Below are positions 1 to 43,529 of a stretch of DNA of 43,529 nucleotides, piece by piece. The notes beneath the pieces are model-generated. The model saw only the letters and a list, made by a program, of their open reading frames with translations, had not been told where the DNA came from and searched no databases. This DNA is from Crossiella sp. SN42. GTDB lineage: Bacteria; Actinomycetota; Actinomycetes; Mycobacteriales; Pseudonocardiaceae. Position 1 is the stretch's first letter. Every line of letters starts with the position of its first letter. Position numbers and translations under genes: made by a program. The stretch spans positions 1 through 43,529 of the forward strand of contig NZ_JAMHIV010000058.1 of the NCBI RefSeq assembly GCF_023897065.1, given 5' to 3'.

Positions 1-2
1 GC

Positions 3-1418
3 GAGGCAGCTGATCCTTTTCCCGACTTACAGGCCCTCGATGCTGAGATGACCGGTCACTTTGGGGACGAGCAGGCCGCCAGGCTTGAGATGACCGGTCA
101 TCTTGCGGGTCAGCAGGCCGTCGAGCATGAGATGACCGGTCGCTTTGCGGGCGAGCAGCTGACCGAACTCGAGAAGGCCGGTCACTTTGGGGATGGTCAG
201 GCCACCGAGCTTGAGGCGACCGGTTGCTTTCCCAGTGAGCAGACGGCCGAGCTCAAGATGACCGGTCGGTTTGAGGACGAGCGGGCCGCTGGACTTGAGG
301 CGACTGGTCACTTTGTGGGTGAGAAGGCACGCCCGTCTGAGATGACTGGTCACCTTCAGGCGGGTCAGACACGAGCGTCTGAGACGACCGGTCATATTCG
401 CGACACGCAAATGCGCGCTTCCAAGACGGCTGGTCACGCTCGCGCTGAGCAGGTACGCGAACTTGAGACGACCGGTCACATTGGCGAGGAACAGGTCAGC
501 GAGTCTGAGACGACCGGTCACATTCGCGATGGTCAGCTTCGCCGCCACCAGCAAGCCGGCCCACCCACCCAGCCGGACCTCACTGCCCTCGGCGCCCTGC
601 TCGACCTCTCCCTAGCCGGCGACCCGGCCCGCAAGGTCGGTGGTGTCCGGCTCCGCCGAGTCCCCTCCGCGGGCGGCCGCTACCCGGTCAACGCCCACCT
701 CGGCTCCGCCTACTACGACCCCATCGCCCACGAGCTCCACGGCCCCCCAGCCGCCACGATCACCCTTGCCCTGCAACCACAACGCACCACCTGGCGCTAC
801 GGCCCCCGCTCCCTCCCGGTCCTCCTGCTCGACCTCGGTCACGCCCTGGCCGCGATCCTCACCGCCGCGCGCACCCTCGCCATCCCCGCCACCGCCGCCT
901 TCACCCCGCAACCCCCGCGGCACGGCGAGTACCCCCTCGCCACCGTCCACCTAGGACTGTCCACAAAGGAACCAGCTGGCAAATCCCCAGATCCGCTCCC
1001 GGATCCACCGGGCCTACCGCTGATCGAAGCCGCCCTGACCGAGCTGAGCACCCGCCCGCCGGCCCCGCTGCCCTGGGACCCACCGCGGGTCACCCCGGAA
1101 ACCCTGCTCGCCCGGCACACCGCCGCCTGGCCTTCTCGCGGCCCGATCTCCTTGCCGGATCACGGTCTTACCGAAGTCCGCCCGACCCCGGACCTGGCCG
1201 CCAGCTCCTGTGGGCAACCCGAGCTCGCCCAGGCCGAGCGGCTGCTCCTGGCCACCGGTGAGCCCGAGCCGCTGAACTTCGTCCGGGCCGGCATGGCCGT
1301 GCACCGGGCCTGGTTGCTGGCCACCGCCGCTGGGTTGTCCGTGCGGCCGGTCGGCTGCTGGATCCGTGCGCGCTACAACGGCCAGCGCGTGTTGCACGCG
1401 CTGGCCGTCGGTCCTTAG
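3..1418 (+). CDS. Nitroreductase-family (SagB-like) protein with 14-residue N-terminal repeats, 5' partial
   Basis: The frame is open through the left window edge, so the true start lies upstream; the Met at 48 has no ribosome site and is internal to the repeat frame. Residues up to about 167 (from Met48) are twelve 14-residue units of pattern E-x-T-G-H-x4-Q-x4. The rest resembles the flavin-dependent nitroreductase/SagB-type dehydrogenase family: SAGGRYPV, a YG-RSLPVLLLDLGHALAAI segment, and near the C-terminus AGMAVHRAWLLATAAGLSVRPVG. Such enzymes bind FMN and often oxidise azoline heterocycles in peptide natural products, but no cyclodehydratase or precursor gene is visible here, so the substrate is unknown. 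The stop overlaps the convergent aztD-like stop by 4 bp. Family assignment is fairly secure; the role is not. Confidence 0.7.
   Translation, partial: EAADPFPDLQALDAEMTGHFGDEQAARLEMTGHLAGQQAVEHEMTGRFAGEQLTELEKAGHFGDGQATELEATGCFPSEQTAELKMTGRFEDERAAGLEATGHFVGEKARPSEMTGHLQAGQTRASETTGHIRDTQMRASKTAGHARAEQVRELETTGHIGEEQVSESETTGHIRDGQLRRHQQAGPPTQPDLTALGALLDLSLAGDPARKVGGVRLRRVPSAGGRYPVNAHLGSAYYDPIAHELHGPPAATITLALQPQRTTWRYGPRSLPVLLLDLGHALAAILTAARTLAIPATAAFTPQPPRHGEYPLATVHLGLSTKEPAGKSPDPLPDPPGLPLIEAALTELSTRPPAPLPWDPPRVTPETLLARHTAAWPSRGPISLPDHGLTEVRPTPDLAASSCGQPELAQAERLLLATGEPEPLNFVRAGMAVHRAWLLATAAGLSVRPVGCWIRARYNGQRVLHALAVGP
45..548 (+). repeat. Twelve-unit 42-bp tandem repeat with GACCGGTC core
   Basis: Twelve diverged 42-bp units run without a break. 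Each has an 8-bp core related to the palindrome GACCGGTC at the same offset; seven of the twelve are perfect. The Gly codon of the TGH motif is GGT in all twelve, although GGC dominates elsewhere in this genome. A further upstream stretch of 14 codons (3-44) keeps the Glu1 and Gln10 positions and may be a decayed unit. The array is in frame with the nitroreductase-like domain. Confidence 0.95.
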
Positions 1419-2704
1419 CGCCCCACCAGGTCCGCGTGCCGGACCCCGGGCTCCCACACCGCGATCGAGCCGCCGCCGCTGAGCGCGGTCGGCAGCTTCA
1501 GCGCGCCGCACAGCCGCTTGGTCGCGGTGTCCACCACGTCCACCCGGCCCTGGCCGCCCGCGGTCACGAACGCGGTGCCGCCGTTGTCGGTCAGCGCGAC
1601 CCGCCGGCCCTGCGCGGCGAACGGGTCCGTTCCGCCCTGCGGGCCGCCGGGCAGCGTGCCCAGGTCAAGACGACCAGTCACCTTCGCGGTGCGCACGTCC
1701 ACCAGCACCAGCTCGTCGGTGCGCCCGCCCTGCACCAGGTAACCGGCCAGGGTGTCCGACAGGCCGAAGCGGTACAGGTAGCCCGTGCCCAGCGGCACCC
1801 GGTGGGCGGCGCCGGTGGCCGCGTTCACCAGGTAGGCGTCCTCGGTCCACTGGGTCCAGTCGGTGGCCCGGTCGTCGCGGACGTAGCTGGCCACGGTGCC
1901 GCCGTCATCACCGAGTCGCACGTAGAACGCGCGGCCGCCGGTGCGCCCGGAGATGTCCCAGGGGACCGTGCGGGCGGTGCCGAAGGATCCGTCGGCGCGC
2001 ACCGGCAGCAGGTCGAAACCGCGTTCGGTGGCGACGGCGACCACCCGGTGCCGGGCGGAGAACGCCTCGCCGTGGCCGTGCTCGCCGATCGCCGCCGTCC
2101 TGGCCGGCGCCAGCGGCTCGGTGCCGGTGTGCGCCAGCAGGTCCCGGCGCGGGAACGCCTGCACCGCCGCGGGCTCGTCGTTGCGCAGCAGCACCGAGTC
2201 GGTCGCGGCGTCGATGAGCACCCCCGGCTCACCGGCGGCCACCGGCACCTCCTTGGTCTGCCAGGTCTTGAGGTCCACCACGATGAGGTGCGCGCCCTCC
2301 TCGTGCGGCGCGGCCGGCTCCTCGTGCTCGTGGTGCTCGGCGGTGGTGATCACCGCGTAGCTGCCGGTCGGGTCCACGGTCAGGTGCGCGACCTCGCCGT
2401 CCACCGGCGCGCTGCCGATCACCTTGGGCGTCCCGGAGAGCTGCAGTGCGACCAGCGAGTGGCTGCGGTCGTCGACGAAGATCGCCCGGCCGTCCGGCAG
2501 CGTCACCACACCCGCGTGGTCGTTGAGCACCCGGTCGGCGACCGATCCGGTCACCCGCCCGGTGACCGGATCAAGCACGTGCACGGTGGCCGCGTGCTGG
2601 TCGGCCACCAGCACGCGGGTTCCTGATGTGGTCGCATTCGCCGCCGGGGCCAACGCGAACAGGGATAACACCGTGGTCGCGACCGCGGTGAGGGATCGAA
2701 GCAT
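1415..2704 (-). CDS. aztD: Secreted zinc metallochaperone, AztD-like beta-propeller
   Basis: The 429-residue protein begins with a signal peptide (residues 1-24, cleavage after ANA) followed by repeated beta-propeller blades (VLVADQHAATVHVLDPVTG and similar). A His-rich loop at about residues 124-139 (HHEHEEP, PHEEGAH) and a later GEHGHGE stretch match the zinc-binding loops of AztD, the extracytoplasmic chaperone that hands zinc to the AztC solute-binding protein. AGGAGGT lies eight bases upstream of the ATG. The promoter carries a Zur-like box, supporting a zinc role. No aztABC transporter genes flank it, so it would have to work with a transporter encoded elsewhere. A generic YncE-type propeller is the alternative. 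Confidence 0.75.
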   Translation of the reverse strand: MLRSLTAVATTVLSLFALAPAANATTSGTRVLVADQHAATVHVLDPVTGRVTGSVADRVLNDHAGVVTLPDGRAIFVDDRSHSLVALQLSGTPKVIGSAPVDGEVAHLTVDPTGSYAVITTAEHHEHEEPAAPHEEGAHLIVVDLKTWQTKEVPVAAGEPGVLIDAATDSVLLRNDEPAAVQAFPRRDLLAHTGTEPLAPARTAAIGEHGHGEAFSARHRVVAVATERGFDLLPVRADGSFGTARTVPWDISGRTGGRAFYVRLGDDGGTVASYVRDDRATDWTQWTEDAYLVNAATGAAHRVPLGTGYLYRFGLSDTLAGYLVQGGRTDELVLVDVRTAKVTGRLDLGTLPGGPQGGTDPFAAQGRRVALTDNGGTAFVTAGGQGRVDVVDTATKRLCGALKLPTALSGGGSIAVWEPGVRHADLVGR

Positions 2705-2739
2705 GCTGTCCTACCTCCTGAAGTGACACTCAGGAGGAG

Positions 2740-2768
2740 ACGATAACCATTTTCAATTAGCCTGCCAA
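2740..2768 (-). promoter_or_regulatory. Promoter with overlapping Zur-like box
   Basis: On the minus strand TTGGCA (2768-2763) and TATCGT (2745-2740) are separated by 17 bp. The spacer and -10 contain GAAAATGGTTATC, which differs at two positions from the actinobacterial Zur core GAAAATGATTTTC. The box covers the -10 element, as expected for zinc-dependent repression of the aztD-like gene. Confidence 0.65.
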
Positions 2769-2786
2769 CGGGTCAGCGGTCACGAT

Positions 2787-3335
2787 TCAGAGGTACTGCC
2801 CACCGCCGCCCAGGTGCCCGCCATCGGCCTCGCCGCCCTTGCCCGGCGGCAGCGCGCCCCTGCGCATCTGCTCCAGCTGCACCCGCGCGGCCATCTGCTG
2901 GGCGAACAGCGCGGTCTGGATGCCGTGGAACAGGCCCTCCAGCCAGCCGACCAGCTGGGCCTGGGCGATCCGCAGCTCCGCGTCGGAGGGGGTCACCTCG
3001 TCGTTGAACGGCAGCGACAGCCGCTCCAGCTCGTCCCGCAGTTCGGGCGCGAGGCCCTGTTCCAGCTCGGTGATCGAGGACTTGTGGATCTCGCGCAGGC
3101 GGTTGCGGCTGGCCTCGTCCAGCGGCGCGGCGCGCACCTCCTCCAGCAGCTGTTTGATCATGGTGCCGATCCGCATCACCTTGGCCGGCTGCTCGACCAT
3201 GTCGCTGACATCGTTCCCGGAGTTCTCTCCGTCACCTTCCGTGACCGGGTTGCCGAACGGGAGGGCGGTGCCGATGGGGGTGCCGTCCGGTCCGATGACC
3301 ACGACCTGCTGCTCGCTGTCGCTGGGCTGGTTCAT
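2787..3335 (-). CDS. bpa: Bacterial proteasome activator Bpa/PafE (DUF2587)
   Basis: Bpa forms a dodecameric ring that opens the gate of the actinobacterial 20S proteasome without ATP and helps degrade unfolded substrates such as HspR. The 182-residue protein starts at MNQPSDSEQQ, chosen over upstream starts because of a GAGG motif and the usual family length of about 175 residues. It has the family's helical core (KVMRIGTMIKQLLEEVR; LSLPFNDEVTPSDAELRIAQAQLVGWLEGLFHGIQ) and the C-terminal GQYL that docks into the proteasome alpha-ring. It is divergent from the aminotransferase-like gene, an arrangement I recall from the mycobacterial Rv3778c-Rv3780 region. Confidence 0.93.
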   Translation of the reverse strand: MNQPSDSEQQVVVIGPDGTPIGTALPFGNPVTEGDGENSGNDVSDMVEQPAKVMRIGTMIKQLLEEVRAAPLDEASRNRLREIHKSSITELEQGLAPELRDELERLSLPFNDEVTPSDAELRIAQAQLVGWLEGLFHGIQTALFAQQMAARVQLEQMRRGALPPGKGGEADGGHLGGGGQYL

Positions 3336-3458
3336 GGGTCCATCCTCGCTCCCCTTGGTGGCCGAATGCGACTCGGATACCCCGAACCGCCGCCTACCCG
3401 CGGTCACCAGGCAACCCCGGGGTTCAGGCGATTTGGCGTCCTCCGTACGGTGTCTTTC

Positions 3459-4658
3459 ATGGCGTACGACGTCGCTCGGGTACGGGGCTTGTTCCCCGCG
3501 CTGGGCGACGGGTGGGTCCACCTCGATTCACCAGCGGGTATGCAGGTACCCGAACAGGTGGCGACCGCGGTCTCGACCGCGTTGCGCGCTCCGGTGTCCG
3601 GGCCGGGCGGAATATTTCCGGCCTCACAGCGGGCAGAGGCGATCGTGGACGCGGCCCGTCGCTCCGTAGCCGACCTGGTCGGCTGTGACCCGGCCGGCGT
3701 GGTCCTCGGACCCAGTTCCGCCGCCCTGCTGCAACGCCTCGCCGACGCCCTCGGCGAGGCCTGGATGCTGGGTGACGAAGTGGTCGTCTCCCGGCTCGAC
3801 CACCCCGGCAACGTCTCACCCTGGGTACGCGCCGCGCAGCGCGCCGGGGGCAGCGTGCGCTGGGGCGAGATCGACATCGAGACCTGCGAGCTGCCCGCCT
3901 GGCAGTACGACGGGCTGATCACCGGCAGCACCAAGGCGGTGGCCATCACCGCGGCCTCCGGCGCGGTCGGCACCCGACCGGACGTCCGGCACGTCTCCGA
4001 CGTCGCCCGCAAGCACGGCGCCCTGGTCGTGGTGGACGCCTCCTCGGCCGCCCCGTTCGTGCCGCTGGACGTGCTGTCCATGGGCGCGGACGTGGTCGCG
4101 GTCTCCGCCTCGGCCTGGGGCGGCCCGCCGGTCGGCGCGCTCGCCTTCCGGGACGCCAGCCTGCTCGACCGGCTGCCCTCGGCCGCACTCGAACACGGCG
4201 CCCGCGGCCCGGAGCGGCTGGAGCTCGGCCCGCACGCCTACCCGCTGCTGGCCGGACTGGTCGCCTCGGTGGACTACCTGGCCGGACTGGACGACGCGGC
4301 CATCGGCCCGCGCCGGGAGCGGCTGCTCACCTCGCTCGGCTCGGTCAAGGCCTACCAGGCCGGCCTGCTGGCCAACCTGATCAACGAGCTGCGCGCGATG
4401 CGGCACGTGATGGTCATCGGCGACGCCATGCGCAGGGTCCCCTCGCTGGCCTTCACCATCACCGGCGCGAAGGCCTGGGAAGCGGTGGAACATCTGGCCG
4501 AACGCGGGGTGTGCGCCTTCCACGACTCCGGGCACAATGGCGTCTTCGCCGCACTCGGGGTCGGCGAGGTCGGTGGCGCGATCCGGGTCGGTCTGGCCCA
4601 CTACACCAACGCGGCCGAGGTCGACCAGCTCGTGCGCGCGGTGGCCGAACTGCGCTGA
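3459..4658 (+). CDS. Class V aminotransferase / cysteine desulfurase-like protein
   Basis: The 399-residue protein has the fold-type I layout of SufS/CsdA-like PLP enzymes: HLDSPAGMQVP at the N-terminus, a helix-rich PLP-phosphate region (GPSSAALLQRLADAL), SRLDHPGNVSPW, TAASGAVGT and VVVDASSAAPF, where Asp193 would face the pyridine nitrogen. At the expected Schiff-base lysine (normally S-x-H-K-x-x-G-P) it reads SASAWGGPP, so no lysine is present around residues 215-222. This suggests a non-catalytic or altered homologue. The start at 3459 gives a normal N-terminus; upstream in-frame sequence overlaps bpa and is not family-like. Confidence 0.8.
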   Translation: MAYDVARVRGLFPALGDGWVHLDSPAGMQVPEQVATAVSTALRAPVSGPGGIFPASQRAEAIVDAARRSVADLVGCDPAGVVLGPSSAALLQRLADALGEAWMLGDEVVVSRLDHPGNVSPWVRAAQRAGGSVRWGEIDIETCELPAWQYDGLITGSTKAVAITAASGAVGTRPDVRHVSDVARKHGALVVVDASSAAPFVPLDVLSMGADVVAVSASAWGGPPVGALAFRDASLLDRLPSAALEHGARGPERLELGPHAYPLLAGLVASVDYLAGLDDAAIGPRRERLLTSLGSVKAYQAGLLANLINELRAMRHVMVIGDAMRRVPSLAFTITGAKAWEAVEHLAERGVCAFHDSGHNGVFAALGVGEVGGAIRVGLAHYTNAAEVDQLVRAVAELR

Positions 4659-4679
4659 GTCAGCAGCAGTGGAGGGTGG

Positions 4680-5342
4680 TTGAACGACTCGCTCGCCAGG
4701 GCGATGGCCGATCTGGCCGCCTGGCACAAGCTCGCGCCGCTGCTCACCGAGTACCTGCCCTTCGGCGATGCCTCCCTGCGCCCGTCCGGGCTGACCACCG
4801 TGCTGGACGAGGCCATGGTCGGCAACCGCACCGTGCTGCTGGAATGCGGCAGCGGCTCCTCCTCGGTGGTGGTGGCCAGGATGCTGGCCCGCCGCGGCTT
4901 CGGCCACCTGCTCTCCCTTGAGCACGACGAGCGCTGGGCCGCCTTCGTCAACACCCAGCTGCGCCGCGAGGGCCTGCACCAGATCGCCAGGGCGGTGCAC
5001 TGCCCGCTCAGCGGCCACCCGGCCGCGGTCGGCACGCTGGACTGGTACTCCCCGCAGCTGGTGCACGACGAGGTGATGGCCTACGTGGACCGCTTCGGCC
5101 TGGTCGACCTGCTGCTGGTGGACGGCCCGCCCGCGTTCGAGCCGGGCAAGGACCTGGCCCGCTACCCGGCGCTGCCGGTGCTGCGCTGGGCGCTCGCGCC
5201 GGGCGCGACCATCCTGCTCGACGACGTGGACCGGCCGGGCGAGCTGACCGTGCTCACCCGCTGGCAGGAGCAGTTCGGCCTGCGCTTCCGGGCCGACCCG
5301 ACCGGCACCCGGCTGGCCGTCGGCATGCTCGACCCCGGCTAG
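4680..5342 (+). CDS. Class I SAM-dependent methyltransferase-like protein
   Basis: A 220-residue protein starting at TTG 4680, four bases after a GGAGG. The segment VLLECGSGSSSVVVARML (about residues 52-69) is a SAM-binding glycine-rich loop, LLSLEHDERWAAF supplies the acidic residue after strand 2, and VDLLLVDGPPAFEPGKD is the strand-4 region. This pattern resembles O-methyltransferases of the TylF/class I group. It lies 21 bp after the aminotransferase-like gene on the same strand and is probably cotranscribed. The substrate is not predictable. Confidence 0.65.
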   Translation: MNDSLARAMADLAAWHKLAPLLTEYLPFGDASLRPSGLTTVLDEAMVGNRTVLLECGSGSSSVVVARMLARRGFGHLLSLEHDERWAAFVNTQLRREGLHQIARAVHCPLSGHPAAVGTLDWYSPQLVHDEVMAYVDRFGLVDLLLVDGPPAFEPGKDLARYPALPVLRWALAPGATILLDDVDRPGELTVLTRWQEQFGLRFRADPTGTRLAVGMLDPG

Positions 5343-5423
5343 TCCGCGAAGTCCAGCCCGCCGGACTCGCACACCGCGCCCGGGACCGCGGAAGCTGCCG
5401 GTGACCAGCCAGATCTTGTTCAT
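5342..5423 (-). pseudogene. Possible remnant of a short-chain dehydrogenase gene
   Basis: On the minus strand an ATG opens MNKIWLVTGSFRGPGRG, resembling the NAD(P)-binding start of SDR enzymes (KIWLVTG-SRG-GR). Similarity stops after about 18 codons, and a different minus frame ends ESGGLDFAD-stop at 5342. This could be an internally deleted SDR gene. The stretch is short, so chance similarity cannot be excluded. Confidence 0.3.
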
Positions 5424-5499
5424 GCCACCAGCGAACACCCGCGGCGCCCGACTGTCTGCCAACTAGTTGGTTACCTCGCCCGGAAGGGCCGGCTTCCGT

Positions 5500-6489
5500 T
5501 CACTTGCGCACCAGCAGGATCTTGCCGACCACGCCGCCCGCTTCCAGCAGCCGGTGCGCCTCGGCCGCCTCCTGCATCGGCACCCTGGCGTGCTCGACCA
5601 CGCTGACCTTGCCCTCCTCGACCAGCGGCCACAGTCGTTCGCGCACGTCCGCGACCACCTCAGCCTTGCTGCCCGGACCCTCCACCGGCCGGCCGCGCAG
5701 CCCGGTCGCGGCCACGCTGGCCCGCTTGGCCAGCAGCTTGCTCAGGTCCAGCTCGGCCTTGCGGCCGCCCTGCATGCCGATCACCACGAGCCGGCCGCCC
5801 GCCGCCAGCACATCGATGTTGCGCGCCAGGTAGGAGGCGCCCATGTTGTCCAGCACCACGTCCGCGCCCTTGCCGCCGGTGGCCTCCTTGACCACCTCGA
5901 CGAAGTCCTGCTCGCGGTAGTTCACCGTGATGTCCGCGCCGAGGCGGGTGCACTCGGCAAGGCCCTCCGGCGTGCCGGCGGTCACCGCGACCGTCGCGCC
6001 GAGCGCCTTGCCGATCTGGATCGCGCAGGTCCCGATGCCACCGGCGCCGCCGTGCGCGAGGAAGGTGTCGCCCGCGGTCAGCCCGGCCAGCATCACCACG
6101 TTCGACCAGACCGTGCAGGTCACCTCGGGCAGCCCGGCCGCGGTCACCAGGTCGACGCCCTTGGGCACCGGCAGCACCTGCACCGCGGGCACGGTTACGC
6201 GTTCGGCGTAACCGCCACCGGCCAGCAGCGCGCACACCTCGTCGCCGACCTGCCACTGCGTCACGCCCTTGCCGACCTTGGCGATCCGGCCGGAGCACTC
6301 CAGCCCCGGCACGGTGGTCACCCCGGGCGGCGGCGGGTAGAAACCCTGGCGCTGCAACAGGTCGGCGCGGTTCACCGCGGCCGCGACAATGTCGATCACG
6401 ACCTCGCCCTTGCCCGGCTCCGGATCGGGCCTCGGCGTCCAGCGCAGCACCTCTGGACCACCGGGCTCGCGGATACTGATCGCGTACAT
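5500..6489 (-). CDS. NAD(P)H-quinone oxidoreductase, PIG3-like zinc-independent MDR family
   Basis: The 329-residue medium-chain dehydrogenase/reductase has MYAISIREPGGPEVL at the start, AAVNRADLLQRQGFYPPPPG, PGLECSGRIAKVG, an HGGAGGIGTCAIQIGKALGA Rossmann motif and a C-terminal VGKILLVRK, all typical of PIG3/QOR enzymes that reduce quinones with NADPH. The structural zinc cysteines of alcohol dehydrogenases are absent. It faces the upstream methyltransferase gene convergently. Its closeness to bpa and the aminotransferase-like gene resembles the Rv3777-Rv3780 order in mycobacteria (recalled, not searched). Confidence 0.9.
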   Translation of the reverse strand: MYAISIREPGGPEVLRWTPRPDPEPGKGEVVIDIVAAAVNRADLLQRQGFYPPPPGVTTVPGLECSGRIAKVGKGVTQWQVGDEVCALLAGGGYAERVTVPAVQVLPVPKGVDLVTAAGLPEVTCTVWSNVVMLAGLTAGDTFLAHGGAGGIGTCAIQIGKALGATVAVTAGTPEGLAECTRLGADITVNYREQDFVEVVKEATGGKGADVVLDNMGASYLARNIDVLAAGGRLVVIGMQGGRKAELDLSKLLAKRASVAATGLRGRPVEGPGSKAEVVADVRERLWPLVEEGKVSVVEHARVPMQEAAEAHRLLEAGGVVGKILLVRK

Positions 6490-6550
6490 GCCCTGAAGCT
6501 AGACCCAATTCGGTGGCGTGGCAGCCCGCCATCCCGGACGATCGGCTGGC

Positions 6551-7183
6551 ATGGACCCCTGGCCATTGCGCCACCTGGTGTTGCGCACCCCGCGCCTGGA
6601 GCTGCGCCCGGATGACGACGCGGGCCTGCTGGAGATGGCCGAGGTGGCGCTGTCCGGGGTGCACTCGCCGGAGCAGATGCCCTTCTCCATGCCGTGGACC
6701 GAGATGTCGCCTGCCGAGCTCGGCCGGGGGTCGGTGCAGAGCCGGTGGCGCAAGCGGGCCGAGCACAGCCCGGAGAGCTGGGACGTCGGCTTCCTGGTCC
6801 GGCATCAGGGCCGGGTGATCGGCACCCAGGGGCTGATGGCGGAGAACTTCGGGGTGCTGCGCGAGGTGAGCTGCGGTTCCTGGTTCGGCATGGCCCACCA
6901 GGGGCAGGGCTTCGGCACCGAGGCGTGGGCCGCGGTGCTGCTGCTGGCCTTCGACCACCTCGGCGCGGAGCTGGGGCACGCGCTGGCCTTCGCGGACAAC
7001 ACCGCCTCCCGCGCGGTCAGCCGCAAGCTGGGCTACCAGGACACCGGGACCAGGCGCGTCGTCCGCCGTGGCGAGCCTGCCGTCCAGGTGGAGCAGCGGG
7101 TGACCCCGGGCGGCTTCAAACGCCCGGACTGGACCCTCGAAGTCGACGGCCTGGACGCCTGCCGAGAGATGTTGGGAGCCTGA
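6551..7183 (+). CDS. GNAT-family N-acetyltransferase (copy 1)
   Basis: A 210-residue GNAT protein: LVLRTPRLELRPDDDAGLLEMA is the N-terminal strand typical of RimJ/RimL-like enzymes, GFLVRHQGRVIGTQGL is the central hairpin, and GMAHQGQGFGTEAWAAVL carries the Q/R-x-x-G-x-G/A acetyl-CoA loop. ADNTASRAVSRKLGY is the usual C-terminal helix. The start at 6551 is chosen because the downstream paralogue begins with the same MDPWPLRHL. The acceptor is unknown. One base separates its stop from the second copy, indicating coupled translation. Confidence 0.85.
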   Translation: MDPWPLRHLVLRTPRLELRPDDDAGLLEMAEVALSGVHSPEQMPFSMPWTEMSPAELGRGSVQSRWRKRAEHSPESWDVGFLVRHQGRVIGTQGLMAENFGVLREVSCGSWFGMAHQGQGFGTEAWAAVLLLAFDHLGAELGHALAFADNTASRAVSRKLGYQDTGTRRVVRRGEPAVQVEQRVTPGGFKRPDWTLEVDGLDACREMLGA

Positions 7184-7184
7184 C

Positions 7185-7817
7185 ATGGACCCCTGGCCAC
7201 TGCGCCACCTGGTGTTGCGCACCCCGCGCCTGGAGCTGCGCCCCGACGACGACGCCGGCCTGCTGGAGCTGGCCGGACTTGCCGGGCAGGGCATCCACCC
7301 ACCAGCGGAGATGCCGTTCATCGTGCCGTTCACCGACCGGGCTCCCGGCGAGCTGGAACGCGGTGTGGCCCAGTACAACTGGCGGCAGCGCGCCGAGCTC
7401 AGCCCGGCGAAGTGGACCATCGGCTTCCTGGTCCGGCACCAGGGCCGGGTGATCGGCAACCAGTCCCTCTCCGCCGAAGAGTTCGCGATCACCCGCGAGG
7501 TGCGCACCGGCTCCTGGCTCGGCATGGCGCACCAGGGCAAGGGCTTCGGCACTGAGATGCGCGCGGCGGTGCTGGCCTTCGCCTTCGACCACCTGGGCGC
7601 GGTGCAGGCCCGCTCGGAGGCCTTCGCGGACAACCACGCCTCGCTCGGGGTCAGCCGCAGGCTCGGCTACCGGGACAACGGCAGCAAGCTGGTGGCCCGG
7701 CGCGGCCAGGTGGCCACCGAGATGGGGCTGCGGCTGCCCGCCGCCGAGTTCGTCCGGCCGGACTGGACCCTGGACGTCGAGGGCCTGGACGCCTGCCGGG
7801 AGCTGCTCGGCGTCTAA
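7185..7817 (+). CDS. GNAT-family N-acetyltransferase (copy 2, tandem paralogue)
   Basis: A 210-residue paralogue of the preceding gene with the same motif order (LRTPRLELRPDDDAGLLEL; GMAHQGKGFGTEMRAAVL; ADNHASLGVSRRLGY). The first 80 or so bases are nearly identical to copy 1 while the middle and 3' parts have diverged, which points to duplication followed by gene conversion or strong constraint at the 5' end. It ends in a 4-bp overlap with the convergent peptidase gene. Confidence 0.85.
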   Translation: MDPWPLRHLVLRTPRLELRPDDDAGLLELAGLAGQGIHPPAEMPFIVPFTDRAPGELERGVAQYNWRQRAELSPAKWTIGFLVRHQGRVIGNQSLSAEEFAITREVRTGSWLGMAHQGKGFGTEMRAAVLAFAFDHLGAVQARSEAFADNHASLGVSRRLGYRDNGSKLVARRGQVATEMGLRLPAAEFVRPDWTLDVEGLDACRELLGV

Positions 7818-8749
7818 CCCAGGTCCACGTTCCGGTCGAAGGTGTTGCAGGAGGCCGGGTTGCCGGTCTTCAGGCCGGTGCTGAACCACTTCTGCCGCTG
7901 CTTGGAGCTGCCGTGGCTGAACTGGCTCGGGTCCGGCTTGCGCCCGTTGAGCTGGGACTGGATGAAGTCGTCGCCGATCCGCGCTGCCGCGTCCAGCGCC
8001 CGCTTGATGTCGTCGTCGGTGATCTCGGCGATCAGCGGTTTGCCGGAGGGCGTGGGCACCGTGGTGGCGTGCTTGGCCCAGGCCCCGGCGTAGCAGTCGG
8101 CCTGGAGCTCCAGCCGCACCGAGCCCGACTCCGGACCGGTGGCGTTGCCGCGCACCTGGTCGGAGGTGCCGAGCAGGTTCTGCACGTGGTGGCCGTACTC
8201 GTGCGCGAGCACGTAGGCCTCCACGAAGGTGCCGCCCGCCGCGCCGAAGCGGTCCTGCAGCTCCTTGAAGAAGCTCAGGTCGATGTAGACCTCGTTGTCG
8301 GCGGGGCAGTAGAACGGGCCGACCGCGGAGTCGGCGTTGCCGCAGCCGGTGCGCACCGCGCCGTTGAAGAAGTTCGTGGTCGCCTTGCGGTAGGTGCGGC
8401 CGGAGCGGGCGAACACGTCGGTCCAGTAGCCCTGGATGGAGTTGATCGAGGCGATCGCCGCGCAGTCCTGGCTGCGGTTGGCGTCCGCGCCCGTCCTGCA
8501 CTTCTCCGCGAGCTTGCCGCTGTTGACCATCTCGCCGCGCGGCACCGAGTCCCGGTCCGCGGCCCCGCCCGGCACGCTGGGCAGCGCACCCCCGCCGAAC
8601 TGCGACAACAGGAACCAGATCAGCAACCCGACCACGCCGAGCCCGCCACCGCCGATGGCCACCCGGCTGCCCACGCCACCGCCGCCGGACCCGCCGAGGT
8701 CCTCGACCTGGGAAACATCAAGCTCGGCGTCCTCGTTGAAACGCACCAC
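7814..8749 (-). CDS. Neutral zinc metallopeptidase, YpfJ/KPN_02809 family
   Basis: The 311-residue protein starts at GTG with an acidic cytoplasmic segment, a Gly-rich linker, one membrane span (residues about 38-50, GVVGLLIWFLLSQF) and an extracytoplasmic catalytic domain. HEYGHHVQ is the zinc-binding HExxH, LELQADCYAGAWA is the family's downstream Glu-containing helix, and the DQVRGNATGPESGS loop is diagnostic. Natural substrates are not known. Cysteines (C83, C95, C136, C148 approximately) may form disulfides. A second in-frame GTG three bases downstream is an equally possible start. Confidence 0.9.
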   Translation of the reverse strand: MVRFNEDAELDVSQVEDLGGSGGGGVGSRVAIGGGGLGVVGLLIWFLLSQFGGGALPSVPGGAADRDSVPRGEMVNSGKLAEKCRTGADANRSQDCAAIASINSIQGYWTDVFARSGRTYRKATTNFFNGAVRTGCGNADSAVGPFYCPADNEVYIDLSFFKELQDRFGAAGGTFVEAYVLAHEYGHHVQNLLGTSDQVRGNATGPESGSVRLELQADCYAGAWAKHATTVPTPSGKPLIAEITDDDIKRALDAAARIGDDFIQSQLNGRKPDPSQFSHGSSKQRQKWFSTGLKTGNPASCNTFDRNVDLG

Positions 8750-8852
8750 AACTCCCGCTCGTCGCCGAAGATAGGCCAGCTGCTGTTCATCCTGCGCTCA
8801 ACCACCGGTCGCGCGCGACTGGAAGGGTGCCCGAGGAGAAAGGGAGGTGTCC

Positions 8853-10037
8853 GTGATCCGGATGCGTCGACTGCTGGGGCTGGCGACTTCGCTGGTCGTG
8901 GCGACGGGGGTGCTCGCGCCAACCGCGCAGGCCACCGAGGACCGTGCCCAGACCCATGGCGCGGTCCGCTTCGCCACGTTCAACGCCTCGCTCAACCGCA
9001 ACGCCGACGGCGAGCTGCTCGCGCACCTGTCCACCCCGGACAACGCGCAGGCCCGCAAGGTCGCCGAGGTCATCCAGCGGACCCGGCCGGACGTGCTGCT
9101 GCTCAACGAGTTCGACTACGTCAGCGGCAACCGCGCGGTCGACCTCTTCCGCCGGAACTACCTGGCCCTCGGCCAGCAGGGCGCGCGGGCGATCGACTAC
9201 CCGTACGCCTACACCGCGCCGGTCAACACCGGTGTGCCCTCCGGGTTCGACCTGAACAACGACGGCAAGGTCGGCGGCGGGGACGACGCGTTCGGCTTCG
9301 GCCTCTTCCCCGGCCAGTACGGCATGGCGGTGCTGTCCAAGTTCCCGATCGACACCGCCGCGGTGCGCACCTTCCAGAACTTCCGCTGGCAGGACATGCC
9401 CGGCGCGGTGCTGCCCGAGGGCTGGTACTCCGCGGCGGAGCTGGCCGCCTTCCGGCTGTCCTCCAAGTCGCACTGGGACCTGCCGATCCGGATCGGCCGC
9501 AAGACCACGCACTTCCTGGTCTCGCACCCGACCCCGCCCACCTTCGACGGCCCCGAGGACCGCAACGGCCGCCGCAACCACGACGAGATCCGGCTGTGGG
9601 CCGACTACGTCACCCCTGGCAAGGGCGGCTACCTCTACGACGACGCGGGCCGGCGCGGCGGACTGAAGCCGGGGGAGCGGTTCGTGCTCGCGGGCGACCA
9701 GAACGCCGACCCGGTGGACGGCGACAGCTACGCCAACGCGATCAACCAGATCCTCAAGGCGCCCAAGGTGATCGACCCGAAGCCGGGCAGCCTGGGCGCG
9801 ATCGAGGCGGCCCGCGACCAGGGCGGCGCGAACGTGGGCCAGCGCGGGAAGTCCTGGCTGGACACCGGGGACTTCAACGACAAGGCCCCCGGCAACCTGC
9901 GCATCGACTACGTGCTGCCCTCCCGGCCGCTGTTCCCGCTGGCCGCCGGCGTCTTCTGGCCGACCGCGCGCTCGCCGCTGGCCCGCCTGAACGACACCTC
10001 CGACCACCACTTGGTCTGGGTAGACCTCTTGACCTGA
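8853..10037 (+). CDS. Secreted endonuclease/exonuclease/phosphatase-fold protein
   Basis: GTG 8853 is preferred over GTG 8847 because the AGGGAGG ribosome site ends at 8847. A signal peptide (MIRMRRLLGLATSLVVATGVLAPTAQA) leads into the EEP domain: RFATFNASLNR, LLNEFDY with the metal-binding Glu, LAGDQNADPVDGDS, DYVLPS and a final SDHHLVWVDL with the catalytic Asp-His pair. The FDLNNDGKVGGGDDAF segment looks like an inserted calcium loop. Secreted phosphodiesterases or nucleases of this fold scavenge phosphate; a secreted 5'-nucleotidase lies 1.6 kb away. Exact substrate unknown. Confidence 0.85.
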   Translation: MIRMRRLLGLATSLVVATGVLAPTAQATEDRAQTHGAVRFATFNASLNRNADGELLAHLSTPDNAQARKVAEVIQRTRPDVLLLNEFDYVSGNRAVDLFRRNYLALGQQGARAIDYPYAYTAPVNTGVPSGFDLNNDGKVGGGDDAFGFGLFPGQYGMAVLSKFPIDTAAVRTFQNFRWQDMPGAVLPEGWYSAAELAAFRLSSKSHWDLPIRIGRKTTHFLVSHPTPPTFDGPEDRNGRRNHDEIRLWADYVTPGKGGYLYDDAGRRGGLKPGERFVLAGDQNADPVDGDSYANAINQILKAPKVIDPKPGSLGAIEAARDQGGANVGQRGKSWLDTGDFNDKAPGNLRIDYVLPSRPLFPLAAGVFWPTARSPLARLNDTSDHHLVWVDLLT

Positions 10038-10061
10038 CCGGAGCTGCTCGGCGCGGGCCCC

Positions 10062-11021
10062 TCACCTGGCCTCGACCGCACCACGACGCGACCGGCGGCG
10101 TTGCCGGAACACCCACGTACCACCAGTACGCGGGCGCCCCGGCGCCTTGCCGGACGCGCCGTGGCACGGCCGATGCCAGGCAAGGGGCCCGCGCCGAGCA
10201 GCTACCACCGACCCCAGGACCAGCGCCCCGCCGAGCAGCTGCCAGCCGGTGAGGCGCTGGTCCAGCACGGCCCAGCCGAGCAGGGTCGCGGTGAGCGGGG
10301 TCAGCAGGCTGATCAGCGCCACCGCGCCTGCCGGGATCCGGCGCAGCCCGGCGAAGTAGAGCGTGTGCGCCAGCGCGGTGGCCACCAGCGACAGCCAGAG
10401 CAGCCCGCCGAGCGCCCCGCCGTCCAGCGCGGGCGGCGCGCCTTCCACCAGCACCGCCACCGGCAGCAGGACCAGCGCGCCGCCGAGCAGCTGCCAGGCG
10501 GTCAGCGTCAGCCCGGACACCCCCGGCGGCAGGCCCCAGCGGCGGCTGAGCACGATCCCGGCGGACACGCTCACCGCGCCGGCCAGCCCGGCCAGCACGC
10601 CCACGGTGTCCAGCGCCGCCTCGCCGTTGAGCACCAGCAGCGCCACCCCGCCGATCCCGATCACCGCGGCCAGCAGCTGGGCCGCCCGCACCGGTTCGGC
10701 CAGCACCAGCGCGGCCAGGCCGATGACCAGCACGGTCTGCACCGAGTTCAGCGTCCCGGCCACCCCGCCGGGCAGTCGCTGCGCCGCGATGAACAGCAGT
10801 GTGAAGAACACCCCGATGTGCAGCGCGCCCAGCACCAGCGCCCGCCACCACCAGTCCCCGCGCGGGCGGCCGGGGCGCAGCGCGAGCAGCACCAGCCCCG
10901 CGGGCAGCGCGCGGAACAGCGCGTTCCACAGCGGGCTGACCGGCAGCAGCTCCGAGGTCACCAGGAAGGTCGTGCCCCACAGCACCGGGGCGATCGCGGT
11001 CCGGGCCAGCAGTGCGGACAA
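10062..11021 (-). CDS. EamA/DMT-superfamily transporter
   Basis: A 319-residue integral membrane protein with about ten hydrophobic helices in two EamA repeats. The second repeat includes LISLLTPLTATLLGWAVLDQRLTGWQLLGGALVLGSVV, the classic DMT carboxyl motif. The C-terminal 30 residues are cationic and likely cytoplasmic. It is divergent from a MarR regulator with three palindromes between them, so it is probably an efflux pump controlled by that regulator. Substrate unknown. Confidence 0.9.
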   Translation of the reverse strand: MSALLARTAIAPVLWGTTFLVTSELLPVSPLWNALFRALPAGLVLLALRPGRPRGDWWWRALVLGALHIGVFFTLLFIAAQRLPGGVAGTLNSVQTVLVIGLAALVLAEPVRAAQLLAAVIGIGGVALLVLNGEAALDTVGVLAGLAGAVSVSAGIVLSRRWGLPPGVSGLTLTAWQLLGGALVLLPVAVLVEGAPPALDGGALGGLLWLSLVATALAHTLYFAGLRRIPAGAVALISLLTPLTATLLGWAVLDQRLTGWQLLGGALVLGSVVAARRGPLAWHRPCHGASGKAPGRPRTGGTWVFRQRRRSRRGAVEAR

Positions 11022-11033
11022 GTGCGCCCCAGG

Positions 11034-11099
11034 TATCTCGACGTCAAGTATCTCGACATCGAGATTTGTACGGCAGCAGGTGTCTCGACGTCAAGATAG
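11034..11099. promoter_or_regulatory. Three MarR-type operators in the divergent promoter region
   Basis: Three copies of a near-palindrome related to TATCTTGACRTCAAGATA lie at 11034-11050, 11049-11066 and 11081-11098 (TATCTCGACGTCAAGTA, TATCTCGACATCGAGAT, TGTCTCGACGTCAAGATA). They sit between the EamA start and the MarR start, where a MarR dimer would repress both genes. Confidence 0.75.
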
Positions 11100-11109
11100 A
11101 GTTCCGCGG

Positions 11110-11613
11110 ATGCGGGACGCGGTGGATGTGATCATCGAGCAGTGGGCGCGGGAGAAGCCGGGCTTCGACGTCAGCCCGGTGGGCATCGTCGGCCGGACCG
11201 CACGGCTGCACGCCTTGCTGGACAAGGGGATCGGCCGCAACTTCGCCCGCTTCGGACTGGCGCACTGGGAGTACGACGTGCTCGCCTCGCTGCGCAGGGC
11301 GGGCGCGCCCTACCGGCTCACCGTGGGGCAGCTGCTGACCTCGATGATGATCAGCTCAGGCGCGATGACCAACCGGATCGACCGGATGGCCGCGCGCGGA
11401 CTGCTGGTGCGCGAGGCCGATCCGGCCGACCGGCGGGGCGTGCTGGTGCGGCTCACCGAGGCCGGGGTGGCGCTGGCCGAAGAGGTGCTGGTGCCGCACA
11501 TCGAGACCGAGCGGGAGCTGCTCTCCGGGCTCTCGGCCACCGAACAGCAGCAGCTGGCCGCCCTGCTGCGCAAGGCCCTGCTGTCGCTGGAGGGCCCTGC
11601 GCCGCAGCCGTGA
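11110..11613 (+). CDS. MarR-family transcriptional regulator
   Basis: A 167-residue regulator with the MarR winged helix-turn-helix: ARFGLAHWEYDVLASLRRAG, LTVGQLLTSMMISSGAMTNRIDRMAARGLLVREADPADRRGVLVRLTEAG (recognition helix and wing). It probably represses itself and the divergent EamA exporter through the three operators upstream and is released by the exporter's substrate. The extended N-terminus of about 40 residues is typical of the HTH-MarR group that includes urate/phenolic responders. Confidence 0.92.
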   Translation: MRDAVDVIIEQWAREKPGFDVSPVGIVGRTARLHALLDKGIGRNFARFGLAHWEYDVLASLRRAGAPYRLTVGQLLTSMMISSGAMTNRIDRMAARGLLVREADPADRRGVLVRLTEAGVALAEEVLVPHIETERELLSGLSATEQQQLAALLRKALLSLEGPAPQP

Positions 11614-13332
11614 TCAGGGCTTGGCGGTGATCCGGTCGGTGGCCGGGGGCGCCAGGTTCGGGTGCGCGGCCAGGTAGTCGGTGAAGGCGTCCAGGTCGAT
11701 CGCGCCGCCGACCAGCTCGGTGCCCTTGGTCAGCTCGGTGAAGCCGTCGCCACCGCCGCCGAGGAAGTTGTTCACCGTGACCCGGTACTTGGCCGCCGGG
11801 TCCACCGGCTGCCCGGCCACCGTGATGCCGCTGACCCGGTTGCCCAGCGGGGCCGAGGCCGACCAGGCGTACTTCAGCGTGCTGGAGGGCTGGAGCACCC
11901 TGGTCACGATGCCGGCCGGGCCCTGCTGCCACTGCTGCTCCAGCACCGCTTTGAGCTGGGCGCCGGTCAGCGAGATGGTCTGCAGGATGTTGCCGAAGGG
12001 CTGCACCGCGTACGCCTCGCCGTAGGTGACCACGCCGTTGCCCTCACCGGCAGGCGAGGAGGCGAAGGTCAGGTCGGTGCGCACGCCACCGGGGTTCATC
12101 AGCGCCAACTGCGCGCCGGCCACCGTGGACGCCGCCAGCTGCGAGTCCGCGATCAGGTTGCCCAGCTGGGACTCGCCGGAAGCGGCCGCGGTCCGGCCGA
12201 CATCGGCGGTGACCGAGCCGACCGGCCGGTTCGCGATCGGCGCGGCCTTGGTCTTGGCCTCCTCCACCAGCGCCTTGGTCTTGGCGTCCTCGGCCACGTC
12301 TCGGGTCACCACGGTGTTGAACGCCTTCACCGAGGACCGCACGACGTCCCTGGTGCGCCAGTCGATCCGGGCGTCCACCGCGGACAGGATCCGGCCGAAG
12401 GAGGCGCCCTGCAGCACCGGTCGCGAGCTGCCCGCCGGGTCGTTGATCGAGCAGACGTACTGCTGGTGGCTGTGCCCGGTGAAGATCATGTCCACCTTGG
12501 CCGAGGCCTTCTGCGCGATCTCCCGCGCGGGGCCCGGCGTGGTGCGGCAGTCGTTGGGGCCGCCGCCCTCGGTGTTGTCGCCCTGGTGCAGCAGCACCGC
12601 GATCGCCTTGACCCCGAAGCGGTCCAGCGTGTCCGCGGTCCGGTTGATCGCCTCGACCTCGTCGCCGAACTTCAGGCCCTTGATCGCCTCGGCGGAGACC
12701 ACGCTGGGCAGGTCCTCCAGCGGCACCCCGATCACCCCGACCGGCATGCCACCGGCCCAGGTGATGGTGAACGGCAGCGCGGCGGGCCGGTTGTCCTTCT
12801 CGAAGGTCATGTTCGCGGCCAGGATCGGGAACCGGGCGCCGCGGAAGCGGTCGCGGAACTGGCAGCCGTCCTTGGGGTGGCAGCCGCCGCGCTGCATGCG
12901 CAGCAGCTCGGCGTAGCCCTCGTCCAGCTCGTGGTTGCCCACCGCGCTGGCGGCCACCCCGATGTTGTTCAGGAACTCGATGGTCGGCTCGTCGTGGAAG
13001 AGCGCCGAGGTGGTGGGCGAGGCGCCCACGTTGTCGCCCGCGGAGAGCACGATCGAGTTGCGGGCCTGCGCGCGCAGGTTCTTCAGGTGGGTGGCGAAGT
13101 AGGCCGCGCCACCGGCTTCCACCTGCTTGCCGTCGGAGAGGGTGATCCGCCCTGACGACCCGGCAGGCGGTTCCAGGTTGCCGTGGAAGTCGTTGAAGGC
13201 GATCAACCGGACGTCCGTGCCGCCCCAACCGGCAGGCGCGGCCGCCGCGGTGCCGGCGGTGAGCCCGGCCACGGCCAGTACGGCCACCGCGAGGCTGCCC
13301 GCCCGGCGGAGCAGCCGTGTGGGATTGGTCAT
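11614..13332 (-). CDS. Secreted bifunctional 5'-nucleotidase/cyclic phosphodiesterase-type phosphoesterase
   Basis: A 572-residue protein with a signal peptide (to about residue 32, GTAAAA) and the two-domain 5'-nucleotidase layout. The metallophosphoesterase domain shows FNDFHGNL, SAGDNVG, VGNHELDEG and FTGHSHQQY, all metal-site motifs; the C-terminal substrate domain includes GNLIADSQL, LMNPGGVRTDL and NNFLGGGGDGF. A GGAGGG site precedes the ATG. It should release nucleosides and phosphate outside the cell. CHPKDGC and C-RTTPG cysteines may form disulfides. No lipobox or sorting signal is present, so it is likely released. Confidence 0.92.
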   Translation of the reverse strand: MTNPTRLLRRAGSLAVAVLAVAGLTAGTAAAAPAGWGGTDVRLIAFNDFHGNLEPPAGSSGRITLSDGKQVEAGGAAYFATHLKNLRAQARNSIVLSAGDNVGASPTTSALFHDEPTIEFLNNIGVAASAVGNHELDEGYAELLRMQRGGCHPKDGCQFRDRFRGARFPILAANMTFEKDNRPAALPFTITWAGGMPVGVIGVPLEDLPSVVSAEAIKGLKFGDEVEAINRTADTLDRFGVKAIAVLLHQGDNTEGGGPNDCRTTPGPAREIAQKASAKVDMIFTGHSHQQYVCSINDPAGSSRPVLQGASFGRILSAVDARIDWRTRDVVRSSVKAFNTVVTRDVAEDAKTKALVEEAKTKAAPIANRPVGSVTADVGRTAAASGESQLGNLIADSQLAASTVAGAQLALMNPGGVRTDLTFASSPAGEGNGVVTYGEAYAVQPFGNILQTISLTGAQLKAVLEQQWQQGPAGIVTRVLQPSSTLKYAWSASAPLGNRVSGITVAGQPVDPAAKYRVTVNNFLGGGGDGFTELTKGTELVGGAIDLDAFTDYLAAHPNLAPPATDRITAKP

Positions 13333-13472
13333 GTGTCGCTGTCCCTCCTCCGGGCCTGCCGCGGAGTGCGGAGCCCGGCCGAGCAGTCTGCCTCGTGTCA
13401 ATGGCGGTACACCAGTGGTGTGGTCGCGTCGTGATGAACAGCGGCGGAGGAAGAAACCAATAGCCTGGACCG

Positions 13473-13946
13473 GTGACACCCGAGCCGCGACCCGAACCCA
13501 GGTGGCTGACCGAACCGGAGATGCGGGCCTGGCGCACCTACATCGTGGGCAGCCAGCTGCTGGCCTACCAGCTCAACCGGGAACTGCAGGACGAGCACAA
13601 CCTCACCCTGGCCGACTACGAGATCCTGGTCCGCCTCTCCGAGCAGCCGGAGCAGCGGATGCGGATGAGCCAGCTGGCAGGCGAGGTGGCCAGCTCCAAG
13701 AGCCGCCTGTCCCACCAGATCACCAGGATGGAACGCGCGGGCCTGGTGACCAGGGTGGACTGCCCCAGCGACGGCCGGGGCGTGTTCGCCCAGCTCACCG
13801 AGACCGGCACCACCCGCCTGAAGACCGCGGCCCCGACCCACCTGGACGGCGTGCGCAGCCACCTGGTCGACCTGCTCACCCCGGCCGAGCACGCCGCGCT
13901 GACCACGATCTTCGCCAAGGTCCAGGACCACCTGGCCGGTCGCTAG
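13473..13946 (+). CDS. MarR-family transcriptional regulator
   Basis: A 157-residue regulator starting at GTG. The winged helix is clear: LTLADYEILVRLSEQPEQRMRMSQLAGEVASSKSRLSHQITRMERAGLVTRVDCPSDGRGVFAQLTETG. It is divergent from the 5'-nucleotidase gene but no obvious operator palindrome was found in the shared 140 bp. Its stop lies only 36 bp before the tRNA-Ser gene that hosts the integrated element. Confidence 0.9.
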   Translation: MTPEPRPEPRWLTEPEMRAWRTYIVGSQLLAYQLNRELQDEHNLTLADYEILVRLSEQPEQRMRMSQLAGEVASSKSRLSHQITRMERAGLVTRVDCPSDGRGVFAQLTETGTTRLKTAAPTHLDGVRSHLVDLLTPAEHAALTTIFAKVQDHLAGR

Positions 13947-13982
13947 CACGCGAGCAGCGGCGACCGACTAATCTTTCCTCTC

Positions 13983-14067
13983 GGAAGCGTGGCAGAGCGG
14001 CCGAATGCACCCGCCTTGAAAGCGGGAGACCTTAACGGGTCCGGGGGTTCAAATCCCTCCGCTTCCG
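13983..14067 (+). tRNA. tRNA-Ser(UGA), hosts integration site
   Basis: GGAAGCG (13983-13989) pairs with CGCTTCC (14060-14066), followed by discriminator G. The anticodon stem CCCGC/GCGGG encloses loop CTTGAAA with anticodon TGA at 14017-14019, a long variable arm follows, and GGTTCAAATCC is the T-loop. From 14015 onward the sequence is also repeated at 23505-23558, so the 3' part is supplied by the integrated element. Confidence 0.96.
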
Positions 14068-14068
14068 C
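14015..14068 (+). repeat. attL core (54-bp direct repeat)
   Basis: Runs from the anticodon loop of the intact tRNA-Ser gene through its 3' end plus one base. It is identical over 54 bp to 23505-23558; identity stops at base 14069 (A) versus 23559 (G). This is the left attachment core. Confidence 0.93.
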
Positions 14069-14071
14069 AGT

Positions 14072-14087
14072 GCTGACCAGCGAAAAC
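14072..14087 (+). repeat. Arm-type site candidate, left copy
   Basis: GCTGACCAGCGAAAAC lies 3 bp inside the element from attL. A copy with one difference (GCTGACCAGCGGAAAC) is at 23452-23467 at the other end. In the excised circle the two would flank the core, as integrase arm sites do. Confidence 0.6.
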
Positions 14088-14121
14088 GGGGCGGTTCCGG
14101 ACATCACCGGAGCCGCCCCGT
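14086..14121. terminator. Bidirectional hairpin terminator between tRNA-Ser and int
   Basis: ACGGGGCGGTTCCGG (14086-14100) pairs with CCGGAGCCGCCCCGT (14107-14121) with one G-T pair and a 6-base loop. It can end both tRNA-Ser and the convergent integrase transcript; no long T run follows, as is common in high-GC actinobacteria. Confidence 0.7.
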
Positions 14122-14136
14122 TGCTGTCGGCAGGTG

Positions 14137-14161
14137 CAGGGTCTCAGTCTGGGTCTCAGTT
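14137..14161 (+). repeat. 25-bp direct repeat with doubled GGGTCTCAGT, left copy
   Basis: The 25-bp sequence at 14137-14161 contains GGGTCTCAGT twice and overlaps the integrase stop codon. It recurs exactly at 23388-23412 near the other end, in the same orientation. It is a second candidate pair of arm-type integrase or excisionase sites. Confidence 0.7.
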
Positions 14162-15541
14162 GTCCTTCCACAACAGGTCCCCGACGAGATCCGCCACCCC
14201 GGCCCGCAGGTCGTCCGACACGTGCACGTAGCGGGTCAGCATCGAGATCGAGGACCAGCCCATGATGTCCATGATCACGCGGTGCGGGACCTTGAGCACC
14301 ATCAGCATGGTCGCCGCGGTGTGCCGCGAGTCGTGCAGCCTGGCGTCCCGAACCCCAGCTTCGGCGAGCAGCGTCTTCCACTCATCGTGATCGGTCCTGG
14401 GGTCGATGGGTCGGCCGTTCGGCTGGGTGAAGAGCCAGCCCCCGTCGATCCACTGGTCACCAGCTGCTTCCCGTTCACCGTCCTGCACCTTCCGGTGGTC
14501 GACAAGCGCGCGGACAAGCGGTCCTGGGATGGGCACGGTCCGTTTCCCGGCCCGGGACTTCACTTCTACCCAGTGCAGCCCGCCTCCGTGTCGCTGCGGG
14601 CAGCGAGCGGCGTGCTCTTCACAGTCGGGGGGACAGACACTTGGGCACTTCTTGTGCTTTGTGCAGTTCTTCGGGCACGGCTTCCGCTTGTGGTGTTCTC
14701 GGCCGCACTCATGTGGGTTGTCGCATCCGTGTTGCCACTTGCGCCGCTGAAGTTGACGCGGTGTCCGAAGCGAACCCGACCACTGTGCACGAGGGCAGTC
14801 CTCTGGACTTCCTTCTCCGCATGGCTGGTCGCATCCGTGTTCGACGGAAATCGCGACCCGGGACCACTTCAGGCCCAGACATTCACCCTTGCGCATCCCC
14901 AGTGCGAGCGCGAGCGCGAAACGCACTCCGTTCCGCCGCTGTGCCAACGCCTTGAGTAGTAGCTGAGCCTCTGCCCCGGTGAATGGCTCGATCTCCTTGT
15001 CCTCTAGCTTCGGAGCTTTCGCCACCTTGGCCGGGTTCTTCACCAGACGGTCCCGTTTGAAGGCTTCATTCAGGGCGGTCTTGACAGTTCGGTGTACTTG
15101 GTGGACGTTGCCGGGTGCGTGCCCGTCTGCGTGCATCCTGGCATAGAGGCTTTCGAGGTGTTCTGCTCGCAACCTGTTCAGCTTGTGCGCCCCGATGCCT
15201 GGAATGAGGTGCTTGTAGACCGCATTCCGATAACCCTCAATTGTCTTGTATCGCACCGATGGGGCAGCGACCTTTTCGACCCAGTGGGTAAGCCACTGTT
15301 CGACCGTCCAGACCCGCCCCGGCTTCGTGACATTTCCGTTCTCGCGCTGCCGCTCAAGCTCACGTACTGCCGCGATTACGTCCTTTTCTTCTTTGCGCTT
15401 GACGTGTCGCCGGTCGGGCTTGCCGTTGTCGAGCGTGCCCATGGTGACCCGGCCGTGCCACAGGCCGTCGTACTCGCTGAAGTAGATGCTGGACGCGCCA
15501 TTGGGGGCGCGGGTGCCTTCCGGGCGCTTCTTGCTGGGCAT
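14156..15541 (-). CDS. int: Tyrosine-recombinase integrase with Cys-rich insertion
   Basis: A 461-residue site-specific recombinase. Residues 20-70 are the arm-binding region, 78-175 the SAM-like core-binding domain (WTVEQWLTHWVEK; NPAKVAKAP), and 185-461 the catalytic domain with Arg217 (ALGMRKGECL), Lys328 (EVKSRAGKRTVPI), His403-x-x-Arg406 (LHDSRHTAA) and nucleophile Tyr438 (SMLTRYVHV). Between the Arg box and the beta-hairpin, residues 237-314 hold eleven Cys and many His and Lys, likely zinc knuckles; I recall similar insertions in some Streptomyces integrases. It lies next to attL, as expected, and would insert the element into tRNA-Ser(UGA). GGAG precedes the ATG. Confidence 0.95.
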   Translation of the reverse strand: MPSKKRPEGTRAPNGASSIYFSEYDGLWHGRVTMGTLDNGKPDRRHVKRKEEKDVIAAVRELERQRENGNVTKPGRVWTVEQWLTHWVEKVAAPSVRYKTIEGYRNAVYKHLIPGIGAHKLNRLRAEHLESLYARMHADGHAPGNVHQVHRTVKTALNEAFKRDRLVKNPAKVAKAPKLEDKEIEPFTGAEAQLLLKALAQRRNGVRFALALALGMRKGECLGLKWSRVAISVEHGCDQPCGEGSPEDCPRAQWSGSLRTPRQLQRRKWQHGCDNPHECGREHHKRKPCPKNCTKHKKCPSVCPPDCEEHAARCPQRHGGGLHWVEVKSRAGKRTVPIPGPLVRALVDHRKVQDGEREAAGDQWIDGGWLFTQPNGRPIDPRTDHDEWKTLLAEAGVRDARLHDSRHTAATMLMVLKVPHRVIMDIMGWSSISMLTRYVHVSDDLRAGVADLVGDLLWKDN

Positions 15542-15735
15542 GGTTGGTCTCCGCTACTGATCGTGCTCGTACGAGGGCGAGCGGGGTCGCGCGGCCGGAG
15601 GGGTGGAACCGGCCGCTGGGGGGTTTCAGCGGGTGCTGAGCCGCGGGGCGCTAGGCGCTAGACCTGCCGGGGAGGGAGGCCCGGCGCGGGCTGGAAAGCC
15701 TCCGTTCTGGGGCTTCTCGGCGGTTGTGGGGAGTG

Positions 15736-15797
15736 GGTCCCTGGCCTCCCTCGGCTGTTGTCGCTGCTGGTGAGCCGAGGGAGGCAGGTCAGGGACC
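15736..15797. repeat. Imperfect inverted repeat with 12-bp perfect core
   Basis: CCTCCCTCGGCT (15745-15756) pairs with AGCCGAGGGAGG (15773-15784), and outside it GGTCCCT (15736-15742) pairs with AGGGACC (15791-15797). The loop is 16 bases. GGTCCCT also recurs as direct copies at about 15829 and 15841. Confidence 0.75.
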
Positions 15798-15968
15798 GGG
15801 TGAGGGAGAACTCCCTCGGTTCACGGCGGGTCCCTGGGTGGGTCCCTCGCGTGAGATTCGGCCGGCGGTGCTAGCGCGGGTGCTAGGTCTAGCGGCCTTG
15901 GCCGCTAGGAGATGAGTCGGCCGAAGGCCGTCGTTTCGTCACTGGGGGTGAGCAGCCCCGCGCGGTCG

Positions 15969-16087
15969 CTGACGTCAGAACAGCGTTACGGGCCACGTCT
16001 CGCGCGCGCGTACACACGCGCGCGCGTTGGGCCGGGGTTCGGCTGCGTCTGACGTCAGACGTTAGGCGCGGCTGGCCCTGACGTCAG
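15969..16087. repeat. Three copies of the palindrome CTGACGTCAG
   Basis: Perfect 10-bp palindromes at 15969-15978, 16049-16058 and 16078-16087, the last ending one base from the xis stop. They are candidate operators or excisionase/replication protein sites. Confidence 0.8.
16001..16026. repeat. Alternating purine-pyrimidine inverted repeat
   Basis: CGCGCGCGCGT (16001-16011) and ACGCGCGCGCG (16016-16026) form a perfect 11-bp stem with loop ACAC. The whole stretch alternates pyrimidine and purine, so it could adopt Z-DNA or act as a terminator of the xis transcript. Confidence 0.8.
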
Positions 16088-16088
16088 C

Positions 16089-16298
16089 TCACGCTGCGTG
16101 GCCCTGTCCGCGTGCCAGCCGGGCCGTGAAGTCGACAAGCGCCTGGAGAGGAACGCGGCGGCTTCGGCCGATCTGCACGGAGTCGACCTGGCCGGTCTTG
16201 AGGAGGGCGAACATCCGGGTGCGGCCGATGGACAGCTGCGCGGCGGCCTGTTCGACGGTGAGCAGAATCCGGGGCGTGGTGGCCGGTTGGGTGGTCAT
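16089..16298 (-). CDS. xis: Excisionase-like MerR/Xis helix-turn-helix protein
   Basis: A 69-residue protein with LLTVEQAAAQLSIGRTRMFALLKTGQVDSVQIGRSRRVPLQALVDFTARL, the helix-turn-helix of the excisionase/DNA-binding family. GGAGG lies seven bases before the ATG, and its ATGA overlaps the stop of the upstream zinc-ribbon gene. Small basic proteins of this type bend DNA at the attachment arms and push the integrase toward excision. It lies upstream of int on the same strand, separated by the repeat-rich control region. Confidence 0.88.
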   Translation of the reverse strand: MTTQPATTPRILLTVEQAAAQLSIGRTRMFALLKTGQVDSVQIGRSRRVPLQALVDFTARLARGQGHAA

Positions 16299-16723
16299 CG
16301 GGCCTCCTTGGCGGTGGTGGTGTGGCAGGTCGGGCAGAGTCCGTAGGTGAGCAGGATCGGTCCGGCGGCGGTGATGGTGCTGTGCAGCGTGGTGGCGGGC
16401 TTGCGGCAGCGGTCGCAGGTGCTGTCCTCGGCCGGGCTGGGGGCGAGCTGGGGGAAGCAGGCGGGGCAGACCAGGTGGCCGGGTGCCCAGGCCGCGGCCA
16501 TGGCGATTTGGGGTGCGGCGCCCAGGTGCCGGCATGCCTTGACGGTGCCGGTGACGATGCCGTGCACCAGGTCGGTGAACTGGTCGGCCAGCCACGGGGA
16601 CGGGATGGAGCGGGTCAGGGTCATGGACCGGTGGCGGGCGGCGTCGTGCAGCACGCGCTTGGCGTCGGCGCTGGCGGCCTGCACCTGGTCCAGCAGTGCG
16701 GTGCGGTCGGTGATGGCGACCAT
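16295..16723 (-). CDS. Zinc-ribbon-like protein of unknown function
   Basis: A 142-residue protein. The N-terminal half is helical (TALLDQVQAASADAKRVLHDAARH; LADQFTDLVHGIVTGTVKA). The C-terminal half has three cysteine pairs, CPAC, CDRC and CPTCH, arranged as for one or two zinc ribbons. It overlaps xis by 4 bp, so both are translated together. I do not recognise a family with a known job; small zinc proteins next to xis occur in actinobacterial integrative elements. Confidence 0.75.
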   Translation of the reverse strand: MVAITDRTALLDQVQAASADAKRVLHDAARHRSMTLTRSIPSPWLADQFTDLVHGIVTGTVKACRHLGAAPQIAMAAAWAPGHLVCPACFPQLAPSPAEDSTCDRCRKPATTLHSTITAAGPILLTYGLCPTCHTTTAKEAR

Positions 16724-16756
16724 GGCAGTGGGTTCCTTCCCTGCGGGCCGATGAAC

Positions 16757-16883
16757 TTGACGAAATGACGTACTTTGGGCTTGACCTGCGTTTTTAGGTT
16801 CGACCTAAGTTCGTCATGACGGAATTAGGTCGGAGCGTTTGCCCTGGTCAGGGCTTAAGTTCGTCATTTCGTCAACTTCGTCA
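16757..16883. promoter_or_regulatory. Iteron/operator region with TTCGTCA repeats
   Basis: Between the DUF3987-like stop and the zinc-ribbon/xis start, TTCGTCA occurs at 16810, 16860, 16868 and 16877 and in reverse at 16758-16764. TTGACGAAATGACG (16757-16770) and CGTCATTTCGTCAA (16862-16875) are perfect 14-bp inverted copies. AGGTtCGACCT lies between. The region probably contains the xis-operon promoter and binding sites for a regulator or the replication protein. Confidence 0.65.
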
Positions 16884-18368
16884 GGAGACGGCGGTGTAGA
16901 CCTCGGTGCCCCTGCCGGGGCGACCATCGGGACGCGGGCGTTTGGACTGGACGATGCGTCCGGCGGTCACGAGCTGATCCAGCAGCGCGGACGGGTCGAT
17001 CCCGTCACGGCGGGCATTGGGGAACAGCTGGGTCGTGATCTCGGTCCGGGTCCGGCCGGTGGGTCCGGCTTCGGTGATAAAGGCGGCCAACCGGCGCAGC
17101 GTGTCGTCGGGTGCGATGACGGCGCGGGCGGAGGCGATGGAGTAGCGGACCAGCGCGGCTGCGGCCTCCAGGTGGGTCGGGCCGATCTGGTCGGTGCCTT
17201 CCAGCGCGGCGTAGATCGCGGCGATGCGCAGGCAGTGCGGTGCGGCCCGGGAGACGAACTCCTCTACTGGGGAGTCGTCGCCGTGGTGGCTGCCGAATTC
17301 GACGTAGAGCCCTTGCCAGGCAAGGGCTCCGGCGTCGGTGAACCCAACCGGGCCGAACTCGGCGGCCTGCTGCAACCGGCGGGCCAGCCCGGCCCCCAGC
17401 TCGACCAGCAGCGCCGGATCGGCGGCGGCGGGGTTGGGCAGGTACTTGGACTGGGCGACCGCGATCGGCAGGAACCGGTTGTAGGTGCCCCCGGCCATGT
17501 CGGCGGCGGTGACCTTGGCCCGGAACTCCTTCGGGGTGATGTGGGCCAGGATGCCGACGTGGGACTGCCGGGCCACCCGGGCATCGACGTTGAGGGTGGA
17601 GAGGTTCCCGCCCTCCCACGCCGCCCGCAGAACGGCGGACAGGGTGTTGCCCTCCCGGCGCATGCGGGCCATGACCGAAGCCCACTCTGGTTCGTAGGCC
17701 ACCAGGCGGCAGTCCCCCTCGGGCAGCAGCCGGGCCTTGCGCCCCGGCTTGCCGCTGCCGTCCTCGGAGTCGACGGCGAAGACCGCCGACAGGCCCTCAC
17801 CGCTGGACAGTCCGGAGTGGACGTTCATGGCCACGAACTCGTTGTCGGCGTGGGTAAGCAGGGCCTTGGCGGCGTTGTAGGCGGTGCCCTTCTTGCCGAC
17901 CCCGGTCGCCCCGATGAGCATCGGCCAGATCAGCAGCCGGTGCCGTTCGTAGCCGATCTGGAGGTGCGGACCCGGACCCAGGTGGACCCCCACTACCCCC
18001 AGCAGCGAGGCCATAACCCCCACGGGGTCGGCTTCGGTGTTGGGGTCGAGCTGGGCGGCCAGGGTGCCGAGGTAGCAGTCGAAGACCGCGGGCTCTACCG
18101 GCGGCAGCCACGCCCGGACCCGGGCGAGCTGTTCACCGGCCTGAGCGGTGAAGGTCTCCAGTGCGGTCCTCTCGGCCGGACTGCCGCTGCCTGCCGCGCT
18201 GGCCAGCCCTGCCGCGAACCCGGGTTCATGAACGCTGCCGTGAACGGGTTCGCTGCCGTTGCCGCCGGGCGCGGCGGCAGCCGGGGACACCTCGGCTGGA
18301 CCCGGTGGGGGGACCGCTTGTAGGTGGCGTAGGCCCGGTGCCGGGCCGGTGGTGTTGAGGGTGTTCAT
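16881..18368 (-). CDS. DUF3987-like P-loop protein, probable replication protein
   Basis: A 495-residue protein. After a Pro/Ala-rich N-terminus of about 65 residues comes a helical part and a P-loop, GATGVGKKGT (residues 153-162), a variant Walker A as in DUF3987/DUF3631 helicase-like proteins. VAYEPEWASVMARMRREGN and QSHVGILAHITPKEFRAKV match the family's ATPase core; a C-terminal winged-helix-like segment (RTEITTQLFPNARRDGIDPSALLDQLV) may bind DNA. Such proteins take the replication-initiator/helicase place in small actinobacterial elements. GGGGAG precedes the ATG. Function is inferred from family and position. Confidence 0.75.
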   Translation of the reverse strand: MNTLNTTGPAPGLRHLQAVPPPGPAEVSPAAAAPGGNGSEPVHGSVHEPGFAAGLASAAGSGSPAERTALETFTAQAGEQLARVRAWLPPVEPAVFDCYLGTLAAQLDPNTEADPVGVMASLLGVVGVHLGPGPHLQIGYERHRLLIWPMLIGATGVGKKGTAYNAAKALLTHADNEFVAMNVHSGLSSGEGLSAVFAVDSEDGSGKPGRKARLLPEGDCRLVAYEPEWASVMARMRREGNTLSAVLRAAWEGGNLSTLNVDARVARQSHVGILAHITPKEFRAKVTAADMAGGTYNRFLPIAVAQSKYLPNPAAADPALLVELGAGLARRLQQAAEFGPVGFTDAGALAWQGLYVEFGSHHGDDSPVEEFVSRAAPHCLRIAAIYAALEGTDQIGPTHLEAAAALVRYSIASARAVIAPDDTLRRLAAFITEAGPTGRTRTEITTQLFPNARRDGIDPSALLDQLVTAGRIVQSKRPRPDGRPGRGTEVYTAVS

Positions 18369-18606
18369 GAACGCTCCCCATCAGGTGTGCGGGGTCTGGT
18401 ACGGGGTGCCGGGGTCCGGCAGGCCCAGCCGGGCGGAATGCGGCTGGGACTGCCGGTCCGGCAGGGTTCGGCAGTGCCGTTGGGCAGGGCGGTCCCTGCC
18501 GGAAGAGGGGGTTACTGCGGCCTTACTCCCCTGAAGTGCAGGCACAACGTCCCCGGCGAAGATCCGGTGGCCGTTAGTCCAGTAAGGGGAGGTAGGGCTG
18601 CCGGGC

Positions 18607-18625
18607 GGCTGCCGTTTCGGCAGCC
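18607..18625. terminator. Hairpin after the leftward small-gene operon
   Basis: GGCTGCCG (18607-18614), loop TTT, CGGCAGCC (18618-18625): a perfect 8-bp stem directly beyond the stop at 18627. The 258 bp between here and the DUF3987-like gene hold no gene. Confidence 0.6.
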
Positions 18626-18626
18626 G

Positions 18627-19079
18627 TCAGCGCATCCCGCGCCGTGCGCGGCACTGCCGGGCTGGGCGCAGTGCGAAGGCGGCGTACTCCGGTGCCGGAC
18701 GGAACTCGATCTCCACTGCCAGGCCGCAGCAGGCGGTGAAGAACGGCTGCGGCAGCGGCACGCTCACCGGTGCCGGTTCCCGTCCGGCGGTCAGGGCCTG
18801 GCTGTGTTCGTGGATCTCGCGGGCGATCTGCCGGATGCGGTCGGTGCCGTGCCGGGCGAGGGCGCCCAGCACCAGCGCGGCAGCGTCCTGGGTGCTGGTG
18901 CGGCCGGAGATGGTCACGTCCCCGGCCAGCAGCAGCGCGGCAGCGACTTCGAGGTAGCCGCGGAGCTCGGCCAGCGTTCGGCCGGCGGGGGCGTCGGTGA
19001 AGGTGAAGCGCGCCCCGTGCGGGTCGATGCTGCGCACCACGTCCACCCGGATCGCGGACGGGGCGAGCGTGGCGGTCAT
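18627..19079 (-). CDS. Hypothetical protein of the integrative element
   Basis: A 150-residue protein starting MTATLAPSAIRVDVVRSIDPHGARFTF, with ATGA overlap to the upstream gene. It has mixed alpha/beta character, a helix LAELRGYLEVAAALLLAGDVTISG and a C-terminal stretch with CC and a basic tail. No catalytic motif is seen and no family is recognised. It is translated with the 19076-19480 gene. Confidence 0.65.
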   Translation of the reverse strand: MTATLAPSAIRVDVVRSIDPHGARFTFTDAPAGRTLAELRGYLEVAAALLLAGDVTISGRTSTQDAAALVLGALARHGTDRIRQIAREIHEHSQALTAGREPAPVSVPLPQPFFTACCGLAVEIEFRPAPEYAAFALRPARQCRARRGMR

Positions 19080-19480
19080 CGGACTGCCGCCTTGGCGCGG
19101 GTCCGGGGCTTCCGGGCCGGGGTGACCGGGGGCAGGGCGTACAGCTGCGCGACCCGGTCGCGGGAGTAGGCCAGGACCTCGGCCTGGTTGGCGTCCAGGC
19201 CGCCGTTCTCGATCTCGTACTGGGCGTTCTCGATCTCGGCAGTGGCGTTGACCAGGGTGTCCAGGACCAGCTCGTGGGCAGTGGCGTCCTCGGCCAGGTC
19301 GGCGTACTCGATCCCGCCGCACAGCAGCGTGTAGAGGGCGGCCACCAGGTCCTCATAGGAGAGGGTGAAAGTCACCGCGACCTGCACGGTGGAGGGGGTG
19401 GGGTTGAACTGGCGGAGGCGGTGCAGGCAGTGGGTGGCGTGCCCGCCGATGGTGCCGAAAACGTGGGAGTGGGTGTTCAT
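19076..19480 (-). CDS. Hypothetical protein of the integrative element
   Basis: A 134-residue protein. FTLSYEDLVAALYTLLCGGIEYADLAEDATAHELVLDTLVNATAEIENAQYEIENGG is an acidic helical core; the C-terminus is basic (RKPRTRAKAAV). It starts one base after the upstream stop and overlaps the downstream start by 4 bp, so three genes form a tight operon. No known domain is recognised. Confidence 0.65.
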   Translation of the reverse strand: MNTHSHVFGTIGGHATHCLHRLRQFNPTPSTVQVAVTFTLSYEDLVAALYTLLCGGIEYADLAEDATAHELVLDTLVNATAEIENAQYEIENGGLDANQAEVLAYSRDRVAQLYALPPVTPARKPRTRAKAAVR

Positions 19481-19481
19481 C

Positions 19482-19931
19482 TCAGGCCACCTCTCCGGCC
19501 TCGGTGCCGTTCAGGAACGCGCTGCTGGCGGCCTTGGCCTGGGGGTGGGTGATGCACACGAACACCTGGGACCCGGTGGCGGAGCGTCCTACCGGCAGGT
19601 GGGAGACCCCGGTGGTGAGGAAGTCCGCCCCGCACCACAGGCAGGCGCGGCCGTCAGCGGCGGCGTTGTGGCGGATCTCCGCCGTGGTGTCGTCGGTGTC
19701 CAGGTCGGAGGCGGAAGCGTTGTGCCCCAAGGCGTTGAGTGCCTGCCGGGCAGCCTCGGCCGCCTCGATCTCGAACAGGGGAAGGGCGCTTTCGGGGATG
19801 CGCAGGGACTTGCCGATCAGCAAGGCGTCGATCTTCCCGGCCTTGATGGCGCGGTAGATGGTGGCCTTGGAGATGTCATACCGTTCGGCGACTGCGTTAA
19901 CCCGCAGGTAGCGGGTAGTCTCGTCATGCAT
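19482..19931 (-). CDS. HTH (MerR/excisionase-type) protein with zinc-finger-like tail
   Basis: A 149-residue protein. Residues 7-48 (YLRVNAVAERYDISKATIYRAIKAGKIDALLIGKSLRIPESAL) form a helix-turn-helix like those of excisionases and AlpA. The C-terminal half has CLWC followed by C-x2-H (FVCITHPQ), a possible zinc site. As first gene of the leftward operon, opposite the GntR regulator, it may be a transcriptional activator or a second recombination directionality factor. Confidence 0.75.
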   Translation of the reverse strand: MHDETTRYLRVNAVAERYDISKATIYRAIKAGKIDALLIGKSLRIPESALPLFEIEAAEAARQALNALGHNASASDLDTDDTTAEIRHNAAADGRACLWCGADFLTTGVSHLPVGRSATGSQVFVCITHPQAKAASSAFLNGTEAGEVA

Positions 19932-20055
19932 CTTTGTGGCTCCAACCGTTGAGGTGCGCGCCCCGGCCGGTGTTCCAGCACCGCCGGGGCTTCTTGTCGT
20001 CTGCCGCAGCAGCTGAGCTTGCTGCGACAGGAGGAACGCTAGACGTCATAGGCAG

Positions 20056-20107
20056 CATAGACAAGACATAGGTTGACTATGCCACCCAGTTGGCCTAGCT
20101 GTAGGCT
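20056..20107. promoter_or_regulatory. Divergent promoter with GntR-type operator
   Basis: CATAGACAA (20056-20064) and TTGACTATG (20073-20081) form an inverted repeat with one mismatch and an 8-bp spacer. TTGACT (20073-20078) can serve as -35 with TAGCTG (20096-20101) as -10, spacer 17 bp, for the GntR gene. Binding here would control both the GntR gene and the leftward operon. Confidence 0.55.
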
Positions 20108-20113
20108 TGTGAC

Positions 20114-20500
20114 ATGGGAAAACTTGACCCGAACGATTCCCGCGCTCCGTATATCCAGGTCGCGAGCGACCTGCGCGACGCCATAGCTCGTGGGCAGTTC
20201 GCCCCGGGAGCGCAGCTGCCAAGTCATCAGGCCGTGGCCGACGAGTACGGGGTATCAGTCGGAACGGTCAAGAGCGCGTTTGGCGTCCTTCGGCAGCACG
20301 CCGTGATCGTCAGCCGTCAAGGCGTTGGTGCCTTCGTCCGAACCGACCTGGACGTGAGCAGCGTGGGCGAACTTGATCTCACTGCGTCCGGCGAACAGCC
20401 CGTGACGATGCGAGATCTCCAAGATCTTCGCGACTCCGTTGCGCAGCTTGCGGAACAGCTTGCGACTGTGGAGAAACGGTTGAGTGCCAACGGTTTCTAG
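20114..20500 (+). CDS. GntR-family regulator, short form
   Basis: A 128-residue protein. Residues 12-77 are a GntR winged helix (PYIQVASDLRDAIARGQFAPGAQLPSHQAVADEYGVSVGTVKSAFGVLRQHAVIVSRQGVGAFV). There is no large effector domain; the tail (MRDLQDLRDSVAQLAEQLATVEKRL) is a predicted coiled coil for dimerisation. In actinobacterial integrative elements, GntR proteins of the KorSA type repress replication and excision genes, which fits its position opposite the leftward operon. Confidence 0.85.
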   Translation: MGKLDPNDSRAPYIQVASDLRDAIARGQFAPGAQLPSHQAVADEYGVSVGTVKSAFGVLRQHAVIVSRQGVGAFVRTDLDVSSVGELDLTASGEQPVTMRDLQDLRDSVAQLAEQLATVEKRLSANGF

Positions 20501-20641
20501 CTGCCTGCTTTGCTGATGTTGCCTGCGTTGCTCTGTTTGCATGTCACAACCATCGGCCTCGAAGCCGCGCCACGGAAGAGGATTGGTGTCTCCAACGCTG
20601 GTCGCGGCGAGTTGGAGACACCGGACGGGGGACGGTCCACA

Positions 20642-21859
20642 GTGGAAACCGCAGCTCAGACACGTTTTGCAAAGCTGATCACCGAGCTTCGTGGTCAGCG
20701 TGCCATGTCGCTGGCCGCGCTCGGTGCCGCCACGTACGTCTCACGTGGATGGATCAACAACGTAGAAGCCGGTAGGCGCTGGCCTGCACGTTCGTGGGCC
20801 GAGCAGGCTGACGTAGCCCTGAATTCTGACGGCGTAATCATCTGCGCGTGGGATGCAGGTCAAGAGGAACGTGAGCATTCCGAGGGCACCCGGAGCCTGC
20901 TGGTTGCTTCTGTGAAAGATTCACAGAAGCTGATCGTGTCCAATGTCCACGAGCGGGACCTTGACTCTCTCCAAGACGTCGTTGAGCAGCTTGCAGTTGC
21001 CTATCTCGCAAGCCCTGCGCGACCAATGCTCACGCAAGGCGTCGAACTCCATCAAGAATTGATGTCTCGCGCCAAGATAGGTGCAATTCGGCCTCGTGAA
21101 CTGGCCGATCTCTACCTGGCGCTTGGCCGCGTGTCTGGAATCATGGCGTACGCAGCGCTTGACCTAGGTCGTCCGGACATCGCACGTCAGCATATTGACG
21201 CTGCTTGGCATATGGCTGAAATGGCTGAGGTCGACGAACTCAAGGCGTGGGTGCGCGGAACCCAATCTCTTGTTGCTCGGTTCGATCAAAACTGGGTTGA
21301 TGCAACTTTCTATATCGAGGACGGTTTGCGTCACTCTGGTGCGGGAACGTCTACTCTCCGCCTGTTGAGTGGTGCTGCTCAGTGTGCTGCCAATCTTGGG
21401 GACACTGAACGGGCTATTGAGTACTTGGACCGGGCGGAACGCGAACGCGAGACAGCAGCACAGGACTCGCTCGAAGGACTCTTCGGTTTCTCGCGTGCCA
21501 AACAGTGGTACTACGGCGGCTCGTCCCTTATGTGGCTTCCGGAGCGCCATGCCCTCGAACGTGCCGAAAAGAACGCGGAATTGGCGATTGCCACGTGGGA
21601 ACATGAGCCACCAGCGCAGAGGTCACTGGATGACGAAGCTCTCGCGCACGTCTATCTCGCAACCGCCCGCATTCGGCTGCATGACCTGGACGGTGCAATG
21701 GAGGCGGTCCGTCCGATTTTGCAGCTTCCGCCAGAAAGGCAAATCTCTTGGATCTCAAAACGAGTCGCTAATCTCGCTGACCTACTGGACTCGAAGACAT
21801 ACAGCAAATCGCCACAGGCTGCGGAGGCTCGCGAAGAGCTTCGAGCTTATGGTGCTTGA
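20642..21859 (+). CDS. XRE-type HTH protein with TPR-like helical domain
   Basis: About 405 residues from GTG 20642; the frame is open back to 20510, so the start is uncertain. The N-terminal part (RFAKLITELRGQRAMSLAALGAATYVSRGWINNVEAGRRWP) is an XRE helix-turn-helix. The rest is TPR-like helix pairs (LADLYLALGRVSGIMAYAALDLGRPDIARQHIDAAW; SGAAQCAANLGDTERAIEYLDRAERE). Base composition is lower in GC and codon use is less biased than in the flanking genes, a sign of recent transfer. Such proteins are common pleiotropic regulators in actinomycetes and often respond to a peptide or partner protein. Target unknown. Confidence 0.75.
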   Translation: METAAQTRFAKLITELRGQRAMSLAALGAATYVSRGWINNVEAGRRWPARSWAEQADVALNSDGVIICAWDAGQEEREHSEGTRSLLVASVKDSQKLIVSNVHERDLDSLQDVVEQLAVAYLASPARPMLTQGVELHQELMSRAKIGAIRPRELADLYLALGRVSGIMAYAALDLGRPDIARQHIDAAWHMAEMAEVDELKAWVRGTQSLVARFDQNWVDATFYIEDGLRHSGAGTSTLRLLSGAAQCAANLGDTERAIEYLDRAERERETAAQDSLEGLFGFSRAKQWYYGGSSLMWLPERHALERAEKNAELAIATWEHEPPAQRSLDDEALAHVYLATARIRLHDLDGAMEAVRPILQLPPERQISWISKRVANLADLLDSKTYSKSPQAAEAREELRAYGA

Positions 21860-21961
21860 CGCCCGAAGGAACACCTATCCTGTCCGGGGGTGTCCCCGTA
21901 GGTGGGGTCTGAGCTGGACAAACGGCGGGGACACGTTGTCCCTGGGGTGTCTCCGAGCGGT

Positions 21962-22243
21962 CTACTGCGGGCGGTAGGCGTCTCGGCGGTGGCGGACGTC
22001 CCGGACGGAGACTCGTCGGGCCTGGTCATCGATGGTGTAGAGCACGCGCCATTCCTGCATGACCCGGGCGGAGTAAACGCCCTCGTACGGGGCTTCCAGG
22101 GGCTTGCCGACCCGACGGGGGTTGGCAGCGAGGGCGCCGGTGAAGAACTCGGCGACGGCGAAGGCGACTTCGGCCGGCAGCTGTTCGGCCAGGGCGCGGC
22201 GGGTGGTGCGGTTGATGCCGATCTCGTACGGGGTCTCGGTCAC
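21962..22243 (-). CDS. RelE/ParE-family toxin
   Basis: A 93-residue RelE-fold protein: YEIGINRTTRRALAEQLPAEVAFAVAEFFTGALAANPRRVGKPLEAPYEGVYSARVMQEWRVLYTIDD, ending VSVRDVRHRRDAY. The layout (basic helix pair, then R-V-x-Y strand and R-H-R-x-x-x-Y tail) matches RelE mRNA interferases that cut mRNA in the ribosomal A site. Its ATG overlaps the antitoxin stop by 4 bp. It probably stabilises the integrative element. Confidence 0.85.
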   Translation of the reverse strand: MTETPYEIGINRTTRRALAEQLPAEVAFAVAEFFTGALAANPRRVGKPLEAPYEGVYSARVMQEWRVLYTIDDQARRVSVRDVRHRRDAYRPQ

Positions 22244-22581
22244 CGCGGCTCGTAGTCGGTCCGCTGGGTGACCAGGGCGCGGATGGCGTCAGCACCGATC
22301 ACGACGTCTTCGTCATCGTCCAGGGCCTGCCTGGCGGCCGGGTCGGACAGCACGGCGAGGGTCTCGCGGAGGCGGTCGAGCACGGCGATGGTGTCGCGGA
22401 GGCGGGCGAGCTCGCCGGAGGGAACGACGTCGGCGACGTGTTCGCCGTGGGCGATGACGGCGATGGTTTCGCCTAGTTCGGCGCGGCGTACGGCCTCTTC
22501 CCAGCGGGCTGCCTGCTGGGCGGCGGCTTGCTGGTAGGTGTGCAGGTCGTCTGCGGAGACGCTGACGGGCTGCTCGCTCAC
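22240..22581 (-). CDS. Phd/YefM-like antitoxin
   Basis: A 113-residue protein upstream of the RelE-type toxin with a 4-bp overlap. The RRAELGETIAVIAHGEHVADVVPS segment is the Phd/YefM DNA-binding fold, followed by a helical, acidic toxin-neutralising tail (DDDEDVVIGADAIRALV). The N-terminal 35 residues are longer than usual. GGAGG precedes the ATG. It should repress its own operon through the N-terminal domain. Confidence 0.8.
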   Translation of the reverse strand: MSEQPVSVSADDLHTYQQAAAQQAARWEEAVRRAELGETIAVIAHGEHVADVVPSGELARLRDTIAVLDRLRETLAVLSDPAARQALDDDEDVVIGADAIRALVTQRTDYEPR

Positions 22582-23094
22582 TGGGCCTCCTTCCTGGGCG
22601 TGCTGGCGGATGTCACGTCCCCAGGGTAGCTGGGGCCGGGGTGGCGCGGACAGGCTCTGGAGCTGCCGAAGCGGGGCCGGTTCGAGGTGGCCCTAGGCTG
22701 CTAGTTGCCTGGTCACCGGGGCGCTGAGCCTCTAGAGGAGGGCCTAGGCCTAGGGGTGGCAGGGTCTAGACCTAGAGGGTCGGCCGACGGCGGCAGGGAC
22801 GCTCTGGCGGGCCGCTGAGAGCGCCGTAGAGCGCCGAACGGGAGCCGGTTGGGGTGAGGGGCGGGCGGGTTAGGTCGGGGGTTAAGCCGGTCGGGCCGGA
22901 TTAGGTTTCTAACCCGGGGGTTAACTCGGCCTTAATGCCCTCTGAGCTGTGGAAAGTTAAGAAGTTAGCTGGGTTAGGTCAGCTGCTGAGCCTGCGTTGA
23001 TCATGCGTTTCCGGGGTGGGGTGAGGGGGCCGGGTGAGCTAACTCAGCTGGGAAGGGCGGGACGTGACCAGCTTGGCCGGCCGGACACGCCCCG

Positions 23095-23129
23095 CCGGTT
23101 CCAGCCGGTGTGAGCACGGCTGGAACCGG
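23095..23129. repeat. Perfect 13-bp inverted repeat
   Basis: CCGGTTCCAGCCG (23095-23107) and CGGCTGGAACCGG (23117-23129) with loop GTGTGAGCA. No T tract follows and no gene ends beside it, so it may be a replication or transfer structure rather than a terminator. Confidence 0.85.
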
Positions 23130-23140
23130 GGGGTGGGCGG

Positions 23141-23186
23141 CACGTCCCCGGCGTGAGTGGGCGCGTGAGTCAGCGTCGGGGACGTG
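23141..23186. repeat. 10-bp inverted repeat CACGTCCCCG/CGGGGACGTG
   Basis: Arms at 23141-23150 and 23177-23186 are perfect complements separated by 26 bases containing two GTGAGT motifs. It lies 11 bp after the 13-bp stem-loop. Confidence 0.8.
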
Positions 23187-23387
23187 AATACTCACTGCCG
23201 GGCTGGTGAGCGGCGTTCACGCGGGGTGAGCTGGGCAAGCACTCCGGGAGTGAACGAGCGAGCGAGGCGGGCCAGCAGCCCCGTGAGGGCCAGGACGGGG
23301 GAGGTGGCCGGGACTGGCCTGTTCACTCACTGGCTGGCTGCGCGGGCAGGAACAGCAGCCCCACTAGCCCCGCGGGGGTAGTAGGGC

Positions 23388-23412
23388 CAGGGTCTCAGTC
23401 TGGGTCTCAGTT
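23388..23412 (+). repeat. 25-bp direct repeat with doubled GGGTCTCAGT, right copy
   Basis: Exact copy of 14137-14161 in the same orientation, 92 bp inside attR. Confidence 0.7.
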
Positions 23413-23451
23413 CGGGTCCGTCCAAACTGTCCCGGTCGTTGCAGTAGATGC

Positions 23452-23467
23452 GCTGACCAGCGGAAAC
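23452..23467 (+). repeat. Arm-type site candidate, right copy
   Basis: GCTGACCAGCGGAAAC, one difference from 14072-14087, 37 bp inside attR. Confidence 0.6.
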
Positions 23468-23504
23468 GTCCAGGATGGACGCTGCTGAACAGCTGGCCCT
23501 AGAA

Positions 23505-23558
23505 CTTGAAAGCGGGAGACCTTAACGGGTCCGGGGGTTCAAATCCCTCCGCTTCCGC
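23505..23558 (+). repeat. attR core (tRNA-Ser 3' fragment)
   Basis: The 54 bp repeat the 3' half of tRNA-Ser(UGA) from its anticodon loop onward. No 5' half precedes it, so it is not a functional tRNA; joining 13983-14014 to this copy would restore the original gene. Confidence 0.93.
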
Positions 23559-23562
23559 GATG

Positions 23563-23605
23563 GGCGGACTGTGCCCGCGGAGAGCGCGGGCCGGTCGCGT
23601 CCGCC
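23563..23605. terminator. Original terminator of the host tRNA-Ser gene
   Basis: GGCGGAC (23563-23569) pairs with GTCCGCC (23599-23605), enclosing a second stem CCCGCG/CGCGGG (23574-23579 and 23585-23590). It follows attR directly, so it probably ended tRNA-Ser before integration. Confidence 0.5.
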
Positions 23606-23611
23606 GATCTT

Positions 23612-23665
23612 GTGGGGGCCGAGCCCCCACGCCCCAGCCGGGGGGCTCTGCCCCCGGACCCCCGC
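23612..23665. repeat. GC-rich REP-like hairpins
   Basis: GTGGGGGC-CGA-GCCCCCAC (23612-23630) is followed by GGGGGC-TCT-GCCCCC and CCGGACCCCC. The motif GGGGGCCGAGCCCCC plus CCGGACCCCC recurs at 43394-43420. Probably a dispersed intergenic element or terminator. Confidence 0.6.
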
Positions 23666-23682
23666 GCGCTGTCTTTGCTCTC

Positions 23683-24126
23683 TCAGGTCGTGATGCTGGG
23701 GTCTGTCAGCACTGCGGAGCAGCGGGCCAGCAGGGCTCGTAGGGTGTCTCGTTCTTTTGCGGTGAACTCCTCGGACAGGCGGCGTTCCACCGCGCTGGCG
23801 CGTTTGTCCGCCTGCTCGAAGGTGTCCCGACCCGCCTCGGTCAGCCGGGTCTCCAGGACGTTGCGGTGCAGCTCGTGGGGGGCGCGCTCGATCAGGCCCG
23901 CGGACTCCAGGTTGCGCAGGATGGTGGTCATCGTCTGCGGGGTGACCCGGCAGCGGCGGGCCAGTTCGGCGGCGGAGATGCCCGGCTGCTCGGCGAGCAC
24001 CAGCAGCGCCGCGTACTGCGCGACGGTCAGGCCGACCGGCCGCAGGACCGCCTGCTTGACGCCCATCAGCTCGTGCTCGACGCGCTTGACGTCTCCGCCG
24101 AGGCGCTCATCCAACGGCATGCCCAT
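23683..24126 (-). CDS. MarR-family transcriptional regulator
   Basis: A 147-residue MarR protein: LTVAQYAALLVLAEQPGISAAELARRCRVTPQTMTTILRNLESAGLIERAPHELHRNVLETRLTEAG shows the helix-turn-helix and wing. The divergent neighbour is a secreted beta-propeller gene, and an inverted repeat ATCAG-GGTA-CTGAT sits in the shared promoter. It likely represses that gene. The second in-frame ATG (MPLDERLGG) is a possible alternative start. Confidence 0.9.
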   Translation of the reverse strand: MGMPLDERLGGDVKRVEHELMGVKQAVLRPVGLTVAQYAALLVLAEQPGISAAELARRCRVTPQTMTTILRNLESAGLIERAPHELHRNVLETRLTEAGRDTFEQADKRASAVERRLSEEFTAKERDTLRALLARCSAVLTDPSITT

Positions 24127-24163
24127 GAGCTGATCGTACGAGCATCAGATACCTGTTCGTCTG

Positions 24164-24192
24164 TTGACGAGTATCAGGGTACTGATTACATT
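24164..24192 (+). promoter_or_regulatory. Sigma-70-type promoter with operator in the spacer
   Basis: TTGACG (24164-24169) and TACATT (24187-24192) are 17 bp apart. The spacer holds the perfect inverted repeat ATCAG-GGTA-CTGAT (24173-24186), placed to block polymerase, probably by the adjacent MarR protein. Confidence 0.7.
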
Positions 24193-24226
24193 CCGAACCC
24201 TGATGAACAACAGCGATCGGAGCAAC

Positions 24227-25213
24227 ATGAGCAAGCTGATTACTGGCCGGCGCGCGCTGCTCGCCTTGGCGATGGCCGCCGCGTCCGTCGTGGCCGTGAC
24301 ACCGGCGGCCGGAGCCGCGCCCGGCCGCTTACCCGAGGTGATCTCGGCCAGTGCCCCGCAGCTGCACCCCGAGGGCGTCGCCTGGGATCCGCTGCGCCGG
24401 TCCTTCCTGGTCAGCTCGATGCGCTACGGCACCGTGTCGGTGGTCCGCCCGGACGGCGCGGTCCGCACCCTGGCCGCCGACCCGCGGATGGTCTCCACCT
24501 TCGGCGTGCACACCGACCCCGCCCGCGGCCGGGTGCTGACCACCTACGGCGACTTCGGCGTTGGCGTGCGCTCCACACCGGAGACCGTCCGCAAGTCCTC
24601 CGGCCTCGGCATCTTCGACCTGCGCACCGGCCGCCTGCGGCACCTGGTCGACCTGGCCATCGGCGCGGGTGACCACGCCGCCAACGACCTGGCCATCGAC
24701 AGCGCGGGCAACGCCTACGTCACCGACCCGTTCAGCGACGCGATCTACCGGGTGGACGTGCACGGCCGCGCCTCGGTGCTGATCCGCGACCCGCGCCTGC
24801 TCAGCAACGGCATCGGCATGAACGGCATCGTCTGGCACCCCAGCGGCCACCTGCTCGCGGTCAACTACGCCACCGGCGCGCTGTGGCGGATCCCGGTGGC
24901 CCACCCGGAGCGCCTGGCCCAGGTCAGCCTGTCCGAGCCGCTGGTCGGCGGCGACGGCCTGGACCTGCGCCCGGACGGCTCGCTCACCGTGGTCACCAAC
25001 AAGCTCTCCGCCCCCGGCCGGGTCGCGGTCCGGGCGCTGCGCTCCGCCGACGGCTGGCACTCGGCCAGGGTCACCCACCGCGCCGAGCCCTGGGCCGACA
25101 CCGAGCCGACCACCGTGGCCCGCACCCCGCACGGCAGCTACGTGCTCGACGGCCGCCTCTCCGCCCTGCTCGCGGGCCGGCCGGTGCACACCTTCACCCT
25201 GCGTCGCGTCTAG
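24227..25213 (+). CDS. Secreted SMP-30/gluconolactonase-like beta-propeller protein
   Basis: ATG 24227 is chosen because GGAG lies five bases upstream and the signal peptide (MSKLITGRRALLALAMAAASVVAVTPAAGA) then has normal length; ATG 24203 is the alternative. The mature part has repeated blades (HPEGVAWDPLRRSFLVSSMRYGTVSVVRPDG; ANDLAIDSAGNAYVTDPFSDAIYRVD; GMNGIVWHPSGHLLAVNYATGALWRI), as in SMP-30/LRE-like lactonases. Whether the metal-site residues are complete cannot be judged by eye. Likely controlled by the divergent MarR regulator. Confidence 0.8.
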   Translation: MSKLITGRRALLALAMAAASVVAVTPAAGAAPGRLPEVISASAPQLHPEGVAWDPLRRSFLVSSMRYGTVSVVRPDGAVRTLAADPRMVSTFGVHTDPARGRVLTTYGDFGVGVRSTPETVRKSSGLGIFDLRTGRLRHLVDLAIGAGDHAANDLAIDSAGNAYVTDPFSDAIYRVDVHGRASVLIRDPRLLSNGIGMNGIVWHPSGHLLAVNYATGALWRIPVAHPERLAQVSLSEPLVGGDGLDLRPDGSLTVVTNKLSAPGRVAVRALRSADGWHSARVTHRAEPWADTEPTTVARTPHGSYVLDGRLSALLAGRPVHTFTLRRV

Positions 25214-25653
25214 AACCGCCTGCGTGAGCGGGCGATCGTCCTGGCCCGGCGGCAGAGGTCGTCCACGATCTCGGCCGCCGCGGTCGGGGTGGTCCCGGTG
25301 CCGGGGTCGCAGCAGCTCGGCTTGGTCCGCTTGGTGCTGTCCGAGGGACGCACACCGACCAGTCGGTACAGCAGCTCGTAGACGTCCAGGCCCGGATCGG
25401 CGTCGTGCGGCCCGACCAGCAGCACGTAGGCGGAGTCGGCCTGGTTGAAGGCGACCACCACCCGGTCCGCGCCGCGCAGGTGCCGCACGCACAGCCGGGG
25501 CAGCGGCTCCGGCCCGGTGACCCGGTAGGACAGCGCGGCACAGCCCCTGTGACTCAGCTCGTCCAGGAAGTGCTCGTAGGCCCGCCGCGACGGCCCGCGC
25601 AACGCGGCGACCTGGGCGATCGCGACCGGTGTCTCGACAACGGTGATGGGCAT
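25210..25653 (-). CDS. Putative RelE-fold toxin of a candidate toxin-antitoxin cassette
   Basis: A 147-residue protein with VAALRGPSRRAYEHFLDELSHRGCAALSYRVTG, then LCVRHLRGADRVVVAFNQADSAYVLLVGPHDADPGLDVYELLYRLVG. The order (helix pair, R-V-x-x-A-F strand, V-L-L-V-G-x-H-D strand, Y-x-L-L) is like RelE/HigB toxins. The C-terminal 45 residues are basic with a CC pair. It follows an HTH gene by 13 bp. The family assignment is inference from pattern; it could be another small alpha/beta protein. Confidence 0.55.
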   Translation of the reverse strand: MPITVVETPVAIAQVAALRGPSRRAYEHFLDELSHRGCAALSYRVTGPEPLPRLCVRHLRGADRVVVAFNQADSAYVLLVGPHDADPGLDVYELLYRLVGVRPSDSTKRTKPSCCDPGTGTTPTAAAEIVDDLCRRARTIARSRRRF

Positions 25654-25666
25654 GGACTGCGGCCAC

Positions 25667-26113
25667 TCACCCCCGCCGGACGACGCGTCCCTCGCCGCGG
25701 TTCATCTGCTCCAGGCTCTCCGCCAGGTCCAGCCGGTCCAGCAACGCCTGGTCCCGCAACCGCCGGTGCACCTCATCCAGCAGCCCCCTGCTCCGCCCGG
25801 CCTGTCGCAGGTCCTCCACCAGCACTCGCACCTGGTGCAACCGCCGCACGTCGATCCGCAACGTCGGATCCACCTGCGCGATGGTCAGCACGCCCTCACT
25901 GGCCCAGGCCCGCACGGTCTTCTCGGTCAGCTCCAGCAGCTCCCCGGCCACCGCGGGCCGCACCGGCAGCGCCCCCGCCAGCCGCTTCTCCGCAAGGCTC
26001 AACAACCGCTGCCGCCGATCGTCGTTGCGCGGCAACGTCTCCGCGACCTCGGAGATCACCTCGACCTCGGCGAAGAGATCCCGCAGCTGCTGGGTCTCGG
26101 TCACGATCGACAT
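25667..26113 (-). CDS. HTH protein, putative antitoxin/autoregulator
   Basis: A 148-residue protein. RPAVAGELLELTEKTVRAWASEGVLTIAQVDPTLRIDVRRLHQVRVLVEDLR looks like a MerR-type or excisionase-type helix-turn-helix, preceded and followed by long helices. It is the first gene of a two-gene leftward unit whose second gene is RelE-like. An inverted repeat CTACCG-N17-CGGTAG lies across its promoter, suggesting autoregulation as in antitoxins. Confidence 0.65.
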   Translation of the reverse strand: MSIVTETQQLRDLFAEVEVISEVAETLPRNDDRRQRLLSLAEKRLAGALPVRPAVAGELLELTEKTVRAWASEGVLTIAQVDPTLRIDVRRLHQVRVLVEDLRQAGRSRGLLDEVHRRLRDQALLDRLDLAESLEQMNRGEGRVVRRG

Positions 26114-26132
26114 GGCCAGCCCCTTCCCTCAG

Positions 26133-26168
26133 CTACCGATTATTCGCCTATTTTCCGGTAGTGGTCAA
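26133..26168 (-). promoter_or_regulatory. Autoregulated promoter of the HTH/RelE-like cassette
   Basis: On the minus strand TTGACC (26168-26163) and AATAAT (26144-26139) are 18 bp apart. CTACCG (26133-26138) and CGGTAG (26156-26161) form an inverted repeat on both sides of the -10. Confidence 0.6.
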
Positions 26169-26251
26169 TAGCCTGCTTGACCTTCACGTGACCACCGGAT
26201 GGCCGTTGCCCACTGGGAAGACACCGCGCAGTCGGGAAATGGTTGTCACCT

Positions 26252-26313
26252 GGTGAACACGCGGTCTCGCCGGAATTGCTCCGTATGGTTGGTCACGTTG
26301 ACTGGTGTTCACC
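26252..26313. repeat. 9-bp inverted repeat GGTGAACAC/GTGTTCACC upstream of the hydrolase-like gene
   Basis: Arms at 26252-26260 and 26305-26313 are perfect complements. The distal arm ends 21 bp before the start codon of the next gene. It may be an operator pair; no cognate regulator is evident. Confidence 0.5.
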
Positions 26314-26334
26314 CTCGCGTGGTTGGCTGAGCCC

Positions 26335-27042
26335 ATGACGCAGACCCGAACCGAGACGCTCCTGCTGACCGACGGCAGCGAACTGCGCTGCACCGTGGCC
26401 GCGCCGGACGGAGTGGTACGGGGCGGGCTGGTGCTGCTGCACGAGGCCCGCGGGGTCACCGACGCGGTACGCGGGCTGGCCACCAGTCTCGCCGAGGAGG
26501 GCTGGCTGACCGTCGCCCCACATCTCTACCACCGCGACGGCGACGACGAGCAGATCGACTCCGATGACGACCACCGGGTGGCGGACAAGGTGAGCCGCCT
26601 CTCCGGTGACTCGGTGCTGGCCGACACCGACGCCGCCTTCGCCTGGCTGGCCCAGCAGGGCGTGGCCGCGGACCGGATGGGCATCGTGGGCTTCGGCCTC
26701 GGCGGGTCGGTCGCCCTGGTGGTCGCGGCCAGCCGCACCCTGGGCGCGGCGGTCACCATCAGCGGCGGCGGCATCGTCGCGCCGCTGTCGGAGGGGCTGC
26801 CCTCGCTGGTCGAGGTGGCAGGCGAGCTGACCTGTCCGTGGCTGGGCATCTACAGCGACGCGGTCAAGGCCATCCCCGCCGAGGACGTGGCCAAACTGCG
26901 GGACGCGGCGGCCGGCGCGGGGGTGGCCACCGACGTGGTCCGCTACCCCGGACCGGTCGAGGGCGAGGGCGAGCAGGACCCGGCCGCGGTCTCCGACGCC
27001 TGGCAGCGCACCCTCAACTGGTTCGACGCGCACCTGCGCTGA
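26335..27042 (+). CDS. Dienelactone-hydrolase-family protein lacking the catalytic nucleophile
   Basis: A 235-residue alpha/beta-hydrolase of the DLH family: GGLVLLHEARGVTDAVRGLATSLAEEGWLTVAPHLYHR, MGIVGFGLGGSVALVVAAS, LTCPWLGIYSDAVKAIP, and an alpha-helical C-terminus. In active DLH the nucleophile elbow is G-x-C-x-G-G; here it is GFGLGG (residues 119-124), so the nucleophile is Gly121. The usual G-x-x-H-G-F with the catalytic His is replaced by GPVEGEGEQDP. The fold is clear but the canonical triad is not, suggesting a non-hydrolytic role. Confidence 0.8.
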   Translation: MTQTRTETLLLTDGSELRCTVAAPDGVVRGGLVLLHEARGVTDAVRGLATSLAEEGWLTVAPHLYHRDGDDEQIDSDDDHRVADKVSRLSGDSVLADTDAAFAWLAQQGVAADRMGIVGFGLGGSVALVVAASRTLGAAVTISGGGIVAPLSEGLPSLVEVAGELTCPWLGIYSDAVKAIPAEDVAKLRDAAAGAGVATDVVRYPGPVEGEGEQDPAAVSDAWQRTLNWFDAHLR

Positions 27043-27206
27043 CACCCGTTCCGCATGTCCTCACCCTGTGTGAACACTGGTTTTTCCGGGTGACGATTTT
27101 CCTGGGAACCGCACAGGCCCCCCGGTGCGTCTGACACCATGTCGGCGGGTTCCCACTCCGAGGGGCTCCCGAATACCACTGAACTGGTCGTAAGGGGAGA
27201 GCGCAC

Positions 27207-27512
27207 ATGAGTTACGGCGCTTCACTGGAGGAGATGCGGCGCGCCGCCCAGGACGTCCGCAAGGTCAACGGCGATGTCGACAACCAGCTGCGGCTGCTGC
27301 GTCAGCAGGTGCAGGACGTCAAGTCGTTCTGGCGCGGCGAGGCGGCCAAGGCGTTCGACACGCTCATGGAGCAGTGGGACCGGGACGCCCTGAAGCTGAA
27401 CCTCGCGCTGAGCGACATCGCAGGCAACCTGGACAACATGCACAAGGGCTACGCCCAGCAGGAAGAGCAGCACCAGCAGGGCATGAGCAAGATCCAGAAC
27501 GAGCTGGGCTGA
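27207..27512 (+). CDS. WXG100 protein, EsxB-like
   Basis: A 101-residue helical hairpin protein with the W-x-G turn (SFWRGEAAKAF) and the C-terminal secretion motif Y-x3-E (YAQQE). No signal peptide. AGGGGAG precedes the ATG. It is followed 26 bp later by a second WXG100 gene; such pairs are secreted as heterodimers by type VII (ESX) systems. The longer partner comes first, as in esxB-esxA. No ESX machinery gene is in this window. Confidence 0.92.
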   Translation: MSYGASLEEMRRAAQDVRKVNGDVDNQLRLLRQQVQDVKSFWRGEAAKAFDTLMEQWDRDALKLNLALSDIAGNLDNMHKGYAQQEEQHQQGMSKIQNELG

Positions 27513-27538
27513 GCGCGGGACAACGGGGAGCGAAGACG

Positions 27539-27829
27539 ATGAGCGGCGAAATCGAAGTCAGTTTCGAGCAGCTGGGCAACACCGCGGAGAAGGTCCGCAG
27601 CACCTCCGGTGAGCTGGAGCGGCTGCTCGGCGACCTGAAGGCCAACCTGGCCCCGACCGCGGCCACCTGGTCCGGCAAGGCGGCCGAGGCGTGGCAGGTG
27701 CACCAGCAGCGCTGGGACTCCTCCTACGAGGACCTCAAGAGCGTGCTGGCCCAGATCGGCCGGGCGCTGGAGAGCGCCAACCAGAACTACCAGGACGCGG
27801 AGTCCCGCAACGTCAAGCGCTGGGGCTGA
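27539..27829 (+). CDS. WXG100 protein, EsxA-like
   Basis: A 96-residue partner of the preceding protein: helix, TWSGKAAEAW turn, second helix and Y-x3-E near the end (YQDAE). GGGGAG lies ten bases upstream. Both partners carry a Y-x3-E signal, whereas in the mycobacterial EsxA-EsxB pair only EsxB has it. Probably secreted through an ESX machine encoded elsewhere. Confidence 0.92.
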   Translation: MSGEIEVSFEQLGNTAEKVRSTSGELERLLGDLKANLAPTAATWSGKAAEAWQVHQQRWDSSYEDLKSVLAQIGRALESANQNYQDAESRNVKRWG

Positions 27830-27845
27830 TCCCGCACGCTGCGGT

Positions 27846-28005
27846 GGGTGTGTCCGCCCGGTCGCGTCTGCGAGAGTCGTGATCGGTTCGGCCGCTGACG
27901 GCGCGGCCGGGACGCCCTCATACCGGGCGTATTCGGGTGTTCCGGCCGTGCCGTCAGCGGCCGAACCGGCGCGGCTATCGCAGATGCGACCGGGCGGACA
28001 CACCC
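27846..28005. repeat. 160-bp nested inverted repeat (MITE-like or giant hairpin)
   Basis: Arms 27846-27902 (57 bp) and 27950-28005 (56 bp) are near-perfect complements, with the outer 20 bases and the inner 17 bases identical and a short diverged middle. The loop itself folds: GCGGCCGG (27903-27910) with CCGGCCGT (27942-27949), and GACGCCC with GGGCGTA inside. It lies between the Esx pair and acetoacetyl-CoA synthetase and explains the 285-bp gap. Confidence 0.9.
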
Positions 28006-28114
28006 TCAGCCACGCGACCCCGGCCGGAGACCTCGGCGCGGGGTCGTTCGGCGTTCTGGGACGCTGCTCACCACACCTGGCCTGATCGGCGGCGATCGGC
28101 TAGGAACTCAAGAC

Positions 28115-30124
28115 ATGACCGACACCACGCCCGGCAATGGCGCCGGAGTGCCGGACCTGTTGTGGCAACCCGAACCCGGTCGGGTCGGAGCCAGCAGGCT
28201 GGCCGCCTTCCGCGGCTGGCTGCGCACCCAGCACGGACTGGACCTGGCCGACTACTCCGCGCTGTGGCAGTGGTCCACCACCGACCTGCCCGCGTTCTGG
28301 GGCGCGCTGGCCGACTTCCTGGACGTCAAGTTCCACCAGCGGCCCAGCGCGGTGCTCGGCTCGGCCGAGATGCCCGGCGCGGAGTGGTTCCCCGGCAGCA
28401 CGCTCAACTACGCCGAGCACGCGCTGCGGCCCGGTCCGGGCAAGGGTGAGGCCGACCCCGCGGTGGAGTTCGTCCGCGAGGACGGCCTGAGCGCCCGCCT
28501 GAGCTACGGCGAGCTGCGCGCCAGGGTTGCTGCCGCGCGGGCAGGTCTGCGCGAGCTGGGCGTGCGCCAGGGCGACCGGGTGGCCGCGCTGGTGCCGAAC
28601 TCGCCGGACACCCTGATCGCCTTCCTGGCCGCGGCCAGCCTCGGCGCGGTGTGGTCCTCCTGCTCGCCGGACTTCGGCGCGCGGGCCATCTCCGACCGGT
28701 TCACCCAGATCGAGCCGACCGTGCTCATCGCGGTCAACGGCTACGTCTACAACGGACGGTCCTTCGACACCAGGCCGACCGTGGAGCGGCTGCGCGAGGA
28801 GATCCCGGGGCTGCGCGCCACCGTCCTGGTGGACTACCTGGGCAACGGCGCCACCGTGCCGGAGACCCAGGACTGGGCCGAGTTGCTGGCGCGGCACCAG
28901 GGCGCGCCGCTGGAGTTCGACCCGGTGCCCTTCGACCATCCACTGTGGATCCTCTACTCCTCCGGCACCACCGGCCTGCCCAAGGGCATCGTGCACGGCC
29001 ACGGCGGCATCGTGCTGGAACACCTCAAAGCCCTTGCCCTGCACGGGGACCTGGGGCCGGGCGAGCGGTTCCTGTGGTTCACCACCACCGGCTGGATGAT
29101 GTGGAACTACCTCGTCTCCGGGTTGCTGGTGGGCTGCACCGTGGTGCTCTTCGACGGCAGCCCCGGCCACCCCGACCTCGGCGCGCTGTGGCGGATCGTG
29201 GAGCAGCTCAAGGTCACCTACTTCGGCACCTCCGCGCCGTACGTGCAGTCCTGCCTCAAGCAGGGCCTGCGCCCGGCCGAGCAGCACGACCTGTCCGCGC
29301 TGCGGGTGATCGGCTCCACCGGCGCCCCGCTGAGCCCCGAGGGCTTCGCCTGGCTGGCCGAGCACGTCGGTGAGCGGATCCAGATCGCCAGCGTCTCCGG
29401 CGGCACCGACCTGTGCACCGCCTTCGTCGGCGCGGCGCCGGACGTGCCGGTGTGGCTGGGCGAGATCTCCTGCCGGATGCTCGGCGCCGCGGTGGCCGCC
29501 TACGACGAGGCGGGCAACCCGGTGCTGGACGAGGTCGGCGAGCTGGTGATCACGCAGCCGATGCCGTCCATGCCGGTGTTCTTCTGGCGGGACGCCGACG
29601 GCAGCCGGCTGCGCGAGGCCTACTTCGAGACCTACCCGGGCATCTGGCGGCACGGCGACTGGATCAAGATCACACCCCGCGGGTCCTGCGTGATCTACGG
29701 CCGGAGTGACTCCACGCTCAACCGCGGCGGCGTGCGGATGGGCACCAGCGAGTTCTACCGGGTGGTCGAGGGCTTCGAGGAGGTGCTCGACTCGCTCGTC
29801 ATCGACACCTCCGGCGCTGGTCAGACCGATGGCGAGCTGCTGTGCTTCCTGGTGCTGGCGCCGGGGGCCGAGCTGGCCGAGGTGGAGCCGAGGCTGCGCG
29901 CGGAGCTGCGTGGCGCGCTCTCGCCCAGGCACGTGCCCAACCGGTTCCTGGCCATCACCGACGTGCCGCGCACGCTCAACGGCAAGAAGTGCGAGGTGCC
30001 GGTGAAGAAGATCCTGGCCGGCATGCCGCCGGAGCGTGCGGTCAGCCGGGACGCGCTGACCAACCCCGAGGCGCTGCGGCCGTTCGAGGAGCTGGCCGCC
30101 AGGGCCGCCGGAACCACCCCGTGA
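28115..30124 (+). CDS. Acetoacetyl-CoA synthetase
   Basis: A 669-residue AMP-forming acyl-CoA synthetase. The N-terminal WQPEPGRVGASRLAAFRGWL and FHQRPSAVLGSAEMPGAEWFPGSTLNYAEHAL match the acetoacetate-CoA ligase subfamily; ILYSSGTTGLPKGIVHGHGG is the ATP-phosphate loop, YGRSDSTLNRGGVRMG the adenylate motif and LNGKKCEVPVKKI the C-terminal catalytic Lys motif. It activates acetoacetate for ketone-body or PHB-derived carbon use. A thiolase at 34.9 kb could cleave the product. A strong hairpin follows the stop. Confidence 0.93.
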   Translation: MTDTTPGNGAGVPDLLWQPEPGRVGASRLAAFRGWLRTQHGLDLADYSALWQWSTTDLPAFWGALADFLDVKFHQRPSAVLGSAEMPGAEWFPGSTLNYAEHALRPGPGKGEADPAVEFVREDGLSARLSYGELRARVAAARAGLRELGVRQGDRVAALVPNSPDTLIAFLAAASLGAVWSSCSPDFGARAISDRFTQIEPTVLIAVNGYVYNGRSFDTRPTVERLREEIPGLRATVLVDYLGNGATVPETQDWAELLARHQGAPLEFDPVPFDHPLWILYSSGTTGLPKGIVHGHGGIVLEHLKALALHGDLGPGERFLWFTTTGWMMWNYLVSGLLVGCTVVLFDGSPGHPDLGALWRIVEQLKVTYFGTSAPYVQSCLKQGLRPAEQHDLSALRVIGSTGAPLSPEGFAWLAEHVGERIQIASVSGGTDLCTAFVGAAPDVPVWLGEISCRMLGAAVAAYDEAGNPVLDEVGELVITQPMPSMPVFFWRDADGSRLREAYFETYPGIWRHGDWIKITPRGSCVIYGRSDSTLNRGGVRMGTSEFYRVVEGFEEVLDSLVIDTSGAGQTDGELLCFLVLAPGAELAEVEPRLRAELRGALSPRHVPNRFLAITDVPRTLNGKKCEVPVKKILAGMPPERAVSRDALTNPEALRPFEELAARAAGTTP

Positions 30125-30137
30125 CGTGGGCTGACGG

Positions 30138-30160
30138 CTTCGGTAAGGGAATTACCGAAG
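30138..30160 (+). terminator. Terminator after acetoacetyl-CoA synthetase
   Basis: CTTCGGTAA (30138-30146), loop GGGAA, TTACCGAAG (30152-30160): perfect 9-bp stem 14 bp after the stop. The remaining stretch to 30407 shows no gene. Confidence 0.7.
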
Positions 30161-30407
30161 TGTCATCCGATCGAGTGTTGCCAAGCCTGCGCGGCGGGTG
30201 AAACCGTCTCGGCGTGTCCACCGGACGTGGGACCGGGTGGACGCAGGGGATGGTCCGGACGCACGGGTCGTCCGCGATCATGGGAATCCGCGATGGACAG
30301 CCGGGGCAGGGCGGTAAACGCCCTGCTCCGGCCCCTGATGACCCCCCGTTTTGGCGGATGGCTCGGGGGTGTGTAAAGTACTGATCCGGCGGCCCCACAA
30401 GGCCCCG

Positions 30408-30498
30408 GGAGGCTTCGCCTAGTCTGGTCTATGGCGCCGCACTGCTAATGCGGTTGGGGGCTTCAACCCCCTCCCGGGTTCAAATCCCGGAGCCTCCG
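30408..30498 (+). tRNA. tRNA-Ser(GCU)
   Basis: GGAGGCT (30408-30414) pairs with AGCCTCC (30491-30497), discriminator G. Anticodon loop CTGCTAA places GCT at 30444-30446. The long variable arm (TTGGGGGCTTCAACCCCC) is typical of tRNA-Ser; GGTTCAAATCC is the T-loop. Confidence 0.96.
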
Positions 30499-30537
30499 CA
30501 GTGCTTGGCTTCGGTCAGGCCACAACTGAAGAATGAT

Positions 30538-30613
30538 GCGCTCGTAGCTCAACGGATAGAGCACTTGACTACGGATCAAGAGGTTGCAGGTTCGAATCCT
30601 GCCGAGCGCGCCA
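30538..30613 (+). tRNA. tRNA-Arg(ACG)
   Basis: GCGCTCG (30538-30544) pairs with CGAGCGC (30603-30609), then G and an encoded CCA. Anticodon stem CTTGA/TCAAG with loop CTACGGA gives ACG (30571-30573), read as ICG after deamination; the TadA enzyme for this is encoded at 42.4 kb. Confidence 0.96.
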
Positions 30614-30619
30614 CGCTGA

Positions 30620-30650
30620 GAACTGCCGCCTGTCGGCAGTTCTTTGCTTT
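30620..30650 (+). terminator. Intrinsic terminator after tRNA-Arg
   Basis: GAACTGCCG (30620-30628), loop CCTGT, CGGCAGTTC (30634-30642) followed by TTTGCTTT, a rare T-rich tail in this GC-rich region. Confidence 0.85.
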
Positions 30651-30839
30651 CTGTGGTAGACTGGTCCCATCAGTTGGATGCAGTCATCTTTTCCTCGAAC
30701 GTTGTGAAGCGCCCGCAGGAATTTTGACCGGCGGGCTCGCGCGTTCGGGAGGCATCTCTCCCTTCATCGCACCGGCCTGCCTGCGGCAGCTGTTGGCCTG
30801 CGAGGTGTAGGTCGTGAAGAGTGCAATCAGGGAGAGCAG
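30651..30839 (+). promoter_or_regulatory. Promoter and long 5' leader of the cold-shock gene
   Basis: TGTGGTAGACT at 30652-30662 is a likely extended -10 (TAGACT), and no gene lies before the ATG at 30840, giving a leader of about 170 bases. Long leaders are usual in cspA-type genes, where RNA structure controls translation with temperature. Specific structures were not verified. Confidence 0.5.
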
Positions 30840-31043
30840 ATGGCTAAGGGCACTGTGAAGTGGTTCAACGGCGAGAAGGGCTTCGGCTTCATCGCGCAGG
30901 CTGATGGCGGTCCGGACGTCTTCGTCCACTTCAGTGCTATCCAGGGCAACGGTTACCGGACCCTGGAAGAGAACCAGCCGGTAGAGTTCGAGATCACCCA
31001 GGGCCCCAAGGGCCCGCAGGCGGAGCAGGTTCGCGCCCTCTGA
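30840..31043 (+). CDS. Cold-shock protein, CspA family
   Basis: A 67-residue single OB-fold protein with both RNA-binding motifs: KGFGFI (RNP1) and VFVHF (RNP2). It begins [14 protein letters not shown] and ends PQAEQVRAL, standard for actinobacterial Csp proteins. It melts RNA secondary structure as an RNA chaperone. GGGAGAG precedes the ATG, and a 15-bp terminator hairpin follows. Confidence 0.97.
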
Positions 31044-31524
31044 GGCGTACCGCCACGCGAATCTGACGCGAAGCCCACACCGCTGGCCGGTGTGGGCTTC
31101 GCCGCATTCGCGGTAGGTAACGCGGATGACTTCGCTAACGGATTGATCTCGGTGAGATCCCGAAATCGTAACTGTGGTCGCGGCGAGGTTTAGCGTCTGC
31201 CGGTCCAGCCAGTTTCGCACTGTAGCGGACTTTCTTCTGTTCAGAAGTAACGCTACCCCATAATGCGAGGTCAAATGGCTGTGATAGGGCCGCTGGCAAG
31301 ACCAATGAATTAGGCCGAATGGCGTAATGTTTGATTGCGCTCGGTAAGGGATTGTGTACCCACCCCTGGGGGAGACCCATTGGACCCCGGCGGTACTGTC
31401 CGTCGCGTTCTCGCCCCGATCGCGCCCCGATGCGGCCCACGTCCGGGTGAGTACCAGCGCTGACACCTCGTATCCCCACATGCCCGTTCTGGGAGTTCCC
31501 ACACTTCCGGCGGGAAGGAGAGTT
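31044..31524. other. Intergenic region between csp and the thioester surface protein
   Basis: No gene is supported. It contains the csp terminator (31068-31102), a small GATCTC-GGT-GAGATC stem (31145-31159) and a stretch from about 31100 to 31350 with clearly lower GC than the surroundings. Promoter elements for the downstream gene could not be assigned. Confidence 0.6.
31068..31102 (+). terminator. Terminator after the cold-shock gene
   Basis: GCGAAGCCCACACCG (31068-31082), loop CTGGC, CGGTGTGGGCTTCGC (31088-31102): perfect 15-bp stem. Confidence 0.85.
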
Positions 31525-32682
31525 ATGACATCTCGGTTGCGCGCCGCGCGCCTTGGCGCGGTGCTCCTCACTGCGACCGCGATTTCGCTGGTTTCCGCAC
31601 TCCCGGCCATGGCGCAGACGAAGGCCAAGGTCGACAAGTCCGCCAACGAGGGCACGATGCACGTGCGCCTCAACGACGGCAGCTCCATCCCCACCCTGCT
31701 GATCGGCCTCCGGCTGGCCGACGGCACCGCGCTCAAGACCTACTGCGTCGAGCTGACCGTCGGCGTGCGCGACAACGCGCAGATGATCGAGGCCCCGTGG
31801 AGCAAGTACCCGGGCGCCGACAGCAAGGGCCACGACAACCAGTCGGACTTCAAGTCCAGCCCTGACAAGGTCAACTGGATCCTGCACCACTCCTACCCGA
31901 CCATCGGGCTGGCCGAGCTGGGCAAGACCGTCGGCGCCGACCTCGACAACAACGAGGCCATCGCGGGCACCCAGGCCGCGATCTGGCACTACAGCAACAA
32001 GGTCAGCCTGCACGCGAACAACACCGATGACGTCAAGGCGGTGTACAAGTACCTGACCGGCGAGAAGAACGTCGGCATGAAGGAGCAGCCCAAGCCCTCG
32101 CTTGAGCTGACCCCGGACCAGCTCGCCGGTGCCGCCGGCAGCAAGCTCGGCCCGTTCACGGTCAAGTCCACCGCGGAGAAGATCAAGCTCACCGCGGACG
32201 CGCCCAAGGGCGTCAAGGTCGTGGACAAGGCCGGCAAGGAGCTCACCGAGGCCGCCAACGGCCAGGAGATCTTCGTCGACGTGCCGGCTGACGCCGCCGC
32301 CGGCAAGGCGAGCTTCAAGCTGGAAGCCACCACCAAGATCGACAAGGGTCGGCTGTTCGTCGCCAACGACGGCAAGCCCTCGCAGACCCTGATCCTGGCC
32401 CAGGCGACCAACGCCAAGCTGGCCGCGCAGGCCAACGTGACGTGGAAGGCCGGTCAGCCGACCACCAAGCCGACCACCAGCACCACCACCCCGGCTCCGA
32501 CCACGACCACGTCGAAGGCGGAGATCCCGGCCACCACCACCAGCCCGGTGCCCCCGGTGAAGAACACCGGCGGCCTGGCCAACACCGGCGCCTCGGTGAT
32601 CACCCTGTCGCTGGTCGGCGTGGTGCTCCTCGGCGGCGGTGCGCTCGCCCTGGTGCTCCAGCGCCGCAGGAAGCGCGCCTGA
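31525..32682 (+). CDS. Cys-Gln thioester-forming, sortase-anchored surface protein (TQXA family)
   Basis: A 385-residue cell-wall protein starting MTSRLRAARLG after AAGGAG. Signal peptide to about residue 30 (PAMA). The thioester domain has Cys74 in TYCVEL and Gln150 in AGTQAAIW, the pair that forms an internal thioester able to bond covalently to host or surface amines. Residues 190-320 form a beta-rich domain; a Thr/Pro-rich stalk follows. The C-terminus reads LANTG, a hydrophobic span and RRRKR, an LAxTG signal for class E sortase. No sortase gene is in the window. Confidence 0.9.
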   Translation: MTSRLRAARLGAVLLTATAISLVSALPAMAQTKAKVDKSANEGTMHVRLNDGSSIPTLLIGLRLADGTALKTYCVELTVGVRDNAQMIEAPWSKYPGADSKGHDNQSDFKSSPDKVNWILHHSYPTIGLAELGKTVGADLDNNEAIAGTQAAIWHYSNKVSLHANNTDDVKAVYKYLTGEKNVGMKEQPKPSLELTPDQLAGAAGSKLGPFTVKSTAEKIKLTADAPKGVKVVDKAGKELTEAANGQEIFVDVPADAAAGKASFKLEATTKIDKGRLFVANDGKPSQTLILAQATNAKLAAQANVTWKAGQPTTKPTTSTTTPAPTTTTSKAEIPATTTSPVPPVKNTGGLANTGASVITLSLVGVVLLGGGALALVLQRRRKRA

Positions 32683-32702
32683 GCAACTGACTAGCTAGAC
32701 CG

Positions 32703-32739
32703 GCTGCGCCGGGCTCCCAACGGGGGAGCCCGGCGCAGC
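32703..32739. terminator. Bidirectional terminator between convergent genes
   Basis: GCTGCGCCGGGCTCCC (32703-32718), loop AACGG, GGGAGCCCGGCGCAGC (32724-32739): perfect 16-bp stem followed by TTCTCCTT on the plus strand. Confidence 0.85.
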
Positions 32740-32752
32740 TTCTCCTTGTGCC

Positions 32753-34165
32753 TCAGGACTTTCGCAGGACACAGCCCAGGATCGGCAGCTCCAGGCGGCA
32801 GCGCGCCGGGGGCGGTCCGGCCACGTAGATGTCGCCGTCGGCCACGGCCACGTTGCGGTCGCTGGCGGCGCCGGTGGCCAGGATCCGGGCCGGATCGCGG
32901 AACCCGGTCACCACCTCGACCCGCTGCACCGGCTTCGGCGTGCGGATCACCGTCTCCGGGCTCCAGTGCTTTCCGCCGCGCAGCAGGAAGGTCTCGATGT
33001 CCGGCTTGGCGTCCCTGGTGGCGTAGACCCGCCAGGTGTTGCCGTCCAGCCGCTCGATCTCCCTGGTGCGGTAGCCGGTGGCCACCTCGGTGACCACCCA
33101 CTTTCCGCCCTCGAACACCGCGGCCTTGTTGTGCCACAGCCCGGTGTTGTCGGTCTCGAACCACAGCGTGAACGGCTTGCCGCCGGCGACGCCGACCTGC
33201 TGGATGTAGTCCGGCGACTTGATCCCGCCGGGCAGTGCCAGCGGGGTCTCCACGATCTTGAGCCGCTGCTCCTGGTCCGCGTCGTCGATCTGGGTGCCCA
33301 GGTCGCGGCCGGAGGCGGAGTAGAAGTGCCGGTTCGCCGGATCGAACCAGGCGTAGTAGATGTTGCGGTGGTAGCGGTCGTGCTTGTGGCCCTCCGGCCC
33401 GCCGCCGGCCAGCGTGTAGACGATGTGCACCCGCTCGCGGTTGCCCAGCGAGGCGGGCTCGTAGCGCAGCTGGCCGATGTAGATCTCGTCCATGTGGTCC
33501 GCGCGGCTGGTCGAGCCGATGGCGAACCGCTGCCCGGTCAGCTGTTCGGAGTTGCGCCAGCTGCGGCCGTTGTCGGTGGAGACCACGTAGCGCATCGGGC
33601 GGAAGTCGGTGGGCTTGCTCGGGTCCAGCTCCTGCGAGGTCTCCCGGAAGAAGACGTAGATGGTGCCGTTGGCGGTCTTGAACGGCATCGGGTAGCTGGC
33701 CGCGGCGCCCTCGGCGATGGTGGCCTGGGTCCAGTCGCCCTCGACCGAGCGCGGTTTGGGGGAGCGGGTCAGCCGCAGGGACTTGTTGTGCATGCCCTGG
33801 AAGACCAGCAGGTAGCCGTCGTCGGCCTGGATGATGGTCGGGTAGTTGTGCGGGTCGGACTCGCCGTCGGCGATCTGCCGCGGCGCGGTCCAGGTCTTCT
33901 TCTTGTGGTCGTAGGCCTGCACGTAGTTGTGCGCGTGCTGACCGGACCAGGTGGCGATGGTCTGGTCGGTGACCTTGTCGTACACCGCGCCGGCCATCGG
34001 GCGGCGGTCGGTGCGGGATGCCACCGTGGCGGCCGGTGTCATCACGTCGAACCGCGGCGCGGCCTTGCTCAGGTTCGCCTCCGGGGCAGCGGCGGCCACG
34101 GGGGTGGTCACCAGCGCGGCTGCGATCAGCGGCACGGGCAACAGGGCGCGAAGTGTTCGCGTCAT
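32753..34165 (-). CDS. Secreted BNR-repeat (BNR_4-type) protein
   Basis: A 470-residue protein with a signal peptide (MTRTLRALLPVPLIAAALVTTPVAAAA). Its beta-propeller has HAHNYVQAYDHKKKTW, DPHNYPTIIQADDGYLLVFQGMHNKSLRL, YPMPFKTANGTIYVFFRETS and STDNGRSW, the last a BNR/Asp-box. The H-N-Y pairs and the order match BNR_4 proteins, some of which are polysaccharide lyases (PL24-like). It probably binds or cleaves a polysaccharide outside the cell; the substrate cannot be told from sequence. GGAGGT precedes the ATG. Confidence 0.75.
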   Translation of the reverse strand: MTRTLRALLPVPLIAAALVTTPVAAAAPEANLSKAAPRFDVMTPAATVASRTDRRPMAGAVYDKVTDQTIATWSGQHAHNYVQAYDHKKKTWTAPRQIADGESDPHNYPTIIQADDGYLLVFQGMHNKSLRLTRSPKPRSVEGDWTQATIAEGAAASYPMPFKTANGTIYVFFRETSQELDPSKPTDFRPMRYVVSTDNGRSWRNSEQLTGQRFAIGSTSRADHMDEIYIGQLRYEPASLGNRERVHIVYTLAGGGPEGHKHDRYHRNIYYAWFDPANRHFYSASGRDLGTQIDDADQEQRLKIVETPLALPGGIKSPDYIQQVGVAGGKPFTLWFETDNTGLWHNKAAVFEGGKWVVTEVATGYRTREIERLDGNTWRVYATRDAKPDIETFLLRGGKHWSPETVIRTPKPVQRVEVVTGFRDPARILATGAASDRNVAVADGDIYVAGPPPARCRLELPILGCVLRKS

Positions 34166-34259
34166 GGGCGGGGACCTCCTGGTTACCAGCGGTATCCAGG
34201 CGGCGGCAGCGACTACTTAACCATAGGAGGGCCGTTCAAGGTCGAGTACGCTCGATCGC

Positions 34260-34871
34260 GTGCAGGAACAGGTGAACTCCACAGCTACCGTCCGGCGGCA
34301 GAAGATGGTCACCTGGCGGGGTCATGACCTGCCGAGCCTGGAGTCCGCGCGACTGGTGCTGGCCGAGGGCCTGCGCTTCCGCGGCACCGGCCGCCTCATC
34401 GTCGCCGCCAACGCCGAGACCGGGGCGTTCAGCGCCTCCTACGAGGTCGGGGTGAACGAGGCGGGCGAGGTCAAGCGCCTACTCGTGCGCAGCACCACCG
34501 CCGAGCACGAGCGCCAGATCTCCTTCAGCCGCTCGCACGACGGCTTCTGGCTCTACGACCGCGGCCAGGGCCCGCAGCGGGATGAGTTCCAGGGCGCGGC
34601 CGAGGTGGACGTGCAGTTCTGCGTGCTGTTCAACACCCTGCCGATCCGCCGCCACCAGCTGCACCGGGAGGCCGGCGAGGCGACCATGCCGGTGCTCTGG
34701 GTGTCCCTGCCGGAGCTGGAGCTCAAGGTCGTGCACCAGACCTACCGCACGGTGAGCGTGAGCGAGCAGGAGTCGGTGGTCAACTTCTCCCACCTCGGCT
34801 TCACCGCGGACATCACCGTCTGCGAGGACGCCGTGGTGCTCGACTACCCAGGTATTTCCGGCCGGATTTAG
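34260..34871 (+). CDS. Putative glycolipid-binding (DUF1089-like) protein
   Basis: A 203-residue protein, start GTG 34260 or GTG 34272 (better spaced from an AGGA). WRGHDLPSLESARLVLAEGLRFRGTGRLIVA, ASYEVGVNEAGEVKRLLVRS, GFWLYDRGQG, EVDVQFCVLFNTLPIRRH and a final VCEDAVVLDYPGISGRI match the putative glycolipid-binding family (PA1994-like). Members are cytosolic and functionally uncharacterised. The stop overlaps the convergent thiolase stop by 4 bp. Confidence 0.7.
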   Translation: MQEQVNSTATVRRQKMVTWRGHDLPSLESARLVLAEGLRFRGTGRLIVAANAETGAFSASYEVGVNEAGEVKRLLVRSTTAEHERQISFSRSHDGFWLYDRGQGPQRDEFQGAAEVDVQFCVLFNTLPIRRHQLHREAGEATMPVLWVSLPELELKVVHQTYRTVSVSEQESVVNFSHLGFTADITVCEDAVVLDYPGISGRI

Positions 34872-36076
34872 ACCCGGACCGCGATCGCCACTCCCTGGCC
34901 GACGCCGACGCAGGCCGCCGCGATCCCCAGGCCGCCGCCGCGCTGACGCAGGTGGCGGCACAGGTCGATGATCACCCTGGGCATGGAGGCGCCCAGCGGG
35001 TGGCCGTAGGCGATCGCGCCGCCGTGCACGTTGACCCGGTCCCGGTCCACCTCGGGCAGGTGGTGCAGCACGGACAGCGCCATCGCGGCGAAGGCCTCGT
35101 TGATCTCCCACAGGTCCACGTTCTCCGCGCGCACGCCCAGCCGCAGCAGCAGGCGGCGGATCGCGGGCACCGGGGCCAGGGTGAACCGGTGCGGCTCGTC
35201 CGCGGCCACCGTGCCGGCCACGATCTCACCCAGCGGCTGCACGCCCAGCTCGGTGGCGGCGGCCTCGGTGCCGACCAGCGCGGCCACCGCGCCGTCGCTC
35301 AGCGGTGAGGAGTTGCCCGCGGTGACCGGGCCGTCGGCGGAGAAGGCCGACTTGAGCTGGGCCAGCTTCTTCTCCGAGGTGTCCGAGCGGACCGACTCGT
35401 CCCTGCGCACGATCTGGGTGGAGCGCGGGCCTTCCGGGGCCAGCACCGGGAAGACGAAGCCGTCGTGCACCCCGGCGTCCCAGGCGGCCGCGGCCCTGCG
35501 GTGCGAGCGCAGCGCGAACAGGTCCATCTCCTCGCGGGTGATGTTCAGCCCGGTGGCCACCTGCTCGGCGGCCAGGCCCAGCGGCACCGTCCACTCCGCG
35601 CGCATCCTCGGGTTGACCAGCCGCCAGCCCAGCGCGGTGGAGACCACCTCCATCCGGTCCGGCAGCCCCTTGTCCGGGCGCGGCATGACAAACGGGGCCC
35701 GGCTCATGCCCTCCACGCCGCCGACCACCACCAGGTCCGCGTCCCCGGCCACGATGGCCCGCCTGGCCTGCACGAACGTCTCGCCGCCGGAGGCGCACAG
35801 CCGGTTGAGGGTCACCCCCGGCACGGTCACCGGCAGCCCGGCCAGCAGCGCGGCCATCCTGGCCACGTTCCGGTTGTCCTCACCGGCGCCGTTGGCATCG
35901 CCGTAGATCACGTCGTCGATGCGCGCCGGATCCAGCTGCCCGCTGCCGTCCGGCCCGTGCCGCCGGAGCAGCTCGGTGATCGGCAACGTCGCCAGGTCGT
36001 CCACCCGGACCTCGGACAGGCCACCGCGGTAGCGGCCGAACGGGGTGCGAGCGGCATCCAGGATCAGTGCGGGCAT
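34868..36076 (-). CDS. Thiolase (acetyl-CoA acyltransferase)
   Basis: A 402-residue thiolase; the ATG at 36076 follows GGGGGGT and is preferred over 36085. Catalytic residues are present: Cys94 (LNRLCASGGETF), NEAFAAMAL, GGAIAYGHPLGAS with the catalytic His, and the C-terminal CVGVGQG cysteine. The last glycine of GHPLGASG is Met here (GASMPR), a small departure. It catalyses reversible thiolytic cleavage of 3-ketoacyl-CoA, for example acetoacetyl-CoA made by the synthetase upstream. Confidence 0.92.
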   Translation of the reverse strand: MPALILDAARTPFGRYRGGLSEVRVDDLATLPITELLRRHGPDGSGQLDPARIDDVIYGDANGAGEDNRNVARMAALLAGLPVTVPGVTLNRLCASGGETFVQARRAIVAGDADLVVVGGVEGMSRAPFVMPRPDKGLPDRMEVVSTALGWRLVNPRMRAEWTVPLGLAAEQVATGLNITREEMDLFALRSHRRAAAAWDAGVHDGFVFPVLAPEGPRSTQIVRRDESVRSDTSEKKLAQLKSAFSADGPVTAGNSSPLSDGAVAALVGTEAAATELGVQPLGEIVAGTVAADEPHRFTLAPVPAIRRLLLRLGVRAENVDLWEINEAFAAMALSVLHHLPEVDRDRVNVHGGAIAYGHPLGASMPRVIIDLCRHLRQRGGGLGIAAACVGVGQGVAIAVRV

Positions 36077-36142
36077 ACCCCCCATGCTGGACCATGCGAG
36101 CCGTTCTCGCGTCGCCGCTGTGAGATCACCGACGAGCGGAGA

Positions 36143-37948
36143 TCACTGGCGGGCGACCGAGAACGGCACGTACGCGTAGGAAGCCGGGGTGTCCCAGCTG
36201 GTGCCCACCGCGCGCACCTCGATGGTGTGCGGGCCGGTGGCGATGGCGCCGGCCAGGCTCAGCGCGATCCGCCAGGACCCGGCCACGCCAGGACCGTCCT
36301 TGGCGGTGGGCAGCGCGGCCAGCCGGTCCCCGTCCAGCCGCACCTCCAGCCCGGCCAGTCCGGCCAGCTCCCCGGCGGCGACCTGCCCGGCCAGGCCGTC
36401 CAGCCGGATGTCCAGCACGATCCGGCCCCGGCTCACCGGCTCCCCGGCAGGCACCGGCCGGCCCGCGGCGTCCAGCAGGGTCGCGTTCGGCTCGGCCAGC
36501 ACCGGGCCAGGTCGCGGCAGCCGCTGGTCGGCGCGGTTGGGCGGTGGCTGGTCCGCGGCCAGCCCGGCGGCCGGGCGCAGGTCGAGCGAGGCCGGGCCGT
36601 GCTCCACCTTGAGCTCCGGGTTGTCCTGGCGCAGCTGGACGGCCAGCAGGTAGCGGTCCCGGTCGACCGCCAGCGCGGCCGCCGGTAGGTCCGCCACCAG
36701 CGGGAACCAGCTGTGCCGGTCGGGCGGCAGGTCGGGGAACACCGGCCGCAGCGGGTAGTCGGCGCCGTTGACCGAGGCGGTGAACCTCGGCAGCACCGGC
36801 GGGTCGGCGGCCGGCCGCACCGCCACCCGCAGCAGCGCGCCCTCGGTGCCCAGCAGCTGCCTGGTGCCCTCCGGCGCGCCGCCGCCCGCCGGACGCGGAT
36901 GGTCGGTCAGCACCCTCGGGGTGACCCTCAGCGGCGGGCTGGGAGCGGGCTCGCCGTCGAAGGCGATGAGGTCCAGCAACACGTCGGTGACCCCGCTGCC
37001 GCGCCCGGCGAAGCCGAGCAGCACGGTGGCCTCCTGCCAGGACCGGACCACCGGCGTGCGACCCAGCAGGTTGCCGTCCCGCAGCACCCGCAGCTCGGTC
37101 GCGGTGAACACCAGCTCCCAGCGCTGCGAGCGCCCGATCGGCGGTGCGGGCAGGCCGGGCAGCCGCGCCTCACCGCCCGGATGCCGCACCAGTACGCCCT
37201 CGGTGGTCAGCTCCACCCTGATCGAGCCCGGTGGCAGCCGCCGTTCGCCGACGACGTCCACCGGTCCCGGCACGAAGTCCACGGTCAGCCGGTCCCTCGG
37301 CTCCGGCGCGTCGGTCTCCAGCACCACCCCGCCCCCGTCGGCGCGCAGCCGCAGCGGGGTCCGCGCGCGCAGGCCGGTGGGCCGCTCGCCGCAGTTGGCG
37401 CTGACCACCAGCCGGCCCGTGGCCAGCCCGGTCCACGCGCAGCCGGGCCGCTGCACCAGCTGCCAGCGCGAGGCGACCTCGTCCTCGGTGCCGTCGAACC
37501 GGTCCACGAAGCTGAAGCCGTCCTCGGCCGTACGCGGTGTGCCCGCGCCGCGCACCGGGTCGGAGCGCTGCCCGAAGGCGTCCACCGCGCGCACCTCGAC
37601 CGGGTGGGCCAGGCCGTCGGTGAGCCCGTCCAACTGCGCCGAGCGCTCCGCGACCAGCCTGGTCCGCCGCTCGTGGCCCCAGGTCACCTCGTATCCGGCG
37701 GCCTCGCCCTGCCAGCTCAGCTGGAGCCGCCGCGACCCCGGCTGGACGTTCAACCCGGTCGGCGCCTGCGGTTTCGCCTGCGGTCCCGGCAGCAGCACGC
37801 CGTCGGCCCGGAACTCGGTCATCGTGCGGTACGGCGGTAACGCGGGCTCCTCGCCCTGCTCCTCGCCGGTGCCCCGCATCACCACGACCGCCCCGGCCAG
37901 CAGCACAACGGCGCCCAACACCACCGCCACCCGCGACCGAGGTTCCAT
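36143..37948 (-). CDS. Membrane-anchored extracellular protein with FN3-like domain, unknown function
   Basis: A 601-residue protein with one N-terminal span (VAVVLGAVVLLAGAVVVM) and no cleavage signal. Residues about 60-135 (APTGLNVQPGSRRLQLSWQGEAAGYEVTWG) form a fibronectin type III domain. DGFSFVDRFDGTEDEVASRWQLV followed by a concanavalin-like stretch (RWELVFTATELRVLRDGNLLG) resembles a LamG/glucanase-like sandwich. The C-terminal part is beta-rich. No catalytic motif is recognised. It lies 27 bp after the methyltransferase gene on the same strand. Confidence 0.65.
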   Translation of the reverse strand: MEPRSRVAVVLGAVVLLAGAVVVMRGTGEEQGEEPALPPYRTMTEFRADGVLLPGPQAKPQAPTGLNVQPGSRRLQLSWQGEAAGYEVTWGHERRTRLVAERSAQLDGLTDGLAHPVEVRAVDAFGQRSDPVRGAGTPRTAEDGFSFVDRFDGTEDEVASRWQLVQRPGCAWTGLATGRLVVSANCGERPTGLRARTPLRLRADGGGVVLETDAPEPRDRLTVDFVPGPVDVVGERRLPPGSIRVELTTEGVLVRHPGGEARLPGLPAPPIGRSQRWELVFTATELRVLRDGNLLGRTPVVRSWQEATVLLGFAGRGSGVTDVLLDLIAFDGEPAPSPPLRVTPRVLTDHPRPAGGGAPEGTRQLLGTEGALLRVAVRPAADPPVLPRFTASVNGADYPLRPVFPDLPPDRHSWFPLVADLPAAALAVDRDRYLLAVQLRQDNPELKVEHGPASLDLRPAAGLAADQPPPNRADQRLPRPGPVLAEPNATLLDAAGRPVPAGEPVSRGRIVLDIRLDGLAGQVAAGELAGLAGLEVRLDGDRLAALPTAKDGPGVAGSWRIALSLAGAIATGPHTIEVRAVGTSWDTPASYAYVPFSVARQ

Positions 37949-37975
37949 CCGCCCACGTTAGGCGTGGGAGGCGGC

Positions 37976-39082
37976 TCAGTACAGGCGTTGCACCACCGCG
38001 GTGTAACTGCTCCACTCCGGACCGCCCAGCTCGTCGGCGACCAAGCGGACCACCCGGCAGCCCACGTGCTCCAGCAAGTCGCGGAAAAGCTCGGCGGGCA
38101 GCGGGAACATCTCGATGCCGCTGGGGTCCGGCTCGACCAGCGGCGCCTCGTCGCCGACCTCCTCGGCGGCCGGTGGCGCGACCGGCTGGGCCACCTGTGC
38201 GCTGACCTCGACCGGGACCCGCACGGTCGCCGAGCCGAGGCCGTGGAACCAGGCCACCTGCTCCAGCACCAGGTCCAGCTCCAGCTCGTAGTCGCCGGTC
38301 TCGGCCGGCGCGGTGACGGTCAGCGTGACGACCGCCGACTGGCCTGCGGGCACGCCGGACATCGGCAGCGGGGTCCGGCCGTCATCGCTGACCACGGTCG
38401 CGCCGTCGGCGAGCCAGTGGTTGCCGAGCTGGAGGTTCGGTGAGAAGTGCCAGGGGTGCTCGCTCAGGTTGCTGACCCTGACCCGCACCTCGGCCTGCTG
38501 GCCCGGCCGCAGCTGGGCAGGCGCGGCCAGCACCTCCAGCCCGGCCTGGCAGCCCTCCGGCACCGGCAGCGGACTGGTGCGGTGGCTGGGCAGCTGGAGC
38601 ACCAGCACCCCGCCCGGCCGGACCACCCTGACCAGTTCCAGCAGGCTGGCCACCTTGGGCAGCGGCGGGATGTGCTGGAGCACGATCAGGCTCAGCACCC
38701 CGTCAAAGCTGGCGTCCGGGAACGGCAGCGCGCGGCCGTCGTAGGCGATGAACTCGGTGCGCTCCGGGAACCGGCTCATCGCCTTGGCCTGCTCGACCAT
38801 GGAGGGCGCGATGTCCACGCCCACCACCTGGCAGCCGGTCTCGGCCAGCGCGTTGCTCAACCGGCCCAGCCCGCAGCCGAAGTCCAGCACCCGGCCGCCC
38901 AGCTCCAGGTCCAGCCCGGCCAGCCAGCCGCCGACGGCCTCGACGTGGCGGCGCCCGGTGGCCATGAACTCGTCGTGGTCCCACTGGTTGTGCCTGCGCT
39001 CCGGATCGGAGAGCACCGCCCAGTAGGGATCTTCCTTACCCAGGTTGTCCCAGGTGGCTTGCAGGCCGGGCAGGTCGGTCAC
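37976..39082 (-). CDS. SAM-dependent methyltransferase with inserted beta-sandwich domain
   Basis: A 368-residue protein starting at GTG 39082, which overlaps the tyrA stop (GTGA). Residues 40-165 are a class I methyltransferase: VLDFGCGLGRLSNAL, VVGVDIAPSMVEQA, LPFPDASFDGVLSLIVLQHI, VVRPGGVLVLQLP. Residues 183-295 are an Ig-like domain (LRPGQQAEVRVRVSNLS; LGNHWL; DGRTPLPMSGVPAGQSAVVTLTVTAP; GDYELELDLV). Residues 323-368 (IEMFPLPAELFRDLLEHVGCRVVRLV) resemble the last helix and strands of the methyltransferase, so the sandwich appears inserted. Substrate unknown. Confidence 0.8.
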   Translation of the reverse strand: MTDLPGLQATWDNLGKEDPYWAVLSDPERRHNQWDHDEFMATGRRHVEAVGGWLAGLDLELGGRVLDFGCGLGRLSNALAETGCQVVGVDIAPSMVEQAKAMSRFPERTEFIAYDGRALPFPDASFDGVLSLIVLQHIPPLPKVASLLELVRVVRPGGVLVLQLPSHRTSPLPVPEGCQAGLEVLAAPAQLRPGQQAEVRVRVSNLSEHPWHFSPNLQLGNHWLADGATVVSDDGRTPLPMSGVPAGQSAVVTLTVTAPAETGDYELELDLVLEQVAWFHGLGSATVRVPVEVSAQVAQPVAPPAAEEVGDEAPLVEPDPSGIEMFPLPAELFRDLLEHVGCRVVRLVADELGGPEWSSYTAVVQRLY

Positions 39083-40056
39083 GTGCTCCCCAGTTCCGTT
39101 CCGATGGCCATCTCGTCCTCGATCGAGGTGATCCGGCCACCCAGTGTGCCAAGGTCGAGCAACTCGTCCAGGGCATTGGGGTCCTTCAGGTCGATCCGCA
39201 CCTCGATCGGCGCGCTCTCCGGGGCCCTGGTGAAGCCGCGGCGGGCCTCGAACCCGGCGTCCACGGTGACCGCAAGGCCGCCGGTGGAGGCCAGCGAGCC
39301 GCGGGCCGCGCCCAGCCTGCCCAGCGCCTCGTCCAGCGCCTCCAGCAGCGCGCCCCGGTTGCCCTCGCACATCGCCCTGACCAGCTCGGGCCGGGTGCCG
39401 GCCACCCTGGTGCCGTCGGCGAAGGAACCGGCGGCCAGCGACCAGGCCAGCGGCCCGCCCTCGGCGCCGACCGCGGCCAGCACCGCGGCGAACAGGTGCG
39501 GCAGGTGCGAGATCCGGGCCACCGTGGCGTCGTGCTGCTCAGGGGTGGCCGGCACCACGTGCGCACCGCAGGCGATGGCCAGCCTGGCCACCTGCGCCCA
39601 CCTGGTCAGGTCGGTCTCCTCCTCGGCGGTGACCACCCAGGGCGCGCCGCGGAACAGCTCGGCCGAGCCCGCCGCCCAGCCGGACTCGGTGGACCCGGCC
39701 ATCGGGTGCCCGCCGACGTAGCGGGCCGAGGGCAGGATGCGGCCCACCGCCTCGGCCACCGGCCCCTTGACGCTGACCACGTCGGTCAGCGGGCAGGACG
39801 GGGCGAGCGCGCGGACCTGCCGCAGCACCTCCTCCAGCGCGGTCAGCGGCACCGCCAGGACGATCAGCGCACCCTCGTCCTCGGCCCGGCGCAGCGCGTC
39901 CGCCACGCTCGCCTCGGCCTGGTAGCCGTCGGCCAGCGCCGCGGCTGTGTCCACCTCGGACTTGGTCGCGCCCCACGCCGGGTACCCGGCCGACCGGACC
40001 GCCCGTAGCACCGAGCCGCCGATCAGCCCGAGCCCGAGCACACACACCGAATGCAT
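39079..40056 (-). CDS. tyrA: Prephenate dehydrogenase
   Basis: A 325-residue enzyme of tyrosine synthesis. VCVLGLGLIGGSVLRAV is the NAD(P) site; SVKGPVAEAV, GGHPMAGSTESGW (substrate region with catalytic His), ATPEQHDATVARISHLPHLFAAVL and GTRVAGTRPELVRAM are family signatures. The C-terminal 90 residues may hold a partial regulatory region (APIEVRIDLKDPNALDELLDLGTLGGRI), reminiscent of ACT-like input. It faces the TadA operon across two other genes, an arrangement also known in mycobacteria. Confidence 0.93.
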   Translation of the reverse strand: MHSVCVLGLGLIGGSVLRAVRSAGYPAWGATKSEVDTAAALADGYQAEASVADALRRAEDEGALIVLAVPLTALEEVLRQVRALAPSCPLTDVVSVKGPVAEAVGRILPSARYVGGHPMAGSTESGWAAGSAELFRGAPWVVTAEEETDLTRWAQVARLAIACGAHVVPATPEQHDATVARISHLPHLFAAVLAAVGAEGGPLAWSLAAGSFADGTRVAGTRPELVRAMCEGNRGALLEALDEALGRLGAARGSLASTGGLAVTVDAGFEARRGFTRAPESAPIEVRIDLKDPNALDELLDLGTLGGRITSIEDEMAIGTELGST

Positions 40057-40093
40057 TCGCCCATCCTTCCGCTGCCCACGTCCGCAGCGTTTG

Positions 40094-40585
40094 CTACCCC
40101 GGGTTCCCCGCGCTGTCTGCCTGGTTCGCGGGAGAGGCGCTCGGCCGCAGCTCCTCGTCGGTCAGCGCCCACACCGGTGTGACCTCCGGTCCAGGACCGG
40201 CGGTGACCTGGAGCTCGCCGATCCGGTACTCGTCGCGGCTGGGCTGAACGGTGTACCCGGCCTCCCGCAGGATGGCGGTCATCGCCGCGACCATCGCCGC
40301 ACCGATCCGGTACGAGTAGCCGATCGCCGGATCGTCCAACCGGCCGCTGTTCACCGCTCGCCGGGCACAGGCGCGCAGCCGGGGGCTGACCACCCAGTCC
40401 ACGTGCACCCCGCCGATCTCGTCCCGGCCGGGGTCCACGCTGACCTCGGCGCCGGGGTACAGGTCGCCGGAGAATGTCTTCGGCACCACCGCCAGTCCGG
40501 CCGCGGCCAGCTCGTCGCGCACGCAGACGGCCAGGAACTCCCGCCGGGCCAGCTCCTCCGGCTCGGCCTTCTGGGGGAAGGTCAC
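40094..40585 (-). CDS. Conserved hypothetical protein coupled to an M20 amidohydrolase
   Basis: A 163-residue protein overlapping the upstream amidohydrolase by 4 bp. It begins with a helix (PEELARREFLAVCVRDELAAAGL), then VSVDPGRDEIGGVHVDWVVSPRLRACA and a conserved-looking GYSYRIGAAMVAAMTAILREAGYTV; the tail is disordered. No domain with a known function is recognised. Translation coupling suggests a shared process with the amidohydrolase. Confidence 0.7.
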   Translation of the reverse strand: MTFPQKAEPEELARREFLAVCVRDELAAAGLAVVPKTFSGDLYPGAEVSVDPGRDEIGGVHVDWVVSPRLRACARRAVNSGRLDDPAIGYSYRIGAAMVAAMTAILREAGYTVQPSRDEYRIGELQVTAGPGPEVTPVWALTDEELRPSASPANQADSAGNPG

Positions 40586-41802
40586 CGCAGCGCGTCCAGC
40601 GCGAACCCGGCGTACATGGCCACCCCGTGCGCCATCGCGGCCTCGTCGAAGATCACCCGGTTGGAGTGGTTCGGCGCGGCCTCGGCCACCGGCGTGCCGG
40701 GCGGGCAGGCGCCGAGGAAGGCCATCGCGCCCGGCACCTCGTTCAGCACGTAGGACCAGTCCTCCGCGCCCATCAGCGGGTCCAGCATCGGCGCGGCGTG
40801 CGCGGGGCCGAGCACCGCGGCGGCCAGGTCCACCACGCCGGGACCGACCACCTCGTCGTTGACCGTCACCCCGTAGCCGAGCACCACCTCGACCTCGGCG
40901 GTGCAGCCGTGCGCGGCGGCCACATGCTCGCAGACCCGGCGGACCTCCTCGTGCACCAGCTTGCGGGTGGGCTCCGACAGCGCCCTGATGGTGCCCTGCA
41001 GGTGCGCGACCTCGGGAATGATGTTGCTGGTGGTGCCCGCCTTGATGTGCGCCACGGTGACCACGGCCGGGTCGAACACGCTGACCTTGCGGGTGATCAT
41101 GGTCTGCAAGGCGCCGACCATGGCCGCGGCCGCCGGGATCGGGTCCAGCGCGTCGTGCGGGGCCGAGGCGTGCCCGCCGCGGCCGGTGACGGTCACGTTC
41201 AGGATGTCCGAGGAGGCCATGATCGGCCCCGGCCGGGACTGGAACATGCCGCTGTCCAGGGTCGAGGTGATGTGGATGGCCAGCGCCCGCTCCGGCCTGC
41301 TGCCGGTGACCTCCAGCAGCCCCTCGTCCAGCATGTACTTCGCCCCGTGGTGACCCTCCTCACCGGGCTGGAACATGAACACCACCTGCCCGGCCAGCTC
41401 CGCGCGGCGGGCGCTGAGCAGGCGCGCGGCCGAGGCGAGCATCGCCACGTGCGTGTCGTGGCCGCAGGCGTGCATGGTGCCGGGGGTCTCGGAGGCGAAC
41501 TCCAGGCCGGTGTCCTCGGTCAGCGGCAGCGCGTCCATGTCCGCGCGCAGCAGCACCGTCCGGCCCGGCTTGCCGCCCTCCAGCACCCCCACCACCGAGG
41601 TGGTGGACTCGCCGGTGTGCGTGCTCAGCGGCAGGTCGGCCAGCTCGGCCAGCACCGCGGCCTGGGTGCTCGGCAGGCGCAGGCCCTGCTCGGGGTGGCG
41701 GTGGATCCGGCGGCGCAGCGCGACCGTCCTCGGCTGGAGTTCGCGGGCCTGGTGCAGGACGCCGGCGAGCCGGGCGTCCGCGGGGTGCACGGGGGCGCTC
41801 AT
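40582..41802 (-). CDS. M20-family amidohydrolase/aminoacylase
   Basis: A 406-residue metallohydrolase: RRRIHRHPEQGLRL, VLLRADMDALPLTE, HACGHDTHVAML and FQPGEEGHHGAKYML carry the di-metal ligands of the M20D group (aminoacylase, hippuricase, IAA-amino-acid hydrolase). The dimerisation domain has VTGRGGHASAPHDALDPI, and NHSNRVIFDEAAMAHGVAMYAGFAL ends it. Acts on N-acyl amino acids; the exact substrate is not predictable. Confidence 0.92.
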   Translation of the reverse strand: MSAPVHPADARLAGVLHQARELQPRTVALRRRIHRHPEQGLRLPSTQAAVLAELADLPLSTHTGESTTSVVGVLEGGKPGRTVLLRADMDALPLTEDTGLEFASETPGTMHACGHDTHVAMLASAARLLSARRAELAGQVVFMFQPGEEGHHGAKYMLDEGLLEVTGSRPERALAIHITSTLDSGMFQSRPGPIMASSDILNVTVTGRGGHASAPHDALDPIPAAAAMVGALQTMITRKVSVFDPAVVTVAHIKAGTTSNIIPEVAHLQGTIRALSEPTRKLVHEEVRRVCEHVAAAHGCTAEVEVVLGYGVTVNDEVVGPGVVDLAAAVLGPAHAAPMLDPLMGAEDWSYVLNEVPGAMAFLGACPPGTPVAEAAPNHSNRVIFDEAAMAHGVAMYAGFALDALR

Positions 41803-41890
41803 GGGGACAGTGTCGCCTGTCAGCGGGACGCGCGGACACCGTCATTTGCCACGCCACGCCGCGTACGCGGGATAGTGCTTTCGGGTTAAG

Positions 41891-41906
41891 CGTTATGCGC
41901 ATAACG
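41891..41906. promoter_or_regulatory. 16-bp perfect palindrome upstream of the tadA operon
   Basis: CGTTATGCGCATAACG is perfectly palindromic and ends 8 bp before the ATG at 41915. It is well placed as an operator. The cognate regulator is unknown. Confidence 0.7.
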
Positions 41907-41914
41907 TGTGCCCC

Positions 41915-42403
41915 ATGGCGGTGCAGGAGCCGGTTATCGGCTTCGCGGTTGCGGTGGTGCGTGAGGAAGGCCGTTGGCGGTGTACGCCGATGGACAGTGC
42001 GGCGCTGGCTGACCTGGACGCGGCGATCACCGAGTTGCGCAGGATCAGGTCGACGGGTGCCGTCTTCGGCATGCTCGCCGTCGACGACGAGTTCTTCGTG
42101 CTGATCAGACCGGCGCCGACCGGAGTGGCGCTGCTGCTCTCCGACGCGGGCTCCGGACTCGACTACGACGTGGCCGCGGACGTGCTCGACCTGCTCAGGG
42201 TCGAGCCGCCGGACCCCGACGACGAGGACATCTGGCCGGCCGGCGACTTCACCATCCTCACCGACCTCGGCCTGCCCGAACCCGAGTTGCAGCTGATCGT
42301 CGACGACATCGACCTGTACCCGGACGAGCAGCTCACCATGATCGCCCAGCGCTGCGGGTTCGCCGACGAGCTGAGCAAGATCACCGAGCGGCTGCAGCAG
42401 TGA
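41915..42403 (+). CDS. tRNA adenosine deaminase-associated protein
   Basis: A 162-residue acidic protein: GFAVAVVREEGRWRCTPMDSAALADLDAAITELRRIRSTGAVFGMLAVDDEFFVLIRP and DLYPDEQLTMIAQRCGFADELSKITERL. It matches the actinobacterial family that always sits beside tadA (recalled as a TIGRFAM-style family; Rv3753c-like). Its stop overlaps the tadA GTG start. The first ATG after the palindrome is used. Its biochemical role is unknown, probably supporting TadA. Confidence 0.88.
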   Translation: MAVQEPVIGFAVAVVREEGRWRCTPMDSAALADLDAAITELRRIRSTGAVFGMLAVDDEFFVLIRPAPTGVALLLSDAGSGLDYDVAADVLDLLRVEPPDPDDEDIWPAGDFTILTDLGLPEPELQLIVDDIDLYPDEQLTMIAQRCGFADELSKITERLQQ

Positions 42404-42876
42404 CCCTGCCGCCATCGGCGGCGGACCTGGCAGCCATGCGCACCGCGCTAGAGGTCGCACGAGGTGCCCTGACCAGCGGAGACGTCCCCATCGGCGCGGT
42501 GGTGCTGGACCAGCACGGCCGGGAGCTGGCCCGCGCGCACAACGCCCGCGAAGCCAGCGCCGACCCCACCGCACACGCCGAGGTCCTCGCCCTGCGCGCC
42601 GCCGCGGCGGCCCACGGCGACGGCTGGCGCCTGGACGGCTGCACCCTGGTGGTCACCCTGGAGCCCTGCACCATGTGCGCGGGCGCGATCGTGCTGGCCA
42701 GGGTCGCCAGAGTGGTCTTCGGCGCCTGGGAACCCAAGACCGGCGCGGCAGGCTCGCTGTGGGACGTGCTGCGCGACCGCAGGCTCAACCACCGCCCCGA
42801 AGTGCGTGGTGACGTGCTCGCCGAGGAGTCCGCGGCCCTGCTCGAAAAGTTCTTCCGGGACCACCGGTACGGGTGA
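42400..42876 (+). CDS. tadA: tRNA-specific adenosine deaminase
   Basis: A 158-residue zinc deaminase starting at GTG 42400 (GTGA overlap with the preceding gene). HAE at residues 59-61 holds the zinc His and catalytic Glu, and PCTMC (89-93) the two zinc cysteines; GDVPIGAVVLD and DPTAHAEVLALR are TadA signatures. It converts A34 to inosine in tRNA-Arg(ACG), the gene for which is at 30538. C-terminal LLEKFFRDHR is the usual TadA helix. Confidence 0.95.
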   Translation: MTLPPSAADLAAMRTALEVARGALTSGDVPIGAVVLDQHGRELARAHNAREASADPTAHAEVLALRAAAAAHGDGWRLDGCTLVVTLEPCTMCAGAIVLARVARVVFGAWEPKTGAAGSLWDVLRDRRLNHRPEVRGDVLAEESAALLEKFFRDHRYG

Positions 42877-42977
42877 GGCCGCTCACATCGGCGTGACGCG
42901 AACGGAATTCGGGCACTCCGTACGAGGTGAGTGGCCCGGTGCGGGGCCGGTGCCACCACAGCGCGAAGGGAGCCGCC

Positions 42978-43184
42978 ATGAGCGTGTTCGACAAGGCCAA
43001 GGACAAGGCCGAGCAGCTGGTCGGCCAGGCCAAGGAGAAGATCGGCCAGGTCACCGGCAACGAGGAGCTGGAGGCCGCGGGCAAGCGCGACCAGCTCGCC
43101 GGCGAGGCCAAGGAGACCGCGCACGACGTCCGCGACAAGGCGGCCGACGCGGTCAAGGACATCAAGGACAAGTTCCAGAAGTAG
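42978..43184 (+). CDS. CsbD-family stress protein
   Basis: A 68-residue hydrophilic, Lys/Glu/Ala-rich helical protein (DKAKDKAEQLVGQAKEKIGQVTGNEELEAAGKRDQLAGEAKE) with the CsbD repeat. GAAGGGAG precedes the ATG. CsbD-like proteins are general stress proteins of unknown mechanism, often under an alternative sigma factor; no such promoter could be assigned here. Confidence 0.9.
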   Translation: MSVFDKAKDKAEQLVGQAKEKIGQVTGNEELEAAGKRDQLAGEAKETAHDVRDKAADAVKDIKDKFQK

Positions 43185-43247
43185 CAGCTCAGAGGCCTGC
43201 GGAACCCGATTGCGGTTTCCCCGTGGTCGTTCGGTATTGTTCTCGGC

Positions 43248-43334
43248 GGTGGCGTGTCCGAGCGGCCGAAGGAGCACGCCTCGAAAGCGTGTGAGGGTTC
43301 ACGCCCTCCGTGGGTTCAAATCCCACCGCCACCG
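43248..43334 (+). tRNA. tRNA-Ser(CGA)
   Basis: GGTGGCG (43248-43254) pairs with CGCCACC (43327-43333), discriminator G. Anticodon stem CACGC/GCGTG encloses CTCGAAA, anticodon CGA at 43282-43284. Long variable arm and GGTTCAAATCC T-loop present. Confidence 0.96.
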
Positions 43335-43340
43335 CTGGCT

Positions 43341-43382
43341 GATGGCCCCGTGCTCGCGCTTTGTGCGCTCGCCGGGGCCATC
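43341..43382 (+). terminator. Terminator after tRNA-Ser(CGA)
   Basis: GATGGCCCCG (43341-43350) pairs perfectly with CGGGGCCATC (43373-43382); a short GGTTTGT follows. Confidence 0.65.
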
Positions 43383-43393
43383 GGTTTGTCGAC

Positions 43394-43420
43394 CCGGGGG
43401 GCCGAGCCCCCCGGACCCCC
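43394..43420. repeat. REP-like GC hairpin
   Basis: CCGGGGGGC-CGA-GCCCCCCGG (43394-43414) followed by ACCCCC. Shares the GGGGGCCGAGCCCCC and CCGGACCCCC modules with 23612-23665. Confidence 0.65.
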
Positions 43421-43470
43421 ACGGTGCGTACTTGTTGCGGGACCAGCGTGGTGCGGGTTCCGCTTTCTCC

Positions 43471-43529
43471 CGGCCTCCCGGCCTCCCGGCCTCCCGGCCT
43501 CCCGGCCTCCCGGCCTCCCGGCCTCCCGG
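43471..43529. repeat. 8-bp tandem repeat CGGCCTCC, truncated by the window end
   Basis: Seven perfect copies of CGGCCTCC plus three bases reach the last base of the window. The total length is unknown. It is non-coding as far as seen. Confidence 0.95.

Follow-up and report, generated by a model that had tools for sequence, protein, structure and literature searches.

In Rhodobacter sphaeroides, the operator of the repressor AcuR is an inverted repeat, TAATAGAC-n6-GTCTATTA, that lies over the promoter of a leaderless operon, as described in the cited portion of that work (PMC3017554). The Crossiella box reported here shares three features with this system. The repressor that accompanies it is a TetR-type protein of a similar kind, for which AcuR is the best NCBIfam model at a score below the cut-off; the predicted operator is an inverted repeat overlapping a leaderless promoter, with the ATG 6 bp after the box; and the repressor gene adjoins a reductase or dehydrogenase gene. 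The two differ in that the cited portion describes one operator before the operon (PMC3017554), whereas about 60 copies lie in arrays and within genes in this Crossiella species, and in that the half-sites are unlike, the Crossiella core being GACC/GGTC.

Chromosomal titration by binding boxes is described for DnaA in E. coli in the excerpt on which we draw (PMC12371093). There, as would hold for Crossiella if its sites act as a sink, many chromosomal boxes for one protein are unevenly clustered and lower the amount of free protein; DnaA, however, is a replication initiator, and a species-specific burst of its boxes is not part of that excerpt. DnaA boxes are not known to form tandem operator arrays. 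Synthetic DNA sponges are engineered decoy arrays that shift a response by titrating a DNA-binding protein, according to the cited part of the account (PMC7686491). The Crossiella sites may have the same effect, and differ in being natural, chromosomal, dispersed and partly coding rather than engineered. In the literature found, as far as the excerpts go, work on decoy sites of bacterial transcription factors concerned synthetic arrays or regulators of the DnaA type, and no report of a natural tandem expansion of a TetR operator was found among the titles and abstracts listed from the open-licence literature.

REP sequences and Rickettsia palindromic elements offer a comparison of another kind. 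The cited part of one study describes them as stem-loops with GTAG or CGTC tags, with loops of 4 to 5 bases in most CGTC types, the GTAG type being tied to RAYT transposases and the CGTC type seeming to have no dedicated one (PMC3733652). Like these elements, the Crossiella box is a short, dispersed palindromic repeat with some copies within genes; unlike them, it has a loop-free 8-bp core and an apparent origin at a TetR gene. By sequence, no REP-type stem-loop with an unpaired GTAG or CGTC tag was seen at the box, as GACCGGTC is a perfect palindrome without a loop and the flanks are near-random; a CGTC string does lie beside the box on one strand in units with CGAC, without the published stem-loop. 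A search for the RAYT domain (Y1_Tnp) found it in neither of the two genomes of this species, in the genus-mates G001 and G002, and not in the genus-mate G003, and we rejected identity with REP/RAYT elements because the domain is missing from the species itself.

Here we describe an array of this box inside a coding gene. Going by the sequence comparisons below, we favour, with moderate confidence, the reading that it consists of operators for an AcuR/NemR-like TetR repressor that were amplified in this species and probably serve as a repressor sink.

The box and its copies in the genome

The window is a whole contig of 43,529 bases (C54) from a 9.72-Mb draft genome of Crossiella sp. SN42 in 82 contigs (G000). 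The contig begins within the array, so that the array gene runs off its edge. At its other end, at 43467-43529, lies a simple repeat, (CTCCCGGC) x 8, and both ends of the contig thus fall in repeats. The array (Table 1) has twelve units of exactly 42 bp, each opening with the form GAGAYGACCGGTCRYxTT or a variant, and the core GACCGGTC is perfect in 7 of them, as the preliminary description of this DNA had stated. Shuffles predict 0.05 matches to the 18-mer at three or fewer mismatches in the window, which has ten, nine of these being in the array; chance is excluded for the matches in the array. An antisense frame of 175 amino acids with x-V-T-G-R-L-type repeats crosses the array on the minus strand (27-554) because the unit is near-palindromic. 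Elsewhere in the window, two adjacent and clearly paralogous open reading frames (ORFs; 6518-7183 and 7185-7817), which we take to be acetyltransferase-like, both contain LVLRTPRLELRPDDDAGLLE.

Table 1. Features of the window that bear on the array (positions in the window)
Feature	Position	Strand	Remarks
Reading frame holding the array	3..1418	+	5' end lies off the contig; the frame continues from the array into the domain
Degenerate 13th unit (GAGGCAGCTGATCCTTTT...), at the contig edge	3..44	+	Matches unit 2 of the 17 units in G221 best
Array (12 units of 42 bp) in which every unit starts with the 18-bp operator-like site RAGAYGACCGGTCRYATT or a variant	45..548	+	Mostly read in frame as x-x-T-G-H/R-x
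Nitroreductase/SagB-like part	549..1415	+	Conserved in three genus-mates without the array
Beta-propeller (YVTN-like) ORF carrying the site at 1667-1684	1415..2704	-	Neighbours the array gene
Box-like site AAGACGACCAGTCACCTT inside the next gene	1667..1684	+	Against two genus-mates: clustered substitution, no insertion

With at most one mismatch, RAGAYGACCGGTCRYATT is found 55 times in this genome and 58 times in G221, a genome of the same species in one contig of 9.17 Mb, and the reversed control pattern is found in neither; a looser pattern gave 71 matches against 5 for its control. As contigs break beside arrays, the count for the draft genome is a minimum. Each strain has 12 loci of the box, namely the array gene and 11 loci outside predicted genes, some of them with a single site, a count that leaves out isolated in-gene matches and the original operator pair of G221. 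Ten of the 11 intergenic loci are common to both strains; C20 in G000 and 7015591-7015985 in G221 had no partner among the loci retrieved from the other strain. Regular intergenic arrays in the draft genome, named here by contig, have a spacing of 30 bp (C3), 33-39 bp (C60) or 18 bp (C12 and C63), and there are smaller or irregular clusters as well. The earlier suggestion that a spacing of 42 bp, as four helical turns, sets every palindrome on one face of the DNA therefore does not extend to the other arrays. At C60, the first array box overlaps the TAA stop of the upstream gene (L002, 1404-1422). Beside the clusters of C63 (L076, 1-470), C52 (L073, about 1200-1300) and C6 (L068, about 4330-4790) lie GC-rich, degenerate low-complexity stretches that are poorly alignable to, or absent from, G221.

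The intergenic sites of the two strains (n = 98; 51 in G000 and 47 in G221) form a sharp 18-bp box, with the core GACCGGTC exact in 96 and flanks that are near-random past the adjoining base; since the sites were chosen at three or fewer mismatches, conservation inside the box is partly built in, and the randomness outside it is not. The sites are asymmetric, with G at position 3 and A at position 16. A symmetric dimer need not require this asymmetry, and its retention suggests that, besides selection, copying by descent has been at work. An array of constant repeats with variable spacers also calls CRISPR to mind, a possibility made unlikely by the spacing, which varies, by the length of the repeat (18 bp) and by its apparent origin as an operator.

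A TetR-family gene beside the box

G001, G002, G003 and G024 each have two boxes in inverted orientation that are separated by 1.62-1.64 kb, and in every pair one box has 1 mismatch. One box lies before a zinc alcohol dehydrogenase gene and the other before the start of a TetR-family gene. The inverted pair at first resembled the ends of an insertion element, a candidate rejected because the pair encloses the dehydrogenase and TetR genes. In G221, there are 6 bp between the end of one box and the TetR ATG, and a second box stands before the dehydrogenase gene; as read from the sequence, CATATT lies inside the first of these boxes and TTGACA 17 bases before CATATT. The TetR gene (C1:738535-739116 in G221) is kept in both strains of the species (97% identity), and in the draft genome contig C48 starts just before its start codon.

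Outside the species, we inspected the 1.5-kb neighbourhood of 31 loci, from 29 of the 35 other genomes with an exact copy of the box. A TetR homologue was found at 24 of these loci, with 26-76% identity (one at only 26%); 2 had a dehydrogenase only and 5 had neither, so that 7 of the 31 are without a TetR homologue. In G221 and the four genomes with the inverted pair, the site lies directly upstream of both the repressor gene and its putative target, and site and regulator co-occur across genomes. Given the position of the box 6 bp before the TetR start and this neighbourhood link, the 18-bp box is very probably the operator of the AcuR/NemR-like TetR repressor. The protein has TetR_N and TetR_C_13 domains. 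Its best NCBIfam model, the AcuR equivalog, gives 120.3 bits, under the cut-off of 247, and we therefore call the protein AcuR-like only. The nearest solved chains are 3bru and 3knw, with NemR (4yze) fourth and CifR (6nsn) seventh.

We propose that the ancestor had one operator before the repressor gene and one before the zinc alcohol dehydrogenase gene, and that in this species the 18-bp operator was multiplied to about 60 copies, which are spread over 12 loci in addition to the original pair. In the nitroreductase/SagB-like gene behind the YcaO gene, an exact spacing of 42 bp in a stop-free frame would keep the gene open. By binding to the arrays, the repressor dimer would turn the chromosome into a sink, leaving less free repressor, and this sink would set the threshold of the repressor/dehydrogenase switch. 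In addition, an array in or before a gene, as for the array gene, the aldehyde dehydrogenase gene and cutA, may repress that gene or act as a roadblock to it as long as no electrophile has set the repressor free. The location of some arrays between convergent genes and the similar site totals of the two strains would fit a sink.

Species restriction and turnover of the sites

The preliminary description had proposed a search of related genomes for the unit, and this search set the species apart. An exact copy of the box is present in 37 of 390 family genomes, and more than three copies are present only in G000 (41) and G221 (45); among the genomes searched, the amplification is restricted to these two of one species, with 55 and 58 sites at one or no mismatch against at most 3 exact copies in the other family genomes. 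Across named genomes, there were at least 80 matches, a listing that may not include the species itself; about 49 of the 80 listed were Streptomyces with one pair at a spacing of 27 bp, and none of the matches listed was an array of the Crossiella kind. The Streptomyces box pairs of GACCGGTC type (e.g., L137, L142 and L144) may represent a double operator that serves a different regulator.

Comparison with the genus-mates covered six loci. At C3 and C60, the alignable flanks of the genus-mates meet within 8-19 bp, where G000 has about 400-540 bp, and the 457 and 472 bp of G000 at C57 and C5 correspond to about 97 and 171 bp in G002. Only one flank of C12 could be aligned, and lengths were similar at C20, which has one site. 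Arrays that stand where relatives have next to nothing between the flanks, a burst in two of 390 genomes and the kept asymmetry of the intergenic sites are what would be expected of a self-spreading short repeat, in which the operator was copied by short ectopic conversion or by an unknown transposase, in the manner of REP sequences and Rickettsia palindromic elements, the cell gaining little if anything from it. Speaking against such spread, Y1_Tnp was found in neither genome of the species and is present in G001 and G002, which have no expansion; the box has no loop for a REP-type hairpin, and its flanks share no sequence; and the ancestral site is operator-like and stands beside a TetR gene.

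Sites within other genes bear on the same question in two ways. The site in the beta-propeller gene next to the array gene (Table 1) and one in an asparaginase-like gene (C5:161440), which has a matching site in G221, were aligned with G001 and G002, and G003 yielded no alignment. For both genes, these two genus-mates have partial sites and the alignment is free of gaps, while the species itself has 3-5 changes per 18 bp, mostly towards the box, with a divergence of 7-13% outside the sites. Mismatches to the box drop from 3-4 to 1 in the asparaginase-like gene; for the beta-propeller gene, the 4 mismatches of the genus-mates are reduced to 1 in G221 and only to 2 in the window, where one change leads away from the box. 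The effect on the proteins is small (Val or Ile to Leu), and, as roughly estimated by hand from how densely 4-mismatch sites occur in relatives, the chance of such in-gene sites is a few per cent per genome. These two cases, which were noticed post hoc, suggest selection for the box or short conversion patches. Their resemblance to short patches of clustered changes agrees with self-spreading, and their origin without insertion speaks against it; taking all this into account, we regard spread for its own sake as rather unlikely. More box-like sites apparently lie within ORFs of G000 at C1:227001, C82:48491 and C82:95686.

NemR has a role with electrophiles, and the arrays could also be read as an expanded regulon, in which each would be a working operator of its neighbour (aldehyde dehydrogenase, cutA, pfkB-like kinase, YCII protein or nitroreductase) in an electrophile response. 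Sites do lie upstream of genes that we read from the sequence as aldehyde dehydrogenase, cutA, pfkB-like kinase, YCII and Gfo/Idh-type oxidoreductase genes, and AcuR controls acrylate-handling genes according to the cited portion of that study (PMC3017554). This reading has to contend with C60, C20 and C6, which lie between the 3' ends of convergent genes and hence would fit a sink and not a regulon, and with the main array, which is inside a gene and, with up to 17 units, exceeds the need of simple repression. We give a regulon of this extent a low probability.

Between the two strains, the flanks of the loci are about 89-99% alike, and the spacers differ and often fail to align, while the boxes persist. 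The number of sites is unequal at 6 of 10 shared loci (e.g., 7 versus 1, 4 versus 9 and 10 versus 6) and equal at 4, and the intergenic totals given above are similar despite these differences. Low-complexity stretches adjoin several of the clusters (e.g., those of C63, C52 and C6), as they should if intergenic repeats were expanding in this species by neutral, microsatellite-like turnover with the operator as a hitch-hiker. Neutral slippage does not predict a box that stays sharp while its surroundings change between strains, which makes this explanation improbable.

Constraint on the coding array

The start of the array gene, which the preliminary description had proposed to seek upstream, was traced in both strains. 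In G000, the missing start was found at the edge of contig C37, which implies a break in the assembly at the array or immediately before it. In G221, the gene is complete (580 amino acids), and its GTG start, at L124:8864, overlaps the stop codon of a YcaO gene; after a short N-terminal part come 17 in-frame units of exactly 42 bp and then the domain. The in-frame fusion to a nitroreductase/SagB-like domain was borne out by the open frame, with a domain match that is weak (Pfam Nitroreductase, 26.1 bits against a cut-off of 23.5). The full-length G221 orthologue had no Pfam family at an E value of 0.001, and against the SagB-type dehydrogenase model TIGR03605 (NCBIfam) the array gene scores 22.1 bits, far under the cut-off of 78.4. 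The YcaO neighbour lies below the SagD cut-off as well (206 against 219 bits). In G221, this SagD-like YcaO gene is directly upstream of the array gene and is itself preceded by more ORFs (L124, 5252-8867), and it is possible that the gene set is a thiazole/oxazole-type peptide-modification operon whose dehydrogenase bears the array. Orthologues in G001, G002 and G003 carry the domain, and their translations are without the repeat.

Codon use was examined in 29 units from both strains (12 from G000 and 17 from G221), with expectations taken from codon use in 37 further ORFs in the window. All 29 units have T at the end of codon 4 (27 GGT, one AGT and one GAT; 2.2 expected), and 28 of 29 have it at the end of codon 6, across Phe, Leu, Ile, Ala, Ser and Val (0.45 expected); because tandem units share descent and are not independent, these statistics are overstated and the expectations only indicative. 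In the window, the core Gly codon is GGT in all 12 units, as first described, although GGT makes up just 7.6% of Gly codons in the 37 other ORFs. The accompanying statement that Thr is encoded only by ACC or ACT needs correction, as these codons are found in 10 of the 12 units and Ala (GCC and GCT) in the other 2. Of the 29 units, 18 close with T, which is likewise the most frequent base before the intergenic boxes; codon 8, in the spacer, is T-rich as well (16 of 29). Columns of the box have a mean entropy of 0.55 bits, those of the spacer one of 1.22 bits. The claim that the core is kept at the nucleotide level is therefore upheld for the T-ending codons and has to be relaxed elsewhere, since the exact core is present in only 18 of 29 units (7 of 12 in G000 and 11 of 17 in G221) and position 16 of the box is no less variable than a base of the spacer (entropy, 1.82). 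The intergenic arrays show less degeneracy than the coding one.

At the protein level, constraint on the array is weak. Between strains, dN/dS over 11 matched unit pairs is 0.73 in the array (0.78 in the box and 0.72 in the spacer) against 0.30 in the domain, which does not indicate purifying selection on the repeat residues. No stop codon is present in 30 units, whereas only 13 of 2,000 spacer shuffles were free of stops, and the spacer retains a G-x-Q pattern. Together with the T-ending codons and the looser core, these results indicate that the gene must stay open, that its residues are little constrained and that much, though not all, of the box is kept. A protein-level tandem repeat (the metal- or peptide-binding function first suggested by the His residues, or a flexible linker), with the DNA likeness as a by-product of duplication, would explain the frame kept in both strains, the G-x-Q pattern and the greater tolerance of core changes, and is nevertheless very improbable, as the motif is also present at 11 non-coding loci, the T-ending codons persist while residues change at a dN/dS of 0.73, and the orthologues of three genus-mates do without the repeat. 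The other possibility raised at the outset, a DNA array hidden in a gene, is well supported as regards the motif, which recurs at 11 further loci outside predicted genes, retains some of its letters while residues change and adjoins a TetR gene in relatives; that the repressor binds it is predicted from these patterns.

More tentatively, the arrays might represent a natural, chromosome-wide repressor sponge that arose from the self-propagating operator of a single-target TetR switch, by tandem growth and by short patches that complete half-sites, also in ORFs, with coding sequence held to a DNA-binding motif and the total number of sites kept. The array gene is also an instance of a coding sequence that appears to be constrained more by a predicted DNA-binding motif than by its protein. 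Taken together, a simple autoregulated TetR switch seems to have gained about 60 consensus-like sites in one species, and since its near relatives serve as few-site controls, both the fitness effect and the evolutionary route of operator amplification are directly testable.
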